A stretch of DNA of 59,575 nt from a bacterium (GCA_026417415.1 JAOADG010000013.1:1-59575), one strand, 5' to 3'. Positions 1-59,575 are shown, counted from the stretch's first letter. Notes: generated by a model not told the origin, from the sequence alone. Program-made: numbers and translations.

Positions 1-2
1 TT

Positions 3-2411
3 TTCACCGGCGCACCCGAAATTGATGTTACGCCAACATCATACAACTTCGGGAATGTCTCTGTGGGACAAAATGCATCTACTACCATTACCATCAACAA
101 CACAGGTACTGCAAACTTAACAGTATCCAATATTCAACTTACTGGCGCTGGTTTCTCCTTGAGTGGTTTACCAGCATTCCCAGCTAACATTCCAGCGAAT
201 GGCAACCTTCAATTTACAGCAACCTTTGCACCCACAGCAGTACAAGGGTACAATGGAACAATTACCATTTCAAGCAACGATAGTGATGAACCATCTGTAG
301 CCGTGAATTTAACTGGAAATGGTGTACCTGTTCCAGCCCCAGAAATTGATGTTACACCATTGTCATACAACTATGGCAATGTGACTGTAGGTCAATCGAA
401 CTTTACCACCGTTACCATTAGCAACATTGGTAACGCAAACTTGATCGTATCCAACATTCAAGTAAGCGGCGCTGGTTTTTCATTAAGTGGATTGCCAGTT
501 TTCCCAGCAACCATTTCTCCAAATGGCAACTTGCAATTTACTGCAAACTTTGCACCGACTGCTGTTCAACAGTACAATGGAACGGTTACCATTTCTAGCA
601 ATGATGCTGATGAATCGGTAGTGAATGTTTCATTGACTGGTACGGGCGTACCTGCTCCAGCCCCAGAAATTGATGTTACACCAATGGCACACGATTATGG
701 TAACGTAATGGTGGGTCAAACTGAATCGGTTACCATTACTGTAAACAACATCGGTAATGCAAACTTAACCATTCACAACATTCAATCAGTCGGCGCTGGT
801 TTCTCTCTGAGCGGTCTTCCAGCTTTCCCAGCAACAGTTGCACCGAACGGCAATTTGCAATTTACTGCAACTTTTGCACCAACTGCTGTTCAACAGTACA
901 ATGGCACTGTAACCATTTCCAGCAATGATGCTGATGAACCTGCAACGAACGTTACTTTAACAGGTAATGGTGTACCGGTTCCAGCACCTGAAATTGATGT
1001 TTCTCCATTGTCTTACGACTTTGGTACTGTTACTGCTGGTCAAACAGCTTCTGTTACCATCACCGTAACCAATATCGGTAATGCAAACTTAATGGTGAAC
1101 AACATTCAAATCAGCGGTGCGGGCTTTAGCTTGAACGGATTACCAGCATTCCCAGCAACAGTGGCTCCCAATGGTACACTTCAATTCAATGCAACCTTTG
1201 CACCTACTGCAGCCCAAGCTTACAGTGGTACGGTTACCATCTCTAGCAATGATGCAGATGAACCGGCTGTGGATGTTAGTTTGACAGGTAATGGATTTGT
1301 TCCCGCTAATCCACCAGAGGGAACCTTACCGAATCCCAATCCTGCAAATGCACCTTGGAATCCAGTTTGGGGCAATCACCCAGCTTTAGGTGGAGCATTC
1401 CCAGCATTTGAAGCATCGTTCGCGGGTGGTGCAGGTTATGACAACCCAAGCAGTTTAAACTTTGATCTTGACACTCCTGCCAATGCACACCCATCTATCC
1501 TTTGGGATTTAAGCAGATTAGGGAATGGTTACATTGGTTTAATGTGGGTGATTACACCTACTGGTGGTTCAAATTTCAATGCTACTTTAACCTTTAGATT
1601 CTTAGGTTCTCATTTACCCGGTGCTCCACGTGTCCTTGCACCAGGAACCCCACTCTATGCTCGTGGCTTTAATAGAAGCACTTTGGAATGGGGCTATCTC
1701 TTTGGACACATTCCAGGAGAAGTGACTTGGACGTTGAACGATCGTGGTAATTCTGACCCAATGGATGATATTTACACTGTTACAGTGAATGGCGTTACTT
1801 CATTCTCTGACTGGTTACTAAGTGAAGATGAAGATTTACCAGTCCAGATGAGTGGATTCTATGCAAACGCAAATGACAGCCGTGTGAATCTTTCTTGGGT
1901 GACTGAATCCGAATTGAACAACGCATACTTCAAGATTGAAAGACGTATTGTAGGTGGTACTTGGACGGAAATTGCACGCGTGAATAGCCGTATGAATACC
2001 AGTGCTTCACGATTAACCTATTCTTACATGGATAACAATGTCGTGAACAATACGACTTATGAATATCGCATTTCCGACGTTTCGTTGGATGGTGTAATTT
2101 CTCGTTATCCGAGAACGGTAACCGCTACTCCACGTGCAGAAGTTATTGAAGATTATGCTATCTCCAACTATCCGAATCCATTCAACCCAGAAACCAAGAT
2201 TAGCTTTACACTCCGTGAAGCAGGCGCCGTGAAACTCACCATTACCAACGTAATGGGTCAAACAGTGGCTACCTTGTTGAATGGTGAAAGAATGGATCGT
2301 GGTACCCACAACATCGTTTGGAACGCTGGCAATCTTCCATCGGGTATCTATTTACTCCGATATGAAGTGAACGGTTTCAGCACGATGTCGAAGTTAGTAC
2401 TTTCACGTTAA
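3..2411 (+). CDS. Secreted repeat protein with T9SS C-terminal sorting domain (5' partial)
   Basis: The reading frame is open to the left edge, so the N-terminus and signal peptide are missing. The visible part begins with four tandem 108-residue Ig-like repeats of the ASPM/SPD-2/Hydin (choice-of-anchor D) type, each opening with APEIDV and closing with a TVTISSND-type strand. A unique domain follows (about residues 415-600 counted from the first ATG at 63), then a fibronectin-III-like domain (about 615-695), then an 80-residue C-terminal module with YPNPFNPET, GQTVATL and GIYLLRY motifs. That module is the type IX secretion (Por) sorting signal, so the protein is probably exported and attached to or released from the cell surface. 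The role is unknown; adhesion or matrix is a guess. A strong terminator follows, so the gene is transcriptionally separate from hrcA. Confidence 0.9.
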   Translation, partial: FTGAPEIDVTPTSYNFGNVSVGQNASTTITINNTGTANLTVSNIQLTGAGFSLSGLPAFPANIPANGNLQFTATFAPTAVQGYNGTITISSNDSDEPSVAVNLTGNGVPVPAPEIDVTPLSYNYGNVTVGQSNFTTVTISNIGNANLIVSNIQVSGAGFSLSGLPVFPATISPNGNLQFTANFAPTAVQQYNGTVTISSNDADESVVNVSLTGTGVPAPAPEIDVTPMAHDYGNVMVGQTESVTITVNNIGNANLTIHNIQSVGAGFSLSGLPAFPATVAPNGNLQFTATFAPTAVQQYNGTVTISSNDADEPATNVTLTGNGVPVPAPEIDVSPLSYDFGTVTAGQTASVTITVTNIGNANLMVNNIQISGAGFSLNGLPAFPATVAPNGTLQFNATFAPTAAQAYSGTVTISSNDADEPAVDVSLTGNGFVPANPPEGTLPNPNPANAPWNPVWGNHPALGGAFPAFEASFAGGAGYDNPSSLNFDLDTPANAHPSILWDLSRLGNGYIGLMWVITPTGGSNFNATLTFRFLGSHLPGAPRVLAPGTPLYARGFNRSTLEWGYLFGHIPGEVTWTLNDRGNSDPMDDIYTVTVNGVTSFSDWLLSEDEDLPVQMSGFYANANDSRVNLSWVTESELNNAYFKIERRIVGGTWTEIARVNSRMNTSASRLTYSYMDNNVVNNTTYEYRISDVSLDGVISRYPRTVTATPRAEVIEDYAISNYPNPFNPETKISFTLREAGAVKLTITNVMGQTVATLLNGERMDRGTHNIVWNAGNLPSGIYLLRYEVNGFSTMSKLVLSR
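12..1307 (+). repeat. Four in-phase 324-bp tandem repeats inside the surface protein gene
   Basis: The Ala codon that opens the APEID motif recurs at 12, 336, 660 and 984, exactly 324 bp apart, so each unit is 108 codons with no indel. The copies are also visibly similar at the nucleotide level, for example in the segments encoding PTAVQQYNGTVTISSND. More copies probably lie left of the window. Confidence 0.9.
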
Positions 2412-2431
2412 TCGTTCCTTTGAACAACAAG

Positions 2432-2462
2432 CGGGGTCGCAGTGTTGCGACCCCGTTTTGTT
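2432..2462 (+). terminator. Rho-independent terminator after the surface protein gene
   Basis: A GC-rich stem (2432-2441 pairing with 2446-2455) closes a four-base GTGT loop and is followed by a T-rich run. It lies 20 bases after the stop codon and separates the surface protein from the hrcA operon. Confidence 0.85.
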
Positions 2463-2534
2463 TACAAAGATTGATAGAATCGCAATATTGGATTCTACAC
2501 AATTTCTCGTATTATCTTAGTGATTAAGTGAACG

Positions 2535-3575
2535 ATGATGAATAAAAAAACAGTTAATAAATACAATTTGTCTGAACGCCACATTGAAGTACTGAATGCG
2601 GTGGTGCGTCAGTTCGTTCTTACTGCGCAACCTGTGAGTTCTATAAAAATTGCAGGTAAACTGGTGGCGGCATCATCTTCTACCATTCGGAATGTGATGG
2701 CAGATTTAGAAGCTGCAGGATTATTAAGGCAACAGTATGCTTCATCCGGTAGAATTCCGACGGTAAGTGGATATCGGTGTTTTGTGGACAATATTACACC
2801 ACCAAAAATTGAAACAGAAACTCAAATTGAATACGAAAAGAATACAGTAGAACAAAACGTCACAGGACAGCAGTTGTTTGAACGATTTGCTCAACTGTTG
2901 GCTTCAACATCTAAATTAATTGCTGTGGTATTATTGCCACGATTAGTCAATGGAGTTTTAGAGCGATTCGATATCATCCAGTTACCTGATGATCGCTTAT
3001 TGTTGGTGGTAACGTTGCGTGAAGGGGTCGTAAAGACGATTTTAATTGAACTCCCACTAACATTATCATCTTACGAGTTAATAGGTCTTACACGGCTTTT
3101 AAACGAAAGATTATCCGGTTTACCCTTATCTAAGTTATCTGCTGAAGCAGATGCCCGATTGGCTGATACGGGTCTTCACCAGACAGAATTGGTAAGAATA
3201 ATATTACACAATACAGAAGTGTTATTTAATCAAACTGAATCGGCAATTGCGGGAACTGGAAAGGTGTTGGAGCAACCAGAATTTCAAGATCCACAAAAAG
3301 TCAAAGCGATCATAGAACTGCTGGAAGGAAAAGATATTCTATTACACTTATTAGAAAGTTCGGATGATCAAGTGTCAGTCAAGATAGGAGATGAAATTGG
3401 TTTAGCGGAAACAACAGAAATCTCTTGTGTTGCAGCAAATTATCATGTAGGTGAACTGCATGGGATGTTAGGTATTATTGGTCCTACCAGAATGGATTAT
3501 CCAAGACAAATGGCATTAGTAGGTTTTGCAGCAAATCTGTTAAGTAAACTTCCGATCAAACATACCTTATCTTAA
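2535..3575 (+). CDS. hrcA: Heat-inducible transcription repressor HrcA
   Basis: HrcA represses class I heat-shock genes by binding CIRCE operators, and GroEL modulates its activity. The 346-residue length is normal for the family. The N-terminal winged helix is clear (LSERHIEVLNAVV, then SSSTIRNVMADLEAAGLL and GRIPTVSGYRCFVD, about residues 12-90). The rest fits the GAF-like and dimerisation domains, including the late HVGELHGMLGIIGPTRMDYP segment. Two ATGs are adjacent (2535 and 2538) and neither has a good ribosome site, so the start may be off by one codon. It heads the hrcA-grpE-dnaJ cluster. I see no CIRCE inverted repeat in the roughly 80 bases between the preceding terminator and the start. 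Confidence 0.93.
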   Translation: MMNKKTVNKYNLSERHIEVLNAVVRQFVLTAQPVSSIKIAGKLVAASSSTIRNVMADLEAAGLLRQQYASSGRIPTVSGYRCFVDNITPPKIETETQIEYEKNTVEQNVTGQQLFERFAQLLASTSKLIAVVLLPRLVNGVLERFDIIQLPDDRLLLVVTLREGVVKTILIELPLTLSSYELIGLTRLLNERLSGLPLSKLSAEADARLADTGLHQTELVRIILHNTEVLFNQTESAIAGTGKVLEQPEFQDPQKVKAIIELLEGKDILLHLLESSDDQVSVKIGDEIGLAETTEISCVAANYHVGELHGMLGIIGPTRMDYPRQMALVGFAANLLSKLPIKHTLS

Positions 3576-3598
3576 AGTAAAGGAGAAAAGAAAACAAT

Positions 3599-4210
3599 AT
3601 GACTGAAGAATTGGAAAAAAATGAAACCCAATCTCAAGAATCGGTCACTCCTGAAGAAACGATCACTTCAGAAGAATATGAAAAATTAAAACTTGAACTG
3701 ATTGAAACAAAACAGCAATTAGAAGCGGCAAATCAAGAAATATTGCGTAGAATAGCTGAATTCCAAACGTTTCAGCGTAGAAAAAATCAAGAAATCCAAG
3801 CGATCCGTAAATACGGTGCAGAAGAACTGATTAAATCCTTTATCCCTGCGTTAAATGATCTCGATCGAAGCGTGGCACACGTTGATAGCGCTTCAGAGAA
3901 AACGTTAAAAGATGCATTGGTCATGTTACAAAAACGAGTAGAAAATATTCTTAACCGATTTGGTGTAGAAAAAATTGCTCCACAAAAGGGCGATCGGTTT
4001 GATCCAAACCTACATGATGCTATTGCAAAGTTACCAACCGAGGAGGCACCTGAAAATACGATTATGGATGTTGCAGAGAATGGTTGGAAATTGCACGACC
4101 ATTTATTAGATCCTGCAAAAGTGGTGGTTGCTACAGCACTAAAAGAGATAACAGTGGATACGAATTCTAATTCAGACGAAGAATTCCCAAAAACACCAGA
4201 GGAAAGTTAA
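3599..4210 (+). CDS. grpE: Nucleotide exchange factor GrpE
   Basis: GrpE releases ADP from DnaK in the DnaK-DnaJ-GrpE chaperone cycle. The 203-residue protein has the expected acidic, disordered N-terminus, a long coiled-coil helix (about residues 25-75), and the C-terminal beta domain with FGVEKIAPQKGDRFDPNLHDAI and the family-typical GWKLHDHLLDPAKVVVA end. A ribosome site (AAAGGAG) lies 11 bases before the ATG. It sits 23 bases after hrcA and 6 bases before dnaJ, so the three genes are almost certainly co-transcribed. dnaK is not in the window. Confidence 0.95.
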   Translation: MTEELEKNETQSQESVTPEETITSEEYEKLKLELIETKQQLEAANQEILRRIAEFQTFQRRKNQEIQAIRKYGAEELIKSFIPALNDLDRSVAHVDSASEKTLKDALVMLQKRVENILNRFGVEKIAPQKGDRFDPNLHDAIAKLPTEEAPENTIMDVAENGWKLHDHLLDPAKVVVATALKEITVDTNSNSDEEFPKTPEES

Positions 4211-4216
4211 TAAATT

Positions 4217-5362
4217 ATGTCAAACCGCGATTACTATGAAATTCTTGGTGTACCTAGAAACGCTTCACAAGAAGAAATCAAAAAAGCGTACCGAAAATTG
4301 GCGATGCAGTATCATCCCGATAGAAATCCCGGGGATAAAACTGCAGAAGAAAAGTTTAAAGAAATCGGTACTGCATATGCTGTTTTATCCGATCCAGTGA
4401 AGCGTCAACAATATGACCGATATGGTCATGAAATGCCCAGCACTGGTGGTGGTGGTTTCGGTGGAATGAATATTGATCCGTTTGAGATTTTTAGAGAATT
4501 TTTTGGTGGTTCTTTTGGTGGCTTTACTACTGGTTTTGAATCCATTTTTGGTGCACAGGATCGAGATGAAGTTTCTTTACACGGTGCAAACTTGCAAGTT
4601 ACCTTAGATTTAGAATTAGAAGAAATTGCCAAAGGTGTAGAGAAAAAAATCAAATTAAGAAAATACATCACTTGCAATGCTTGTCACGGCAGTGGTGCAC
4701 GGTCTGGTTCAGGAAGTGCCGAATGTAGAACCTGTCGCGGACGTGGTCAAGTCAGACAAGTTCAAAGAACCATCCTTGGTCAGATATCAACTGTAACCAC
4801 TTGCCCTGATTGCAATGGGACTGGTAGTATCATTCAAGATCCGTGTCCTGTTTGTCAAGGTGAAGGTCGAATTCGTGGAGAAACCACGGTTACTGTGCAA
4901 GTACCTATGGGGGTTCAAGAAGGTCATTACCTAACATTGCGTGGTCAAGGGCATGCGGGTCGTCGTGGAGCGCCAGCAGGAAACTTGATTGTTCATTTTC
5001 GTGAAAAAGAACATAAATACTTTACACGTCACAATGACGATTTGATTTATGAATTGGCGATTTCATTCCCTAAAGCGGCATTAGGTGGTGAAGTAGAGGT
5101 GCCTACCATTAACGGCCGTGCAAAGATTAAAATCCCACCGGGGACACAAAGTGGCAAGAAACTACGAATGAAAAATGCTGGATTGCCTCATTTAAACGGA
5201 TATGGCAATGGTGATCAAATCGTTGTGATTACCGTATGGGTACCAGAGAAATTGACTGCAAGACAACGAGAATTATTAGAGAAATTGGAACAAGAAAATA
5301 TAGGACCCAATACCAACACAGATAAATCTTTTTTTGAAAAGTTAAGAGAAAAACTTTTGTAG
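4217..5362 (+). CDS. dnaJ: Molecular chaperone DnaJ
   Basis: Type I Hsp40 co-chaperone that delivers substrates to DnaK and stimulates its ATPase. All domains are present in 381 residues: a J domain with the HPD triad (QYHPDRN, about residues 32-38), a Gly/Phe-rich linker (about 75-110), a zinc-binding region with four CxxCxGxG-type motifs ([32 protein letters not shown]), and the C-terminal substrate-binding domains. It begins 6 bases after grpE. The downstream gene is convergent. Confidence 0.96.
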
Positions 5363-5375
5363 GTTTTACTTCCTT

Positions 5376-5831
5376 TTATCTCTTTTTATTCCAGTTAGGA
5401 ATGGATTGACGCTGACTGAGGGATAATAATCGTTCAGGGATGTTATTCGTTTTTTGAAGCCAATGCACTTCCCAAATTCCTATTTCACGTAATTCTTTTT
5501 TTCTTATTATTCCACTTACTCCTATAAAACGTAAAGTCAGTTTAGAAAACCAAAAAACCAATCGGTTATCAAATCCAGTGGAGACAATCCAAATGATACC
5601 ACGAAACCCTAAACGACGCATTTTCCAACACATGGTTAAACCAGCACCGGGATGTTCCATTGTGATATCAGAAACGACAATCGTGTATGTAGTTAACTTT
5701 TGTTTGATTTCTTGTAATGCTTCAATAGAAGATTCGACATAGTGAAAAGGAATAAAATAAGAAGCAAATAAAGATTGCATCCAATTCGCATACATTTTAT
5801 TGTCATCTACAAGTAAAATCGTATCGTTCAT
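5376..5831 (-). CDS. Stand-alone response-regulator receiver protein
   Basis: This 151-residue protein is a CheY-like receiver with no output domain. Acidic residues D9 and D10 follow the first strand (ILLVDD), the likely phospho-acceptor is D55 (VVSDITME), a Ser-Thr pair follows the fourth strand (WIVSTG), and a Lys-Lys pair (IRKKEL) lies near the expected conserved Lys. The last 30 residues, basic and rich in Asn and Gln, are not part of the fold. It lies alone, convergent with dnaJ (13 bases between the stops) and divergent from the flavin oxidoreductase, and no histidine kinase is adjacent. Its partner and target are unknown. Confidence 0.7.
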   Translation of the reverse strand: MNDTILLVDDNKMYANWMQSLFASYFIPFHYVESSIEALQEIKQKLTTYTIVVSDITMEHPGAGLTMCWKMRRLGFRGIIWIVSTGFDNRLVFWFSKLTLRFIGVSGIIRKKELREIGIWEVHWLQKTNNIPERLLSLSQRQSIPNWNKKR

Positions 5832-5955
5832 AAAATCGTTGTTTTCAAGTGTATCAAGTTATTGTACTTGACTTGAAAAAACAAAATTCGTACAATGCAC
5901 CTTCAATCCTAAATAAAATACAAATCAACTGTGAAATAAAACAATTCATGTTCCA

Positions 5956-7224
5956 ATGGCACAAGCAGATGTAACGATTGTCGGTGGCGGTTTATCCGGT
6001 CTTACTTGTGCACGTGTGTTGCATCAAGCAGGGATTCATTTTCATTTACTTGAAGCATCGGATCAAATTGGTGGAAGAGTTAAAACTCATCACTTGAAAG
6101 GATTTTTATTAGATCATGGTTTTCAAGTATATTTATCTGCCTATGAAGAACCCAAGCGTTGGATTGACATCCAATCATTGCAACTTAAATCATTTCTTCC
6201 CGGTGCACTTATTCGTAGAAATGGAAGTTTTTTTCGATTTATAGATCCGTTCAGAAACCCGCTCTCTGCTTTTCAAACGCTGTTAAGCCCGATAGGTTCT
6301 ATTGGTGATAAAGTTCGTATTAGCAAATTGAAATCCAAGTTATTGGAAACCAAGAACGAAGATATTTTTTTAAAACCATCCTATTCCACCATAGAGTATT
6401 TAAAAAGGGAAGGGTTCAGTGAAAACATCATTGAAGCATTTTTTAGACCGTTTTTTGGTGGAGTGTTTTTAGAAAAAGAGTTAAGAACCAACTCACAAAT
6501 TTTTGAATACTTATTTAAATTATTTTCTAAAAGCGAGGTTTCGGTTCCGGAAATGGGAATGGGCATGATTCCTATCAAACTCGCAGAGTGTTTACCTGCA
6601 GAGTTAGTCCGTTTAAATTCTAAAGTGGTAAAATTAGACGGCACATCCATTACTTTGCAGAACGGTGAAACCTGGAATTCTAAAATTGTCGTCATTGCTA
6701 CTGATCTAAAAAATGCAGCTATGTTGCTCCAGCAAGATTCAAGACATATCGCTACCACTGAATCGGTCCATTTGTATTTTGCTGCCAATGAACCACCGGT
6801 TTTGGATCCGATTTTAATTTTGAACGGTGAAGGTAGAGGTTTAGTGAACAATGTAGCGGTGATGAGTCAAGTTTCTCCAAACTATGCACCATCAGGTGAA
6901 GCGCTGATTTCTGTTACCGTTATTGGCCATACGAAAATAGACAAAGAGATCATCAAACAACAAGTTCGACAGGAACTTCAAGAATGGTTTGGAAAGCAAG
7001 TCAATGTGTGGAGAAGTTTAGCTATATTTACCATTGAAAACGCTCATCCGCTTCAACTACCAGTTCTTCAGCCATTAAAATTTACACCTCAAGAACCTTA
7101 CCAAAATGTGTTTATTTGTGGGGATTATTGTAACATTTCATCTATCAATGGTGCAATGACCTCGGGGCGCCAAGTCGGTGAAATGGTTCTTCACCGACTT
7201 GGTGTTCAAATGCCATCAAACTAA
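5956..7224 (+). CDS. FAD-dependent amine-oxidase/phytoene-desaturase-like oxidoreductase
   Basis: The N-terminus carries the dinucleotide-binding motif VTIVGGGLSGLTCAR and, after the second strand, the ASDQIGGRVKT segment typical of NAD(P)/FAD-dependent amine oxidase and carotenoid desaturase-like flavoproteins. The C-terminus has the FAD-closing motif (NVFICGDYCNISSINGAMTSGRQVG), with a Gly-Asp where relatives bind the flavin pyrophosphate. At 422 residues it matches the shorter family members annotated as phytoene dehydrogenase-like or protoporphyrinogen-oxidase-like. No carotenoid or haem genes are nearby, so the substrate is unknown. An upstream ATG at 5948 is out of frame. The gene overlaps the convergent hemerythrin-PAS gene by 9 bases. 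Confidence 0.8.
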   Translation: MAQADVTIVGGGLSGLTCARVLHQAGIHFHLLEASDQIGGRVKTHHLKGFLLDHGFQVYLSAYEEPKRWIDIQSLQLKSFLPGALIRRNGSFFRFIDPFRNPLSAFQTLLSPIGSIGDKVRISKLKSKLLETKNEDIFLKPSYSTIEYLKREGFSENIIEAFFRPFFGGVFLEKELRTNSQIFEYLFKLFSKSEVSVPEMGMGMIPIKLAECLPAELVRLNSKVVKLDGTSITLQNGETWNSKIVVIATDLKNAAMLLQQDSRHIATTESVHLYFAANEPPVLDPILILNGEGRGLVNNVAVMSQVSPNYAPSGEALISVTVIGHTKIDKEIIKQQVRQELQEWFGKQVNVWRSLAIFTIENAHPLQLPVLQPLKFTPQEPYQNVFICGDYCNISSINGAMTSGRQVGEMVLHRLGVQMPSN

Positions 7225-8187
7225 ATCGTTTAATGTTCTGGATTCACCTTGTAAAGCACGATAAGGTGCAACGTCCTGATTCATTTCCACACATCCTAAA
7301 TAATTTCCATGTTCATCCCGAACCGCATAATAACTGATGTATAGAAACATTTCACGATTTTCACCAAACGGAATCCAAAAATGTGCAGCATCTCGTTTGC
7401 CTGATTTCATTTCATTAAGAATTCTATTGACGATATGAACCGAATGAGGCGGGTGACACTGTTGAACAGATCGTCCTACAACAGATAAAGTTCGGGGAAA
7501 TATTTTTTTATCGTTGACTTTATTGAAATACCGAACCACATCATTTGCATCTACGAAAGTTAGTTCAATGGGAAGTACATCTAACATCGCACGTAAGGTA
7601 TTCGTGTCTAATGTTTTTAATAAATCAATCGGTCCACCAGTACTTTGTTCAATTGTGTGAAGCAAGGTTTCCCATCGTTCCACAAATCCTTTTCCTTGAT
7701 AAGGCATTGTTGAAAGCAAATTTTCAAATGAAGCAAGAAGATGGGAATTGTCTTGTTTTTGTAGTACGCGACGACCCATCGGATACAATATATCATTCTC
7801 TTTCCAAATATGATCTTTGGTCAATGAAATGTAAGATACTAATGCATTGCGATAATCCTCTGTAATCGCAGTTTCCTTTTCTTTAATTTGTTGAGTTTCA
7901 CGAATAAGACGGATCAAATAGTTTTTTTCCATTTCGTGTTCAGAAAGCATCACAGCAATTGGTCCGCCATGGGTAGGTATTCCTCGTTCTCCTAACAGCG
8001 GAAATAAGAACTGTTCTTCTTTTTGATTGTGGTAACGTTCACCATATTCAAAAAGAAATTCCAGCAAAGCGCTCACAGTCGCTGCATCATAACCATCCTT
8101 ACGTTCTATTTGACGTTCAATCATGATTAACGCACGTTCAATTCGAGCATGGTCTTGCATTAGTTCATCTGTCCAATCGGTATGCAT
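7216..8187 (-). CDS. Hemerythrin domain-PAS domain protein
   Basis: The first half (about residues 5-150) is a hemerythrin HHE-type four-helix bundle with spaced His and Glu ligands (QDHARIE, ERYHNQKEEQFLFP, LSEHEMEKNY, TKDHIWKENDILYP). The second half is a PAS-like domain (VLPIELTFVDANDVVRYFNK, then the GRSVQQCHPPHSVHIV and AHFWIPFG segments) of the type found at the end of DUF438 proteins. The fusion suggests a soluble sensor of O2, NO or redox state with a di-iron site and a PAS pocket. I chose the start at 8187 because AAGGAAA lies six bases before it; the frame extends upstream to 8235 without a ribosome site. The gene overlaps the convergent oxidoreductase gene. Confidence 0.8.
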   Translation of the reverse strand: MHTDWTDELMQDHARIERALIMIERQIERKDGYDAATVSALLEFLFEYGERYHNQKEEQFLFPLLGERGIPTHGGPIAVMLSEHEMEKNYLIRLIRETQQIKEKETAITEDYRNALVSYISLTKDHIWKENDILYPMGRRVLQKQDNSHLLASFENLLSTMPYQGKGFVERWETLLHTIEQSTGGPIDLLKTLDTNTLRAMLDVLPIELTFVDANDVVRYFNKVNDKKIFPRTLSVVGRSVQQCHPPHSVHIVNRILNEMKSGKRDAAHFWIPFGENREMFLYISYYAVRDEHGNYLGCVEMNQDVAPYRALQGESRTLNDLV

Positions 8188-8266
8188 AAAGTTTCCTTTC
8201 TTGAGTTGATGCAAAAAAGTACGAATGAACAGCATCCATTTTTTTGATAGAAGTCAAAGTTTAAAG

Positions 8267-11200
8267 TTACCACCCGATTTTTGTTCTATGTAATGTTCCT
8301 TTCTTTTTCAATTCTCTTTCCTTTATGATTGCAAATAGAATTGGTGTGACCAGTAATACATGGATAGCAGAAGTCAGTAAACCGCCGATCATAGGTGTAG
8401 CAATGGGTTTCAGCACATCGGCACCTATTCCTGTACTCCATAGAATTGGTAAAAGTCCTAACATTGAAGTACCTACGGTCATCAGTTTAGGGCGTAAACG
8501 GAGGACACTACCAGCTTCAATTGCTTCATAGAGTTTGGTAAGTGTGATTTCGCCTTTAGAAATAGTTTGGTTAAGTGCTTCGTGTAAATAAACCACCATC
8601 ACGACACCGGTTTCAACAGCAATACCATATAAACCGATAAAGCCAACCCAAACGGCAACGCTTAAATTGTAATTCATTAGATAGAGTAAAATCGCTCCAC
8701 CTGTCAAAGAGAATGGGACAGAAAGCATCACCAAACTTGCTTCAAGCAAATCTTCAAAAATAAAGTACAGCATAACAAAGATGAGTATGAGTACAATAGG
8801 AAGGATGAAAAGCAAACGTTTTTGAGCGCGTACATGGTTTTCCCATTGTCCTGACCATTCTACGAAGTAACCTTGTGGCAACCGTAATTTTGATTGAATA
8901 GCAGATTGAGCTTCTTTGACGAAACTTACTAAATCTCGATCACGAACATTAACATAGACGGTACTTTTGAATTGTGCGTTTTCTGTGGTAATCATGGAAA
9001 CGCTTTCACGAAGCTTTACATCAGCAATATCACCTAAGAGAACTCGTGTACCAGTTTTAGATACAAGAGGTATTCTTTGAATCTGTTCAAGCGCATCACG
9101 ATAATCTTTGTGAAATTTTACGATTACGGAGTAACGTTCACGATTTTCCAAAATTTCAGTAGCAGTCATTCCGTTTGTAGCAAATTCAATTGCACTAAGT
9201 ATTTCTTGCATAGTAAATCCATACCAAGCAATCAATTCACGTTTAGGGTACACATCAATGGAATTTCCACCACTTAATCGTTCAGCAATGACATCAGAAG
9301 CACCTGGTATTTGTTTGATCATTTGCTCGGCTTCAATGGCTAACTGTTCTAACGTGTTTAGATCTGTCCCGTAAATTTTTAATCCCACATCTGTGCGAAT
9401 ACCAGTTGCCAACATATTGATGCGATTGATGATGGGTTGTGTCCATCCATTGGTGACACCGGGGATTTGTAGTTTAGCATCCAACTCTGCGATGATATCC
9501 GATTTTGTAATCCCTTTTCGCCATTCCTTTTGTGGTTTCAGAAGGATGATGGTTTCTATCATGGATAGAGGTGCTGGATCGGTTGCTGTTTCTGCCCTTC
9601 CTGCTTTTCCTAAAACGCTTTTTACTTCAGGTACACTTAAAATGATTTCATCTTGAAGTTGCATTATGCGTTTAATTTCTTGAATGCTTGCATTAGGTAA
9701 GGTAGTTGGCATGAACAGTAAACTCCCTTCATCTAAAGATGGCATAAATTCGGTGCCCATAGAAAAAAACAACATACAAGTGAATGCAAGTACTACCCCA
9801 TTGATAAATAATGTGGTCCATGGATGTTTTAGGCACCATCTTAAAATGGGTTGGTAGAATTGATAGAGAAATCTGTTGAAGATACTTTCCGTGTCTTTTT
9901 TCAAATTTCCTTTCAACAATAAACTACTTAATACCGGGATTAACGTGATAGCAAAAATTGCAGCACCAAGCATGGAAAATGTTTTTGTAAACGCCAAAGG
10001 GTGGAATAGTTTACCTTCTTGACCTTCTAATAAGAAAACAGGTATAAAAGAAATCACGATGATCGCAAGTGAAAAGAAGATAGGTTTTCCTACCGTTTTA
10101 CATGAATGGTAAATGATTTGTAGCGATTGTTTTCGTTGCTCTTCAGTAGCATTTGAGAGATGGCGATAAGCATTCTCTACAAGGATAATTGCAGCATCTA
10201 CCATAACACCGATAGCGATTGCTATTCCTGCAAGTGACATTAGATTGGAAGTAAGTGATGCAGCATTCATTGCAATAAATGCAGAGACCACACTCAAAGG
10301 CAAAGTAACAATCACTGCCAAAGCGCTTCTAAAATGCAATAGAAACAAGAACACGATAACGGATACGATGATCATCTCTTCTATCAGTGACTTGGTCAAA
10401 GTGTGGATCGCACTTTCAATAAGTTCACTTCGGTCATAAGCAGGATAGATGTAAACACCTTTGGGAAGTCCGTTTGAAAGTTGTTGAATTCTTTCTTTAA
10501 CTCTGCGAATCACATCTCTGGCGTTTTCACCATAACGCATCACTACGATACCACCAACGACCTCACCTTTTCCATTTTTATCCAACAATCCTCTTCGGGG
10601 TGAGCCACCGACTTGAATATCAGCAATATCTTTTAATCGTATAGTAGCACCTGTAGGAGTAGTCATCACACTCAAGTTTTCTAATTCAGATTTATTTTGA
10701 ATGTACCCGAAGCCACGAATCATATATTCCATAGACGATTGTTCAATTAAACCACCTCCTACATCCATATTTGATTGACGAATGGCATCTAGTACCATCA
10801 TCCCATCTATATTGTAGTAGAGAAGTTTATCAGGATAGAGAAGTACTTGATACTGTTTCACAAAACCGCCAATTGAAGCCACTTCGGCCACACCGGAAAC
10901 CGAAGAAAGAATCGGTTTGATGTACCAATCTTGAATAGTGCGTAAGGTTCCTAAGTCATATCCATCTCCTTCTACCGTGTACCAATAGACATGGCCTACA
11001 CCTGTACCATCAGGTCCGAGCATGGTTTTCGAATCTTGCGGAACAGTGCTTGCTAGTTGCGCCAAGCGTTCGGAAACGCGCGTTCTTGCCCAATAGATAT
11101 CTACATCGTCTTCAAAAATGACATAAATCATAGAAAGTCCGAACATGGTTTGTCCACGCACAGCTTTCACCTTGGGAAGCCCACGAAGTGAGGATTGTAA

Positions 11201-11404
11201 GGGATAAGTGATCTGTTTTTCTACCAATTCTGGTGATCGCCCCATCCATTCAGTCATCACAATAACTTGATTTTCAGATAAATCCGGGATTGCATCAATG
11301 GGTGTATTCTTGATAGACCAAACGCCGATGACACCCACAATCAGAGAGGCAACAATGATGATAAAACGATGTTTCAAACTAAACTCAATAACTTTTTCAA
11401 TCAT
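8267..11404 (-). CDS. cusA: Heavy-metal efflux RND permease, CusA/CzcA family (copper/silver type)
   Basis: The inner-membrane proton antiporter of a tripartite metal efflux system. At 1045 residues it matches the HME-RND family. The N-terminus (SLKHRFIIIVAS, then TPIDAIPDLSENQVIV) is diagnostic, and the periplasmic region resembles the copper/silver branch: GEGSLLFMPTTLP-like, SVPEVKSVLGKAGRAETATD and INMLATGIRTDVGLKIYG segments, with Met residues where CusA binds Cu(I). Several transmembrane helices are visible (for example IIVSVIVFLFLLHF and ILPIVLILIFVMLYF). Its ATG overlaps the stop of the preceding membrane-fusion gene by 8 bases, so the two are translationally coupled. It is the last gene of the operon. 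Copper versus silver cannot be separated from sequence alone. Confidence 0.92.
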   Translation of the reverse strand: MIEKVIEFSLKHRFIIIVASLIVGVIGVWSIKNTPIDAIPDLSENQVIVMTEWMGRSPELVEKQITYPLQSSLRGLPKVKAVRGQTMFGLSMIYVIFEDDVDIYWARTRVSERLAQLASTVPQDSKTMLGPDGTGVGHVYWYTVEGDGYDLGTLRTIQDWYIKPILSSVSGVAEVASIGGFVKQYQVLLYPDKLLYYNIDGMMVLDAIRQSNMDVGGGLIEQSSMEYMIRGFGYIQNKSELENLSVMTTPTGATIRLKDIADIQVGGSPRRGLLDKNGKGEVVGGIVVMRYGENARDVIRRVKERIQQLSNGLPKGVYIYPAYDRSELIESAIHTLTKSLIEEMIIVSVIVFLFLLHFRSALAVIVTLPLSVVSAFIAMNAASLTSNLMSLAGIAIAIGVMVDAAIILVENAYRHLSNATEEQRKQSLQIIYHSCKTVGKPIFFSLAIIVISFIPVFLLEGQEGKLFHPLAFTKTFSMLGAAIFAITLIPVLSSLLLKGNLKKDTESIFNRFLYQFYQPILRWCLKHPWTTLFINGVVLAFTCMLFFSMGTEFMPSLDEGSLLFMPTTLPNASIQEIKRIMQLQDEIILSVPEVKSVLGKAGRAETATDPAPLSMIETIILLKPQKEWRKGITKSDIIAELDAKLQIPGVTNGWTQPIINRINMLATGIRTDVGLKIYGTDLNTLEQLAIEAEQMIKQIPGASDVIAERLSGGNSIDVYPKRELIAWYGFTMQEILSAIEFATNGMTATEILENRERYSVIVKFHKDYRDALEQIQRIPLVSKTGTRVLLGDIADVKLRESVSMITTENAQFKSTVYVNVRDRDLVSFVKEAQSAIQSKLRLPQGYFVEWSGQWENHVRAQKRLLFILPIVLILIFVMLYFIFEDLLEASLVMLSVPFSLTGGAILLYLMNYNLSVAVWVGFIGLYGIAVETGVVMVVYLHEALNQTISKGEITLTKLYEAIEAGSVLRLRPKLMTVGTSMLGLLPILWSTGIGADVLKPIATPMIGGLLTSAIHVLLVTPILFAIIKERELKKKGTLHRTKIGW

Positions 11405-12773
11405 GGTTTGCCTCGCTTAGTTCTAAATTCATTCCACAGACGGGACATTTACCCGCTTGATTTGAACTTGAATTGGGACAATTCATCGGACAATAGTAAC
11501 GGTAGCGTTGAGGCAAATTCGTTTCATTGGGATTCTTATTAGAAAGAGGAATATTTTTCAGATGTTCTGTAGAGTCAAAAGTGATGGATGTAGGAGAAAC
11601 AAGGGCATTTAGTTTGGCTTCTGAATCCAATAAATAAGCGCCCTTCACAGCCACTTGGTCCGTTTCTTGTAACCCTTTTCGGATTACAATTCGTCCTTGT
11701 GTAACGGGTCCTATTTGAACAGATTTGGGATAGTACTTGCCATTTTCAAGTCGCACCCAAACACGATTGGATAATCCTGTTCGCAATACGGCTTCTTCAG
11801 GAACACTTAAAACTTTTTCTGGTGAAGAATAGATGATCACCATCTTAGCATATTGTTGTGGAAACCATTTTAGAAAAGAGTTTGGAACTAAAGCACGAAC
11901 CACGATGGTTTTGCTCATCATTTCCAGTTCTGATTGTATCTGTCCAATTTTTGATGAAATGATTTCTTGATTGATTTCAATCTGAACACTTTGACCAACA
12001 TAAACCTTTGAAAAATCAGATAAACTGAGGTTTGCAACTGCCCAGAGTTCAGAAATATCAGCAATTTCCATCGTAGGCATTCCATTCATGATCCATCCAC
12101 CGATCTTTCCCATGATTTCCATCACAATCCCATTCACAGGTGAGTATAAATCAATCGTATCGTGTACCTTTTTTTGTGATTGAAGTTGTTGAAGGTGTAT
12201 TTCACTTAAACCAAGAGCGCGAAGTTTTTGAAGAGCTGCTTGTTCTAACGGTTGGTTTCCTTGGGAGAGTATGTATTCGGATTGTGCTTGGATTAAATCG
12301 GGGCTATAAATTTGCATCAGAGGGTCTCCTTTCTGAATGCGAGTACCCACTTCAGATACATACAGTTTTACAATTTGAAACATGACTGGTAGTGCAATGG
12401 CAGCCATTTTCTCCTGTTTGAGAGCTAACTTTGCAGGTACTGAAACACTGGTCACTACTTGAATCCATTGCGGTGGTTCTGTGCGGACATTGGCTAACAA
12501 TTCTTCACTGGGAGACAGATGAAGAAATTGAATCGTATCTGAATTCTGTTTTGATTTGTCAGAGATACTTTTTACTAACTTCATTCCGCAAATCGGACAA
12601 TCATTTGGCCGATCGTTAATCACTTGCGGATGCATTGGACAAACGTAAACTTCAGAACTTTTTCCATTGGAAGAGAATGGATTTTGATTAAAGAACCAAA
12701 TCAGAAAAACCAAACCGATAACAAAAATCGTCAATGACAATTGCACGGTTTTATTTCTTAAAAAAGAACTCAT
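11397..12773 (-). CDS. cusB: CusB-like periplasmic membrane-fusion protein with two metal-binding domains
   Basis: This adaptor links the RND pump to the outer-membrane channel. It has an N-terminal membrane anchor (about residues 10-30), a heavy-metal-binding domain at 43-70 (CPMHP and CPICGM), a barrel-sandwich/hairpin region (MQIYSPDLIQAQSEY, LYSPVNGIVMEI), beta-barrel segments, and a second metal-binding domain at the extreme C-terminus (CPMNCP and CPVCGM). Two such domains, one at each end, may replace a separate CusF metallochaperone, which is absent here. I chose the ATG at 12773: it overlaps the upstream stop as ATGA and has an AAGGG site, whereas the longer frame to 12812 would overlap the tolC-like gene by 43 bases. 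Confidence 0.9.
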   Translation of the reverse strand: MSSFLRNKTVQLSLTIFVIGLVFLIWFFNQNPFSSNGKSSEVYVCPMHPQVINDRPNDCPICGMKLVKSISDKSKQNSDTIQFLHLSPSEELLANVRTEPPQWIQVVTSVSVPAKLALKQEKMAAIALPVMFQIVKLYVSEVGTRIQKGDPLMQIYSPDLIQAQSEYILSQGNQPLEQAALQKLRALGLSEIHLQQLQSQKKVHDTIDLYSPVNGIVMEIMGKIGGWIMNGMPTMEIADISELWAVANLSLSDFSKVYVGQSVQIEINQEIISSKIGQIQSELEMMSKTIVVRALVPNSFLKWFPQQYAKMVIIYSSPEKVLSVPEEAVLRTGLSNRVWVRLENGKYYPKSVQIGPVTQGRIVIRKGLQETDQVAVKGAYLLDSEAKLNALVSPTSITFDSTEHLKNIPLSNKNPNETNLPQRYRYYCPMNCPNSSSNQAGKCPVCGMNLELSEANHD

Positions 12774-14074
12774 TGTCCAACCCTTTCGTTTATTGTATGA
12801 ATCAATACCCAACCTTCTGCAAGAAGCATGGAGTAATCCATTTCATTCATGATCAATTCCATTTGAATACGAAAAACATCCGTTAATGTTGCCATTCCTA
12901 TTTGAAATTGTGTCACAGTTTGTTCGTAGGTCTTATTCAATAATGGGAGGATGGTTTGATTTAAAATCTCTAACCGTTGAGAGATTGATTCAAATTTTTG
13001 GTAATCGTTAGATATATTTTGATATTCTTTAGAAAGAAGCGATTTACGTTTTTCTTCTTCTGATCGAACCATCCATTGCTTCATTTGAATGAGTGCATTT
13101 TGGTTGTTTTTGTACCATAGCGGAATGGACAAAGTAATAGCTCCGCTAAAGTAGTCAGTACGACGTTCAAGTTTCTTAAAGGTACTGGTTGTTCCGCTGT
13201 GAGTATTGACAGTATTGGAAGAAATCAATAGAGGCGGTGTAATGGAATAAGCAATCATCACATCAAGATCAGGAATCCAACTCTTTGTAGATAACTCCAA
13301 TTCTGCTTTTGATTTTTCTATAATTTGTTCTTGATGTTGTAGAATAGGGCTATTTGAAAGTCCATCAATCAGCACTGCAAGTGGTTGTATTTTTGGAAAA
13401 GGTTGAAGTGATGTTCCGAAAAAATCAATTTCAGAAATGCTATCTTGAACAACATTACTTAATTCATTGAGTCGGATGCGAATTTGGTGATGATTATCAA
13501 TGAGTTTTTGTTCAATTTTTGCTTTTTCAACGTTCATTAAAGAGTAATCCGTCACCATCATTTTTCCTTGTGCGATACGAAGTTCTTCACTCTGGATCAT
13601 CAAATCCATTTGCTTTAGCAATTGTTCAAGTTTTTTTCTAATAGATAACAAACTGAGAATCTCGTAATAAGTCATCCATAGCATTTTCTTCATTTCAAAT
13701 TGCATCAGTTTTAGTTGATAAGTTTGAATATTCGTTTCGGCTTCTGCTACTTTAAGCAGATTGTTTTTCGTCAACGGAATCTTTTGCATAAAACCCAACT
13801 GAATCATGGTCATTGGGTCACTGTTTAGACGAAAATTGTAGGTAGGAACATTCATAATTTCCATACGAAACATTGGGTTCATCCAACCGCTTTGCATTTT
13901 TTCGTTTAAGAAAGAAGATTGTCTCATTGAGTTCATGGATGACCACTCGGGATGGTTTTGTAACATCCGATTCATCAGTTTTAATAGCAGTGTATCTTTT
14001 GGGATTTCACTACAAATGCAAGGATAACTGATCAGTATCCAAACGATACATGAAAATAGAATTCTTAGGTTCAT
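12770..14074 (-). CDS. TolC-family outer-membrane efflux protein (CusC-like)
   Basis: Outer-membrane channel of the Cus-type efflux system. The 434-residue protein begins with a signal peptide (ILFSCIVWILISYPCIC) and consists mostly of long amphipathic helices typical of TolC, in two related halves (about residues 70-200 and 280-425). The mature N-terminal region is strikingly Met-rich, with about 12 Met in roughly 70 residues (around NPMFRMEIMNVP and DPMTMIQLGFMQ). It is the first gene of the three-gene pump operon. A GGAG ribosome site precedes the ATG, and its stop overlaps the start of the membrane-fusion gene. Confidence 0.87.
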   Translation of the reverse strand: MNLRILFSCIVWILISYPCICSEIPKDTLLLKLMNRMLQNHPEWSSMNSMRQSSFLNEKMQSGWMNPMFRMEIMNVPTYNFRLNSDPMTMIQLGFMQKIPLTKNNLLKVAEAETNIQTYQLKLMQFEMKKMLWMTYYEILSLLSIRKKLEQLLKQMDLMIQSEELRIAQGKMMVTDYSLMNVEKAKIEQKLIDNHHQIRIRLNELSNVVQDSISEIDFFGTSLQPFPKIQPLAVLIDGLSNSPILQHQEQIIEKSKAELELSTKSWIPDLDVMIAYSITPPLLISSNTVNTHSGTTSTFKKLERRTDYFSGAITLSIPLWYKNNQNALIQMKQWMVRSEEEKRKSLLSKEYQNISNDYQKFESISQRLEILNQTILPLLNKTYEQTVTQFQIGMATLTDVFRIQMELIMNEMDYSMLLAEGWVLIHTINERVGQ

Positions 14075-14109
14075 TGAAATCTCCGATTAGATAGACCAAT
14101 CCATTCCAT

Positions 14110-14129
14110 TCACTATGAACGCATAGTGA
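14110..14129. promoter_or_regulatory. 8-bp inverted repeat upstream of the efflux operon (candidate operator)
   Basis: TCACTATG and CATAGTGA form a perfect 8-bp inverted repeat around a four-base AACG spacer, 36 bases upstream of the tolC-like start codon. Neither side has a T-run, so it is not an obvious terminator. The position suits an operator for a metal-responsive repressor or activator. No such regulator gene is visible nearby, so this is inference. Confidence 0.45.
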
Positions 14130-14152
14130 GTTAAATCAAAATCGGAATGAGT

Positions 14153-14605
14153 TTATGAAAGTAAGGGCAGAGTTCTGCCCCAAAATGAGGGAAAAATTGG
14201 TGGAGTTAATAAATTGCTTGGTAATGCCAGTACAGCGATACGATCGTTTTCAAATTCAGAGCAATTGATAACAATTGAAGTAACACTTTGAACGATTTGA
14301 AAATGGTTTTCATTATCCGACTTTGGAGTAATGCCTTTACCTAAGATGAGGTGCGAGTGTTCACAAAAATGTGTTTTTGTATGAGTTTGAGCAAATGAAG
14401 ATTCGTTTTCCTCTTGCTCAAAAGATTTTGCTTCCGAACAACAGGTTTGTTTTTGTGGTGCGCGAGTAACTGAAGGAGTATCTGTCGTTGTACAAACAGT
14501 TTGAGGACACAAACAAGGAACGTACACTATACTTACGTTCCATAAAATCCATACCACTAAAAAAATTATCCGATAGGACTTCTGATCAGAAAATAATCTC
14601 ATCAT
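14153..14605 (-). CDS. Cys/His-rich secreted or membrane-anchored protein upstream of the efflux operon
   Basis: I do not recognise a family. With the start at 14605 (a second ATG is at 14602) the protein is 150 residues. It has an N-terminal hydrophobic helix (YRIIFLVVWILWNVSIVYV) followed at once by a Cys-rich stretch (PCLCPQTVC, then QTCCSE), an acidic patch, and a His/Cys cluster (THTKTHFCEHSH). This composition suggests periplasmic metal binding, and the gene lies 79 bases upstream of the CusCBA-like operon on the same strand. The frame extends to 14668, but that would overlap the 31-codon gene before it, so the shorter form is preferred. Metal scavenging or sensing is inference. Confidence 0.6.
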   Translation of the reverse strand: MMRLFSDQKSYRIIFLVVWILWNVSIVYVPCLCPQTVCTTTDTPSVTRAPQKQTCCSEAKSFEQEENESSFAQTHTKTHFCEHSHLILGKGITPKSDNENHFQIVQSVTSIVINCSEFENDRIAVLALPSNLLTPPIFPSFWGRTLPLLS

Positions 14606-14615
14606 GAAAGTGTGC

Positions 14616-14711
14616 TTAAGATTTACGAAATAGAATATAAATGCAATATCCGAATAATAATAACACAATACTCCAACTGAGAATTAAAAACAACCAACCA
14701 GATATCTTCAT
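14616..14711 (-). CDS. 31-residue membrane peptide, probable small subunit of the NSS symporter
   Basis: A 31-codon frame starts 4 bases after the symporter stop, with an AAAGGAT ribosome site six bases before its ATG that overlaps the end of the symporter gene. The peptide is a single hydrophobic helix with a short polar start (MKISGW) and a basic end (FRKS). Tight coupling to an NSS transporter, the length and the one-helix layout match the MetS-type small subunits known to accompany bacterial MetP-like methionine/alanine importers. Similarity to MetS is by architecture and context, not by a search. Confidence 0.65.
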   Translation of the reverse strand: MKISGWLFLILSWSIVLLLFGYCIYILFRKS

Positions 14712-14715
14712 AAAT

Positions 14716-16275
14716 TTATCCTTTATGTTGCTTGGTTTTGGGTGTATAGTTTTTTCCGGCAATGTAAATCAATATCACCAAGATGATTCCTAACACAATT
14801 AAACCACCGCGTGCAATTAGTGTTGCTTTCCACACTTGAAGATCAACAATATCATCCATTACAATAGTAGGTATGTTCTTTTTAATCCAAAGAAAAAGCA
14901 TAATTCCTAAGTACAAAGGAGTAATGTATTGAATAATCAAAACGAACAGTTTTGGTACTTGAATTTTACTTGCTCGATTGAGTTCTTCCCAACCCTCTTT
15001 TGCACCAAACACCCATCCGAACATGATGACCATGATGAAACCACTGACTACTGGTAGAAACGTTCCACCCCAAAAATCAAATTGGTCTAAGGTTCCCAGC
15101 GCGAGGGTGCGTTTCAAAGTAAAGGAAACAACCAAAGTAATACTTCCTACAATCAGTATTGCCTTTTTACGGTTCAAACCAATTTCATCTTGCAAGAACG
15201 TGAGAATAGGTTGGATAAGCGAAACCGATGAGGTTATCCCTGCTAAAAACAAAAGTGCAAACCACGTAAAACCGATGAAGTTTCCCAACGGAAGTTGATT
15301 AAAAATCATCGGCATGATCACAAAACCTAAGTTAAATGAACCACTTTTGACAACTTCTGCAGCACCAATGGCGCCTAAAAATACGAAAGTAGCCGGGATC
15401 ATGATTGAAGCACCTAAAATTACCTCAGCAAACTCATTGGTACTTGCAGCAGACAATGCAGAATGAGCGACATCATCCTCTTTTTTTAAATAACTGGAAT
15501 AAGCCAAAATAGCACCCATTCCGACTGATAGTGTAAAGAATATTTGACCTGCTGCAGCAAGCCATACATTGACATCACTTAATTTTGAGAAATCTGGATT
15601 CCATAAAAATCCCAATCCATTCATAACAGTTTGATCTGGAGCATTCGGATGTGCTGGAAGGGTAAATACGCGTACCAATAGTACTAAAGCCAACAAAAAC
15701 AGGATAGGCATTCCGAAACGGCTTAGTTTTTCAATCCCGGCACTAATACCGCGGGACACTATCCAATAATTCACAAAGAAAGTGATAAAGAAAAAAACAA
15801 GTTGCCAAGGAAAATTGGGAAGTTGCTCTGGAGGAACTAAATTTTGAAACTCTTGCAAAAAATCTTTCAAATCAGCAGTATTGCTAATAGAGCGGTACAT
15901 TCCCATGATGCTAAAGAACGCATACGCTAAACACCACGATTCAATCAGCAAATAGTAGAAACTGATCACCAAAGGAACAAACAGACCAAAAATTCCTAAA
16001 TATTTTGCCCATTGTTTACCAGAAATCAAATGAAATACACCAGGTGTAGATCCATAACCATATTGACCACCATACCGACCTAAGGTCCATTCTGCAAAAG
16101 ATAGCGGGATCCCTAATAGCAGAAATGCAGTAAAATAAGGGATCATAAATGCGCCACCGCCATTTTCAACGACTTGTGTAGGAAAGCGTAAAAAATTTCC
16201 TAAACCGATGGCGCTACCGGAAACCGCCATTATGATTCCGATGCGACTGCTCCAGTTCTCACGTGTTGGTTTCAT
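14716..16275 (-). CDS. Sodium:neurotransmitter symporter family (NSS/SNF) amino-acid transporter
   Basis: A 519-residue LeuT-fold transporter that couples Na+ to amino-acid uptake. The first helix carries the family signature (RIGIIMAVSGSAIGLGNFLRFP), with the unwound SAIGLGN region that binds Na+ and substrate, followed by NGGGAFMIPYF. About twelve hydrophobic helices can be counted, including FFTLSVGMGAILAYSSY (helix 6 region). The ATG has a GGTAGGA site. Substrate cannot be read from sequence; the adjacent 31-codon gene suggests the MetP-like group that imports methionine, alanine or branched-chain amino acids. Confidence 0.9.
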   Translation of the reverse strand: MKPTRENWSSRIGIIMAVSGSAIGLGNFLRFPTQVVENGGGAFMIPYFTAFLLLGIPLSFAEWTLGRYGGQYGYGSTPGVFHLISGKQWAKYLGIFGLFVPLVISFYYLLIESWCLAYAFFSIMGMYRSISNTADLKDFLQEFQNLVPPEQLPNFPWQLVFFFITFFVNYWIVSRGISAGIEKLSRFGMPILFLLALVLLVRVFTLPAHPNAPDQTVMNGLGFLWNPDFSKLSDVNVWLAAAGQIFFTLSVGMGAILAYSSYLKKEDDVAHSALSAASTNEFAEVILGASIMIPATFVFLGAIGAAEVVKSGSFNLGFVIMPMIFNQLPLGNFIGFTWFALLFLAGITSSVSLIQPILTFLQDEIGLNRKKAILIVGSITLVVSFTLKRTLALGTLDQFDFWGGTFLPVVSGFIMVIMFGWVFGAKEGWEELNRASKIQVPKLFVLIIQYITPLYLGIMLFLWIKKNIPTIVMDDIVDLQVWKATLIARGGLIVLGIILVILIYIAGKNYTPKTKQHKG

Positions 16276-16348
16276 TGGTATTCCTACCTTGATGTTGTAT
16301 TTTTTTCAACGAATGCAAAATACAAATTGTAAATCTTGAATAAAAACT

Positions 16349-17026
16349 ATGAAAAAACTGTTCACCATTTTTTTTCTACTCACGATTTATGAATGTGTAG
16401 CAATAATGGAATGCAATGCATCGGAAGAACTGTTTCAAATTGAGCAGTTGAATTTGATAGTTCCAGTTACTGATGCAAGCATTGAGCAATTTTTCGATCG
16501 CTCAATATTGTATCGTCCAACGTTTATCGTTCAAGACGGTTTGCCCTGGTATGGTGCAATCCGCGATGATTGGTATCCTCATACAAAACCGAGAAAACAT
16601 TATGGTGTAGATTATTATGCAGACACCATTTTCGTATTGGCAATGGAAAAAGGGACAGTATTGAAAGTTGGAAAAAATCGGAAAGCAGGTGGAAATGTTA
16701 GAATTCTTCATTCTGATTCCATAGAAACCATGTATTTACATCTTTCAAAGGTATTCGTATGGAATGGAAAAACCGTTCAAAGAGGTGACACACTTGGAAT
16801 CATCACAAAACCTGAAGGAAATGCATATCAAACTCAACTTCACTTTTCTATAGTAAGAAAAGGAAAATTTATCAATCCCTTTGATTATCTCAAAACATCT
16901 ATCCGTTTCCGGGAAACTGTTCAGCGACGTTTGATGGAGTTTCAGAAAACGAAAATAGAGCGAGAATGGGAACGTAAAAAACTTGTGGAAGAGTTCAATC
17001 GTTTCCAGACGAATCAAGTACCCTAA
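16349..17026 (+). CDS. M23-family (LytM-like) peptidase homologue, possibly inactive
   Basis: A 225-residue exported protein: a signal peptide (about residues 1-24), then a LytM/M23 fold. The first zinc motif is intact (H84 and D88 in KHYGVDY), as is a His in YLHLSK (H131). The usual HxH motif reads Q163-L-H165, so the first His, the proposed general base in LytM, is replaced by Gln. Either the protein is a degenerate regulator like EnvC or it hydrolyses poorly. A charged helix ends the protein. It is divergent from the symporter and convergent with citF. Confidence 0.75.
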   Translation: MKKLFTIFFLLTIYECVAIMECNASEELFQIEQLNLIVPVTDASIEQFFDRSILYRPTFIVQDGLPWYGAIRDDWYPHTKPRKHYGVDYYADTIFVLAMEKGTVLKVGKNRKAGGNVRILHSDSIETMYLHLSKVFVWNGKTVQRGDTLGIITKPEGNAYQTQLHFSIVRKGKFINPFDYLKTSIRFRETVQRRLMEFQKTKIEREWERKKLVEEFNRFQTNQVP

Positions 17027-17050
17027 GGGTTCAAACCACCGTTCCTGGTT

Positions 17051-18637
17051 TCAATCTCCGCCACCACTGCTTAAACTGGTTTCAGGGATCTTTTTGAGCT
17101 TAAAGACCGTATCCAATACAGTTCCATCCACCCATTTAACAACAGCAATGGGTTGATCAGTAAATTCAGGTTTTTGGGGAGGTCCTCCACACAGACGCTC
17201 AATTTCTTCTTTAATTTCTTCAATGGGACGAATTGGTAATCCGCTGTTTTTTGTGGCTTGAATTAAATCGGTTCTTTTAGGATTAATAGCAATCCCACGT
17301 TCTGTAACAACAACATCAATCAATTCACCGGGACCAACCAAAGTGGTGACACGATCCACAATTACGGGGATTCGATCACGAACCGCAGGAATAGGTAAAA
17401 TGGTGCATTTGGAAAACAAACAGTTTTGCCATCCTCCAATTCCGTGGAGGAGTTTTCCATCGCTATGGGAGACCACATTTGCATTAAATCCCACATCCAC
17501 TTCGGTTGCGCCTAAGACCACAACATCCACCATAGTAGAAAAGTTTCCTTTTCCGTGCCAATTGTAGGAAGTAAAGGGGGTCGTGGCTACGTGATTTCGG
17601 TTTTCGCGAATCGAGCGCACCCCTTCTAAATCAAAGGTCTGACCATCAAGGATATAATCCGTAAGCCCTTCTTCTAACAAATCCACTAAATATTTAGTAG
17701 AACCTCCGCGTACAAATCTTGCTTTTATCCCTTTTTTCTTCATGAGTTCTTTGACATATATGGCAAATGCCAAAGCGGTTCCGCCAGCACCAGCTTGGAA
17801 TGAAAATCCGTTCTGTAAGATTCCAGCTGCATCAATAAACTTGGCGGCTAATTCTGCAATATAAAGCCGATCTGGACTTCTTGTGAGTTGAGTGGTGCCA
17901 GAAACAATCTTGGATGGATCACCAATTTTATCCAATACCACAACATAATCCACATAATTCCCTTGAATTTGCCAAGGTATGCATGGGAATGGGACGAGGT
18001 TATCCGTTACCACAATCACATAATCTGCATACATGGAATCCACCAATCCAAATCCCAACGAGCCACAGGCAGAGGGACCGCGGTCACCGGTAGCATTTCC
18101 AAAGGGGTCAGCGGTCGGGGCAGCTAAAATCGCAATATCAATATGAACCTCACCGTCTTGAACCGCTTGCCAGCGACCACCGTGACTACGTAATACGCCT
18201 AATCCTTTCATTTTACCTTGGGTAACAAATTCTCCCAAAGGGCCATTCAACGAACCTTCTATATGATGGATGGTACCATCTTCTAAGTACTTGATTAGAG
18301 GAGCATGGCAAGGAAACGCTGCACTGGGAAACCAACGAAGGTTTTTCACACCCAATTCAGCACAAACTTCAAATACGCGGTTCATGACCAAGTCACCATT
18401 TCTAAAATGGTGGTGTGAGGAAATGGTGATGCCATCGCGAATATTACATTTCAACAATGCTGTTTTCAATGAATCAACCACTTTATTTCCGTCGGGAGGA
18501 TAGTTGGTGCAACTTCTAACGGGAGGAGCTGCTTTCGTTTTATTGGGTTGATATTGATGGATACCTTGAAAGGGAATTGCGGGAGTTCCATTCACTTCCA
18601 AAGGAACAGGACGATTGACTGCATTGTATTGAAACAC
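17051..18637 (-). CDS. citF: Citrate lyase alpha subunit homologue (citrate CoA-transferase)
   Basis: In citrate lyase the alpha subunit transfers the acyl-carrier thioester to citrate. The 528-residue protein matches the family in length and motifs: SSHHHFRNGD near residue 75, GDRGPSACGSLGFG, GNYVDYVVV, FQAGAGGTALAF, ARFVRGGSTKYLVDLLEEG, and VGPGELIDVVVTERGIAINPKR near the end. It is alone: no citE (lyase), citD (acyl carrier), citC, citG or citX is adjacent on either side. The start is a GTG at 18637 with an AAAGGG site seven bases before it. It could act as a stand-alone CoA-transferase or with partners elsewhere. Confidence 0.88.
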   Translation of the reverse strand: MFQYNAVNRPVPLEVNGTPAIPFQGIHQYQPNKTKAAPPVRSCTNYPPDGNKVVDSLKTALLKCNIRDGITISSHHHFRNGDLVMNRVFEVCAELGVKNLRWFPSAAFPCHAPLIKYLEDGTIHHIEGSLNGPLGEFVTQGKMKGLGVLRSHGGRWQAVQDGEVHIDIAILAAPTADPFGNATGDRGPSACGSLGFGLVDSMYADYVIVVTDNLVPFPCIPWQIQGNYVDYVVVLDKIGDPSKIVSGTTQLTRSPDRLYIAELAAKFIDAAGILQNGFSFQAGAGGTALAFAIYVKELMKKKGIKARFVRGGSTKYLVDLLEEGLTDYILDGQTFDLEGVRSIRENRNHVATTPFTSYNWHGKGNFSTMVDVVVLGATEVDVGFNANVVSHSDGKLLHGIGGWQNCLFSKCTILPIPAVRDRIPVIVDRVTTLVGPGELIDVVVTERGIAINPKRTDLIQATKNSGLPIRPIEEIKEEIERLCGGPPQKPEFTDQPIAVVKWVDGTVLDTVFKLKKIPETSLSSGGGD

Positions 18638-18717
18638 AGGAATACCCTTTGTTTAAACCAATACAATGTAATGGAATTCAGTAAGTTGTGCAACATCACA
18701 AATTAGATACAACTAAT

Positions 18718-18750
18718 AAAAAAGCGGTAACCTTAGATTACCGCTTTTTT
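18718..18750 (-). terminator. Rho-independent terminator after the lipoprotein gene
   Basis: A 13-bp perfect stem (18718-18730 with 18738-18750) around a seven-base loop, flanked by A6 and T6, lies 24 bases beyond the lipoprotein stop in the direction of its transcription. It also insulates citF. Confidence 0.85.
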
Positions 18751-18774
18751 AAAAAAAATGAAAAAAGTGGTTCG

Positions 18775-19662
18775 CTATTGAACCCGATACAACATTCCCC
18801 AAATGTTTGCTCGATAGGGGGCTTGGCTATCGTGTAAAGTTGAATCTGTCATTACATCAACGAACAAGTGATGAACGCCAGGTATTGCATTGGAAGGAAT
18901 CTTTCCTATTGCAACCATTTGGTTTGTTCCCATGGTTTGCATGACACGTCTAAGGATGGGAGGTGTTGTACGTGAACGAAAGTGGAGTTGCCCAAAAAAA
19001 GGACCGCTTCCATTGACGGTGACCTCTACTTTTATTGAATCGTTGGCTTGATAACTGGGCAATGAATCGCGTAATTGCCAATAAGAAAGTGGGTCTGTAA
19101 TTGAGCGAACAAGTTCCCAACTATTTTGAAAGTTAGATTTACGGTACCATTGTACGCTCGCAATATCAACTTCGTTGCTATTAAGCGTTTGACCTTCAGT
19201 AGCGGTTACTCTTACTAATCGCCAATTCAGATGGCGATATCGTGTATGGCGACCGGTACGCACAAATATACCCTCACGGATGTAGCGATCGGTAAATGGT
19301 TTAGTAATTGTGTCGGTGGATAGAATGATTACAAATTGACCACTGACATCCCAAGTCACTTGGACTCTTGCAGTGTCGTTGTTGGTTGTATCAAAGGTAA
19401 TTGTACGATTTACCGTGATATTGCGTATTTTTCTTCCCCAACGTAATGGGGTGATAGCAGTATCCAATTCATTCGCGTAAGCAGAATCTTCACTTACTAA
19501 ATCCACAGAAAAATAGTTAGCTTCTTCGTTGGAGGTGAGCTCACTCAATTGTTGACTGTCGCTGGGAACCGCATCATCTACGCTGGTTGGGTTTTTGCTA
19601 CAAGAATAAAAGAATAGAATAAGAGTGAAAACAGTAACGACATACGTAAGTTGCTTTGCCAT
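18775..19662 (-). CDS. Hypothetical lipoprotein
   Basis: A 295-residue protein of unknown function. The N-terminus is a lipoprotein signal (hydrophobic TYVVTVFTLILFFYSC, Cys at 21, followed by SKNP). The mature part is predicted all-beta, with NITVNRTITFDTTNNDTARVQVTWDVSGQFVI and a later segment about HLFVDVMTDSTLHD, which suggests an immunoglobulin-like surface domain. I chose the start at 19662 because AAAGGAG lies eight bases before it; the frame also contains an ATG at 19680 that overlaps this ribosome site. It is flanked by its own terminator and is divergent from the DUF177 gene. Confidence 0.7.
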   Translation of the reverse strand: MAKQLTYVVTVFTLILFFYSCSKNPTSVDDAVPSDSQQLSELTSNEEANYFSVDLVSEDSAYANELDTAITPLRWGRKIRNITVNRTITFDTTNNDTARVQVTWDVSGQFVIILSTDTITKPFTDRYIREGIFVRTGRHTRYRHLNWRLVRVTATEGQTLNSNEVDIASVQWYRKSNFQNSWELVRSITDPLSYWQLRDSLPSYQANDSIKVEVTVNGSGPFFGQLHFRSRTTPPILRRVMQTMGTNQMVAIGKIPSNAIPGVHHLFVDVMTDSTLHDSQAPYRANIWGMLYRVQ

Positions 19663-19776
19663 AACACATACTCCTTTCATTTGGATGGCATAATTATGAC
19701 AAACCGATATTGAAAAAGTTTAAAGGAGCGTTTTTAAGGTCTTGATTTTTAAGGAATTGTTTAGTACAATCGTAAA

Positions 19777-20199
19777 ATGAAAGTTAAAATCGTACCTACA
19801 GCACTTGGTGAATGGAAAGAAACCTACCAAGTATCCATACCTGAGTTAGAACTTCCAAACGATCCACACTTCAAAGTAGTGACTGCAGAAATCGTTTACA
19901 ATCAAACCGATAGACGTCTTTTAATGGACATTCAACTTTCTGTTAAGGCGAGCACGGAATGTTACCACTGTGGTGAACCGATGACCTTTTTGATATTTCC
20001 TTATTTGCATTTGGAATTTTACCGTGTAGAAAACCCGAATCGCGATAGTGGTGATGATGACATCAAATTTATTGGTTTATTGCAAACGGACATTGATTTA
20101 TCTCAAGATTTACGGGATGCCATAGTGTTATCTCTTCCGATGCGTATCACTTGTTGCGATGAAGATCGGATGGAGCATATTCTTTTTTCTGGTGACTAA
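19777..20199 (+). CDS. DUF177 (YceD-like) family protein
   Basis: The 140-residue protein shows the DUF177 pattern: a CxxC pair (CYHCGE, about residues 62-65), a DIDLSQDLRDAIVLSLPMR helix region near 107-125 and a Cys pair near the end (RITCCDED). YceD-family proteins usually sit directly upstream of rpmF (ribosomal protein L32) and are linked to 23S rRNA metabolism. Here no rpmF follows: the next 122 bases hold no L32-like frame and the next gene is PqqD-like. It has no clear ribosome site. Confidence 0.75.
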   Translation: MKVKIVPTALGEWKETYQVSIPELELPNDPHFKVVTAEIVYNQTDRRLLMDIQLSVKASTECYHCGEPMTFLIFPYLHLEFYRVENPNRDSGDDDIKFIGLLQTDIDLSQDLRDAIVLSLPMRITCCDEDRMEHILFSGD

Positions 20200-20321
20200 C
20201 AAATTCTACGATTTCGTATATTTCTACGAATTTCCCGCCCGGAACTTTTTATTTAACCAAGATATTACACGATTATTTAAGTGGTACACATTTTGCCACT
20301 TCATAATAAAAAGGAGTCCCT

Positions 20322-20555
20322 ATGAAAGATAAACAACTTTCCCTTACTGAAAGTGGTTTTTTGTTTGATCATAATTCAGGCCTCACCTATTCATTGAATC
20401 CAACAGCTACCAGAATTATGCAAATGTTGATGGATGAAGAAGACGCAGAAACCATCGTCCAAAAAATTCTTGAAGAATATGAAGTGGATGAAAAAGAAGC
20501 ACGATTCGACATAGAACAATTCGTTCAACAATTAAAAAAATTTGACCTTCTATAA
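20322..20555 (+). CDS. PqqD-family RiPP recognition element protein
   Basis: A 77-residue stand-alone PqqD-like protein. The family pattern is complete: a short beta hairpin (GFLFDHNSGLTYSLNPTATRIM), then three helices with the DAETIVQKILEEYEVDEKEARFDIEQFVQQL pattern and a C-terminal leucine pair. PqqD domains bind the leader segment of ribosomally made peptides and hand it to modifying enzymes. A strong AAAGGAG site precedes the ATG. It is the first gene of a tight cassette with the ATP-grasp gene (17 bases downstream) and the PLP-enzyme gene. No separate precursor-peptide gene was found between 20.2 and 23.3 kb. Confidence 0.88.
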   Translation: MKDKQLSLTESGFLFDHNSGLTYSLNPTATRIMQMLMDEEDAETIVQKILEEYEVDEKEARFDIEQFVQQLKKFDLL

Positions 20556-20572
20556 ATATCTAAGGAGAAAGA

Positions 20573-21661
20573 ATGAAAAAAAGTAAGCAGGGAAATGTAC
20601 GTGCTGTTGCGGTTACAGGTTTACAGGCAACGGACAATCCTGCACCCGGAATTGCTGTTGCAAGGTCAATACGCGAAGGGGGATGGGATGGACTTATCGT
20701 CGGGTTAACTTACGATACTTTTGATACGGGAAGTTACAATAGCGATTTAATTGATCAAGTGTTCTTAATTCCGTATCCGAATACTGGCGCCGAAGCGACA
20801 CTTGACCGTCTCCATTACATTCATTCCATCACACCCTTAAGTGCAATTATACCCAACTTAGATTCGGAACTTGATTTGTACAATACGATTCGAGACGATT
20901 TAACTGCGATGGGAATAGGATTATTCATACCAGATACTAGAACTTTACGAATGCGATCAAAAGCCAAATTGGCAGAGTTTTGTCATAACCATAACCTACC
21001 TGCACCCATTACCGAGTTGGTGTATGATTTTGCTGGATTAGAACGGGCTTTATCCAAAGTTGGATATCCTGCTGTCATTAAAGGGGTGTTTTATGAGGCC
21101 TATACCGCATATACATGGCAAGAAGCCACTATCCATTTTGATAAATTGAAGTTAAGGTGGGGATTACCAATTTTAGTTCAAAACGTGATTCCCGGTGAAG
21201 AATACAATATCTGCGTTGTAGGTGACGGAAAAGGTGGGACGGTTGGAGCGGTCCCTATGCGTAAATTGCGTCTCACTGAAAAAGGAAAAGCATGGGCAGG
21301 AATTACCATAAAAGATCCAGAATTAATTGAACTAGCAAAAAAAACCATGGAGGCATTGAAATGGCGAGGTCCATGCGAACTTGAACTGATGAAACACGAA
21401 GCCAGCGGTCAATACTACATTATTGAGATAAATCCACGTTTCCCTTCTTGGTGCTATTTGACTACAGGAGCAGGACAAAATTTACCTTATGCGAATTTAC
21501 AACTTGCCCTTGGAGAACAACCGTTAGAACTTGCGGAATATCGTAGTGGAGTGACCTTTGCTAGACACGCCATTGACATCATTTGTGATTTGTCGGCTTT
21601 AGAAGGTCTTACCATGAAAGGACAAGTGATTTATCGCAAGCAACCAAAACACAAAGAATAG
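20573..21661 (+). CDS. ATP-grasp family ligase-like protein
   Basis: A 362-residue ATP-grasp enzyme. Visible elements are an N-terminal Rossmann-like pre-domain (VRAVAVTGLQATDNPAPGIAVARSIRE region), the ATP-binding strand with Lys (GYPAVIKGVFYEA), the hinge (PILVQNVIPGEEYNI), and the metal-binding end (CELELMKHEASGQYYIIEINPRFPSW), with the Glu and Asn-Pro-Arg expected for Mg-ATP. ATP-grasp enzymes activate a carboxylate as an acyl phosphate and join it to an amine or thiol. The substrate is unknown. The gene is 17 bases after the PqqD-like gene and precedes the PLP enzyme by 58 bases, so a joint pathway is likely. A good AGGAGA site precedes the ATG. Confidence 0.85.
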   Translation: MKKSKQGNVRAVAVTGLQATDNPAPGIAVARSIREGGWDGLIVGLTYDTFDTGSYNSDLIDQVFLIPYPNTGAEATLDRLHYIHSITPLSAIIPNLDSELDLYNTIRDDLTAMGIGLFIPDTRTLRMRSKAKLAEFCHNHNLPAPITELVYDFAGLERALSKVGYPAVIKGVFYEAYTAYTWQEATIHFDKLKLRWGLPILVQNVIPGEEYNICVVGDGKGGTVGAVPMRKLRLTEKGKAWAGITIKDPELIELAKKTMEALKWRGPCELELMKHEASGQYYIIEINPRFPSWCYLTTGAGQNLPYANLQLALGEQPLELAEYRSGVTFARHAIDIICDLSALEGLTMKGQVIYRKQPKHKE

Positions 21662-21719
21662 TATTGATACCAACGAAATTCATCCATGAGAATATCAGAA
21701 AAAATTTTGAGGAGTGATT

Positions 21720-23108
21720 ATGTACAATCAATCAGAAGATTTAAAATCCACTAAACCAAAACAGTTTTGGGAAAAACCTACCATTGTTAAACACATCGTT
21801 GGATTAACAAACAAGTTTGGACGGCACCCTTCCACTTTACCTTACAATTCTATTGATGGGATTGCAGTGAGTGATTTGGTAGAAGAATTTGGTTCACCAT
21901 TATACGTAGTTTCAGAAAGCACCTTAAGAAGACGCTATAGAATGTTTATGCAAGCATTTGCTCCTCGTTATCCAAGGGTTCAATTGGCTTACAGTTACAA
22001 AACCAATTATTTAGATGCGGTGTGTTTAACCTTGCATACAGAAGGTGCATGGGCTGAAGTAGTTAGTGATACCGAATACGAAATGGCTATCCGCAATGGT
22101 GTACCGGGTAATCAAATTGTGTTCAATGGACCTCAAAAATCAGAAAAAGGTTTAGAACGTGCCATTCAAGATGGTGCGATGATCAATTTGGACAGTTTTG
22201 ATGATTTTTACTTAATGGAACGTGTAGCCGAAAGATTAGGCAAAAAAGCGGAGGTCGGCATTCGTGTTTCTTTCCAATTGAATTATCCACCATGGTCAAG
22301 ATTCGGTTTCCAATATGAAACTGGGGACGCTTATGCCATTGCCAAACGAATTTATGAAAGCCCATTTTTAGAATTGGTCGGGTTGCATTGTCACATTGGT
22401 ACCTATGTAGATGACCCCAATATGTACGCTAGTGAAGCAACGAAAATCGTAGAATTGGCTACGTTATTAAAAAATGAATTTGGAATAAAATTAAAGTATT
22501 GGGATTTAGGGGGTGGCTTTGCTTCAAAAAATACTTTACACACCGCTTGGTTACCGGGAGAACAAACGTGTCCCGATTTTAACACATACGCTGAAGCCAT
22601 CTGTCCTATCCTGTTAGAAGGTCCCTACCAAGGTGAAGAGTTCCCATTGTTGCTGTTTGAACATGGCCGCGCTATGGTTGATGAAGCGATGCACCTAATT
22701 GTTACCATCATCAGTCAAAGACGATTGAATGGAGAAAAGAAAGCAATCGTGGTTGATGCTGGAATCAATTTGTTATCCAATGTCTATTGGTACAAGTACG
22801 ATATGCGCTTAGCAAGAGATGCAGGAACATTGACGGAAGGCACCACTATCCTTGGAAATTTATGTATGAACATTGATGTTATCTCTCATGATACCGCTTT
22901 ACCTAGTATGAAAACAGGTGAACATTTGGTGATCCGAAATATCGGTGCTTACAATTTCACCCAATCCACTCAATTCATTCATACCAGACCTGCGGTAGTA
23001 CTAATTGATGAGCAAGGAAAAGCGCATGTGGTCCGTGAACCTGAAACAGTAGAATATTGGAAACAATTGGATAGGGTGCCTGAACATCTTAAACTGAACA
23101 AAATGTAA
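21720..23108 (+). CDS. Diaminopimelate-decarboxylase-like PLP enzyme with leader-like N-terminal tail
   Basis: A 462-residue fold-type III PLP enzyme. The barrel starts near residue 47 and has the PLP Lys (K94 in AYSYKTN), the HCHIGT motif, the phosphate-binding DLGGGF loop, an HGRAMVDEA segment where typical decarboxylases have EPGR, and VDAGINLLSN near the end. Family members decarboxylate diaminopimelate, ornithine, arginine or related amino acids. Residues 1-46 are extra: FWEKPTI (16-22) and VGLTNKFG (27-34) resemble RiPP leader segments with an aromatic-x-x-Pro motif that binds PqqD-like domains. I chose the ATG at 21720, five bases after GGAG; a GTG at 21714 overlaps that site. Confidence 0.82.
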   Translation: MYNQSEDLKSTKPKQFWEKPTIVKHIVGLTNKFGRHPSTLPYNSIDGIAVSDLVEEFGSPLYVVSESTLRRRYRMFMQAFAPRYPRVQLAYSYKTNYLDAVCLTLHTEGAWAEVVSDTEYEMAIRNGVPGNQIVFNGPQKSEKGLERAIQDGAMINLDSFDDFYLMERVAERLGKKAEVGIRVSFQLNYPPWSRFGFQYETGDAYAIAKRIYESPFLELVGLHCHIGTYVDDPNMYASEATKIVELATLLKNEFGIKLKYWDLGGGFASKNTLHTAWLPGEQTCPDFNTYAEAICPILLEGPYQGEEFPLLLFEHGRAMVDEAMHLIVTIISQRRLNGEKKAIVVDAGINLLSNVYWYKYDMRLARDAGTLTEGTTILGNLCMNIDVISHDTALPSMKTGEHLVIRNIGAYNFTQSTQFIHTRPAVVLIDEQGKAHVVREPETVEYWKQLDRVPEHLKLNKM

Positions 23109-23124
23109 ACTGGAGCGTTCTTCA

Positions 23125-23215
23125 CAATAGACAATTAACCATCTATTGGAATACAACGATTTGATTTAATCGTTGGAAATGGAGAACATCTTGTAGTGTT
23201 CTTAACATTTTTTTT
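23125..23215 (+). promoter_or_regulatory. Three consecutive short inverted repeats ending in a T-run
   Basis: Between the PLP enzyme and the phoB-like gene lie three hairpins in series: CAATAGA/TCTATTG (23125-23131 with 23142-23148), CAACGATT/AATCGTTG (23154-23161 with 23168-23175), and AGAACA/TGTTCT (23183-23188 with 23197-23202). The last is followed after five bases by an eight-base T run. This may be a compound terminator for the cassette or a structured leader for the two-component genes. The stems are AT-rich and short. Confidence 0.4.
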
Positions 23216-23259
23216 ATAATTTTCAAATAGATTGATATGGGTCTCATTGTGGAGGAAAT

Positions 23260-23946
23260 GTGCAAAAAGAAAAGATATTTGTGATTGAAGACGAAGAAGA
23301 TATCGCAGAAATCATCCGCTTTAATTTACAACGCGAAGGATTTGAGGTAAAAGTAGTATATTCTGGAAATGAAGCAATTTCCAGAATTAAACAAGAAATG
23401 CCCAAATTGATTCTTTTGGATTTAATGCTTCCGGGCATTGATGGTTTGACTTTATTCCGTCTGTTAAAACAAGATGCGGCAACCAAATCCATACCAGTGA
23501 TTATGGTTACTGCCAAAGGTGAAGAGACCGATATCGTGACCGGTTTAGAATTGGGTGCAGATGATTATATTCCAAAACCGTTCAAGATTCGTGAACTGAT
23601 AGCAAGAGTGAAAAGTGTGATGCGGAAAAAGACAACCATTACACCATCAGAAACCGATGATATTCAAATTGGAGAGATACGTATTTTACCAGAAAAACAC
23701 GAAATTTATGTTAATGATCAATTGGTTAAACTTACTCAAACGGAATTTAAAATTTTGCATGCAATGGCAAGAAAACCCGGTAGAGTATTTACAAGATATC
23801 AGATTGTAGATGTGGCACGTGGTTCAGATGCAATTGTTACAGACCGATCGGTGGATGTACATATTGTTTCCATTCGTCGAAAATTGGGTAGTGCTGGAAA
23901 ACGCATAGAAACCGTACACGGTGTAGGTTATAAGTTTTTAGAATAA
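23260..23946 (+). CDS. PhoB/OmpR-family response regulator
   Basis: A 228-residue regulator with an N-terminal receiver (acidic EDEED near residues 10-14, phospho-acceptor Asp in LLDLMLPGIDGL, Lys in YIPKPFKI) and a C-terminal OmpR-type winged helix (about 130-225; LTQTEFKILHAMARKPGRVFTR, VDVHIVSIRRKLG, VHGVGYKF). The start is a GTG at 23260 with GGAGG four bases before it; an ATG two bases upstream is out of frame. It is followed 6 bases later by a PhoR-like kinase. The receiver resembles PhoB, but no pst or phoU genes are in the window, so phosphate control is only likely. Confidence 0.88.
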   Translation: MQKEKIFVIEDEEDIAEIIRFNLQREGFEVKVVYSGNEAISRIKQEMPKLILLDLMLPGIDGLTLFRLLKQDAATKSIPVIMVTAKGEETDIVTGLELGADDYIPKPFKIRELIARVKSVMRKKTTITPSETDDIQIGEIRILPEKHEIYVNDQLVKLTQTEFKILHAMARKPGRVFTRYQIVDVARGSDAIVTDRSVDVHIVSIRRKLGSAGKRIETVHGVGYKFLE

Positions 23947-23952
23947 TTTCAA

Positions 23953-25335
23953 ATGATCTATCAATGGTTTGTTAGAAATTCCATCATCATTGGAATTTCT
24001 GTTTTTGTTGTGTTGTGGTTTGGTCTTTATTTTATCGCTGGATATAAAAATTATAAAACAATATTACTACTTTGGTTTGTACTTACCGCTGTTCTTTCTA
24101 TCTTGAATGTTCTTTTTTTAAAAAAAGTTATCCAACCTTTTGAGCGGTTGATCGAAACTATTCAATCACTTCATCAACCATCCGACAATAAACCGCAATC
24201 TCTTTTACAAGAATCTTTAGACGAAAAGTTTAATCAATCTTTACGTAATCTCATTGAAAAGTTACAAGCCAATTATTCTAACATCGTTCATCAACGCAAT
24301 GAATTGGAAGCACTTCTATCCTCAATGGTTGAAGGGATGATCGCCGTAGATAACCAAGGTTATGTGTTGCGAATTAATCGGGCTGCAAGAGAACTGTTTT
24401 CTATTCATAACGATGAGTTCAATGGGAAACTGTTAATAGAGGTAGTTAGAAACACCGATCTACAAAATTTTGTACAAAAACTGTTAACCCAAAAAACTAC
24501 CCTTGAAGACAAAATAGTCATTTCTAAAATCCAGAAAACTTTACAAGTGCACGGTTCACCGCTTTATGATACGCAAGGAATGCAGTTCGGAGTGGTATTG
24601 GTTCTTAATGACATTACCCGTTTAGAAAAATTAGAAAAGATTAGAAGGGAATTTGTTAGCAATGTATCGCATGAACTAAAGACACCAATTACTTCTATTC
24701 GTGGCTATGTGGAAACAATTCGAGAGATCGGATTTGAAGATAGAGAAATGACCATAAAATTTTTAGATACCATTTTAAAACATACGGAAAGATTATCCGC
24801 CATCATTGAAGATTTGCTCAACCTATCTAGAATTGAAAGAGACGAAAGGGAAATTGAAAAAGAAGAGATGGATCTTATTCCAATCTTACGAAACCTGGTA
24901 GAAGAACTGGAACCACGATTGCAGAAGTATCAAATTCAAGTAGAGTTCAAAGTCCCAAATCAATTGATTTGTTTAGGGAACAAACTTTTACTTCGTCAAG
25001 CGTTTTTTAATTTACTTGATAATGCGATAAAATATGCTGCGGATGGAAAAAAAATAGTGATTCAATCTCAAATTCAAGATCAAAAAATCGTGCTATCATT
25101 TCAAGATTTTGGACCGGGAATTGACAAAAAGCATCACGAAAGAATTTTTGAGCGATTTTACCGTTTAGATGTTGCTCGAAGTCGAAATTTAGGCGGTACA
25201 GGTTTAGGTTTAGCCATTGTAAAACACGTAATTTTGGCACATCATGGAAATGTTACCTTAGAAAGTGAAGTAGGTAAAGGCACTACTTTCCAAATCCACC
25301 TACCTATTTTTACACCTAATGACCAACTAACTTGA
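23953..25335 (+). CDS. PhoR-like membrane histidine kinase
   Basis: A 460-residue sensor kinase. Two transmembrane helices (about residues 9-29 and 34-55) are separated by a very short loop, so there is no real periplasmic sensor. A PAS domain follows (LLSSMVEGMIAVDNQGYVLRIN, about 118-210), then the HisKA helix with the phospho-acceptor His in SNVSHELKTPITSIRGY, and a complete ATPase domain: N box (FFNLLDNAIKYAA), DFGPGI, ERFYR, and GGTGLGLAIVKHV. This architecture matches PhoR. It pairs with the adjacent response regulator and ends this operon. Confidence 0.9.
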   Translation: MIYQWFVRNSIIIGISVFVVLWFGLYFIAGYKNYKTILLLWFVLTAVLSILNVLFLKKVIQPFERLIETIQSLHQPSDNKPQSLLQESLDEKFNQSLRNLIEKLQANYSNIVHQRNELEALLSSMVEGMIAVDNQGYVLRINRAARELFSIHNDEFNGKLLIEVVRNTDLQNFVQKLLTQKTTLEDKIVISKIQKTLQVHGSPLYDTQGMQFGVVLVLNDITRLEKLEKIRREFVSNVSHELKTPITSIRGYVETIREIGFEDREMTIKFLDTILKHTERLSAIIEDLLNLSRIERDEREIEKEEMDLIPILRNLVEELEPRLQKYQIQVEFKVPNQLICLGNKLLLRQAFFNLLDNAIKYAADGKKIVIQSQIQDQKIVLSFQDFGPGIDKKHHERIFERFYRLDVARSRNLGGTGLGLAIVKHVILAHHGNVTLESEVGKGTTFQIHLPIFTPNDQLT

Positions 25336-25386
25336 TTTTCCCAATCGCTAACCTTACAATTGAACTTGTTTTGAGAAAGGAACTTT

Positions 25387-26232
25387 ATGCTTACAGGGAT
25401 TATTGGTGCTGGAACGATGGGGGTCGGCATAGCAACGGTGGCAGCACAATCGGGCGATACCGTTTTCGTGTACGATACGGTGGATACTCAGTTGAAAAAA
25501 GCCATCCAACAACTGAGAAATAATTTTACAAAAGCGTATGAAAAAGGAAAAATTGAGAGCATTGAACAAGCCCTTTTACGATGCAACTTTGTAACACAAC
25601 TGTCTCAACTTGATGGATGCGATCTAATCATTGAAGCCGTACCTGAAGTGCTGGAAATCAAAATAGAAACGTTTGAAAAAATTGAAAAACTAATTCCTGA
25701 AAGTACGATTCTTGCTACGAACACCTCTTCTTTATCCATCAATCAGTTAGCAAATGCATTAAAGAATCCGAAACGTTTTTTTGGACTTCATTTTTTTAAC
25801 CCGGTACCTTTGATGAAATTGGTGGAAGTAATTCCATCGTTAAAAAGCGACCTTTCTTTCTTGCCATCAATGATTGAACGTATGAAACAATGGAATAAAG
25901 TTCCCGTACATACGAAAGATTCTCCCGGCTTTATCGTAAATCGGTTAGCAAGACCTTATTATGGTGAAGCACTTCACATATTATCCGAGAAAATTGCAGA
26001 TATCCCAACCATTGATCGAATTATGAAATCCGCAGGTTTTAAGATGGGTCCATTTGAGTTGATGGATCTTATCGGGTTAGATGTTAATTTTGCTGCCACC
26101 CAGTCCATCTATAAGGGATTTTTCTACGATCCTCGTTTTAGACCTCATCCAATTCAAGAGAATATGGTGAATGCTGGTTTACTTGGTAGAAAAACTAAAA
26201 AAGGGTTTTACAATTATGAGGAGGAAAAGTGA
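25387..26232 (+). CDS. 3-hydroxyacyl-CoA (3-hydroxybutyryl-CoA) dehydrogenase, NAD-binding protein
   Basis: This enzyme oxidises 3-hydroxyacyl-CoA to 3-oxoacyl-CoA with NAD+. The 281-residue protein has the Rossmann motif GIIGAGTMGVGIA at the N-terminus, the NTSSLSINQLA and FFGLHFFNPVPLMKLVEVI segments (catalytic His in LHFFNP), KDSPGFIVNR, and a single C-terminal helical domain (GPFELMDLIGLDV). That is the size of Hbd. Its TGA overlaps the GTG start of the next gene, a C-terminal-domain homologue, so the two probably replace the longer PaaH-type didomain enzyme. Confidence 0.88.
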   Translation: MLTGIIGAGTMGVGIATVAAQSGDTVFVYDTVDTQLKKAIQQLRNNFTKAYEKGKIESIEQALLRCNFVTQLSQLDGCDLIIEAVPEVLEIKIETFEKIEKLIPESTILATNTSSLSINQLANALKNPKRFFGLHFFNPVPLMKLVEVIPSLKSDLSFLPSMIERMKQWNKVPVHTKDSPGFIVNRLARPYYGEALHILSEKIADIPTIDRIMKSAGFKMGPFELMDLIGLDVNFAATQSIYKGFFYDPRFRPHPIQENMVNAGLLGRKTKKGFYNYEEEK

Positions 26233-26927
26233 ATCCTTGGGGACTATTGGGTGAAGCAAGTGCGCGCACGAATTGGGAAAAGTTTTTACTTTCTAAAGAA
26301 ATCCCTTTTTTAGCTATAGATCGCGCACCTATCAAAGAGTTAAAGTCCATTTCTTTAGTTCTCATTGTGGACAATGATTTTCGTTCAAAGTACACCAAAA
26401 AGATTTCGCTATTTGAAGATCATATCAACCCTGATGCACCAATCGTTGCGAATTTAATTGCCGCTTCGGCTGCTCGTCTTACAAAATATCTAAAAAGACC
26501 TAATCGAGTGGTAGGCATTGCAATTTGTCCACCTTTAGGAAAATACACCATTGAGTTTGCTACTACTGAAATCACCGAAGAAAAGATGATAGCGACTGCC
26601 CTTCAAGAGTTGAAGCGTTTGGAGTTACCAATAGAGACCATTGGAGATCGATGTGGTGGAGTGTTTCCGAGAACCATTGCGATGTTAATCAACGAAGCAA
26701 CTTTTGCTTTACAAGAAGGATTAGCATCGGCAGAGGAATTGGATCTTGCAATGAAATTCGGTGTAAACTATCCTAAAGGACTATTGGAATGGGGCGACGA
26801 AATTGGAGCAAAATTTATTTTAGATGTCATTGAAGGCATACGTACCGAAACCAGAGATTCACGTTATCGGGCATCACCTTACCTGATTCGACACGCTGCT
26901 ATGAATTTGCCTTTAATCAATTCGTAG
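26229..26927 (+). CDS. 3-hydroxyacyl-CoA dehydrogenase C-terminal-domain protein
   Basis: A 232-residue protein whose second half resembles the C-terminal dimerisation domain of 3-hydroxyacyl-CoA dehydrogenase (GDRCGGVFPRTIAMLINEATFALQEG, then ELDLAMKFGVNYPKGLLEWGD). The first half resembles a degraded Rossmann region (IKELKSISLVLIVDND; no glycine-rich NAD motif), with an IAICPPLGKYTIEFATT segment where LHFFNP would stand. PaaH-type enzymes carry a second such half at their C-terminus, so this gene looks like that half made separately. The start is a GTG at 26229 forming GTGA with the upstream stop, after a GAGG site. It is convergent with, and overlaps by 11 bases, the PgsW-like gene. Confidence 0.8.
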   Translation: MNPWGLLGEASARTNWEKFLLSKEIPFLAIDRAPIKELKSISLVLIVDNDFRSKYTKKISLFEDHINPDAPIVANLIAASAARLTKYLKRPNRVVGIAICPPLGKYTIEFATTEITEEKMIATALQELKRLELPIETIGDRCGGVFPRTIAMLINEATFALQEGLASAEELDLAMKFGVNYPKGLLEWGDEIGAKFILDVIEGIRTETRDSRYRASPYLIRHAAMNLPLINS

Positions 26928-27909
26928 AAGTATTCCAATGATAGATTTTTTTACAACTGCCCGCCGGTGGAAGTGGGGTAGTATCAAAAGGGATTCCCCA
27001 TTTTTTAGCAAGATATTCTGCATAATGCAAATAGATAACGGGAACATTCTGTTGTAAAAACTCTTTTAACATAGAGGGCTCGTTTTCAGGTAGTTCAACT
27101 TTTTTAGTTAGTAGACCTGCACCAATTTCTTTATTGCGTGTGTTCCCTAACGCAGCGATGTTCCCCCCGACAAGAATCACAGCTTTTATCGGACCTTCTT
27201 TTTGTATGGCTTTTATTCTTTGTTGGATTTGTTTCCGAAAAGTTTTTTCCACCAACGGGGTTAGACCATATTTATCCATTGTTTCAGTTAAGATGGTAAT
27301 TCCTTCTTTTGATAAGTTTCTACCTCGATCACTGCTTCCACCAAAAGTCACCAGTTTGGCTCTTTCCCAGTCAGGGATCTCCTGACAAATCGCATCTTCT
27401 AAATCAAGAATAGTAAATTGAGGGTTAGTCATACCCCATTCAGAGGAAGCAAGTGAAAGTTGTACGATAGGTTTCGCTCCTAAGGCACGTATTCCACACA
27501 TCCCAGCAAGATAAAAGCCCGGAAAACTTCCGGTAGCTATGATAGCCACTTTATCACCGGCTTGGACGCCTGATTCATAAAGCCATCGGGTTACCAATGC
27601 TGCAAAGTCCGGGGTTAACGAAGTGCGTTTAGAGCTTAGTTGACCTAATGTAGAGACGATAGGACTTTCGTCTGGTCCAATCAAACCCGTGCGATTGGGA
27701 TCAATATCTGAGTCAATTTCACCAATTTTTTCTAAATGTGCTTTTTGCGCTATCTTTAGAGTGCGCTCCATTTCTTGAGCAGCAGTGAGCATAATCTTTT
27801 GTAATTCTTCTTTCGTGTAAAGTCGTGTTTTTATTTTTAATCGTGAACAAGCGTCACTATTCCAAAAGAAAACCCAAACGATGAGGATAAAGTGTATCAC
27901 AGATTTCAT
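26917..27909 (-). CDS. Poly-gamma-glutamate system protein (PgsW-like)
   Basis: The 330-residue protein starts with a membrane anchor or signal (about residues 4-18). A family-specific DPNRTGLIGPDESPI segment (about 71-85) and GQLSSKRTSLTPDFAALVTRWL follow, then two nucleotide-binding-like stretches (DKVAIIATGSFPGFYLAGM; AVILVGGNIAALGN). This pattern is that of the poly-gamma-glutamate system proteins found beside pgsB/pgsC capsule genes in various bacteria; the molecular role is not established. No pgsB, pgsC or pgsA is in the window. The ATG lies inside the 5' end of ggt on the other strand. Only a weak ribosome site is visible. Confidence 0.75.
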   Translation of the reverse strand: MKSVIHFILIVWVFFWNSDACSRLKIKTRLYTKEELQKIMLTAAQEMERTLKIAQKAHLEKIGEIDSDIDPNRTGLIGPDESPIVSTLGQLSSKRTSLTPDFAALVTRWLYESGVQAGDKVAIIATGSFPGFYLAGMCGIRALGAKPIVQLSLASSEWGMTNPQFTILDLEDAICQEIPDWERAKLVTFGGSSDRGRNLSKEGITILTETMDKYGLTPLVEKTFRKQIQQRIKAIQKEGPIKAVILVGGNIAALGNTRNKEIGAGLLTKKVELPENEPSMLKEFLQQNVPVIYLHYAEYLAKKWGIPFDTTPLPPAGSCKKIYHWNTSTN

Positions 27910-29628
27910 AAAATTATTCTTTTGATTGTTTTAACGGGATTTGTACCGATTCATTGGTTAATAGGATGTGCCTATAAAAAAGTAACGAAAACTACTGAAC
28001 CGCCCAAATTCACCATCCCCTTTCAACATTCAACTCCTATTTCAACCAGTAAAGGTCTGGCGGTAACTGCTCATCCATATGCTTCTGCTGCGGCAGCAGA
28101 AATTTTAAAATCGGGGGGAAATGCTGCTGCCGCTGGAATTACCGCTTTAACAGTATTATCGGTTGCAGAGCCACACGCAAGCGGTGTCGGTGGTGGTGGC
28201 TTTGCGTTGTATTATGATACGAAAGCAGGATTGGTGCGATTACTTGATTATCGTGAAACAGCACCACAACTGGTTGACACTGCACTTTATTACCAACCTT
28301 CAGACACTTTTCGCATGCGGTTACAACACGGTGGATCTTCAGTGTTAACACCGGGTGCACCTGCTGGATGGCAAAAGTTATACCGTTCCTTTTCCAATCA
28401 ACCATTGTCAAAGTTGCTGATGCCAGCAATTCAATTGGCAGATACAGGATATGTACCCAGTGAAAAACAAAAGAAAATGATTTTAGAGCATTCCGATGCT
28501 TTATCAGAAAATGAACTTCTAGCAAATCTATTTATTGAACGAAATGAGGAATTACAACCCATTCCCAAAAAGAAACTATTCTTTTCAGCATTATCCAAAA
28601 GTTATCAGATGGCAGCGGCCAGTGAAACCTTTGAAGTGTTTACAGATTCGGTTTTAGGAAATTCAATCGTAGAAACAGTTCAAAAAAGTGGCGGCGCATT
28701 ATCCATCAATGATTTACAACAATATCAAGCCATTTTTAAGAAACCGTTAATCTTTACCTATCGTGGGTACGAAATCTATACCTTGCCTATGCCGTCTGCA
28801 GGTGGAACAGCGGTGGCAGTAGCGTTAAAAATTCTTGAAAAATATCCCTTGAAAGATTTTGGTTGGCAATCCCCCAAACATTTGCATATCGTTGCTGAGG
28901 CCATTCGGCAAGGAATGACCGATGGATTTGCTTGGAGCGGTGATCCTGCTTTTGTACCTACTTATACTGATTCCATATTATCCGAAAAATACATCCAAAA
29001 AGCCACCATCTTGCTTCCTATGGATTCTGTTAGAATGCGTGCCGTTCCTTACGACACTTCTACTTCCCATGGCAATACTACACACTTAGTCATTGCTGAT
29101 TCTGCGGGAAATCTATTGTCGCTAACTCAATCTATCAATTATTTTTTTGGTGCAAAAGTGTATGATCCAAATTCAGGGATACTGCTGAATAACCATGCGG
29201 CAGATTTTGATTGGCGATCGTCAAATCGGAGAAATTCCATCGCTCCTTTACGAAAGCCAAGCAGTTGGATGGCACCCGTGATTATCTTGAAGGATAAAAA
29301 ACCTTACTTAATTGCAGGTAGCCCAGGTGGTCCCAGAATCCCAGCGGTGATGGTGCAACTGATCACGGCGATGGTTGATTTTGAGTTACCCTTGAACCAA
29401 GCGATTGACGCACCACGATTTTTTCCTAATGGAAAACGTTTTGAATACGAACCAAGAATTTCTGAAACTACTTTGGATGAATTAAGAAAGTTAGGATGGG
29501 AATTAAAACCAAGAGAACAAGCAGATCCGTATTTTGGTGGTGCACAAGCCATTCAATTTCTTCCTGATGGTACAAAAATAGGGGTTGGTGATACCAGACG
29601 TGATGGCAAACCTGTGGCTGCAGAATAA
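27892..29628 (+). CDS. ggt: Gamma-glutamyltransferase, probable lipoprotein
   Basis: GGT cleaves or transfers the gamma-glutamyl group of glutathione, gamma-glutamyl peptides or poly-gamma-glutamate. The 578-residue precursor has a lipoprotein signal (LIGC, Cys at 26), the NAAAAGITALTVLSVAEPHASGVGGGGF region of the large subunit, the autoprocessing site and new N-terminal nucleophile T396 (GNTTHLVI), and the small-subunit GSPGGPRIPAVM loop. The start is a GTG with GAGG five bases upstream. It overlaps the divergent PgsW-like gene by 18 bases at the 5' end. The pairing suggests turnover of a gamma-linked glutamate polymer, which is inference. Confidence 0.9.
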   Translation: MYHRFHKIILLIVLTGFVPIHWLIGCAYKKVTKTTEPPKFTIPFQHSTPISTSKGLAVTAHPYASAAAAEILKSGGNAAAAGITALTVLSVAEPHASGVGGGGFALYYDTKAGLVRLLDYRETAPQLVDTALYYQPSDTFRMRLQHGGSSVLTPGAPAGWQKLYRSFSNQPLSKLLMPAIQLADTGYVPSEKQKKMILEHSDALSENELLANLFIERNEELQPIPKKKLFFSALSKSYQMAAASETFEVFTDSVLGNSIVETVQKSGGALSINDLQQYQAIFKKPLIFTYRGYEIYTLPMPSAGGTAVAVALKILEKYPLKDFGWQSPKHLHIVAEAIRQGMTDGFAWSGDPAFVPTYTDSILSEKYIQKATILLPMDSVRMRAVPYDTSTSHGNTTHLVIADSAGNLLSLTQSINYFFGAKVYDPNSGILLNNHAADFDWRSSNRRNSIAPLRKPSSWMAPVIILKDKKPYLIAGSPGGPRIPAVMVQLITAMVDFELPLNQAIDAPRFFPNGKRFEYEPRISETTLDELRKLGWELKPREQADPYFGGAQAIQFLPDGTKIGVGDTRRDGKPVAAE

Positions 29629-29642
29629 TCGGGTTGTTTAAC

Positions 29643-30935
29643 TTAAGTTTTTGGTTGACTCCGAAAATTTGCGCGTTCTGCTTTCGTTTTTTCAAACCAA
29701 TATCGGAACATATCTTCAATTTCCGTTACGAATACTTGTTTTCGTCTTGACATTACTATCTTTGCGGTTTCAATGGCTTTTTCCAATTGATGTTCCCGTA
29801 ACCAATCAGCTCCCCCCCAACTGAAAGAGGGAACAACCGTTGGAGGAAAACCAGCACCAAATAAATTCACAGCAATGCCTGTAACAGTACCGGTATTAAG
29901 TTGTAACCCAATGGAAGTTTTGGTATGATCGCCGAGTAGGCAACCGATATGAATTTCACCCGTTTCAATACGATGACCCTGAATGGTAATGGTAATCGGG
30001 CCATAAGTATTTTTTAGATCCGAGTTATTGGTTCCTGCTCCAATGTTTACCCAACTACCGATCACCGCAGTCCCAATGTATCCATCGTGTTGTTTATTGG
30101 AGTAACCCATCCAAAGGGAGTTTTGGATTTCGCCACCCAGTTTACATATCGGTCCTATGCTACTTGGTCCATAGAGCCGTAATCCTGAACGCAATGTGCA
30201 ACCTTCACCAATGGCTAATGGTCCTTTGAGAAACACTTGACTTTCAATCACTACATCCTTTGAAATCAAGATTGGACCTTCGCTGGCATCAAATACAATT
30301 TGTTCTCCGATTTGTACACTCGGGTGAATAAAAATCAAATCAGATTGAATAAAATGATTGCTTTGAGAAAAAGAAGAACTGCTTTTCAATTCAAAACCTT
30401 GTTGTACTGTTTCTTGAATTGAAGTTACCAAATGTTCGTCCAATTTTTTTAATGCATCAAAAGGATGTTGGATTAAAGGAATATGTTCTGAAATTTGAAT
30501 GGTCTTAACACCAAGCGAAAAAAAACTTTCGTTTGAAAAACCATTTTCACTCACTTGACGTAAAAGTTTCTGCTGATTTGTTTCAGTGAGCATAGCGGCG
30601 ATGATTTCTATACGATGGTTAGATTCCTGAAAGAGTATCCATTCCTCATCATCTTGAATGGAAAAAACAGGTTTAGCACGAACCATACGTCCGTTAAGGA
30701 GTAAACAGCGAGAGGAAACGGAAGTATTGACTTTCGTATTTGGATGGAGATGTTTTTGCCATTGTACCAAATGGGGACGAACCCAACGAACGAGTTCTCC
30801 GTTCCAACCAAAAAGGGAGTATTCCCTAAGTAAACCATTACCAAAACGAATAGCCCATATCGGACGGAGCATTCCAATGCCACCAAAAAAATCACAAAAT
30901 TCATCTTCAAAAAGAATGATAGAAGTAGGTATCAT
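29643..30935 (-). CDS. Putative sugar nucleotidyltransferase with left-handed beta-helix (GlmU-like)
   Basis: The N-terminal region (IILFEDEFCDFFGGIGMLRPIWAIRFG) matches the GlmU-related putative nucleotidyltransferase family (NTP_transf_4 type), which lacks the classical GlmU nucleotide motif. The second half (about residues 190-370) is a hexapeptide-repeat left-handed beta-helix, visible in IGEQIVFDASEGPILISKD, VNIGAGTNNSDLKN and IGLQLNTGTVTGIAVNLFG. In GlmU this part is an acetyltransferase with GAGTITxN; here the equivalent is GAGTNNSD. At 430 residues it may work in cell-wall or glycan precursor synthesis. A GAGGG site precedes the ATG. It is convergent with ggt. Confidence 0.78.
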   Translation of the reverse strand: MIPTSIILFEDEFCDFFGGIGMLRPIWAIRFGNGLLREYSLFGWNGELVRWVRPHLVQWQKHLHPNTKVNTSVSSRCLLLNGRMVRAKPVFSIQDDEEWILFQESNHRIEIIAAMLTETNQQKLLRQVSENGFSNESFFSLGVKTIQISEHIPLIQHPFDALKKLDEHLVTSIQETVQQGFELKSSSSFSQSNHFIQSDLIFIHPSVQIGEQIVFDASEGPILISKDVVIESQVFLKGPLAIGEGCTLRSGLRLYGPSSIGPICKLGGEIQNSLWMGYSNKQHDGYIGTAVIGSWVNIGAGTNNSDLKNTYGPITITIQGHRIETGEIHIGCLLGDHTKTSIGLQLNTGTVTGIAVNLFGAGFPPTVVPSFSWGGADWLREHQLEKAIETAKIVMSRRKQVFVTEIEDMFRYWFEKTKAERANFRSQPKT

Positions 30936-31068
30936 AAAACCCTCACAAAAAAGAGATTGATCAACTAACGTTTTTTCATTTTGTTATTTTGTTATTGTAT
31001 GGAATAAAATTTTATTTTATTATTATGAATTCATAATGAAACTTTTAGAATGAATAAAGGAGATGGTC

Positions 31069-31428
31069 ATGAACCAAAAAGCGAATATCCGTATTTCTAA
31101 AAAAGACATCATCAATCGTGTTGCAAGCAAAGCCAATTGTGAAACTAAAGAAGCATCAAGGTTTACTGATGCGGTCATCAACGTTTTACGTGACTTGTTT
31201 GTAAATGCTGATCCGGGCACAAAGATCATCCTAAGAGAATTGGGCCATTTTCTAATTTACCAAACCAATCCCAGAAAATCTGCACATAATCCTAAAGCTC
31301 CGCATATTAAAATTCAAGTCCCTGCACGAAGAAGAGTGGTATTTAAACCCAGTAAAGTGATTAAAGACGCTTTACACGAACCCATGAGTTCAGAAGGGGC
31401 GGCTAGAGAACAAAAAGTCATTCTTTAA
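31069..31428 (+). CDS. HU/IHF-family DNA-binding protein
   Basis: A nucleoid-associated histone-like protein. Residues 8-92 form the HU fold (ISKKDIINRVASKANCETKEASRFTDAVINVL, then the GTKIILRELGHFLIYQTNPRKSAHNP arm with the conserved Arg-Lys and Asn-Pro, then VPARRRVVFKPSKVIKDAL). A 20-residue acidic-to-neutral tail follows that standard HU lacks. The start is placed at the ATG at 31069, six bases after GGAG; the earlier ATG at 31063 abuts that site. The upstream 130 bases are extremely AT-rich and hold no gene, consistent with a strong promoter. Confidence 0.9.
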   Translation: MNQKANIRISKKDIINRVASKANCETKEASRFTDAVINVLRDLFVNADPGTKIILRELGHFLIYQTNPRKSAHNPKAPHIKIQVPARRRVVFKPSKVIKDALHEPMSSEGAAREQKVIL

Positions 31429-31429
31429 G

Positions 31430-32218
31430 TTAAGGCAATCCTAAAGTAGTTCCACCATCGCATAAAATTGTTTGACCAGTGATATAACTTGCACGCTCAC
31501 TTGCTAGAAATGCCGCGAGGTATCCTAACTCCATAGGTTTCCCAAATCGTTGAACTGGAATTTTTGCAAGTGCGGCTTGTTTCTCAATTTCAACGCTTGT
31601 TTGATTTTTTTCGGCACGAATTTTTAACAAATGATGGATTCGGTCCGTTTCAAAAGATCCGGGTGCTAATCCGTTGATGGTAATCCCAAAAGGTGCCCAT
31701 TCACGTGCTGCTGTACGGATAAAACCCACCAAACCACTACGCATCACATTGGATAATGCTAAACCCTGAATGGGTTCTCGCATACTACTGGATCCGACGA
31801 TCAAAATTCTACCATGCTGATGATTACGAAAGATAGGGACAAAAGCACGACACCAGCGTATCACAGAACCGATTAACAAATCAAAAGCAGCGTGCCATTC
31901 TTGTTCAGAAAAATCCAACAAATTCCCAGCAGGAGGCCCCCCATGATTTAATACCAAAACACGGATTGAGGATAATTCTTTTTGAAAGAAAGAGATACAT
32001 TCATCTACCGTAGTTGGTTGTGACATATCTCCGCTTTGAATCGTGATGTTAGTAAGTGGATACTGTTCTTGAAGTGTTTGTTTTGCTGCGATTAGATTGT
32101 CCATAGTTCTGGAAATTAAATGCAAATTCCAACCTTCTGCCGCCAATGCTTGGGCAATCCCCAATCCTAATCCTTTTGAACCGCCAGTTACAATTGCCCT
32201 TAATAGCTGTTGTTGCAT
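31430..32218 (-). CDS. SDR-family oxidoreductase with altered active site
   Basis: A 262-residue short-chain dehydrogenase with the NAD(P)-binding motif TGGSKGLG (11-18), NHGG (91-94), the catalytic-Ser strand (ILIVGSSSM, about 138-146) and the INGLAPGSFETDR cofactor loop. Where the family has Tyr-x-x-x-Lys, this protein reads S156-N-V-M-R160, so the catalytic Tyr and Lys are both changed. A subgroup of bacterial SDRs annotated as 3-oxoacyl-ACP-reductase-like has the same SNxxR pattern, so this is probably a conserved variant rather than decay. Substrate unknown. An AAAGGA site precedes the ATG. It is convergent with HU and divergent from add. Confidence 0.85.
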   Translation of the reverse strand: MQQQLLRAIVTGGSKGLGLGIAQALAAEGWNLHLISRTMDNLIAAKQTLQEQYPLTNITIQSGDMSQPTTVDECISFFQKELSSIRVLVLNHGGPPAGNLLDFSEQEWHAAFDLLIGSVIRWCRAFVPIFRNHQHGRILIVGSSSMREPIQGLALSNVMRSGLVGFIRTAAREWAPFGITINGLAPGSFETDRIHHLLKIRAEKNQTSVEIEKQAALAKIPVQRFGKPMELGYLAAFLASERASYITGQTILCDGGTTLGLP

Positions 32219-32328
32219 TTGTTATCCTTTCAAGGTTGAAATAGAAAAATGTAAAAAGAATAAAAAAGATACAACAGAAAGTAGAATTTTGAATCAACGA
32301 ATAGTATTTTAAAGAAAAGAGTATCATC

Positions 32329-33417
32329 ATGTCTGTACATACCTATTTAGCACTCCCTGACGAAACGCATAAAGATTTATCGGTTACTTATGAAATCGTT
32401 AAACAATGGCCTAAAACTGATCTTCATTGCCATTTAGATGGTAGTATGCGTGTTTCAACCATTTGGGAGTTGGCAAAAAAACAACACGTGGACTTGGGTG
32501 TATCTACTATAGAAGAGTTGGAACAAAAGTTAAAAGTAGGTGAACGTGCACAAAATCTTCGTGAGTATCTTGAACCTTTTCATTTGGTCAATTTAGTCCT
32601 ACAAGAAGAAGATGCTTTGGAGCGTGCTGCGTACGAATTGGCTGAAGATGCATGGAACGAAGGAGTGTGGTATCTTGAAGTGCGATTTTCACCAATATTG
32701 CACGTTCATAAAGGTTTGCGACTTACGCAAATTATGGATGCGGTGCTTCATGGTTTACACCGTGCGGAACGAGATTTGGGAATACGAACCGGTGTAATTG
32801 TTTGTGGGATACGGTCCATTGAACCTGAAACTTCTTTACGGTTGGCTGAGTTAACAATTGCTTACAAAAATCGTGGAGTGGTTGCATTTGATTTGGCAGG
32901 TATTGAGGACAACTTTCCAGCAAAGGATCATGCCGATGCTTTTTATTTGATTAGAAAAAACAATATCAATTGTACCGTGCATGCAGGAGAAGCATGGGGT
33001 CCTGATAGCATCAGTCAAGCACTACACAATTTATCTACTCACCGAATCGGTCACGGAACGCGTTTGAAAGAAAATGGGGATTTGATGAATTACATTAATG
33101 ATCATCGGATTCCTCTTGAAATGTGTATCACTTCAAACGTACAAACCAAAGTGGTGCGTTCCTTTGAACAACATCCTATCCGCTTCTACTACGATTATGG
33201 GCTACGGGTATCCATTAATACAGACAACCGTTTGATTAGCAATACCAGCATTACAGAAGAGTTTATGAGAGCACACCGCTATTGCGGGTTAAATCGTTCT
33301 GAACTCGAAGATATTGTCATTATGGGTTGGAAGTCGGCATTTTTACCTTATCGCGACAAAGCTTATTTGCTAAAAAAAGTATTGTTTGAATTAGAAAAAT
33401 CCAGAGTTCCTTTTTAG
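32329..33417 (+). CDS. add: Adenosine deaminase
   Basis: Converts adenosine or deoxyadenosine to inosine in purine salvage. The 362-residue amidohydrolase shows the zinc-binding DLHCHLDGS motif (about residues 28-36), VHAGEAWGPDSI (zinc His and catalytic Glu), HRIGHGTRL, and the SINTDNRLISNT segment with the zinc Asp. The last motif has Asp-Asn rather than Asp-Asp, a variant known in many bacterial adenosine deaminases. The ribosome site is weak. It is 27 bases upstream of elbB and may be co-transcribed with it. Confidence 0.92.
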   Translation: MSVHTYLALPDETHKDLSVTYEIVKQWPKTDLHCHLDGSMRVSTIWELAKKQHVDLGVSTIEELEQKLKVGERAQNLREYLEPFHLVNLVLQEEDALERAAYELAEDAWNEGVWYLEVRFSPILHVHKGLRLTQIMDAVLHGLHRAERDLGIRTGVIVCGIRSIEPETSLRLAELTIAYKNRGVVAFDLAGIEDNFPAKDHADAFYLIRKNNINCTVHAGEAWGPDSISQALHNLSTHRIGHGTRLKENGDLMNYINDHRIPLEMCITSNVQTKVVRSFEQHPIRFYYDYGLRVSINTDNRLISNTSITEEFMRAHRYCGLNRSELEDIVIMGWKSAFLPYRDKAYLLKKVLFELEKSRVPF

Positions 33418-33444
33418 AACTTGTTCTATAGAATAGGAGGTTTT

Positions 33445-34110
33445 ATGGCAAAAAAAGTAGGCGTCATATTAGCGGGATGTGGATACTTAGACGGTGCAGA
33501 AATCCAAGAAGCAATACTCACTATGTTGTATTTAGATCGGGAGGGGGCTGAGATTGTTGCCATGGCACCGGATAAACCACAAGCCCATGTGATTAACCAC
33601 CTCACAGGAAAAGAAATGATTGGTGAAACCAGAAATATTTTGGTCGAATCAGCAAGAATCGCTCGAGGAAAAATCAGTACTGTAGATCCCAATATCGCAG
33701 CTACGATTGATGCATTGATTTTACCGGGTGGTTTTGGTGTGGCTAAAAATATCTGTACCTATGCTTTTGATGGGGTGAATTGTTCTGTAGATGAAAATGT
33801 GGCAAACTTAATCCAAAGAATGCATCAATTGAAAAAACCCATTGGTGCTATTTGTATATCTCCAGTGGTACTTGCTAAGGTGTTAGGAAAAGAAAATGTC
33901 TCACCTATCTTGACCATTGGTACGGATCCTAATACTGCAAAAGATATTGAAAAACTCAAGGGAAAACATTTGAATTGCTCTGTGTCTGATTATGTGATTG
34001 ACAGAGAAAATAAATTGGTATCTACACCTGCATGGATGCTGGGTCCAAAAATTAGTGACATTGCCAAAGGGATTGAAAAGTTGGTGTTAGAAATACTTTC
34101 CATGTGTTAA
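33445..34110 (+). CDS. elbB: ElbB-like DJ-1/PfpI family glyoxalase
   Basis: A 221-residue class I glutamine amidotransferase-like protein of the ElbB group, which is annotated as an isoprenoid-biosynthesis glyoxalase in E. coli. Diagnostic segments are VILAGCGYLDGAEIQEA at the N-terminus, ALILPGGFGVAKN in the middle and GAICISPVVLAKVL with the nucleophile Cys. The C-terminal LVSTPAWMLGPKISDIAKGI fits the family. The start at 33445 has GGAGG four bases upstream; an earlier in-frame ATG at 33421 has no ribosome site. Confidence 0.9.
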   Translation: MAKKVGVILAGCGYLDGAEIQEAILTMLYLDREGAEIVAMAPDKPQAHVINHLTGKEMIGETRNILVESARIARGKISTVDPNIAATIDALILPGGFGVAKNICTYAFDGVNCSVDENVANLIQRMHQLKKPIGAICISPVVLAKVLGKENVSPILTIGTDPNTAKDIEKLKGKHLNCSVSDYVIDRENKLVSTPAWMLGPKISDIAKGIEKLVLEILSMC

Positions 34111-34131
34111 GAGTACCTCTTCAGTTGAATC

Positions 34132-34160
34132 AAAAAAGAGGGAATTATCCCTCTTTTTTG
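34132..34160 (+). terminator. Rho-independent terminator after elbB
   Basis: A 12-bp perfect stem (34132-34143 with 34148-34159), with six A:T pairs at its base and a four-base ATTA loop, followed by GTTTTGTT. It lies 22 bases after elbB and separates it from the tetR-like operon. Confidence 0.85.
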
Positions 34161-34185
34161 TTTTGTTGAATTTACAACTTATATT

Positions 34186-34201
34186 TTAAACAAACGTTTA
34201 A
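34186..34201. promoter_or_regulatory. Inverted repeat before the TetR-family gene (candidate operator)
   Basis: TTAAAC and GTTTAA flank a four-base AAAC spacer, ending 13 bases before the start codon. A short palindrome directly upstream of a TetR-family gene that leads its own transporter operon is the usual place for an autoregulatory operator. The site is AT-rich, so chance is possible. Confidence 0.45.
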
Positions 34202-34214
34202 TTTAATTAAGTGT

Positions 34215-34949
34215 ATGTTTAATAGGAAAACTACCCAAACCAAAAATACCAAAAAAAGTACGTATCCATACAAACTCCATCAATTCATTGAGCGTTTGAA
34301 TTACAATAAAGAGCCAGAAATACAATCCCCCGCTTCAAAAATTCGTGAAACAGCATTTGTCTTATTTGCCAACAAGGGTTTTCACAATACCACCATTCGG
34401 GATATTGCTACTGCAGCCGATGTTAACCCAGCAATGATTCATTACTACTATCGGAATAAAATAAATCTTTACCAAAGCATTATGAAATGGCAGATTCACC
34501 ATGGTTTCCAAAAAATCTTTCAGTCACTATTGATTGCTAAAAATGAGTACGAGTTACTTCAATCTTTACCAGAAAAAATTCTCCTCAATCTGCATGAGAA
34601 CAGAACGTGGATAAGATTTATGCGAAGAGAAATTGCTGATGGTGGAGAAAACTTGAACAAAGTTTTTACAGAGTTAGGCGAAAATGGACCTGCAGGAATG
34701 ATTCATCTATTACAAGAGCTGTTTGTTCATTTAGGATTAATTAAACCTTCTAAAACAAAGGATCGCACGTTAGTAACTATTTTTTTAAGTCAAATTTTTT
34801 CAATCCTCTTTTTGCAACCATATCTCGATACCATTAGTCAAACCGATGGTAACCAAAAGCATATCCTACTACAACGCTGTAAAACATTAAAAGAGATTCT
34901 TTTTCAAAATGCACTTACTTTAACAAACAAGAAAAGGATAAACCAATGA
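34215..34949 (+). CDS. TetR/AcrR-family transcriptional regulator (CecR-like context)
   Basis: A 244-residue regulator. After a basic 40-residue N-terminal extension comes the TetR helix-turn-helix: KIRETAFVLFANKGFHNTTIRDIATAADVNPAMIHYYYRNKINLY (about residues 45-88), with the typical YYYRNK recognition end. The C-terminal helical ligand-binding domain is not assignable. It heads an operon with an HlyD-like adaptor, two ABC ATPases and two ABC-2 permeases. That order matches E. coli cecR(ybiH)-ybhGFSR, a drug or cation export system repressed by the TetR protein. A palindrome just upstream may be its operator. Confidence 0.87.
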   Translation: MFNRKTTQTKNTKKSTYPYKLHQFIERLNYNKEPEIQSPASKIRETAFVLFANKGFHNTTIRDIATAADVNPAMIHYYYRNKINLYQSIMKWQIHHGFQKIFQSLLIAKNEYELLQSLPEKILLNLHENRTWIRFMRREIADGGENLNKVFTELGENGPAGMIHLLQELFVHLGLIKPSKTKDRTLVTIFLSQIFSILFLQPYLDTISQTDGNQKHILLQRCKTLKEILFQNALTLTNKKRINQ

Positions 34950-35836
34950 AATTTCCTTCCATAATAGTTTCATTGACTCTATTAGTTATTTATTTAAACA
35001 ATGGTTGTTCAAATTCGCATCAATCCACGAGACCTTCTGGAATTCTGTATTCTAAGGAAGTCAACATATCCCCATTAATTAGTGGTAGAGTAATTCAAAT
35101 TTTCAAAAATGAAGGAGATGCGGTTAAAGTGGGAGACACGTTATTGATAATTGATACTGAGTTGTACGAACTCCAGAAAAAACAATCCGAAAACCAAATG
35201 GAAGAAGTTCAAGCACAAAAACTTGTACTGGAAACACAAATTAAACAAGTAGAAGCACAACTCAAACACACCAATACCAACTTGAAGAGACAGAAAGAAT
35301 TGTTATCATCGGGAAGTACTACACAACAAATCCTTGATGATTTAACACTACTACAAGAAACTCAAAATCAACAATTAGAAGCACTTAAAGCACAGTTACA
35401 AGCCAATTTCTCACTCTTGAAAAAAGTTAAAACACAAATTGAACTCCAAAATAAACAGATTGCTTACGGTATTTTGCAAGCACCTATGGATGGAAAAGTC
35501 ATGGTGAGATCGATTGAAATAGGTGAAACAATATCACCACAAAGTGTTGCATTTATTCTAACCAATGACGAACAGTTAGAAACGAGAGTGTATCTAACGC
35601 AAAAAGAAATGGCTGGATTACACCTTGGAAAAGAGGTCAATGTTTGGGTGGATGCTTTTCCTGATCGTGCATTCAAAGGAACCATTGCGTTTATTAGTTC
35701 CAAAGCAGAATTCACTCCGAAAAATGTTCAAACCAAGCAATCTCGAAGTACTTTAGTATATGCTGTTAAGATTGCTGTTCCCAATCCTGAGAATTTGCTC
35801 CTTAATGGTATGCCTGCTGAAGTTGAATTCAAATGA
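34946..35836 (+). CDS. HlyD/YbhG-like periplasmic adaptor, probable lipoprotein
   Basis: A 296-residue membrane-fusion protein. The N-terminus is a lipoprotein-type signal (LNNGC, Cys about 21). The biotinyl-lipoyl halves (VIQIFKNEGDAVKVGDTLLIID; YGILQAPMDGKVMVRSIEIGE) flank a long coiled-coil hairpin (about 75-170; QMEEVQAQKLVLETQIKQVE), and a beta-barrel follows. It bridges the ABC pump to an outer-membrane channel; no TolC is in this operon. Its ATG overlaps the regulator stop (ATGA) and its stop overlaps the first ATPase start, so all are co-translated. Confidence 0.88.
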   Translation: MKFPSIIVSLTLLVIYLNNGCSNSHQSTRPSGILYSKEVNISPLISGRVIQIFKNEGDAVKVGDTLLIIDTELYELQKKQSENQMEEVQAQKLVLETQIKQVEAQLKHTNTNLKRQKELLSSGSTTQQILDDLTLLQETQNQQLEALKAQLQANFSLLKKVKTQIELQNKQIAYGILQAPMDGKVMVRSIEIGETISPQSVAFILTNDEQLETRVYLTQKEMAGLHLGKEVNVWVDAFPDRAFKGTIAFISSKAEFTPKNVQTKQSRSTLVYAVKIAVPNPENLLLNGMPAEVEFK

Positions 35837-36762
35837 GTGTTGTATTGCAACTTTGGAACATTACCAAATCCTTCGGTAAAACCTTTGCCGTAAAGGATGT
35901 AACTATTCAAGTTCATGAAGGTACAATCTGTGGTTTGATAGGTGCAGATGGAGCAGGAAAATCTACACTGCTTAGAATCGCTTGTGGACTTATACCGCCT
36001 GATACAGGTAGTGTTCAAATTTTGAATGAAGAATTATCAAAAAATTTGAAGAGAGCACGTCAAGTGATTGGTTACATGCCACAACGATTTAGTTTGTATC
36101 AAGATTTATCGGTTGAAGAAAACATTCGTTTTTTTGCAAAACTTTTTCGAGTGCATAAAAAGGAAAGAGAACAACTTGAGCGAAAGTTGTACCATTTTTC
36201 AAAATTAGAACCATTCAAGCATCGCCGTGCTGGTGATTTATCTGGTGGTATGAAACAAAAACTTGCTCTTTCGTGTACTTTGATGAATGATCCAAAATTG
36301 TTATTGCTTGATGAACCAACGTATGGTGTGGATCCTATTTCAAGACAAGAGTTGTGGGAAATTTTACTGGAACTAAAACGAAAGGGGGCAGCCATTTTGG
36401 TTTCTACTGCATATATGGATGAAGCAGAAAAATGTGATTGGATTTATGGAATGCATCAAGGAAAAATGGTTTTAAATGGAACCAAAGAAAAAATCGTTTC
36501 GCAGTTTCAACAAAAGATCTTTCAGGTAGAAGATCCTACTCAACAATTTAGTTCTCTTTTTGAATTAAAAAAGAAGTTAAGTGGCTTTTTTGAGATCAAA
36601 CAAATTTTCCAATTTGGAAATTCCTTACACATCATGCTTTCAAACTCGTTATCGGAAAACATCATCCATTTCTTTCACCAAAACAATCTTACCTATAAAG
36701 AGATCAACATCGGTATATCAGATGCTTTTTTCTTGCAAACAAAGAAACAAGAGATTGAGTAA
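35833..36762 (+). CDS. ABC transporter ATP-binding protein (YbhF N-half-like)
   Basis: A 309-residue ATPase with Walker A (GADGAGKST), Q loop (YMPQRF), the signature LSGGMKQKL, Walker B (LLLLDEPTYGVD) and a Thr in place of the usual switch His (VSTAYMDEAEKC). A 90-residue C-terminal extension follows the ATPase fold. In E. coli this and the next gene are fused as YbhF. The Walker A reads GADGAGKS rather than GxNGAGKS. It overlaps the adaptor gene by 4 bases. Confidence 0.92.
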   Translation: MSVVLQLWNITKSFGKTFAVKDVTIQVHEGTICGLIGADGAGKSTLLRIACGLIPPDTGSVQILNEELSKNLKRARQVIGYMPQRFSLYQDLSVEENIRFFAKLFRVHKKEREQLERKLYHFSKLEPFKHRRAGDLSGGMKQKLALSCTLMNDPKLLLLDEPTYGVDPISRQELWEILLELKRKGAAILVSTAYMDEAEKCDWIYGMHQGKMVLNGTKEKIVSQFQQKIFQVEDPTQQFSSLFELKKKLSGFFEIKQIFQFGNSLHIMLSNSLSENIIHFFHQNNLTYKEINIGISDAFFLQTKKQEIE

Positions 36763-36770
36763 AGCGTAAA

Positions 36771-37499
36771 ATGTTTGCCATTGAAGTCCATGAGTTAACG
36801 AAACGATTTCACCAATTTATTGCAGTCAATCAAGTGACTTTTGCGGTAAGAGAAAAAGAGATTTTTGGTTTTTTAGGAGCGAATGGCGCTGGAAAAACTA
36901 CCGTTATTCGTATGCTTTGTGGATTACTCACACCAACATCAGGGACTGCAAAAGTGAGTGGATACGATATCCAGCACGAAGTTTTTCAAGTGAAAAAAAA
37001 TATCGGTTACATGAGCCAGAAATTTTCTTTATATGAAGATTTATCTCCCTTGCAAAATATCAATTTATATGCTGGTCTTTATCGTCTTTCCAATTCAATT
37101 CGCAAGGAAAGAATCGATTTCATTTCCCATCGTTTACAACTTATAAATACAAATTCAAAAAGAGTAAAAGATCTCCCTGTTGGCTACAAACAAAGATTAG
37201 CATTAGGTTGCGCGATATTGCATCAACCGAAAATTTTATTTCTTGATGAACCTACAAGTGGTGTAGATCCATCAGCGAGACAAATGTTTTGGGATATAAT
37301 CTATGAAGAAGCCAACTATGGCACCACCATTTTGGTGACAACACATTATATGGAAGAAGCAGAATACTGCTCTCAAGTAAGTATCATGGATCAAGGAAAA
37401 ATAATCGCACAAGGAACACCAAAAGAAGTCAAACAGTTGGTACATGCAAAAACAATGCAAGATGCATTTCTTAAGATCGTAGAAAAAGCAAGAAGTTAA
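36771..37499 (+). CDS. ABC transporter ATP-binding protein (YbhF C-half-like)
   Basis: A 242-residue ATPase with Walker A (GANGAGKTT), Q loop (YMSQKF), Walker B (ILFLDEPTSGVD) and the switch His (VTTHYMEEAE). The signature is degenerate, LPVGYKQRL instead of LSGGQ, as in the second half of YbhF. So the heterodimer probably has one consensus and one degenerate ATP site, and the Thr-for-His switch in the partner adds to the asymmetry. It lies 8 bases after the first ATPase and 1 base before the first permease. Confidence 0.92.
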   Translation: MFAIEVHELTKRFHQFIAVNQVTFAVREKEIFGFLGANGAGKTTVIRMLCGLLTPTSGTAKVSGYDIQHEVFQVKKNIGYMSQKFSLYEDLSPLQNINLYAGLYRLSNSIRKERIDFISHRLQLINTNSKRVKDLPVGYKQRLALGCAILHQPKILFLDEPTSGVDPSARQMFWDIIYEEANYGTTILVTTHYMEEAEYCSQVSIMDQGKIIAQGTPKEVKQLVHAKTMQDAFLKIVEKARS

Positions 37500-37500
37500 A

Positions 37501-38634
37501 ATGGATTTCCGAAGTATATTTGCTATTTCACACAAAGAGATACTCCACATCCTGCGAGACAAACGAACCTTGTTTGTTGCAGTTGCAATGCCTGTAATGA
37601 TGCTACTTCTGTATGGATATGCCATTGATATGGATTTAAAAAACATTACCGTTGGGATCTACGATCAAGATCAATCCAATCATAGTCGCAAATTGTTGGA
37701 GCGCGTTTTAGCCAATCAAACATTTATTCAAACAGCTCATTTGACACACTATAATCAAATCGAACAAGGATTTCGTACGCAAACTTTTCGTGTGGCAATC
37801 ATTATTCCTCATCAATTTGCCAATTCACTTGCTCAAAAGAAACAAACCCCAATTCAAGTGATCATTGACGGAAGTGATGCAAATTCTGCGAATATCATTA
37901 TGAATTCCATTTCTGCATCCATTCAAAGTTTTTCATTAGAGTTTTTCCAAACTCAATTGAACACTCCAAACATACCTTTGATAAACATCCAATCAAGAAT
38001 TTGGTTTAATGAAGAATTAAAGAGTCCCATCTTTATTGTTCCCGGATTAATTGCATTGTTTTTAGTGATGGTATGTGCACTTTTAACCAGTGTTGCATTA
38101 GCCAAAGAAAAAGAACTCGGCACCTTAGAACAACTTCTTACTACTCCAATCAAAGCACAAGAGATGATGATAGGAAAACTTTTACCATATACACTCATTG
38201 CTTCAATTGATGCGACTTTAGTTCTCCTAATTGGAAGATATCTTTTTCAAGTTCCTCTTAAGGGAAGTGTATTTGCTTTGGTGGTCTATAGTGCCATCTA
38301 TTTACTTGTGGCCTTAGGAATGGGGCTAATGATCAGTGTGTTGGTAAAAACGCAACAATTGGCACTTATGTCTGCGTTGGTGGCAACTTTACTGCCAACC
38401 TTGTTATTATCTGGTTTAATATTTCCTATTTCTTCTATGCCGAAAGCATTACAAGTTATCTCTTATATCATTCCTGCGAGATGGTACATTGAGATTGTAA
38501 GAGGTGTAATGTTAAAAGGGATAAACTGGTTTCCTAAAAATGCATTCATTCTCTTTAGTATGGCGATCTTGCTCATAACAATGAGTACACGAAAATTCCA
38601 TCAGCAATTGAAAAAGGGTGAGTTGACGACATGA
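37501..38634 (+). CDS. ABC-2 type permease (YbhS-like)
   Basis: A 377-residue permease with one N-terminal membrane helix (LFVAVAMPVMMLLLYGYAI, preceded by KEILHILRDKRT), a large extracytoplasmic domain (about 45-175), and five more C-terminal helices. The coupling segment EKELGTLEQLLTTPIKAQEMMIGKLLPY is the ABC-2 hallmark. It pairs with the next permease and overlaps its start by 4 bases. Confidence 0.9.
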   Translation: MDFRSIFAISHKEILHILRDKRTLFVAVAMPVMMLLLYGYAIDMDLKNITVGIYDQDQSNHSRKLLERVLANQTFIQTAHLTHYNQIEQGFRTQTFRVAIIIPHQFANSLAQKKQTPIQVIIDGSDANSANIIMNSISASIQSFSLEFFQTQLNTPNIPLINIQSRIWFNEELKSPIFIVPGLIALFLVMVCALLTSVALAKEKELGTLEQLLTTPIKAQEMMIGKLLPYTLIASIDATLVLLIGRYLFQVPLKGSVFALVVYSAIYLLVALGMGLMISVLVKTQQLALMSALVATLLPTLLLSGLIFPISSMPKALQVISYIIPARWYIEIVRGVMLKGINWFPKNAFILFSMAILLITMSTRKFHQQLKKGELTT

Positions 38635-39755
38635 GACCCCTGTTGGCACTTTGGAAAAAAGAGTTGTTGCAGATGATTCGCGATCCAGCAATGTTAAGAG
38701 TGCTGATTGCTGCACCCATCATTCAATTGCTAATCTTATCTTATGCAATCAATACTGAATTGAAACAAATGCGAGTTGCCATTGTGAATTATGATCAATC
38801 CAATGAAAGTAGAAGATTTATAGAAAAACTATTTGCTACCGATTACTTTGTACCTGTTTCTATTTACATTTCATCCTATTCATCAGCAATTCAGGCATTC
38901 ATGCAATCCGAAGCAGAAATGGTCATCATTTTGCCAGAAAATTTTTCGCAACCCCAAAATGAAAATCAAAACATCCAAATTATTGTAGATGGTCAACACT
39001 CTAATGTTGCATCGCTTGGTTTAGGGTATTTGCAGAGAATGGTGGCTCAATACAACCTTCAACGGATAGAACAAATGAAATTAGACGGAAAACTTCCTTT
39101 TTCAATTTACCAAACCATTGAACCTGTGGTGCGTGTGTGGTACAATCCGAATTTAGATCCCAAGTGGTTTTTTGTACCAGGGATATGCGTACTTTTAATT
39201 ACCATTATTGCAACATTGCTGTCAGGGATTGCTATCGTAAAAGAAAGAGAAATCGGAACCATTGAGTTATTGTTGGTCGCACCTATTCGACGTTGGCAGC
39301 TTATTATTGGAAAGATTGTCCCATTTTACTTTTTATCTTTATTGTTGCTTGGATTAGCATTTATAGTAGGACTTTTGTGGTTTCGGGTACCATTTATTGG
39401 ATCGTGGTTTGATATTTGGTTAGGTGTAACGTTGTATTTGTTCTTTTTATTATCACTTGGATTATTCATTTCAACTTTATCTAAAACACAAGCACAAGCA
39501 ATGTTTTTAGTTTGGTTCATTTTGATTTTTTCTATTTTAACCAGTGGCTTCTTTTTTCCGGTGGAAAATATGCCTAAATGGTTACAAACCATGACCATCG
39601 TGAATCCGATGAAGTATATGATGATTATTGTAAGATGTGTGATGTTAAAAGGTGCCAGTTGGATAGAACTGTGGGATAACTACATCATGCTTGCAGGATT
39701 AGGCCTCATCACTGCAATTGCCGCTATATTTCGATACCAACAAAAGTTGAATTAG
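38631..39755 (+). CDS. ABC-2 type permease (YbhR-like)
   Basis: A 374-residue homologue of the preceding permease with the same layout: one N-terminal helix after KELLQMIRDPAMLRVLIAAP, a large external domain with QIIVDGQHSN, then five helices. The coupling segment is EREIGTIELLLVAPIRRWQLIIGKIVPF. It completes the two-ATPase, two-permease exporter and is the last gene of the operon. Confidence 0.9.
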   Translation: MRPLLALWKKELLQMIRDPAMLRVLIAAPIIQLLILSYAINTELKQMRVAIVNYDQSNESRRFIEKLFATDYFVPVSIYISSYSSAIQAFMQSEAEMVIILPENFSQPQNENQNIQIIVDGQHSNVASLGLGYLQRMVAQYNLQRIEQMKLDGKLPFSIYQTIEPVVRVWYNPNLDPKWFFVPGICVLLITIIATLLSGIAIVKEREIGTIELLLVAPIRRWQLIIGKIVPFYFLSLLLLGLAFIVGLLWFRVPFIGSWFDIWLGVTLYLFFLLSLGLFISTLSKTQAQAMFLVWFILIFSILTSGFFFPVENMPKWLQTMTIVNPMKYMMIIVRCVMLKGASWIELWDNYIMLAGLGLITAIAAIFRYQQKLN

Positions 39756-39861
39756 TCATTGAAATAAATTGACTATCAAGAAAAAAAATTACGTAATGTT
39801 ATTATACACTTGCTAAACGTGTCAAACGTATTGTAAAATTATTGAAAAGAGGATAGAAAGA

Positions 39862-40581
39862 ATGTTGAATCGTACACTTAGCTCCTTGGTTACGGAACGA
39901 AATTCAAGAGCAGAACTGCTTATTGACTTAGGGATCGATTTCATAAAAGATGGAAATCTAACTTTATTAGAAGTCGCTGAACAACTCCAAATCGAACCTA
40001 ACGAATTGGTAGAAAAAATAGCCAAACAAGATGTTATTCATACATCTCCAAAAGATACCGATTGGAACAAAGTAACGCTTCGTGAACTTATTCGCCATAT
40101 CGTTACCAAATATCATGTACCCTTAAGAAAAGCATTACCAGAACTTACTGAATTAGCACAAAATGCATCAAAAATTTATGGTGATGATCATCCTGAACTC
40201 ATTGAGGTAGAAAAAATCTTTGGGGCATTCCGTTTTACAGTAGAAGCCCATTTACTAAGTGAAGAAAAAATACTTTTCAAAACCATTGAACATATAGAAA
40301 GCGGAAACGTAAACTGGAGAAGCGATAGAAGCTCTAACGATGAGATCAAAATAAGAATTCGTGAACACGACAATTCGTTGGATGATTTTAAAATGATCAG
40401 AAAAATCACCAACAATTACCAAGTCCCTGAAAATACTGGCGAAACGTATAGAAAATGGATGGAAGCGTTGAAAGAGTTGGAGACCAACCTCTATTTACAT
40501 ATGCATTTAGAGAACAACATACTGTTTCCAAGAGCAAGTCAATTGGCTATAGAGCAAGCCAAAAGTGCATCAGCACATTAA
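39862..40581 (+). CDS. Ric/YtfE/ScdA-like di-iron iron-sulfur repair protein, lacking the N-terminal Cys pair
   Basis: Ric proteins repair iron-sulfur clusters damaged by NO or oxidants. The C-terminal hemerythrin-like bundle is recognisable: RHIVTKYHVPLRKALPEL, IYGDDHPELIEVEKIF, EAHLLSEEKILF, REHDNSLDDF and HMHLENNILFPRA, which give the expected His and Glu ligands. The N-terminal ScdA_N-like helix ends DLGIDFIKDGNLTLLE, where relatives have GIDFCCGG; the Cys pair is missing. The 239-residue length is normal. A GAGGAT site precedes the ATG. A shared terminator follows. Confidence 0.82.
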   Translation: MLNRTLSSLVTERNSRAELLIDLGIDFIKDGNLTLLEVAEQLQIEPNELVEKIAKQDVIHTSPKDTDWNKVTLRELIRHIVTKYHVPLRKALPELTELAQNASKIYGDDHPELIEVEKIFGAFRFTVEAHLLSEEKILFKTIEHIESGNVNWRSDRSSNDEIKIRIREHDNSLDDFKMIRKITNNYQVPENTGETYRKWMEALKELETNLYLHMHLENNILFPRASQLAIEQAKSASAH

Positions 40582-40604
40582 TCTAAACTAAAGTAGTAAC
40601 CAAT

Positions 40605-40637
40605 AAAAAAGAGATAATACAAGTTATCTCTTTTTTT
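40605..40637. terminator. Bidirectional terminator between the Ric-like gene and pdxT
   Basis: A 13-bp stem (40605-40617 with 40624-40636) around a six-base loop with A6 on the left and T7 on the right serves both convergent genes. Its right arm overlaps the pdxT stop codon. Confidence 0.85.
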
Positions 40638-41205
40638 CTTCACAAAACTTTAGAAACAATTGGTGAATGCGTACGTCAGAAGTTAATTCTGGGTGAAATG
40701 TGCTAGCCCATACATTGTTTTGCTCGACGAAAACAATTTCATCGTTAAATTTACCTTTGACTTGAACACTATCTCCGATCGAGACAATTTTGGGAGCGCG
40801 AATAAAAATTCCTTCAAATGGGGTTTCCAATTCACGGATAATTACATCTGCATGAAACGACTCACTTTGCCGTCCATAAGCATTTCGTGCAACTTCAATA
40901 TCAATGGCTTCTAAACTTCGGACTCGTGGATCTGTTCCTTGTTTACCAAGCAGAATCGTACCTGCACATGTTCCCCAAACGGGGATACCAGAAGCAATAA
41001 GTGTTAAAATAGGTTGGTGAAGTGACGCAAACTCAATCAGTCGTGTCATGGTGGTTGATTCGCCACCCGGTAAGATCAAACCATCCAGATCTATTAAATC
41101 ACTCGCTTTTCTAACCAAACGACTTTCTGCATTTAATCGTTTCAGCATCATTGCATGGGGTACAAAATCACCTTGTAACGCTAAAATACCGATCCGTAAT
41201 CTCAT
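40624..41205 (-). CDS. pdxT: Pyridoxal 5'-phosphate synthase glutaminase subunit PdxT
   Basis: PdxT hydrolyses glutamine and passes ammonia to PdxS, which makes pyridoxal phosphate. The 193-residue protein has IGILALQGDFVPHAMML, LILPGGESTTM, the nucleophile elbow GTCAGTILLG and the catalytic His-Pro-Glu (TFHPEL) near the C-terminus. The start at 41205 is an ATG with AAGGA nine bases before it; the frame extends nine bases further to a TTG without support. pdxS, usually adjacent, is not in the window. Confidence 0.92.
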   Translation of the reverse strand: MRLRIGILALQGDFVPHAMMLKRLNAESRLVRKASDLIDLDGLILPGGESTTMTRLIEFASLHQPILTLIASGIPVWGTCAGTILLGKQGTDPRVRSLEAIDIEVARNAYGRQSESFHADVIIRELETPFEGIFIRAPKIVSIGDSVQVKGKFNDEIVFVEQNNVWASTFHPELTSDVRIHQLFLKFCEEKKR

Positions 41206-41244
41206 AAATTTCAATCCTTGTCTTACCGAATAAAAGATAACTAA

Positions 41245-41272
41245 AGAAAAAAGGGGTGAAAAATCACCCCTT
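41245..41272 (-). terminator. Terminator after the tricorn-like protease gene
   Basis: A 9-bp stem (41251-41259 with 41264-41272; AAGGGGTGA/TCACCCCTT) with an A-rich flank on its left side gives a hairpin plus U-run on the minus strand, 22 bases past the protease stop. Confidence 0.8.
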
Positions 41273-41294
41273 CAATCGTTCATTTCAACAATGC

Positions 41295-44200
41295 TTACCG
41301 TACCAATTGCAAAGGTCTAGGACGTGCTTTAGGTTGCGGTGGAGGCAAACGCGGATCTTCTTGAATTTTTTCCATTAGATAACGGATAGCAAAATCCAAT
41401 TGTTTATCTTTTCCATGGATTAGACCATCAGGATCTAAGTCCAGTTCAATATCTGGATCTACTCCATGCCCTTCAACGATATAATCTTTTCCGCGTGGAT
41501 CCCAATAACTAAATTCCGGTTGTGTAGTTGAACCACCATCTTTGAAATACTTATCACCACGGATTCCCACCAAACCACCCCACGAACGCGTACCAATCAC
41601 TGGTCCAAGTTTCAACTCTTGAAAACCATTTCCAAAAGTTTCACAATCGCTTCCACCTTGACGATTGATCAAACAAACCATATGACCAGTGAATAAATTT
41701 CCGGGGCTTGTGTACAGATTGCCATGACGAGGCCTACCATAGGCAAGAATTTTACGGTTAAGATGCGATAAAATAATATCTGCCACAAAACCACCGTGAT
41801 TCCACCGATCATCCAGAATTAATCCTTGTTTACGATATTGTGGGGGATAGTCACGCGCAAAGGATTGCATTCCACGAGAACTCATATCATACAAATGGAT
41901 GTAGCCAATTTTTCCTTTGCTAACACTATCTACATATTTGCGAGTTTCGTTGACCCACGTACAATAACGTACCAAAACATCATTGGCTAATGGTTTAATG
42001 ACGATGCGACGTGCACCATCTAAAGAGGGTTTGGTATTGATAGAAAGTTCAACTTCTTTTCCTGCACGATTCACTAAACGTTCATGATAATCGTGTCCTT
42101 TTTCTAATGGTACACCATCAATAGCAACTAACCACATTCCTTCACGGACATTCAAATCACCCCGCGATAATGGGCTACACCAATTCGGACGTGGGTAGTC
42201 CCCGTGATAAATCTTTTGGATTTGCCAAAAACCAGTTGCTTCATCATAACGTAAATCGGCACCTAACATCCCAACACTTAGCGATTCACCGCGCCGAATA
42301 TCCCCTTCTCCCCATAAATAAGCATGACCGACATTCAGTTCCGAAATCATTTCACCGATTAAATCATTCAATTCATCTCGTGTGGATATTCTATCTATGA
42401 GAGCGCTGTATTGTTGATACACTTTATTCCAATCTACACCATGCATATTGGGATCGTAAAAGAAATCTCGTTGCATACGCCACGCTTCACGAAAAATTTG
42501 CCGCCATTCTTTTTGCGGGTCAACGTTCAAACTCCAACCACTTAAATCAATTTGGGAATCGTTGGCAGCATCCCCTTGAGGTGCTTCCATACTACCAGCA
42601 CTTACCCGATAGAAACGATCCCCGCTACGGTACACCAAAACCTTTTTGTCCCCCGAAACCACATAGCCAGTGACGTTGTTGGATAACGTGCTTAGTTTTT
42701 CGTTTTCTATATCGTAGGTTCGTAGTTTCCAACCTTCATCTTCTTCCTTTGGCAAGCGCAATGGCATCATTCCATCTTCTTCCATTTCAAGAAAATGGAT
42801 TTTGTTTTCCACAGCCACCAATCCAATATATCGTCCTAATGGAACTGGAATTTGAACGATACGAAATGGAAGCCCATCCCAATCAATTTGGATAGGTTCT
42901 ACTTTTGTATCCTTGCTTGATTTTTCCTCTTTCCACTTTTTCTCTTTGGTATCTTTGTCTTTTGATTTTTCTTCATCTTCTTCAAGTTTCTTTTTTTCTT
43001 CTTCCGTTAACACATCACTTCTAATCGGAAATGGCAATTTCGTATCTTTTTGCAATGCAACCACGTATGGAAGTGTACTGGACATAACAATAAAACTATT
43101 GTAATGTTTTCCTAAATAAGGATTGATATGGTGATCCATAAGAAAGTACAAATACTTCCCTTTTGGATCCCAAGAGGGTGAATATGCATCATAATGTCCA
43201 TCGCTAACGAAATGAATGCTTTTATCTTTACTATCCCAAATTCGTACCTGAGTTAAATCATTATATTGATAAGTGGTATAAGCTAAATAACGGCTATCTG
43301 GCGACCACTCATAATCACGCATTTCCCAACCTGAGGTATCCACCAAAATGCGTTCACCTGAAGATACGTTGACCGCCCATAAGCGAAGTTCTGCATCACC
43401 ATACGCAATCCATTTTCCATCTGGAGACCAAATGGGTTGAAAATGAAAACCGGCTGGAACGTTTCCGATTTGCTTACTTTTTTCTGAATGATCCGATGAA
43501 ACAAGACAAAGTTGTTCTTCACCATTGACTTCCATCCAACTGGCAATCCATTTTCCATCTGGTGAAAAGCTTCCATAGCGTACCCTTGAATCGCTATTTT
43601 GCGTTAATCTACGAATCAGTCCTTTTTTTTGTGTACGTGTGACGTATAGATCACCACGAGTGACTAAAGCGATCCGATTGCCATCATAACTAATATCCCA
43701 ATCAAACAAATAGTCCATCGGATTAACAAATTTTTCACGAACTTCCATCCTATCCGTAGGTAACTGAATCTCTACTTTTTGATTCTGTTTTGTAGCAATA
43801 TCGTACAACCAAACATCCATACCATATTGATAAACAATTTTTCCGTGGTTCATATTAGGCCAGCGAATGTCAAACTCTTCAAAGTATGTAAGGCGTTGTA
43901 GATCGCTACCATCCGGTAACATGGAAGCAAGATTCGCTCGACCCCATCGATCCGTTAGAAAATAGATTCTACCATCGGTATGCCACATTGGAAAAGCATC
44001 TTTTCCTTTGTAATCTGTAATTTGCTTCATTTGTAATGGTTTAAGAGTACCTACATAAATATCCTCAGCAAGGCCACCTTGATATCGTTTCCAAGTATGA
44101 AATTCTAAGCCAAACCGTTGATAAGCCACTCGATTGCCATTGGGTTCAAAACTAATCCACGCTGCTGGTTCAAGTTCAATCATTTCCGGCAAACCACCTT

Positions 44201-44627
44201 CCGGTGAGATGAGATACAATCGTTTGTCATTATGAGGTGTGTTGCGACCACTGCGAAAGATAATTTTATTATCTTGAGACCAACCCACAGGAATTTCTGT
44301 AAGTGGATGATAAGTCAATCGTTTTGGGATGCCACCGCTTGACGGAATTACATAAATCTCATCGTTCCCATCGTATTGTGCGGTAAAGGCAACCCATTTT
44401 CCATCTGGAGACAGTTTAGAAAACTGTTCATCTCCTTCATGAATAGTCAAACGTGTTGCCAGACCACCTGTAAGCGGAACCGACCAAAGGTCACCTTCTG
44501 AAGTGAACACGATATTGTTTTGACTGATGGTGGGAAAACGGTAAAATCCTGCTATCGGGGCACTTAATCCACGGATTGTGTACAAAAGAACAAAAAGAAT
44601 AGACAAGACAATTCGTTGTAAACTCAT
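41295..44627 (-). CDS. Tricorn-type S41 family protease
   Basis: A 1110-residue exported protease. A signal peptide (IVLSILFVLLYTIRG) is followed by two beta-propeller regions built of WD40-like blades (repeated SPDGKWVAF, WSPDGKWIAY motifs, about residues 30-520) with an insert of charged low-complexity sequence (EEEKKKLEEDEEKSKDKDTK region, about 540-570). Then come the tricorn core C1 domain with GHAYLWG (proposed catalytic His), a PDZ domain (REGMWLVAIDGVPLEKG) and the S41 fold with the nucleophile Ser in GGSDCETFG. Tricorn degrades oligopeptides. The start is ATG 44627 with a GAGG site; a GTG lies two codons upstream. It is a single gene. Confidence 0.9.
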   Translation of the reverse strand: MSLQRIVLSILFVLLYTIRGLSAPIAGFYRFPTISQNNIVFTSEGDLWSVPLTGGLATRLTIHEGDEQFSKLSPDGKWVAFTAQYDGNDEIYVIPSSGGIPKRLTYHPLTEIPVGWSQDNKIIFRSGRNTPHNDKRLYLISPEGGLPEMIELEPAAWISFEPNGNRVAYQRFGLEFHTWKRYQGGLAEDIYVGTLKPLQMKQITDYKGKDAFPMWHTDGRIYFLTDRWGRANLASMLPDGSDLQRLTYFEEFDIRWPNMNHGKIVYQYGMDVWLYDIATKQNQKVEIQLPTDRMEVREKFVNPMDYLFDWDISYDGNRIALVTRGDLYVTRTQKKGLIRRLTQNSDSRVRYGSFSPDGKWIASWMEVNGEEQLCLVSSDHSEKSKQIGNVPAGFHFQPIWSPDGKWIAYGDAELRLWAVNVSSGERILVDTSGWEMRDYEWSPDSRYLAYTTYQYNDLTQVRIWDSKDKSIHFVSDGHYDAYSPSWDPKGKYLYFLMDHHINPYLGKHYNSFIVMSSTLPYVVALQKDTKLPFPIRSDVLTEEEKKKLEEDEEKSKDKDTKEKKWKEEKSSKDTKVEPIQIDWDGLPFRIVQIPVPLGRYIGLVAVENKIHFLEMEEDGMMPLRLPKEEDEGWKLRTYDIENEKLSTLSNNVTGYVVSGDKKVLVYRSGDRFYRVSAGSMEAPQGDAANDSQIDLSGWSLNVDPQKEWRQIFREAWRMQRDFFYDPNMHGVDWNKVYQQYSALIDRISTRDELNDLIGEMISELNVGHAYLWGEGDIRRGESLSVGMLGADLRYDEATGFWQIQKIYHGDYPRPNWCSPLSRGDLNVREGMWLVAIDGVPLEKGHDYHERLVNRAGKEVELSINTKPSLDGARRIVIKPLANDVLVRYCTWVNETRKYVDSVSKGKIGYIHLYDMSSRGMQSFARDYPPQYRKQGLILDDRWNHGGFVADIILSHLNRKILAYGRPRHGNLYTSPGNLFTGHMVCLINRQGGSDCETFGNGFQELKLGPVIGTRSWGGLVGIRGDKYFKDGGSTTQPEFSYWDPRGKDYIVEGHGVDPDIELDLDPDGLIHGKDKQLDFAIRYLMEKIQEDPRLPPPQPKARPRPLQLVR

Positions 44628-44790
44628 AGTCACCTCGTTGAGAATTGAAAAAATAAATGTAATAAAATTGATTCAATTTACCGCTTTTGTGTGTACCTTA
44701 CATTGCTTATAGATTGATAAAAGAGGACCCTATATTGTAGATTGTTCTTTATTTGTCACAAATCTAACCCATGAACAGAAAGGAGAACCT

Positions 44791-45507
44791 ATGAATTTTC
44801 ATTTTCCTTTAATTATCCTCAACGGCAGACCTGCTGCAGGAAAAAGTGAGGTGATTGATTACTTGAAAAAATGTGATGATCTTGATCGGATCCGAAGATT
44901 TGGGATAGCCCCTTTTGTAGAATTTGATGATTTCCCAATCCTCTGGGAGGATTTTCAGGATGATGATATCCGAGAAAAAATGGGGTTAAAACGTTTAGTT
45001 ACCGACTCGAAATACTACTTTCTTGAACACGATTATTGGAATTTTTTAATTCGAAAACTTGCTTTTCGTGTAGATCTTGCTTTGGCAAAAGATCCTCAGT
45101 TTTTTGAAAAATACACGGCAATCGTGGAATTCTCTCGTGGTGGTGAAAATGGTTTTATGGAGGCATATCAGCATTTGTCAGATACTGTCCTTTCTCGTGC
45201 GGCTATTGTGTATATTGCGGTCTCCTACGAAGAATCTTGTAGAAAGAACAAACGTCGTGCGCGTCCCGGCGAAGAAGGATCTATTTTATACCATTCTTTA
45301 CCTCAAGAAAAAATGGATTTCTATTACAAAACCAATGATTGGGATAAAATCTCTGAAGGAAAAATGGAAGGGTACATCAAAGTGCGTGACTTCAACGTTC
45401 CTTTTGCAGTACTACAAAATCAACCTGAAGTCACGGATACCCCAGAACACTTAGGACCTGCGTTAGAAGATCTATTCCAACGTTTAGCCAAAGTTACACG
45501 AAAATAG
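44791..45507 (+). CDS. P-loop NTPase of unknown function
   Basis: A 238-residue soluble protein with an N-terminal Walker A (LIILNGRPAAGKSEVIDYL). After it are an acidic Asp-rich segment (EFDDFPILWEDFQDDD), a possible Walker B-like strand (YTAIVEFSRGG), and a basic RKNKRRARPGEEG segment that could be a kinase lid. The order resembles small-molecule kinases, but I do not recognise a family and the substrate is unknown. An AAAGGAG site is well placed, it stands alone, and a terminator follows. Confidence 0.65.
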   Translation: MNFHFPLIILNGRPAAGKSEVIDYLKKCDDLDRIRRFGIAPFVEFDDFPILWEDFQDDDIREKMGLKRLVTDSKYYFLEHDYWNFLIRKLAFRVDLALAKDPQFFEKYTAIVEFSRGGENGFMEAYQHLSDTVLSRAAIVYIAVSYEESCRKNKRRARPGEEGSILYHSLPQEKMDFYYKTNDWDKISEGKMEGYIKVRDFNVPFAVLQNQPEVTDTPEHLGPALEDLFQRLAKVTRK

Positions 45508-45528
45508 TCAATTGGTGAAAAAATGAGT

Positions 45529-45561
45529 ACAGGCACGTTTTTTAACGTGCCTGTTTTATTT
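45529..45561 (+). terminator. Terminator after the unknown P-loop gene
   Basis: An 11-bp perfect stem (45529-45539 with 45544-45554) around TTTT is followed by a T-rich run, 22 bases after the stop. It also stands between this gene and the convergent tldD. Confidence 0.88.
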
Positions 45562-45577
45562 GTAGCATTTGAAAAAA

Positions 45578-47023
45578 TTAATTTCCAATACCTACTTCAA
45601 CTTGCCGAAACCGCGTTGGAGAGCTCCCATGGCTCATTTCAGCAACTTGCCCCGGTTGGCCCTTCCCACAATTGTGTACACCCCATAACGTCCAATACTT
45701 TTCGTTACAAATCGCATCACAGCTACGCCAAAATTGAGGAGTGATGCCTTGATAATTGGCATTTTTGTACAATTGTCCTCTTTTGCCACCTTTGATTTCC
45801 CATGCTGCTTCTACGCCAAACTGAAAGTTCAATCGCCACTGGTCAATAGACCAAGAACGATTGGTTTCTAAATACAGGCCACCTTCTGTATCTGCAAGCA
45901 AATCATCCAATTCCCAATTTCCCGGCATCAGGGATAAATTGGTTATCCGTACGATTGGAATATGACTCCAACCCATCGCACGATTATTGCCACTGGAGCG
46001 TGTCGCTCCTATTGTGTGTGCCAATTCCCGATTGAATTGATATCCTACGAAACGTCCATTTTGAACCAAATGCCAACGTTGTGCACGGACTCCATCATCA
46101 TCCCAACCTAACGTTGCAAGCCCAGCGGGTACCGTCGAATCGCACACCAAATTTACGATTTCGCTACCATATTGAAATTGGTTCATTTTTTCTGTTGTAG
46201 CAAAACTTAATCCTGCATAGTTTGCTTCCATTCCAAGCACACGATCCAGTTCTGTAGCGTGTCCTACCGATTCATGTATTTGAAGAGCCATTTGTGTACC
46301 ATCAATGATGATATCCCTTTTACCACTAGGGCAAGTGGGTGCTGTTAGTAGAGCAATGGCTTCTTCGCGGACACGTTCAGCATTTTCCAACAACTGCAAA
46401 CTACGAATTAACTCATAACCAAGAGACATATATTGACCACGAAAACTATTCGGAAAACTTCTGGTTTGAATCTCTTGGTTTCCTACGGCAGTTACAGAGT
46501 ATCCTACCCCACTTCGGATAAGCAACTGGTCAATGAAACTCCCTTCGCTAGTTGCCATCCATTGGTGTTCACTCTTGAAAGACATACTGGATTCAGAACT
46601 AGCAATTCTTGCATCTTTTCGTAAAATTTTATCCAATTGAAACAGCAACCCTAATTTTTCTTCCAATGGAATTAAGAAAGGATCTTCTACGATAGGGGTT
46701 TGCCACCTTTCATCTACAATTGGTTCCGGTGCTAAACGTACATCTTCATTCTTTAATCGAGCAGACGCTTTAGCAATGCGTACGGCATCTGCTGCAACTT
46801 TGTCAATGTTTTCTGCATTCAAGTGTGGGCTACATGCAAATCCCCAAGCACCGTCCGCAATTACACGCACCCCAAAACCAATGTCTTCACCTTGGTCAAG
46901 ATCGCTTACTTTTCCGTTGCGTACGGTGAAATCTTGTTGACGGGTGTAAATAATCCGACAATCGGCATAACTGGCACCACGTACTTTCGCGGTTTCTACG
47001 GCTCGTTCGGCTAAGTTTCTCAT
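45578..47023 (-). CDS. tldD: TldD metalloprotease
   Basis: The zinc-bearing subunit of the TldD/TldE peptidase, which cleaves unfolded peptides and in some hosts matures peptide antibiotics. The 481-residue protein has the family metal motif HESVGHATELD (HExxxH) and the N-terminal ALERAVETAKVRGASYADCR-like region. The YQFNRELAHTIGATRSSGNNRA region fits the family. A GAGGA site precedes the ATG. It follows tldE by 12 bases and is the last gene of the aminopeptidase-tldE-tldD operon. Confidence 0.92.
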   Translation of the reverse strand: MRNLAERAVETAKVRGASYADCRIIYTRQQDFTVRNGKVSDLDQGEDIGFGVRVIADGAWGFACSPHLNAENIDKVAADAVRIAKASARLKNEDVRLAPEPIVDERWQTPIVEDPFLIPLEEKLGLLFQLDKILRKDARIASSESSMSFKSEHQWMATSEGSFIDQLLIRSGVGYSVTAVGNQEIQTRSFPNSFRGQYMSLGYELIRSLQLLENAERVREEAIALLTAPTCPSGKRDIIIDGTQMALQIHESVGHATELDRVLGMEANYAGLSFATTEKMNQFQYGSEIVNLVCDSTVPAGLATLGWDDDGVRAQRWHLVQNGRFVGYQFNRELAHTIGATRSSGNNRAMGWSHIPIVRITNLSLMPGNWELDDLLADTEGGLYLETNRSWSIDQWRLNFQFGVEAAWEIKGGKRGQLYKNANYQGITPQFWRSCDAICNEKYWTLWGVHNCGKGQPGQVAEMSHGSSPTRFRQVEVGIGN

Positions 47024-47035
47024 GCAAATCCTCGC

Positions 47036-48379
47036 TTAATTTTCTGTCCCACTAGTAAAATGAAATCCTTCAATCTTCATGGCTGGAAGAACAATTCCTC
47101 CACCGCCCCAAAAAGTATCCGCTTTGTAAAGTGTTTTTGAAAGTGCCGCCACACGTTTCAAAGCTTCCAAAATCGATTCAGTGAATCGTAAATTTTTTAC
47201 CCCTTTAACCACTTCACCATTTTCAATCAAGAATAGACCATCGCGTGTCATCCCTGTGATGGTTAAAGTCATTGGGTTAAGTAAATTCACGTAATGAAAT
47301 CGGGTGACTAAAAGCCCCTTTTGGGTAGTGCGGATCATTTCTTCAAGAGAAGAATCTCCACCTTCTACAACCAAATTGAGTGGTACTGGTCCAAAACTAT
47401 CTGGTTGAGGCATTGCATGTCCCGTATGGATGGTTCCTGCTCGAGCAGCTGTTCGCCGATCATGCACCACTGATTTTAGTACGCCTTTTTCTATTAAGAG
47501 AACCGATTGCCTAGGAAAACCTTCAAAATCAAACGGCATTCCACCTGAAAGTGGATGATAAACATGATCGTGCATCGTAATGTTTGACCCGACCACTTGT
47601 TCACCAATTTTTCCTGAAAAGCAACTCCGATTTTCTACAAAAGCCAACCCATTAAAACCGAACCAACATAGAAAAGTCATCAACTCAGAAACTGCTGCCG
47701 GTTCTAATACCACTGTCCAGGCGTCAGGTTCTACCACGATAGGTGACTTTGAATCAAGTGCTTTCTTAGCTGCGATTGTGGACAACGCCGCGATATTGAT
47801 GTTGTGAACATCTTTTTCATTTGCTTCAGCCCAACCCGAGGAATCTTCGCTCATTGCACTTACCGAAAAAGTTGAAGCGGTACTTGCGTTGTAAGCCCAC
47901 AACCCTTTACTGTTAGCAATTGCAAGATTGGAAGCACTGTTAGAAAATATGCCAGCACCGACCAATTGATGTTGACGAAAATGGCGAACCGCTTGTTCAA
48001 CACCTGAGGATCGTGCTTCTGGTGTTAACTCTGCAGTGGATGGCACAAAATTGTCAATGGATTGATACTCTTGTGGATCTGCTAAGGGGAGTAAATCCGG
48101 ATCAGTTTCATTGACTTCTAAAGCCACTTTTGCTGCTTGAATGCATGATTCAATACCTGATGGGCTGATATTTCCAGTAGATGCTTTTCCCATTTTACCA
48201 TTTTTTATCAGGCGAACAGTCAGACCGATGCTTTCAGATGCTACATTTTGAGTGATAACATTTTCACCAAATCGCGTTAAAGCATTTTGGCTGCTTGAAA
48301 GCATTACCTCAGCTTCGTATCCACTACATTTGGAAAGGATTGTTTCAGATAATGTTTTCAATTCAGTTTCTGTAATCAT
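47036..48379 (-). CDS. tldE: TldE/PmbA subunit
   Basis: Partner of TldD that helps bind substrate but lacks the zinc motif. The 447-residue protein has the GIESCIQAAKVALEVNETDPDL N-terminal region, VVLEPAAVSELMTFL and the DRRTAARAGTIHTGHAMPQP loop that is characteristic of PmbA, with no HExxxH. An AAGGAA site precedes the ATG. It lies 9 bases after the M29 aminopeptidase gene. Confidence 0.92.
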   Translation of the reverse strand: MITETELKTLSETILSKCSGYEAEVMLSSSQNALTRFGENVITQNVASESIGLTVRLIKNGKMGKASTGNISPSGIESCIQAAKVALEVNETDPDLLPLADPQEYQSIDNFVPSTAELTPEARSSGVEQAVRHFRQHQLVGAGIFSNSASNLAIANSKGLWAYNASTASTFSVSAMSEDSSGWAEANEKDVHNINIAALSTIAAKKALDSKSPIVVEPDAWTVVLEPAAVSELMTFLCWFGFNGLAFVENRSCFSGKIGEQVVGSNITMHDHVYHPLSGGMPFDFEGFPRQSVLLIEKGVLKSVVHDRRTAARAGTIHTGHAMPQPDSFGPVPLNLVVEGGDSSLEEMIRTTQKGLLVTRFHYVNLLNPMTLTITGMTRDGLFLIENGEVVKGVKNLRFTESILEALKRVAALSKTLYKADTFWGGGGIVLPAMKIEGFHFTSGTEN

Positions 48380-48388
48380 AGAAATTCC

Positions 48389-49528
48389 TTAAAAGTTTGA
48401 AAACCCGCGAAGATTTTCTGCTGAAAATTGATATTCAAGTTCTGGATCTGTAAACTTACCATCTTTACGAATGAGTTTGCCATCAAACCAGATCTCGCCA
48501 CCACCGTATTCTGCACGTTGGATCAATACCAAATCCCAATGGATTGCAGATTGGTTCCCATTGTATGCTTCATCGTAACACTGTCCCGGTGTAAAGTGGA
48601 GAGAACCCGCAATTTTCTCATCAAACAAGGTATCTTTCATAGGGTGCAAGATAAAGGGGTTACAAGCGATTGAAAACTCACCTACGTAACGAGCGCCAGC
48701 ATCAGTATCAAAAATTTTATTTAACCGTTCTACTTGATTATCTGCTGTAGCATGAACGATTTGTCCGTTTTTGAAGGTAAGTGTGATGTTGTGATAAACA
48801 ATTCCTTCGTATAGCGAAGGTGCATTAAATCGGATGGTACCATTTACAGAATCTTTCACTGGTGCAGTATAAACCTCTCCGTCTGGTATATTGCGGTGAC
48901 CATCACACTTAACTACTCCAATCCCTTGAATAGAAAACTCTAAATCTGTACCGGGACCGACAATTCGTACGCGGTCCGTTGCTTCCATCAAGGATTTTAA
49001 TTGATCCATGGCTTTGGACATTTTTTCGTAATCTGCACAACACACTTCAAAATAGAAATCTTCAAAAGATTCTTGTGAAGTTTCTGCCAGTTGTGCCATC
49101 GCATTGTTTGGGTACCTTAGAACCACCCATTTCGTTCGTTTTACTCTCTCTTCCATATGGACCGGATGAACGAACAAACGATTCCAAAGTTTGCGCTGTT
49201 CAGGTGGAATGTCTGCTAAGTCAAAGGCATTATCAGAGCCGCGAATCCCAATGTAGGCATCCGCACGTTTCATTAGTTCAAGATGCAATTCCGCTTGTTT
49301 TTCAAACTGGCTTTCATTGGCGTGATAAAGAAAATGACGTAACAAAGATTCATCACTATAGAACCAAAATGGAATCGCTCCTTTTTCTGTTGCTAAATGG
49401 ATAATCTGTTTACCAAGTTCAAGGGTCTCTTTTCCTTTCATTTCTAAATAGAGAACCTCACCTTTTTGGAGGTTTGTGCTATAGTTAAGTAACAATTTCG
49501 CTAAAACTTCATTGCGTGGATCTTTCAT
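48389..49528 (-). CDS. Aminopeptidase, M29 (thermophilic AmpS/AmpT) family
   Basis: A 379-residue metal aminopeptidase that removes N-terminal residues from peptides. It has NIPDGEVYTAPV (metal Glu), GEFSIACNPF (metal Glu) and FDEKIAGSLHFTPGQCYDE with SAIHWDLVLI (His and Asp), all near the C-terminus as in the family. I chose the ATG at 49528: the protein then opens with the typical PRNEVLAKLLLNYS, and GAGGAT lies a few bases upstream. Frames reaching 49582 have no support. It begins the operon with tldE and tldD, a peptide-degradation set. Confidence 0.9.
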   Translation of the reverse strand: MKDPRNEVLAKLLLNYSTNLQKGEVLYLEMKGKETLELGKQIIHLATEKGAIPFWFYSDESLLRHFLYHANESQFEKQAELHLELMKRADAYIGIRGSDNAFDLADIPPEQRKLWNRLFVHPVHMEERVKRTKWVVLRYPNNAMAQLAETSQESFEDFYFEVCCADYEKMSKAMDQLKSLMEATDRVRIVGPGTDLEFSIQGIGVVKCDGHRNIPDGEVYTAPVKDSVNGTIRFNAPSLYEGIVYHNITLTFKNGQIVHATADNQVERLNKIFDTDAGARYVGEFSIACNPFILHPMKDTLFDEKIAGSLHFTPGQCYDEAYNGNQSAIHWDLVLIQRAEYGGGEIWFDGKLIRKDGKFTDPELEYQFSAENLRGFSNF

Positions 49529-49629
49529 AACGGTATCCTCATTTTTCATTGTGGGATGGAAGTGTAGAATCTTGATTCCCAAAATGGAAAGAGGGTAGAT
49601 GCACTACCCCTTCAAGATTGATAAGAGCG

Positions 49630-49713
49630 TGCCGAAGGGGGGACTTGAACCCCCACTCTCCGTAGAGAACTAGTCCCTGAAACTAGCGCGTCTGCCAATT
49701 CCACCACTTCGGC
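49630..49713 (-). tRNA. tRNA-Leu (anticodon CAG)
   Basis: An 84-base class II tRNA on the minus strand. The acceptor stem pairs GCCGAAG with CTTCGGC, the D-loop has AATTGGCAGA, the anticodon stem CTAGT/ACTAG closes the loop TTCAGGG giving CAG, a variable arm (TCTC...GAGA) marks Leu, and the T arm contains GGTTCAAGTCC. The 3' CCA is not encoded. Confidence 0.93.
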
Positions 49714-49834
49714 GTTTCCAAAAACAATATACTTCTATGAAAATTTTATAGCAAACGGGCACTTTTTCTTTGTAATTTGTAACTTCAATTGGTTTTCCAA
49801 AGTTTTAGATTAAACAACAAAAGGTGGTGATCCA

Positions 49835-51469
49835 ATGAAAAATCTCCAAATCACAATACTTCAAAAAGAACTTGAACAGTTGAATACCCTTAAAAAGAAG
49901 TTACAAGAAACATTTCCTTTCGCGACGATAGAAAATGTACAAGATGTAGATGAACTCATAGAGAAATTACGTTCTGAAACGATTTCAGAGATTATCCTAA
50001 AAGAAACTATTGATGCTAATGCCTTAGAAATACTGAATCAAATGCCGTATGGTATTTACAGAAGTACACCAGATGGAAAAGTTCTTTACGCCAATCAAAA
50101 ACTTGCTGAAATTGTCGGTGCAAAATCGGTTGAGGAGATGCTCACTTGGAACTTGGAGCACAAAGATTCCCCCATTCACGTGGATCGAGTTCAATTCAAG
50201 CAATTGCTTGAGACCAGCAATAGAATAGAAGGTCGTGAATTTCAATGGATTACTAAAGACAAAAGAGTAATCTTTATTCGTGAAAATGCAAGAGTTGTCC
50301 GTGATGAACAGGGAAAAATTCTATACTATGAAGGTGTAGTGGAAGATGTTACCAAACAACGCATAGAACACGAAAAACAATACTATAAGCAACGTGCAGA
50401 GAGTTTAACGCGTTTTGTTCAGGGAATATATTGGGATTTAAATACCATTATTAGCCCGATGTTGTTAGCGATGCAACTTCTTAGTTACAAATCGTTTGAT
50501 GAAGATACAAAATCCATATTATCCATGATTGAATCCTACTTGAATAAATGTGTGAGGTTATTGAAACAGATTAGTCCACATCCGACGGTTTCCAAAACCG
50601 AATCAGTTCCCATTTCCATGGATACAATTATCAATGAAATTTTGCGATTGGCTTTTGTAATGTTTCCTAAAAATGTAAACATTGAATTGTCCAAACCCGA
50701 TTCTTTACCAAAAGTATTTGGTGATTTTTCAAAACTCTATCAAGCTTACGTGGATACTGTTATTACAGTTGCCAATACTATGGAAGAAGGTGGAGTTCTT
50801 AAAATGGTCATCAGCATAGAAGATGACAAATCTGTGAAGTTTGAAATAGATGGGCAAAACGCACATCTTCCTAATGATATTTTAGAAACAAAAATGGATA
50901 CATTTTTTTCAATGCCCTATTTATATAATCCCTACAGTTTAGGATTGGCAGAGGTAAAACAAATCATTGAAAATCATCACGGGACCATTTGCCTTAATCG
51001 TTTAGAAGGTACAAATATCACCATTACCTTACCGATTTACAAGGAAGAAAAACAGGTCATTATTTCTGAAACTGAAGTCAGTAGCAAGTTACAAGGTCAA
51101 GAAGAAACAATATTGGTGGTAGATGATGATCGTGAAATTACCGGTATCATCAAATCATTATTAGAGGCACACCATTACAAAGTTTTGGTTGCATATGATG
51201 GTACACAAGCATTAACCATATATGCAGCACATCAAGAAGAAATCAAATTGGTTATCTCGGATATCATGATGCCCAATTTGGATGGTGCATTGTTGTTACA
51301 CGCGCTGCTGGAACGTGAACCGAATCTAAAGTGTATTGCAATTAGCGGGTTAATTCACAAAGTAGAAAATGAAAAGATGTTCATTGAAAGAGGAGTCAAA
51401 TTTCTTTCCAAGCCATTTTCCTTCAAGACCTTATTACAACTTGTACAAAACTCATTAAAAGGAATGTAA
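49835..51469 (+). CDS. PAS-pseudokinase-receiver signalling protein
   Basis: A 544-residue hybrid. Residues 1-60 are coiled coil; a PAS domain follows (about 60-175; MPYGIYRSTPDGKVLYANQKLAEIVG with a VVEDVTKQR end). Residues 185-245 align with a DHp domain: GIYWDLN stands where active kinases have GxxHDxN, so the phospho-acceptor His is Trp (W200). The ATPase-like region (about 260-400) has lost the N box and the DxGxG glycines, though a last strand (NITITLPIY) is seen. The C-terminal receiver is intact: D430-D432, D476, a Ser after the fourth strand and K526. It is likely a signal scaffold or a receiver fed by another kinase. An AAAGGTGG site precedes the ATG. Confidence 0.82.
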   Translation: MKNLQITILQKELEQLNTLKKKLQETFPFATIENVQDVDELIEKLRSETISEIILKETIDANALEILNQMPYGIYRSTPDGKVLYANQKLAEIVGAKSVEEMLTWNLEHKDSPIHVDRVQFKQLLETSNRIEGREFQWITKDKRVIFIRENARVVRDEQGKILYYEGVVEDVTKQRIEHEKQYYKQRAESLTRFVQGIYWDLNTIISPMLLAMQLLSYKSFDEDTKSILSMIESYLNKCVRLLKQISPHPTVSKTESVPISMDTIINEILRLAFVMFPKNVNIELSKPDSLPKVFGDFSKLYQAYVDTVITVANTMEEGGVLKMVISIEDDKSVKFEIDGQNAHLPNDILETKMDTFFSMPYLYNPYSLGLAEVKQIIENHHGTICLNRLEGTNITITLPIYKEEKQVIISETEVSSKLQGQEETILVVDDDREITGIIKSLLEAHHYKVLVAYDGTQALTIYAAHQEEIKLVISDIMMPNLDGALLLHALLEREPNLKCIAISGLIHKVENEKMFIERGVKFLSKPFSFKTLLQLVQNSLKGM

Positions 51470-52243
51470 AAAACAATGCTCAATTGATATCACACTTACT
51501 TTCAATGATCTTTTATATGCTTGATGATGTTTTGAAGATAAATTGTGAGAATAGTGATGGGAATTAAATTTTTGATTCTGTTGAAACCGTTTCTTTGGAT
51601 AGAAAGCACCTTCGTTGAAATCTTCATCTTTAGAATGTTCAATTTGAATCCGAATCACATCTCCATCACGAAAAATTCTAATCCCTTTTGAGATGCGTTT
51701 TGAACGCCTACTTGGATCTTTCTTTTCTTGAGTACTATCACCGAAGGTGTACACTTTAATTCGAATATCAGGGTCAATTTTCAGTGATTTTTTAAGTGAA
51801 TCCAATTCAAGTTCAAGAATTTGTCGTAATTTTTCTCCCAATTCTTTTCCTAAAGTTTCCAATTCTTTTTCAATCTCTTTCCAATCAAGATTCAAATCAT
51901 CTTTATCCAATTTTGGAATACGAATGAGGATTTCTTTGGTCTCATTCTCCTTTTTACTGCGTTCAACATTTTGATCCAACACATCTGAGATTAGCGTCCC
52001 ATTTTTTTGAAACGTTAAAATTCTCTTTTCATCTTGAACTTGTAAAACAAGGATATAATGGATTGCATGTTGATCTGATTCTTCAATAGAAATTTTTAGT
52101 ATTTTTCCGTCTGGATATTTTTGTTTAAGTGCCGATTGAACAGAAAGCGGCAATTCAGCAAGTAAATTGCTTTCTGCAATTCCTGAAGGATTTAATCCCA
52201 AAATTAAAAGAATTACACAACAAAATGTATAGATTTTATTCAT
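51455..52243 (-). CDS. Secreted PepSY-like domain protein
   Basis: A 262-residue exported protein. A signal peptide (about residues 1-24) is followed by one PepSY-like domain (LPLSVQSALKQKYPDGKILKISIEESDQH..YILVLQV, about 30-85). A highly charged helical stretch (about 100-155), a strand-rich segment (GIRIFRDGDVIRIQIEH) and a His/Lys/Ser-rich tail complete it. The function is unknown. The last 15 bases overlap the convergent hybrid signalling gene, so the C-terminal tail may partly be unselected extension. The ribosome site is weak. Confidence 0.65.
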   Translation of the reverse strand: MNKIYTFCCVILLILGLNPSGIAESNLLAELPLSVQSALKQKYPDGKILKISIEESDQHAIHYILVLQVQDEKRILTFQKNGTLISDVLDQNVERSKKENETKEILIRIPKLDKDDLNLDWKEIEKELETLGKELGEKLRQILELELDSLKKSLKIDPDIRIKVYTFGDSTQEKKDPSRRSKRISKGIRIFRDGDVIRIQIEHSKDEDFNEGAFYPKKRFQQNQKFNSHHYSHNLSSKHHQAYKRSLKVSVISIEHCFLHSF

Positions 52244-52451
52244 CTTCTAAATGGATTGATTTGCCTTTTATCTGTTGTACGTAAGAACCTAAAAAAAGTT
52301 TCAACTGCTTAAAAATGAGATTGCGAAAGAAAGCACAAATGTATATATTCCGATGTGCAACTTCACTTGATTAAATACCTCTGAAAAATTTATTCAAATG
52401 TTGCTAACTTGATCTTCTTCAAAGAATGTTCAATAGAAAACAGAGGGACGG

Positions 52452-53201
52452 TTGAAGGTCAATCTTCCGACAAATCAAATTAATATTTTTACAGGCAATT
52501 ACGGAAGCGGCAAAACTGAGGTCGCCGTTAACTTTGCGATAATGGCTTCTCAAGAAGACCTTCCGATTGCAGTGGCAGATCTTGATATTGTAAATCCATA
52601 CTTTAGAAGTAGAGAAGTAAAGTCCCTTCTCCAGCAGTATGGCATCCAAGTTATTGCACCAGAAAATGATTTGCATAATTCTGATCTCCCTATCATTTTA
52701 CCTCACATTCGTGCTACTATAGAAAATCCGAATGTAGTAACGATACTTGATGTCGGTGGAGATCCTGTAGGTGCAACAGTGCTTGCTTCTCTAAAGCCAG
52801 CATTTGAAGGTAAACCATATGAGATGTATTTTGTATTGAATCAGAACAGACCCTTTACTTCTACCATTGAGGGTGCTGTTCAACTGATTCACGAGATTGA
52901 GCAGGCCTCTACTTGTAAAGTGACAGCAATTGTATCAAATACCCATTTATTAGACGAAACAACGGTTGAAATGATTTCTGAAGGTACTCAATTTGCAGAA
53001 AGTGTAGCCCATGCAGTAAATGTTCCACTATCTTATATTGTAGTACCTGAGTCCTTGTGGGACAAAGTTTCACAAAAAAATTCATTGAAGTATTTGAAAA
53101 TGAAAAGAACCTTATTGCCACCCTGGAAGTTAGGTTCCCCATACAGTACAAGTGGTCCAAGAGATGGTTTTGCAAGGTTAACCAAAAAAAATATAACTTA
53201 A
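52452..53201 (+). CDS. P-loop (MinD/CobB-like) ATPase at the head of the oxidoreductase operon
   Basis: A 249-residue SIMIBI-like ATPase: Walker A INIFTGNYGSGKTEVAVNFA (about residues 10-29), then a DLDIVNPYFRSREV switch region and a TILDVGGDPVGA Walker B-like strand. It resembles nucleotide-binding proteins often found beside 2-oxoacid:ferredoxin oxidoreductase genes, with a possible assembly or regulatory role; this is inference. The start is a TTG at 52452, four bases after GAGGG; I see no ATG in frame that keeps the Walker A. The next gene starts 80 bases downstream. Confidence 0.75.
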   Translation: MKVNLPTNQINIFTGNYGSGKTEVAVNFAIMASQEDLPIAVADLDIVNPYFRSREVKSLLQQYGIQVIAPENDLHNSDLPIILPHIRATIENPNVVTILDVGGDPVGATVLASLKPAFEGKPYEMYFVLNQNRPFTSTIEGAVQLIHEIEQASTCKVTAIVSNTHLLDETTVEMISEGTQFAESVAHAVNVPLSYIVVPESLWDKVSQKNSLKYLKMKRTLLPPWKLGSPYSTSGPRDGFARLTKKNIT

Positions 53202-53281
53202 AGATGTTCAACAAACATCTCTTCTTTCCGATTTCATTGAAATTATTCATCAAACAATACCCGAACTAACGGGAGTTGCTT

Positions 53282-53515
53282 ATGCCAAGAGTGATTATTG
53301 AAAAAGATCGTTGCAAAGGGTGCGAACTTTGCGTACGTGCTTGCCCACAACAAATTCTACGAATGACCCGCGAAATTAATGTAAAAGGTTATTTCTTTGC
53401 GGAAGTGTTTGATCAACCACGTTGTATTGGTTGTACACTTTGTGCTTTGACTTGTCCAGATATGGCAATCACCATCGGAGCGAATTCGGTGGTTTATCGC
53501 TTCTTTGAAGTGTAG
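53282..53515 (+). CDS. 2-oxoacid:ferredoxin oxidoreductase, delta (ferredoxin) subunit
   Basis: A 77-residue ferredoxin with two CxxCxxCxxxCP motifs (CKGCELCVRACP and CIGCTLCALTCP), holding two [4Fe-4S] clusters. As VorD/KorD-like subunit it relays electrons from the catalytic centre. I chose the ATG at 53282, six bases after GGGAG; a TTG two codons upstream is also in frame. It is 9 bases before the alpha-subunit gene. Confidence 0.9.
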   Translation: MPRVIIEKDRCKGCELCVRACPQQILRMTREINVKGYFFAEVFDQPRCIGCTLCALTCPDMAITIGANSVVYRFFEV

Positions 53516-53524
53516 GAGGCAACG

Positions 53525-54586
53525 ATGGCAAAATTGTTGATGAAAGGAAATGAAGCAATTGCAGAAGCCGCTATTCGTGCAGGTGCAAAGCACTATTTTG
53601 CTTATCCGATCACACCACAAAATGAGGTCTCTGAATACTTATCTAGACGTATGCCGGAAGTGGGTGGATGTTTTTTACAAATGGAAAGTGAAGTGGCTGT
53701 AATCAATACCTTATTTGGAGCAGCTGCTGCAGGTATTCGTGCTTTTACCACTTCAAGTTCACCAGGAATTTCGTTAATGTCGGAGGGGCTAAGTTACATC
53801 ACTGCAGCCAATTTACCGACGGTGGTGGTGAATATGTGTCGTGCGGGTCCAGGTTTGGGCGGGATACTCCCTTCTCAAGGGGATTATCGCCAAATGACCA
53901 AAGGTGGTGGGCATGGGGACTATCATTTAATTGTATTGGCACCTGCGTCTGTTCAAGAAGCGGTTGAGTTAATGATGCTTGCCTTTGATTTAGCGGATAA
54001 GTACAGAAATCCTGTGGGTATTTTAGCAGATGGTTTGATTGGGCAAATGATGGAACCTGTTGACTTTGATGCTCTCCCTAAACCCACAGTTTATGATAAA
54101 TCGGATTGGATTACTGATGGTGCAAAAAATAGAGAACCTCATTTAATCCGAACCTTGTTTTTAGATCCAGTACCCGGTGAAATAGAAAATCGTAAGCGAG
54201 CAGAAAAGTACCGACAAATCGAAAAAAATGAAACCAGATATGAAATCTATAACTTGGAAAATCATCCAAAGTTAGTCATTGTTGCCTTTGGAACAATAGC
54301 AAGGGTTTGTAAAACGGCGATTGATGAACTGAAAACAATGGGGATTGAAGTTGGGCTGTTCCGACCTATCTCATTGTACCCATTCCCTTATACTGAATTG
54401 ATGCAAGTTGGTGAAAAAGCACAAATGTTGTTGAGTGTGGAAATGTCTAATGGACAATTGATTGACGATGTAAAAATGGCTATGCAAGGAAAAAAACCGA
54501 TTCACTTTTACGGTCGTCAAGGTGGTATTGTACCAGCACCGGATGAGATTGTTGAAGAAGCCAAAAAATTGTTCAATGTTTCATAG
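53525..54586 (+). CDS. vorB: 2-oxoacid:ferredoxin oxidoreductase, alpha subunit (VorB-like)
   Basis: The 353-residue alpha subunit carries the pyrimidine-binding half of the thiamine-diphosphate site. The opening GNEAIAEAAIRAGAKHYFAYPITPQNEVSEYL is diagnostic, followed by TSSSPGISLMSEGLSYI and the ILPSQGDYRQMTKGGGHGDYHL loop typical of VorB, the branched-chain 2-oxoacid type. Substrate preference (2-oxoisovalerate versus 2-oxoglutarate) cannot be fixed from sequence alone. An AGGAGG site precedes the ATG. Confidence 0.9.
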   Translation: MAKLLMKGNEAIAEAAIRAGAKHYFAYPITPQNEVSEYLSRRMPEVGGCFLQMESEVAVINTLFGAAAAGIRAFTTSSSPGISLMSEGLSYITAANLPTVVVNMCRAGPGLGGILPSQGDYRQMTKGGGHGDYHLIVLAPASVQEAVELMMLAFDLADKYRNPVGILADGLIGQMMEPVDFDALPKPTVYDKSDWITDGAKNREPHLIRTLFLDPVPGEIENRKRAEKYRQIEKNETRYEIYNLENHPKLVIVAFGTIARVCKTAIDELKTMGIEVGLFRPISLYPFPYTELMQVGEKAQMLLSVEMSNGQLIDDVKMAMQGKKPIHFYGRQGGIVPAPDEIVEEAKKLFNVS

Positions 54587-54602
54587 AATTGAAGGTTAAA
54601 TT

Positions 54603-55349
54603 ATGGAACTGATATTTAAGAAACCTGAGTCACTTACCGATACAATTACCCATTATTGTCCTGGTTGTACTCATGGGGTAATCCACCGAATTGTGGCTGA
54701 AGTGTTAGATGAATTGGGATTGAGAGAACGGGCAGTCGGTGTGGCACCGGTGGGGTGTTCTGTTTTAGCATACAACTATTTCTATTGCGATTTTCTTGAA
54801 GCGGCACACGGAAGAGCTCCTGCATTTGCGACCGGTCTAAAAAGAGCCAACCCGAATTTAATCGTGTTCACCTATCAAGGGGATGGAGATTTAGCCAGCA
54901 TTGGTGGCAATGAAATTTTGCATGCAGCAAATCGTGGAGAAAAGTTTACGACCATTTTTGTGAACAATGCGGTCTATGGGATGACCGGTGGACAAATGGC
55001 ACCTACCACCTTACCCGGTCAAGTGACCACAACCACTCCATTTGGTAGAAAAGTGGACGATGTGGGATATCCTATCCGAGTTGCTGAACTTTTAGCCACT
55101 TTACGTACACCATCATACATTGCTCGCACCTCAGTGCATAATTCAGAAGGTATTATCGCTACCAAAAAAGCCATGCGAAAAGCATTCTCATACCAAAAAG
55201 AGAATGTCTGTTTTTCGTTGGTAGAAGTTTTGTCCACTTGTCCTACCAATTGGGGTATTCCACCCAAGCAAGCGGCTGAATGGGTAGGAGAACATATGGT
55301 GCCGTATTATCCGTTAGGTGAATTTAAAACACCGGAAAAAGTACATTAA
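54603..55349 (+). CDS. 2-oxoacid:ferredoxin oxidoreductase, beta (thiamine-diphosphate) subunit
   Basis: A 248-residue subunit that binds the thiamine-diphosphate phosphate: the GDGDLASIGGNEILHAANRG motif with the later NNAVYGMTGGQMAPTT segment. The N-terminal HYCPGCTHGVIHRI and the APVGCSV loop hold Cys residues seen in this family. It lies 16 bases after the alpha gene. Confidence 0.92.
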   Translation: MELIFKKPESLTDTITHYCPGCTHGVIHRIVAEVLDELGLRERAVGVAPVGCSVLAYNYFYCDFLEAAHGRAPAFATGLKRANPNLIVFTYQGDGDLASIGGNEILHAANRGEKFTTIFVNNAVYGMTGGQMAPTTLPGQVTTTTPFGRKVDDVGYPIRVAELLATLRTPSYIARTSVHNSEGIIATKKAMRKAFSYQKENVCFSLVEVLSTCPTNWGIPPKQAAEWVGEHMVPYYPLGEFKTPEKVH

Positions 55350-55373
55350 AAAATCAGCGAATAGGTAAAGCAA

Positions 55374-55946
55374 ATGTATCTTGAAGTGAAATTTGCGGGG
55401 TTCGGTGGTCAAGGGATTATGCTTGCTGGAAAACTGCTTGCGGAAGCAGCGATGATGGAAGGAAAGCAAGTGGTTTGGATCCCTTCTTATGGACCTGAAA
55501 TGCGGGGTGGAACCGCTTATTGTACAGTTGTGATTGCGACCAAACCCATTGGGAGTCCCATTATTAACAATCCAGCCAATATCGTGGTGATGAATAGGCC
55601 ATCATTGGAAAAATTTGCACCCATGATGAAACCGAATGGTATTTGTTTAGTCAATTCTTCCTTAATTCCAATTACAAGTGGAAGGAACGATATTATAGAG
55701 ATTCGTTTGCCGTGTAATGATGTGGCGATTGCTTTGAATAACCCTAAAGCTGCCAATATGGTTGCTTTGGGTGGATTTGTGGGCTTAACCCAATGTGTAT
55801 CAATCCAATCCGTTGAAATTGCTGTAAAAAATGAGTTTCATACCAAAGCAAAATTCATAGAGCCCAATATCGCAGCAATCCGTAAAGGTGCTGAACTTGC
55901 TGTGACCGATGAGGTTCGAGTGAAATACGAGGGAGTAAAAGTATGA
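55374..55946 (+). CDS. 2-oxoacid:ferredoxin oxidoreductase, gamma subunit
   Basis: A 190-residue gamma subunit with the family opening VKFAGFGGQGIMLAGKLLAEAAM, the PSYGPEMRGGTAYCTVVI segment and a NPKAANMVALGGFVG helix. It completes the four-subunit enzyme in the order delta-alpha-beta-gamma. Its TGA overlaps the next ATG (ATGA), which couples it to the NuoE-like subunit. Confidence 0.92.
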   Translation: MYLEVKFAGFGGQGIMLAGKLLAEAAMMEGKQVVWIPSYGPEMRGGTAYCTVVIATKPIGSPIINNPANIVVMNRPSLEKFAPMMKPNGICLVNSSLIPITSGRNDIIEIRLPCNDVAIALNNPKAANMVALGGFVGLTQCVSIQSVEIAVKNEFHTKAKFIEPNIAAIRKGAELAVTDEVRVKYEGVKV

Positions 55947-56437
55947 GTAAAATCAATGAAATTTCTACTCCACCACCAGCACATGACTTTTCAAAATTAG
56001 AACAGATTTTAAACCGTTACCCTCGGGAAGAGGCCTCTTTAATCATGATTTTGCAAGATATTCAAGATGAGTACCGATACTTACCTTGCGATGTATTAAT
56101 TGAAACTGCAAAAGCACTGAACTTGCCTAAATCTACGGTCTTTTCCGTGGGAACGTTCTACAAGGCATTTTCTCTTCAACCGATGGGTAGGCACAATATC
56201 AAGGTATGTATGGGAACAGCGTGTCATGTTCGTGGTGCAGTGATGGTATTAGAAGCGTTTCAGCGTGAATTGGGGTTAGAGCATACCGGGACCACTGAGG
56301 ACTTAGAATTTACATTGGAAACGGTAAATTGTGTCGGGGCTTGTGGAATGGCGCCTGTAGTCGTGATAGATGAAAAATATCATGGAGAAGTTCAACCGGA
56401 TCGAGTGAAGAAAATGATTAAGAAAGGGGGGAAATGA
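55943..56437 (+). CDS. NuoE-like (HndA-type) [2Fe-2S] subunit
   Basis: A 164-residue thioredoxin-like ferredoxin. After a helical domain (YPREEASLIMILQDIQDEYRYLP) come the cluster ligands C-x4-C (CMGTAC) and C-x3-C (CVGAC). It would pass electrons to or from the NuoF-like subunit. It overlaps both neighbours by 4 bases and has a strong GAGGGAG site. NuoE-like subunits also occur in HydABC, HndABCD and NfnAB-like soluble enzymes; the absence of membrane Nuo genes favours a soluble complex. Confidence 0.9.
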   Translation: MSKINEISTPPPAHDFSKLEQILNRYPREEASLIMILQDIQDEYRYLPCDVLIETAKALNLPKSTVFSVGTFYKAFSLQPMGRHNIKVCMGTACHVRGAVMVLEAFQRELGLEHTGTTEDLEFTLETVNCVGACGMAPVVVIDEKYHGEVQPDRVKKMIKKGGK

Positions 56438-58329
56438 TGGTCTTCCAATCTGTTGAACAACTCATTGCGCGAAAAAAAGAATTAGAAGCAATTCGTAACA
56501 AGGTAAAACGAAGAATCGTCGTTTGCGCTGGAACTGGTTGCGTTGCCGCAGGTTCTTTAGAAGTGTATGATGAGTTAACCAAGCAATTAAAAGAAGCAAA
56601 TTTTGAGATCTCTACAGATTTAATGAGTTGTGCGCATAGAAATGGTTCAACTCATTTTGTATCACCTAGTGGTTGTCACGGTTATTGTCAGATGGGACCG
56701 CTACTTCAGGTGGAACCTGACGATATCTTGTACATGCAAGTCAAACCCAAAGATGTGGGTGGGATCATCGCAACTTTACAAGGAAAACAACCCCCTGATA
56801 CAAAACTTCTGTACAAAGATCCGCATACGGGTGCTATCCAAAAAGGTAGAAATGAAATCAACTTTTATGCAAAACAAGAACGCATTGCATTGAAAAACTG
56901 CGGTTTTATTGATCCCGAATCTTTGGAAGATTATTTGGCAAACGGTGGTTACAATGGGTTGATTAAAGCTTTATCACTTTCCGGCAAAGAAATTGTGGAC
57001 ATCGTGACTAAATCGGGTTTGAGGGGAAGAGGGGGTGCTGGTTTTTCTACCGGCAAGAAGTGGCAAAGTGCTTTACAAGCTAAAGCAGAACCCAAGTACG
57101 TGCTTTGCAATGGTGACGAAGGGGATCCAGGGGCATTTATGGATCGTTCCATAATGGAAGGGGATCCCTTCAAAGTATTGGAAGGGATGACCATTGGTGC
57201 TTGGGCACTTCAATCCCAGCGTGGATACATCTATGTTAGAAAAGAATATCCCCTTGCTGTCAAGCGTTTACAGAAAGCCATAAACGAACTTGAGAAAGCA
57301 GGGTTGTTAGGGGATAATATTTTAGGAACGGGATTCTCTTTCAAAGTGACCATATCACGCGGTGGGGGAGCGTTTGTATGTGGTGAATCTACTGCGTTAA
57401 TGAGATCAATTGAAGGAAAAGTGGGTGAACCCCGCGCCAAGTACACCCGTTCGGTTATTAAGGGATTGTATGATTGTCCCACGGTTCTGAACAATGTCGA
57501 AACGTGGGCTTGTGTTCCTCTCATTTTAGAAAATGGGTGGGAATGGTTTGCTTCCAAAGGTACGAAAACTTCTACCGGAACAAAAGCATTTTCTTTAGTC
57601 GGAAAAGTAAAAAACACAGGTTTAGTAGAAGTTCCGATGGGGACCACCTTAAGACAAATCATTTTTGATATTGGTGGTGGCATTATTGGTGATAGGCCCT
57701 TCAAAGCGGTGCAGACAGGCGGTCCCTCTGGCGGTTGTTTGCCAGAGCAATTGCTTGATTTGCCGGTAGATTTTGATACGTTAACTGCGAATGGTTCAAT
57801 GATGGGATCGGGTGGAATGATTGTGATGGATTGTAGAAATTGTATGGTGGATATCGCAAAATATTTCGTTCATTTTTTACTTGAAGAAAGTTGTGGAAAG
57901 TGCACTCCTTGCCGAGAAGGGTTAAGACAACTTCATTACCTTGTTACTTTAGTGACAGAAGGAAAAGGGGATGAAAATACAATCAAACAAATTGAACGAG
58001 TTTGCCATGCGATGAAAGAAGGGTCGCTCTGTTCACTTGGGAAGGATGCACCCAATCCGGTTCTATCTACGTTGAAATACTTTCGTGAGGAGTGGCTTCA
58101 ACATATTCAAGAAAAGAAATGTGTTGCAGGTGTCTGTCGTGCGTTAATTACTTACTGGATTAATCCTGAAAAATGTACAGGTTGCTTGATTTGTGGTCGT
58201 GCGTGTCCGCAAGGAGCGATTATTGGTGAAAAGCAAAAGCCACATAGAATTGATCCAGCCAAGTGTGATAAATGTGGTGTGTGTTATACTGTTTGTCCTG
58301 AAAGATTTAGTGCTGTGGAAATCCACTAA
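56434..58329 (+). CDS. NuoF-like (HndC/HydB-type) NADH-binding flavoprotein with extra ferredoxin domains
   Basis: A 631-residue diaphorase subunit. Order: an N-terminal thioredoxin-like [2Fe-2S] domain (CAGTGC, then SCAHRN and CHGYC); the NADH/FMN domain (GLRGRGGAGFSTGKKW, then GDEGDPGAFMDRS and GGGAFVCGESTALM); an SLBB domain; the [4Fe-4S] domain (ESCGKCTPCREG); and a C-terminal pair of ferredoxin motifs (CTGCLICGRACP and CDKCGVCYTVCP). Complex I NuoF lacks both the first and the last domain; this layout is that of HydB/HndC and related bifurcating enzymes. Two adjacent ATGs open the frame. It overlaps the NuoE-like gene by 4 bases. Confidence 0.92.
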   Translation: MMVFQSVEQLIARKKELEAIRNKVKRRIVVCAGTGCVAAGSLEVYDELTKQLKEANFEISTDLMSCAHRNGSTHFVSPSGCHGYCQMGPLLQVEPDDILYMQVKPKDVGGIIATLQGKQPPDTKLLYKDPHTGAIQKGRNEINFYAKQERIALKNCGFIDPESLEDYLANGGYNGLIKALSLSGKEIVDIVTKSGLRGRGGAGFSTGKKWQSALQAKAEPKYVLCNGDEGDPGAFMDRSIMEGDPFKVLEGMTIGAWALQSQRGYIYVRKEYPLAVKRLQKAINELEKAGLLGDNILGTGFSFKVTISRGGGAFVCGESTALMRSIEGKVGEPRAKYTRSVIKGLYDCPTVLNNVETWACVPLILENGWEWFASKGTKTSTGTKAFSLVGKVKNTGLVEVPMGTTLRQIIFDIGGGIIGDRPFKAVQTGGPSGGCLPEQLLDLPVDFDTLTANGSMMGSGGMIVMDCRNCMVDIAKYFVHFLLEESCGKCTPCREGLRQLHYLVTLVTEGKGDENTIKQIERVCHAMKEGSLCSLGKDAPNPVLSTLKYFREEWLQHIQEKKCVAGVCRALITYWINPEKCTGCLICGRACPQGAIIGEKQKPHRIDPAKCDKCGVCYTVCPERFSAVEIH

Positions 58330-58350
58330 TCCAAAAGTTTAGGTAGTCCT

Positions 58351-59103
58351 ATGAAAATCACCTTAAATGGAAAACAGATTGAAGTTAACCCCGGTGAGTA
58401 TTTACTTTCCGTAATAAGGCGTGAAGGAATTGAAATTCCTGCGTTGTGTCATCATGATGCGGTTGAACCCGTGGGTGCTTGTAGGTTATGTATTGTAGAA
58501 ATCACTCGTCCAGAATGGGAAGGTTGGTCACGACTGGTGACCAGTTGTCTCTACCCTGTAGAAGAAGGTCTCATTGTGGAAACCCACAGTAAATTGGTCT
58601 CCGATACGCGTGCAACCCTTCTTGATATGCAACTTGCACGTTGCCCAGATGCTGAAATCATTCAAAAATGGGCAAAAGAATATGGGATTGAAAAAACCAG
58701 TTTTCCGGTTCGAGAAGATGCTGACAAATGCATTCTATGTGACATCTGCGTGCGTATCTGTAATGCGGTGGGACGATATGCGATAGCACGTACTTCGCGA
58801 GGAATTGAGAAAGTGGTCGCTGTACCGCTTGAACTGGGTGAAGATCAAGCATGTATTGGGTGTTTGTCATGTGCTCATGCTTGTCCGACAGGTGCAATTG
58901 AATGGAAAGAGGATAGTAACACACGAACCATATGGGGGTTGACCTTTACACTCGAGAAATGCCCTGTGACAGGTGAAGTATTAGGGACACCTCAGCAATT
59001 GGACCACTTTGCGAAAAAAGCCGGTTTGTCTAGAGATTACTTTACCAAATCTGATAAAGCACATAAACATGAAACAGCGAAAAAATTTGTCAAGATCATC
59101 TAA
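58351..59103 (+). CDS. NuoG N-terminal/HoxU-like iron-sulfur subunit without H-cluster
   Basis: A 250-residue electron-transfer subunit. It has an N-terminal [2Fe-2S] ferredoxin (C33, C44, C47, C66) and two [4Fe-4S] motifs (CILCDICVRIC and CIGCLSCAHACP, about residues 128-175). The His-Cys cluster site of NuoG is not conserved here: only one Cys stands in the LARCPDAE region. The protein ends soon after, so there is no molybdopterin or H-cluster domain. It is 21 bases after the NuoF-like gene and 17 before the next Fe-S gene. It would be the small hub between the flavoprotein and a partner enzyme. Confidence 0.88.
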   Translation: MKITLNGKQIEVNPGEYLLSVIRREGIEIPALCHHDAVEPVGACRLCIVEITRPEWEGWSRLVTSCLYPVEEGLIVETHSKLVSDTRATLLDMQLARCPDAEIIQKWAKEYGIEKTSFPVREDADKCILCDICVRICNAVGRYAIARTSRGIEKVVAVPLELGEDQACIGCLSCAHACPTGAIEWKEDSNTRTIWGLTFTLEKCPVTGEVLGTPQQLDHFAKKAGLSRDYFTKSDKAHKHETAKKFVKII

Positions 59104-59120
59104 ACAATTGTGAGTGAACT

Positions 59121-59575
59121 ATGAAAAAACTATTTGTTACCCCTCATCGTTGTATTGGTTGCCGTGCTTGTGAGATTGCTTGCAGTTTCGTACATAGTAA
59201 ATCTCCTATGAATCCTGCACTTACAAGGGTACGAGCGTACACTTTTTCGCCAACGATTTCTTCGGTGGTTTTGTGTTTACAGTGCGATGATGCTGCTTGT
59301 GTTCGTGTTTGCCCGACCAATGCACTTCCACGTGATCCTGTTACGGGCGTTGTGTACACTAATCCAAACAAATGTGTACGGTGTATGATGTGTACAGTGG
59401 CATGTCCTTTTGGAAACATTCATTTTGATAGATTGGCTAATGAAATTGTCAAATGTGATACTTGTGCAGGTGATCCTGCATGTGCCAAATTCTGCCCTAC
59501 ACGCGCTTTAGAGTGGGCAGAAGTTCCATCCAGAGACCTTGCACCCGGTGAGCAAATTGAGGTTCCACCTTTACC
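59121..59575 (+). CDS. HycB/CooF-like four-cluster ferredoxin subunit (3' partial)
   Basis: The frame runs off the right edge with 151 codons visible. It has 16 Cys in four groups (C11-C21, C52-C64, C85-C95, C112-C125), enough for four [4Fe-4S] clusters, in the CIGCRACEIACS / CLQCDDAACVRVCP / CVRCMMCTVACPFG / CDTCAGDPACAKFCP order of HycB, CooF and BamC-like subunits. Such subunits usually partner a hydrogenase, CO dehydrogenase or tungsten aldehyde oxidoreductase, so the next gene is probably that catalytic subunit. The start has a GAG nine bases upstream. Confidence 0.85.
   Translation, partial: MKKLFVTPHRCIGCRACEIACSFVHSKSPMNPALTRVRAYTFSPTISSVVLCLQCDDAACVRVCPTNALPRDPVTGVVYTNPNKCVRCMMCTVACPFGNIHFDRLANEIVKCDTCAGDPACAKFCPTRALEWAEVPSRDLAPGEQIEVPPL

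Follow-up and report, generated by a model that had tools for sequence, protein, structure and literature searches.

A lasso-leader-like tag on a PLP decarboxylase, the probable client of a stand-alone RiPP recognition element, in a conserved bacterial gene module

Described systems and organization of the locus

The normal task of a RiPP recognition element (RRE) in RiPP pathways is the presentation of a leader to a modifying enzyme. RREs are used in genome mining for peptide natural products, where precursor peptides are assumed to be their clients. The RREs of lasso and LPP pathways (TbiB1, TfuB1/FusB1, PbaB1, and LppB) bind the leader motif [Y/W]xxPx[L/V/I/F/A], and in LPP precursors a contact between the C-terminal part of the leader and the modifying enzymes was proposed (PMC13381572). 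Of the LppB residues, N33 fixes the kink that the leader makes at its proline, D70 forms a hydrogen bond with the tyrosine, and F74 and M78 line the pockets; the equivalent residues of PbaB1 are G42, Q79, F83, and L87 (PMC13381572).

Among PLP decarboxylases, FigC, SbnH, AcsE, MccE, and BtrK group with diaminopimelate decarboxylase (DAPDC) and are unrelated to polyamine synthesis; in DAPDC an arginine serves the distal carboxylate, and in FigC H357 and R387 were proposed as citrate contacts (PMC7857480). Enzymes of the FigC type act on amino acids that are already joined to something. The ATP-grasp ligase of the butirosin set is BtrJ.

The window analyzed in this work is a bacterial DNA stretch of 59,575 nucleotides (GCA_026417415.1 JAOADG010000013.1:1-59575). 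On its plus strand, a gene for a stand-alone PqqD-type RRE of 77 aa (20322..20555; Pfam PqqD, E = 9e-16) is followed, after 17 bases, by a gene for an ATP-grasp ligase of 362 aa (20573..21661), belonging to a module-specific subfamily near PF15632 (2e-13) and PF02655 (6e-8), and, 58 bases further on (counted to ATG 21720), by a gene for an alanine-racemase-fold PLP decarboxylase of 462 aa (21720..23108; Pfam Orn/DAP/Arg decarboxylase N domain 6e-31, C domain 3e-11), nearest to FigC/FslC. Each of the three genes has an AGGAG-type ribosome site at its 5' side; ATG 21720 was taken as the start of the decarboxylase, as GTG 21714 falls within the ribosome site AGGAG 21710-21714. A preliminary description of this DNA had already reported the three genes with their tandem order, coordinates, gaps, and ribosome sites, and all of these were verified on the sequence and with Pfam. 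Its limits (20322-23108) singled out neither the tag lying inside the decarboxylase nor a fourth component encoded on another contig, both of which are described below. The trio is flanked by a gene for a YceD-family protein upstream and by genes for a response regulator and a sensor kinase downstream, none of which recurred consistently as a module partner in the neighbour clustering of loci.

For the survey of the trio, the ATP-grasp protein was searched first and family profiles were applied afterwards. Around the window's genome, 386 genomes were sampled and 21 had the trio; the corresponding figures are 3 of 9 for the phylum of genome G233, 12 of 40 for that of G293, and 52 of 390 around G047, all these counts running over related genomes. 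The trio is thus carried by about 71 distinct genomes, which belong to many families and to at least four phyla (as the search tool defines phyla); this is a tally of ATP-grasp matches in which each genome was counted once and the full trio was read only in the loci fetched. The PqqD-ATP-grasp-decarboxylase tandem, with PqqD directly before the ligase, was seen in 54 of the 55 independent loci having upstream sequence, which is far above chance; the exception is a draft genome (G402), where the tag is kept and no PqqD gene lies within 1.5 kb upstream. Stop-to-start gaps within the module loci are mostly between -17 and +26 bases, the genes often overlapping or nearly abutting. The distance matrices of the three module proteins correlate (r 0.73-0.85, with a permutation maximum of about 0.3), which would be expected if the genes are inherited together, and the relatedness of the species adds to the correlation. 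Scanning of genome contigs with one protein gave one locus (L009, draft bacterium CG2_30_54_10), and on plasmids only distant ATP-grasp relatives were found. Judged by its sequences, the module is conserved across unrelated bacteria. It had been suggested that a joint pathway would be unlikely if the trio were confined to close relatives or if the nearest homologs of its genes occurred in unrelated contexts; neither was observed, the trio being present in many families and several phyla.

The leader-like tag and the RRE

Near its N-terminus, the window decarboxylase carries a leader-like tag, KQFWEKPTIVKHIVGLTNKFG (21759..21821, plus strand), composed of WxxPxI (21768-21785), which fits the lasso leader motif given above, and GxxNKFG (21801-21821). 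All module decarboxylases begin with such a tag, whose consensus is [K/R]x[Y/W/F]xxPx[I/L/F/V]xxxxxGxxNKFG and which is followed by a variable linker and then by the enzyme domain. Within 30 sequences, the proline and the aromatic residue are invariant (30/30 each; Y27/W2/F1), the glycine is found in 29, and the asparagine and the lysine in 28 each. In G168 the tag is reduced to YEKPTI, with its GxxNKFG half gone, and in G230 the lysine is replaced by valine; both genomes keep the module.

When a tag profile of 26 positions was searched through 21 whole trio genomes, it gave a single match, at the decarboxylase N-terminus and with E < 1e-10, in each of 20 of them (the twenty-first being G168), and no second tagged gene, large or small, was found at E < 0.2 in any of the 21. 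LysA paralogs of the same genomes have no tag. In the preliminary description, two clients of the RRE had been considered, i.e., a peptide encoded elsewhere and the PLP enzyme itself. The latter is favored by the tag, by the matching RRE residues, and by the occurrence of the tag nowhere else; the former found no support, as the tag profile retrieved only the decarboxylase from the 21 trio genomes. A conserved small gene near the trio, which had been named as worth looking for, was not seen adjoining it in most loci.

The profile built from 27 module RREs gave its best PDB matches to TbiB1 (3e-13) and TfuB1 (4e-12), which are lasso-peptide RREs solved with their leader peptides, and matched PqqD itself only at 0.002. 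The NCBIfam lasso PqqD model was matched by all 27 module RREs, with the window RRE scoring below the cut-off of that model. The predicted fold of the window RRE (pLDDT of about 80 for the RRE part) matches 6jx3 and 5v1u with a probability of 1.0 and an rmsd of 1.6-2.0 A. In a HMMER alignment with LppB (chain 9x8z) and PbaB1, four residues of the window RRE, with all codons on the plus strand, fall on the leader-contact positions: N26 (20397..20399) aligns with LppB N33, D63 (20508..20510) with LppB D70, and F67 and L71 (20520..20534) with F74/M78 of LppB and F83/L87 of PbaB1, the spacing of 37-4-4 being identical. These four positions rank among the most conserved of the RRE (n = 53), with Asn at N26 in 53/53, Asp at D63 in 52/53, and F67 and L71 each kept in 51/53. 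The module RRE is of the lasso type, with the leader-contact residues conserved. The sole change at D63 (to Tyr, in G389) coincides with the sole tag having Phe in place of Tyr among 53 RRE-tag pairs, a coincidence of these sequences that would arise by chance in about 1 of 53 cases and is suggestive only.

The window RRE also reaches 42.5 bits, above the cut-off of 35, with the model for the HPr-rel-A PqqD protein (TIGR04353). In contrast to what this name implies, lasso RRE models and structures score better for the module RRE, and the immediate neighbours that were scanned or clustered included no HprK-related kinase. For this protein, the name now given by NCBIfam would be misleading.

Taken from the sequences, binding of the decarboxylase tag by the RRE is highly probable, and the decarboxylase itself is the probable client, because the tag is unique to this enzyme and the RRE residues for the tag motif are kept. 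In a predicted structure covering the stretch from the RRE to the tag, the RRE was confident (pLDDT of about 80) and the tag was left unplaced. The RRE could also hold the tag for a purpose other than channelling.

Ligase, decarboxylase, and transporter fusion

The ligase keeps the catalytic-type residues E285, N287, R289, and P291 as well as K170, E269, and E271, together with the metal-binding ExNPR motif; the solved structures nearest to it are no more than generic relatives (2pn1, carbamoyl-phosphate synthase). For the decarboxylase profile, the best PDB match was 7kh2 (N-citrylornithine decarboxylase, FigC/FslC; 1e-97), followed by DAPDC (2e-70). The catalytic K94, H225, C382, D386, and Y411 are kept in 30/30 module decarboxylases, all of which also have M383, a methionine that follows the catalytic cysteine as in FigC and replaces the binder of the free side-chain amine, within a loop CM[N/Q]xD. 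The Glu and Arg of DAPDC and the acid for basic substrates are replaced in all members, whereas nearly all LysA paralogs of the same genomes keep CE[S/T/N]xD and the Arg. At the position of FigC H357 the module enzymes have Ile or Leu, and at that of R387 an invariant Gln. From a two-row alignment, only a poor structure (mean pLDDT 51) was predicted for the decarboxylase.

Rather than a citryl compound, the substrate is probably an amino acid whose side chain ends in a masked, uncharged group, because a methionine follows the cysteine, the DAPDC Arg and an acid for a free side-chain amine are missing, and the citrate contacts of FigC are lost. The ATP-grasp enzyme is the obvious candidate for the maker of the side-chain mask, and we consider it fairly probable that ligase and decarboxylase act as a pair on one substrate. 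In comparison with FigC/FslC and the related SbnH, AcsE, MccE, and BtrK, to which it is closest by sequence, the module enzyme differs by the loss of the citrate-binding His and Arg, by a partner that is an ATP-grasp enzyme and not a NIS synthetase, and by the presence of the leader-like tag; with the FigC/FslC model NF041039 of NCBIfam it scores 238 bits against a cut-off of 500. The butirosin set BtrJ-BtrI-BtrK likewise combines an ATP-grasp ligase with an alanine-racemase-fold decarboxylase that acts on a joined amino acid (BtrK: PMC7857480). The small protein of the module is, however, an RRE and not an acyl carrier (with Pfam and NCBIfam the window protein matched the PqqD type only, and no carrier protein with a phosphopantetheine site), and the module is accompanied by a transporter/M23 fusion.

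In this fusion (UT-M23), which is a membrane protein, an entire urea-transporter domain (PF03253) is joined to a periplasmic M23 domain. It is encoded 3' of the decarboxylase in most loci; in the window's genome its gene lies on another contig (G000:C19:18136-19011, found by the PF03253 search). Two UT-M23 proteins that were scanned gave 151 and 225 bits with PF03253, against a cut-off of 25. Of the 32 trio genomes tested, 31 have this domain above the cut-off, and the remaining one is a draft genome that is 67% complete. None of 63 genomes lacking the trio has it above the cut-off, although two of them gave weak matches below it, and it was also found in 0 of 14 control genomes. The co-occurrence corresponds to a Fisher p of 3e-24, with genomes counted as independent despite their relatedness. 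The UT part matches PF03253 over its full length and has two LPxxxxPF-type signatures, in which, unlike in the urea transporter family, the Thr is often Ser, Ala, or Val. We infer from these sequences a transporter for some small polar molecule, the identity of which is uncertain because the urea-signature Thr is often replaced. In the M23 part, HxH is kept and the first His of HxxxD, a zinc His, is missing in nearly all members, and it is probably a non-catalytic domain of the cell-wall type. The M23 gene located at 16349-17026 of the window was rejected as the M23 part of the module, since it is a separate gene with an HxxxD motif of its own.

Docking model and rival explanations

In the model that we propose, the RRE would grip the lasso-leader-like tag at the N-terminus of the decarboxylase and thereby dock this enzyme to the ATP-grasp ligase through a putative RRE-ligase contact. 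The ligase would join an amino acid, via its side chain, to another group by an amide bond, and the decarboxylase docked in the predicted complex would then strip the alpha-carboxylate of the joined amino acid, giving an amine product. Finally, the resulting amide or amine, a small polar molecule, may be transported through the inner membrane by the UT-M23 fusion, which would link the process to the periplasm. We assign to this model as a whole, i.e., an RRE-docked coupling of ligase and decarboxylase together with transport, a probability of about 0.6. The point of the RRE-tag pair would more probably be docking than modification of the tag. We also lean, by a little, toward the broader view that lasso-type leader recognition has moved out of peptide synthesis, with the docking of tag and RRE linking ligase and decarboxylase in a widespread pathway that needs the UT-M23 fusion as well. 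The following observations count against the model: the RRE of G402 does not adjoin the trio, half of the tag is lost in G168, and the signature Thr of the transporter is often replaced.

The main rival to docking is that the tag itself is the substrate, so that the RRE would present the N-terminus of the decarboxylase to the ligase, which would attach something to GxxNKFG; the modified enzyme might then become active, or might carry its own substrate as LysW and BtrI do. Such presentation to a modifying enzyme is the usual role of an RRE in RiPP pathways. Moreover, GxxNKFG, with its Asn and Lys each kept in 28/30 sequences, is well conserved beyond the part that would contact the RRE, it sits where modifying enzymes would reach (compare the C-terminal part of the LPP leader; PMC13381572), and within this decarboxylase clade there is an enzyme, BtrK, that acts on a carrier protein (PMC7857480). 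Nevertheless, G230 and G168 keep the module in spite of the Lys to Val change and the loss of GxxNKFG, respectively, and tag modification by itself leaves the unusual pocket of the decarboxylase and the transporter unexplained. Both versions of this reading seem to us unlikely, yet they deserve more weight than any of the following ones.

Four other readings, i.e., a citryl siderophore, a lasso peptide, a separate precursor, and lysine or polyamine synthesis, were each rejected as the main one. A citryl-type siderophore similar to rhizoferrin, made with an ATP-grasp enzyme in place of the NIS synthetase, would agree with N-citrylornithine decarboxylase (7kh2) being the nearest characterized decarboxylase and with the Met after Cys that both have; it is made very unlikely by the substitution of the FigC citrate contacts (H357 to Ile/Leu and R387 to Gln, for the roles see PMC7857480) and by the lack of a recurrent siderophore receptor or exporter in the neighbour clustering. 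The module has the RRE fold, the leader-contact residues, and the [Y/W]xxPx[hydrophobic] ligand motif in common with lasso and LPP systems, but here the motif is placed on a 450-residue metabolic enzyme and not on a short precursor, and the module has no leader peptidase. A RiPP cluster whose precursor peptide is encoded elsewhere in the genome could be argued from the fact that stand-alone PqqD-like proteins usually serve precursor peptides and from the window RRE scoring above the threshold that NCBIfam sets for the HPr-rel-A peptide chaperone. In opposition to this, none of the 21 trio genomes (21/21) has a second tagged gene or a separate short precursor, the lasso leader peptidase B2 (PF13471) is over the cut-off in only 2 of 21 and outside the module, and most loci lack a conserved small gene adjoining the trio, so we regard such a cluster as still less likely. 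The least likely of all is that the decarboxylase serves ordinary lysine synthesis (as a DAP decarboxylase) or polyamine synthesis beside unrelated genes, even if both Pfam and NCBIfam classify it with the DAP/Orn/Arg decarboxylases, the window genome has no other LysA-like gene at 1e-30, and about half of the trio genomes checked, including that of the window, gave no separate LysA above the cut-off. The enzyme remained below the lysA cut-off (TIGR01048) in 18/18 genomes tested, with 200-243 bits against 297.9, and a true LysA was separately present in 9 of these 18; furthermore, no member retains the CE[S/T]xD loop with the DAPDC Glu, the Arg that serves the distal carboxylate, or the acid for basic substrates, and the linkage with RRE, ligase, tag, and transporter would be left unexplained.

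The docking model is preferred here, and what matters beyond this locus is that in several bacterial phyla the client of an RRE would, on the evidence given above, be an enzyme of 50 kDa. If this is true, the reading of orphan RREs would change, and a natural peptide-tag docking system, possibly useful in enzyme engineering, would become available. It would also expose a small-molecule pathway that annotation scatters under the names 'PqqD', 'carbamoyl phosphate synthase-like', 'diaminopimelate decarboxylase', and 'urea transporter'. No published description of the combination was found in a search that lay mostly outside subscription journals, which is weak evidence of novelty. Besides the four components, some neighbours recur among the loci, namely genes for a TPR protein (8 loci), an outer-membrane-like protein (3 loci), and a small secreted protein (4 loci), and these were left out of the core because they are not universal.

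Pairing of RRE and decarboxylase tag

The only tag in which Phe replaces the usual Tyr was found in the decarboxylase of the module locus L091 (genome G389, contig C21, positions 140-1495), and it coincides with the only PqqD-type RRE (same contig, 2546-2791) in which the putative Tyr-binding Asp, corresponding to D63 of the window RRE, is changed to Tyr. This coincidence may reflect covariation of the tag and the RRE.

A divergent module and a locus with no nearby PqqD gene

The module of locus L059 (genome G168, contig C6, 6967-11935) is divergent: it carries two ATP-grasp genes in tandem, its decarboxylase tag is devoid of the GxxNKFG motif, and its urea transporter has no M23 domain. At locus L097 (genome G402, contig C66), the ligase and the tagged decarboxylase are present, and no PqqD gene was found within 1.5 kb upstream.

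Genes flanking the module in related genomes

Downstream of the module transporter, genes encoding a secreted TPR protein (about 210 aa; 8 loci) or an outer-membrane-like protein (about 290 aa; 3 loci) were repeatedly identified, e.g., at L012, L045, L049, L054, L057, and L058, among others. In three genomes of the G047 family (loci L013, L045, and L047), genes for DUF2202 (ferritin-like) and DUF4405 proteins are located upstream of the module. At four loci (L010, L011, L046, and L048), the RRE gene is preceded by a gene for a small secreted protein (about 135-187 aa) of no known family.

LysA-like proteins and other genes of the window

Within the complete-looking genome of the window, the module decarboxylase was the sole LysA-like match at 1e-30. 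The window also encodes a stand-alone secreted M23 peptidase-like protein with a HxxxD motif (16349-17026), which is unrelated to the fused M23 domain of the module, and a divergent gene pair (26917-29628), whose products resemble a poly-gamma-glutamate system component (as judged by eye) and a gamma-glutamyltranspeptidase.
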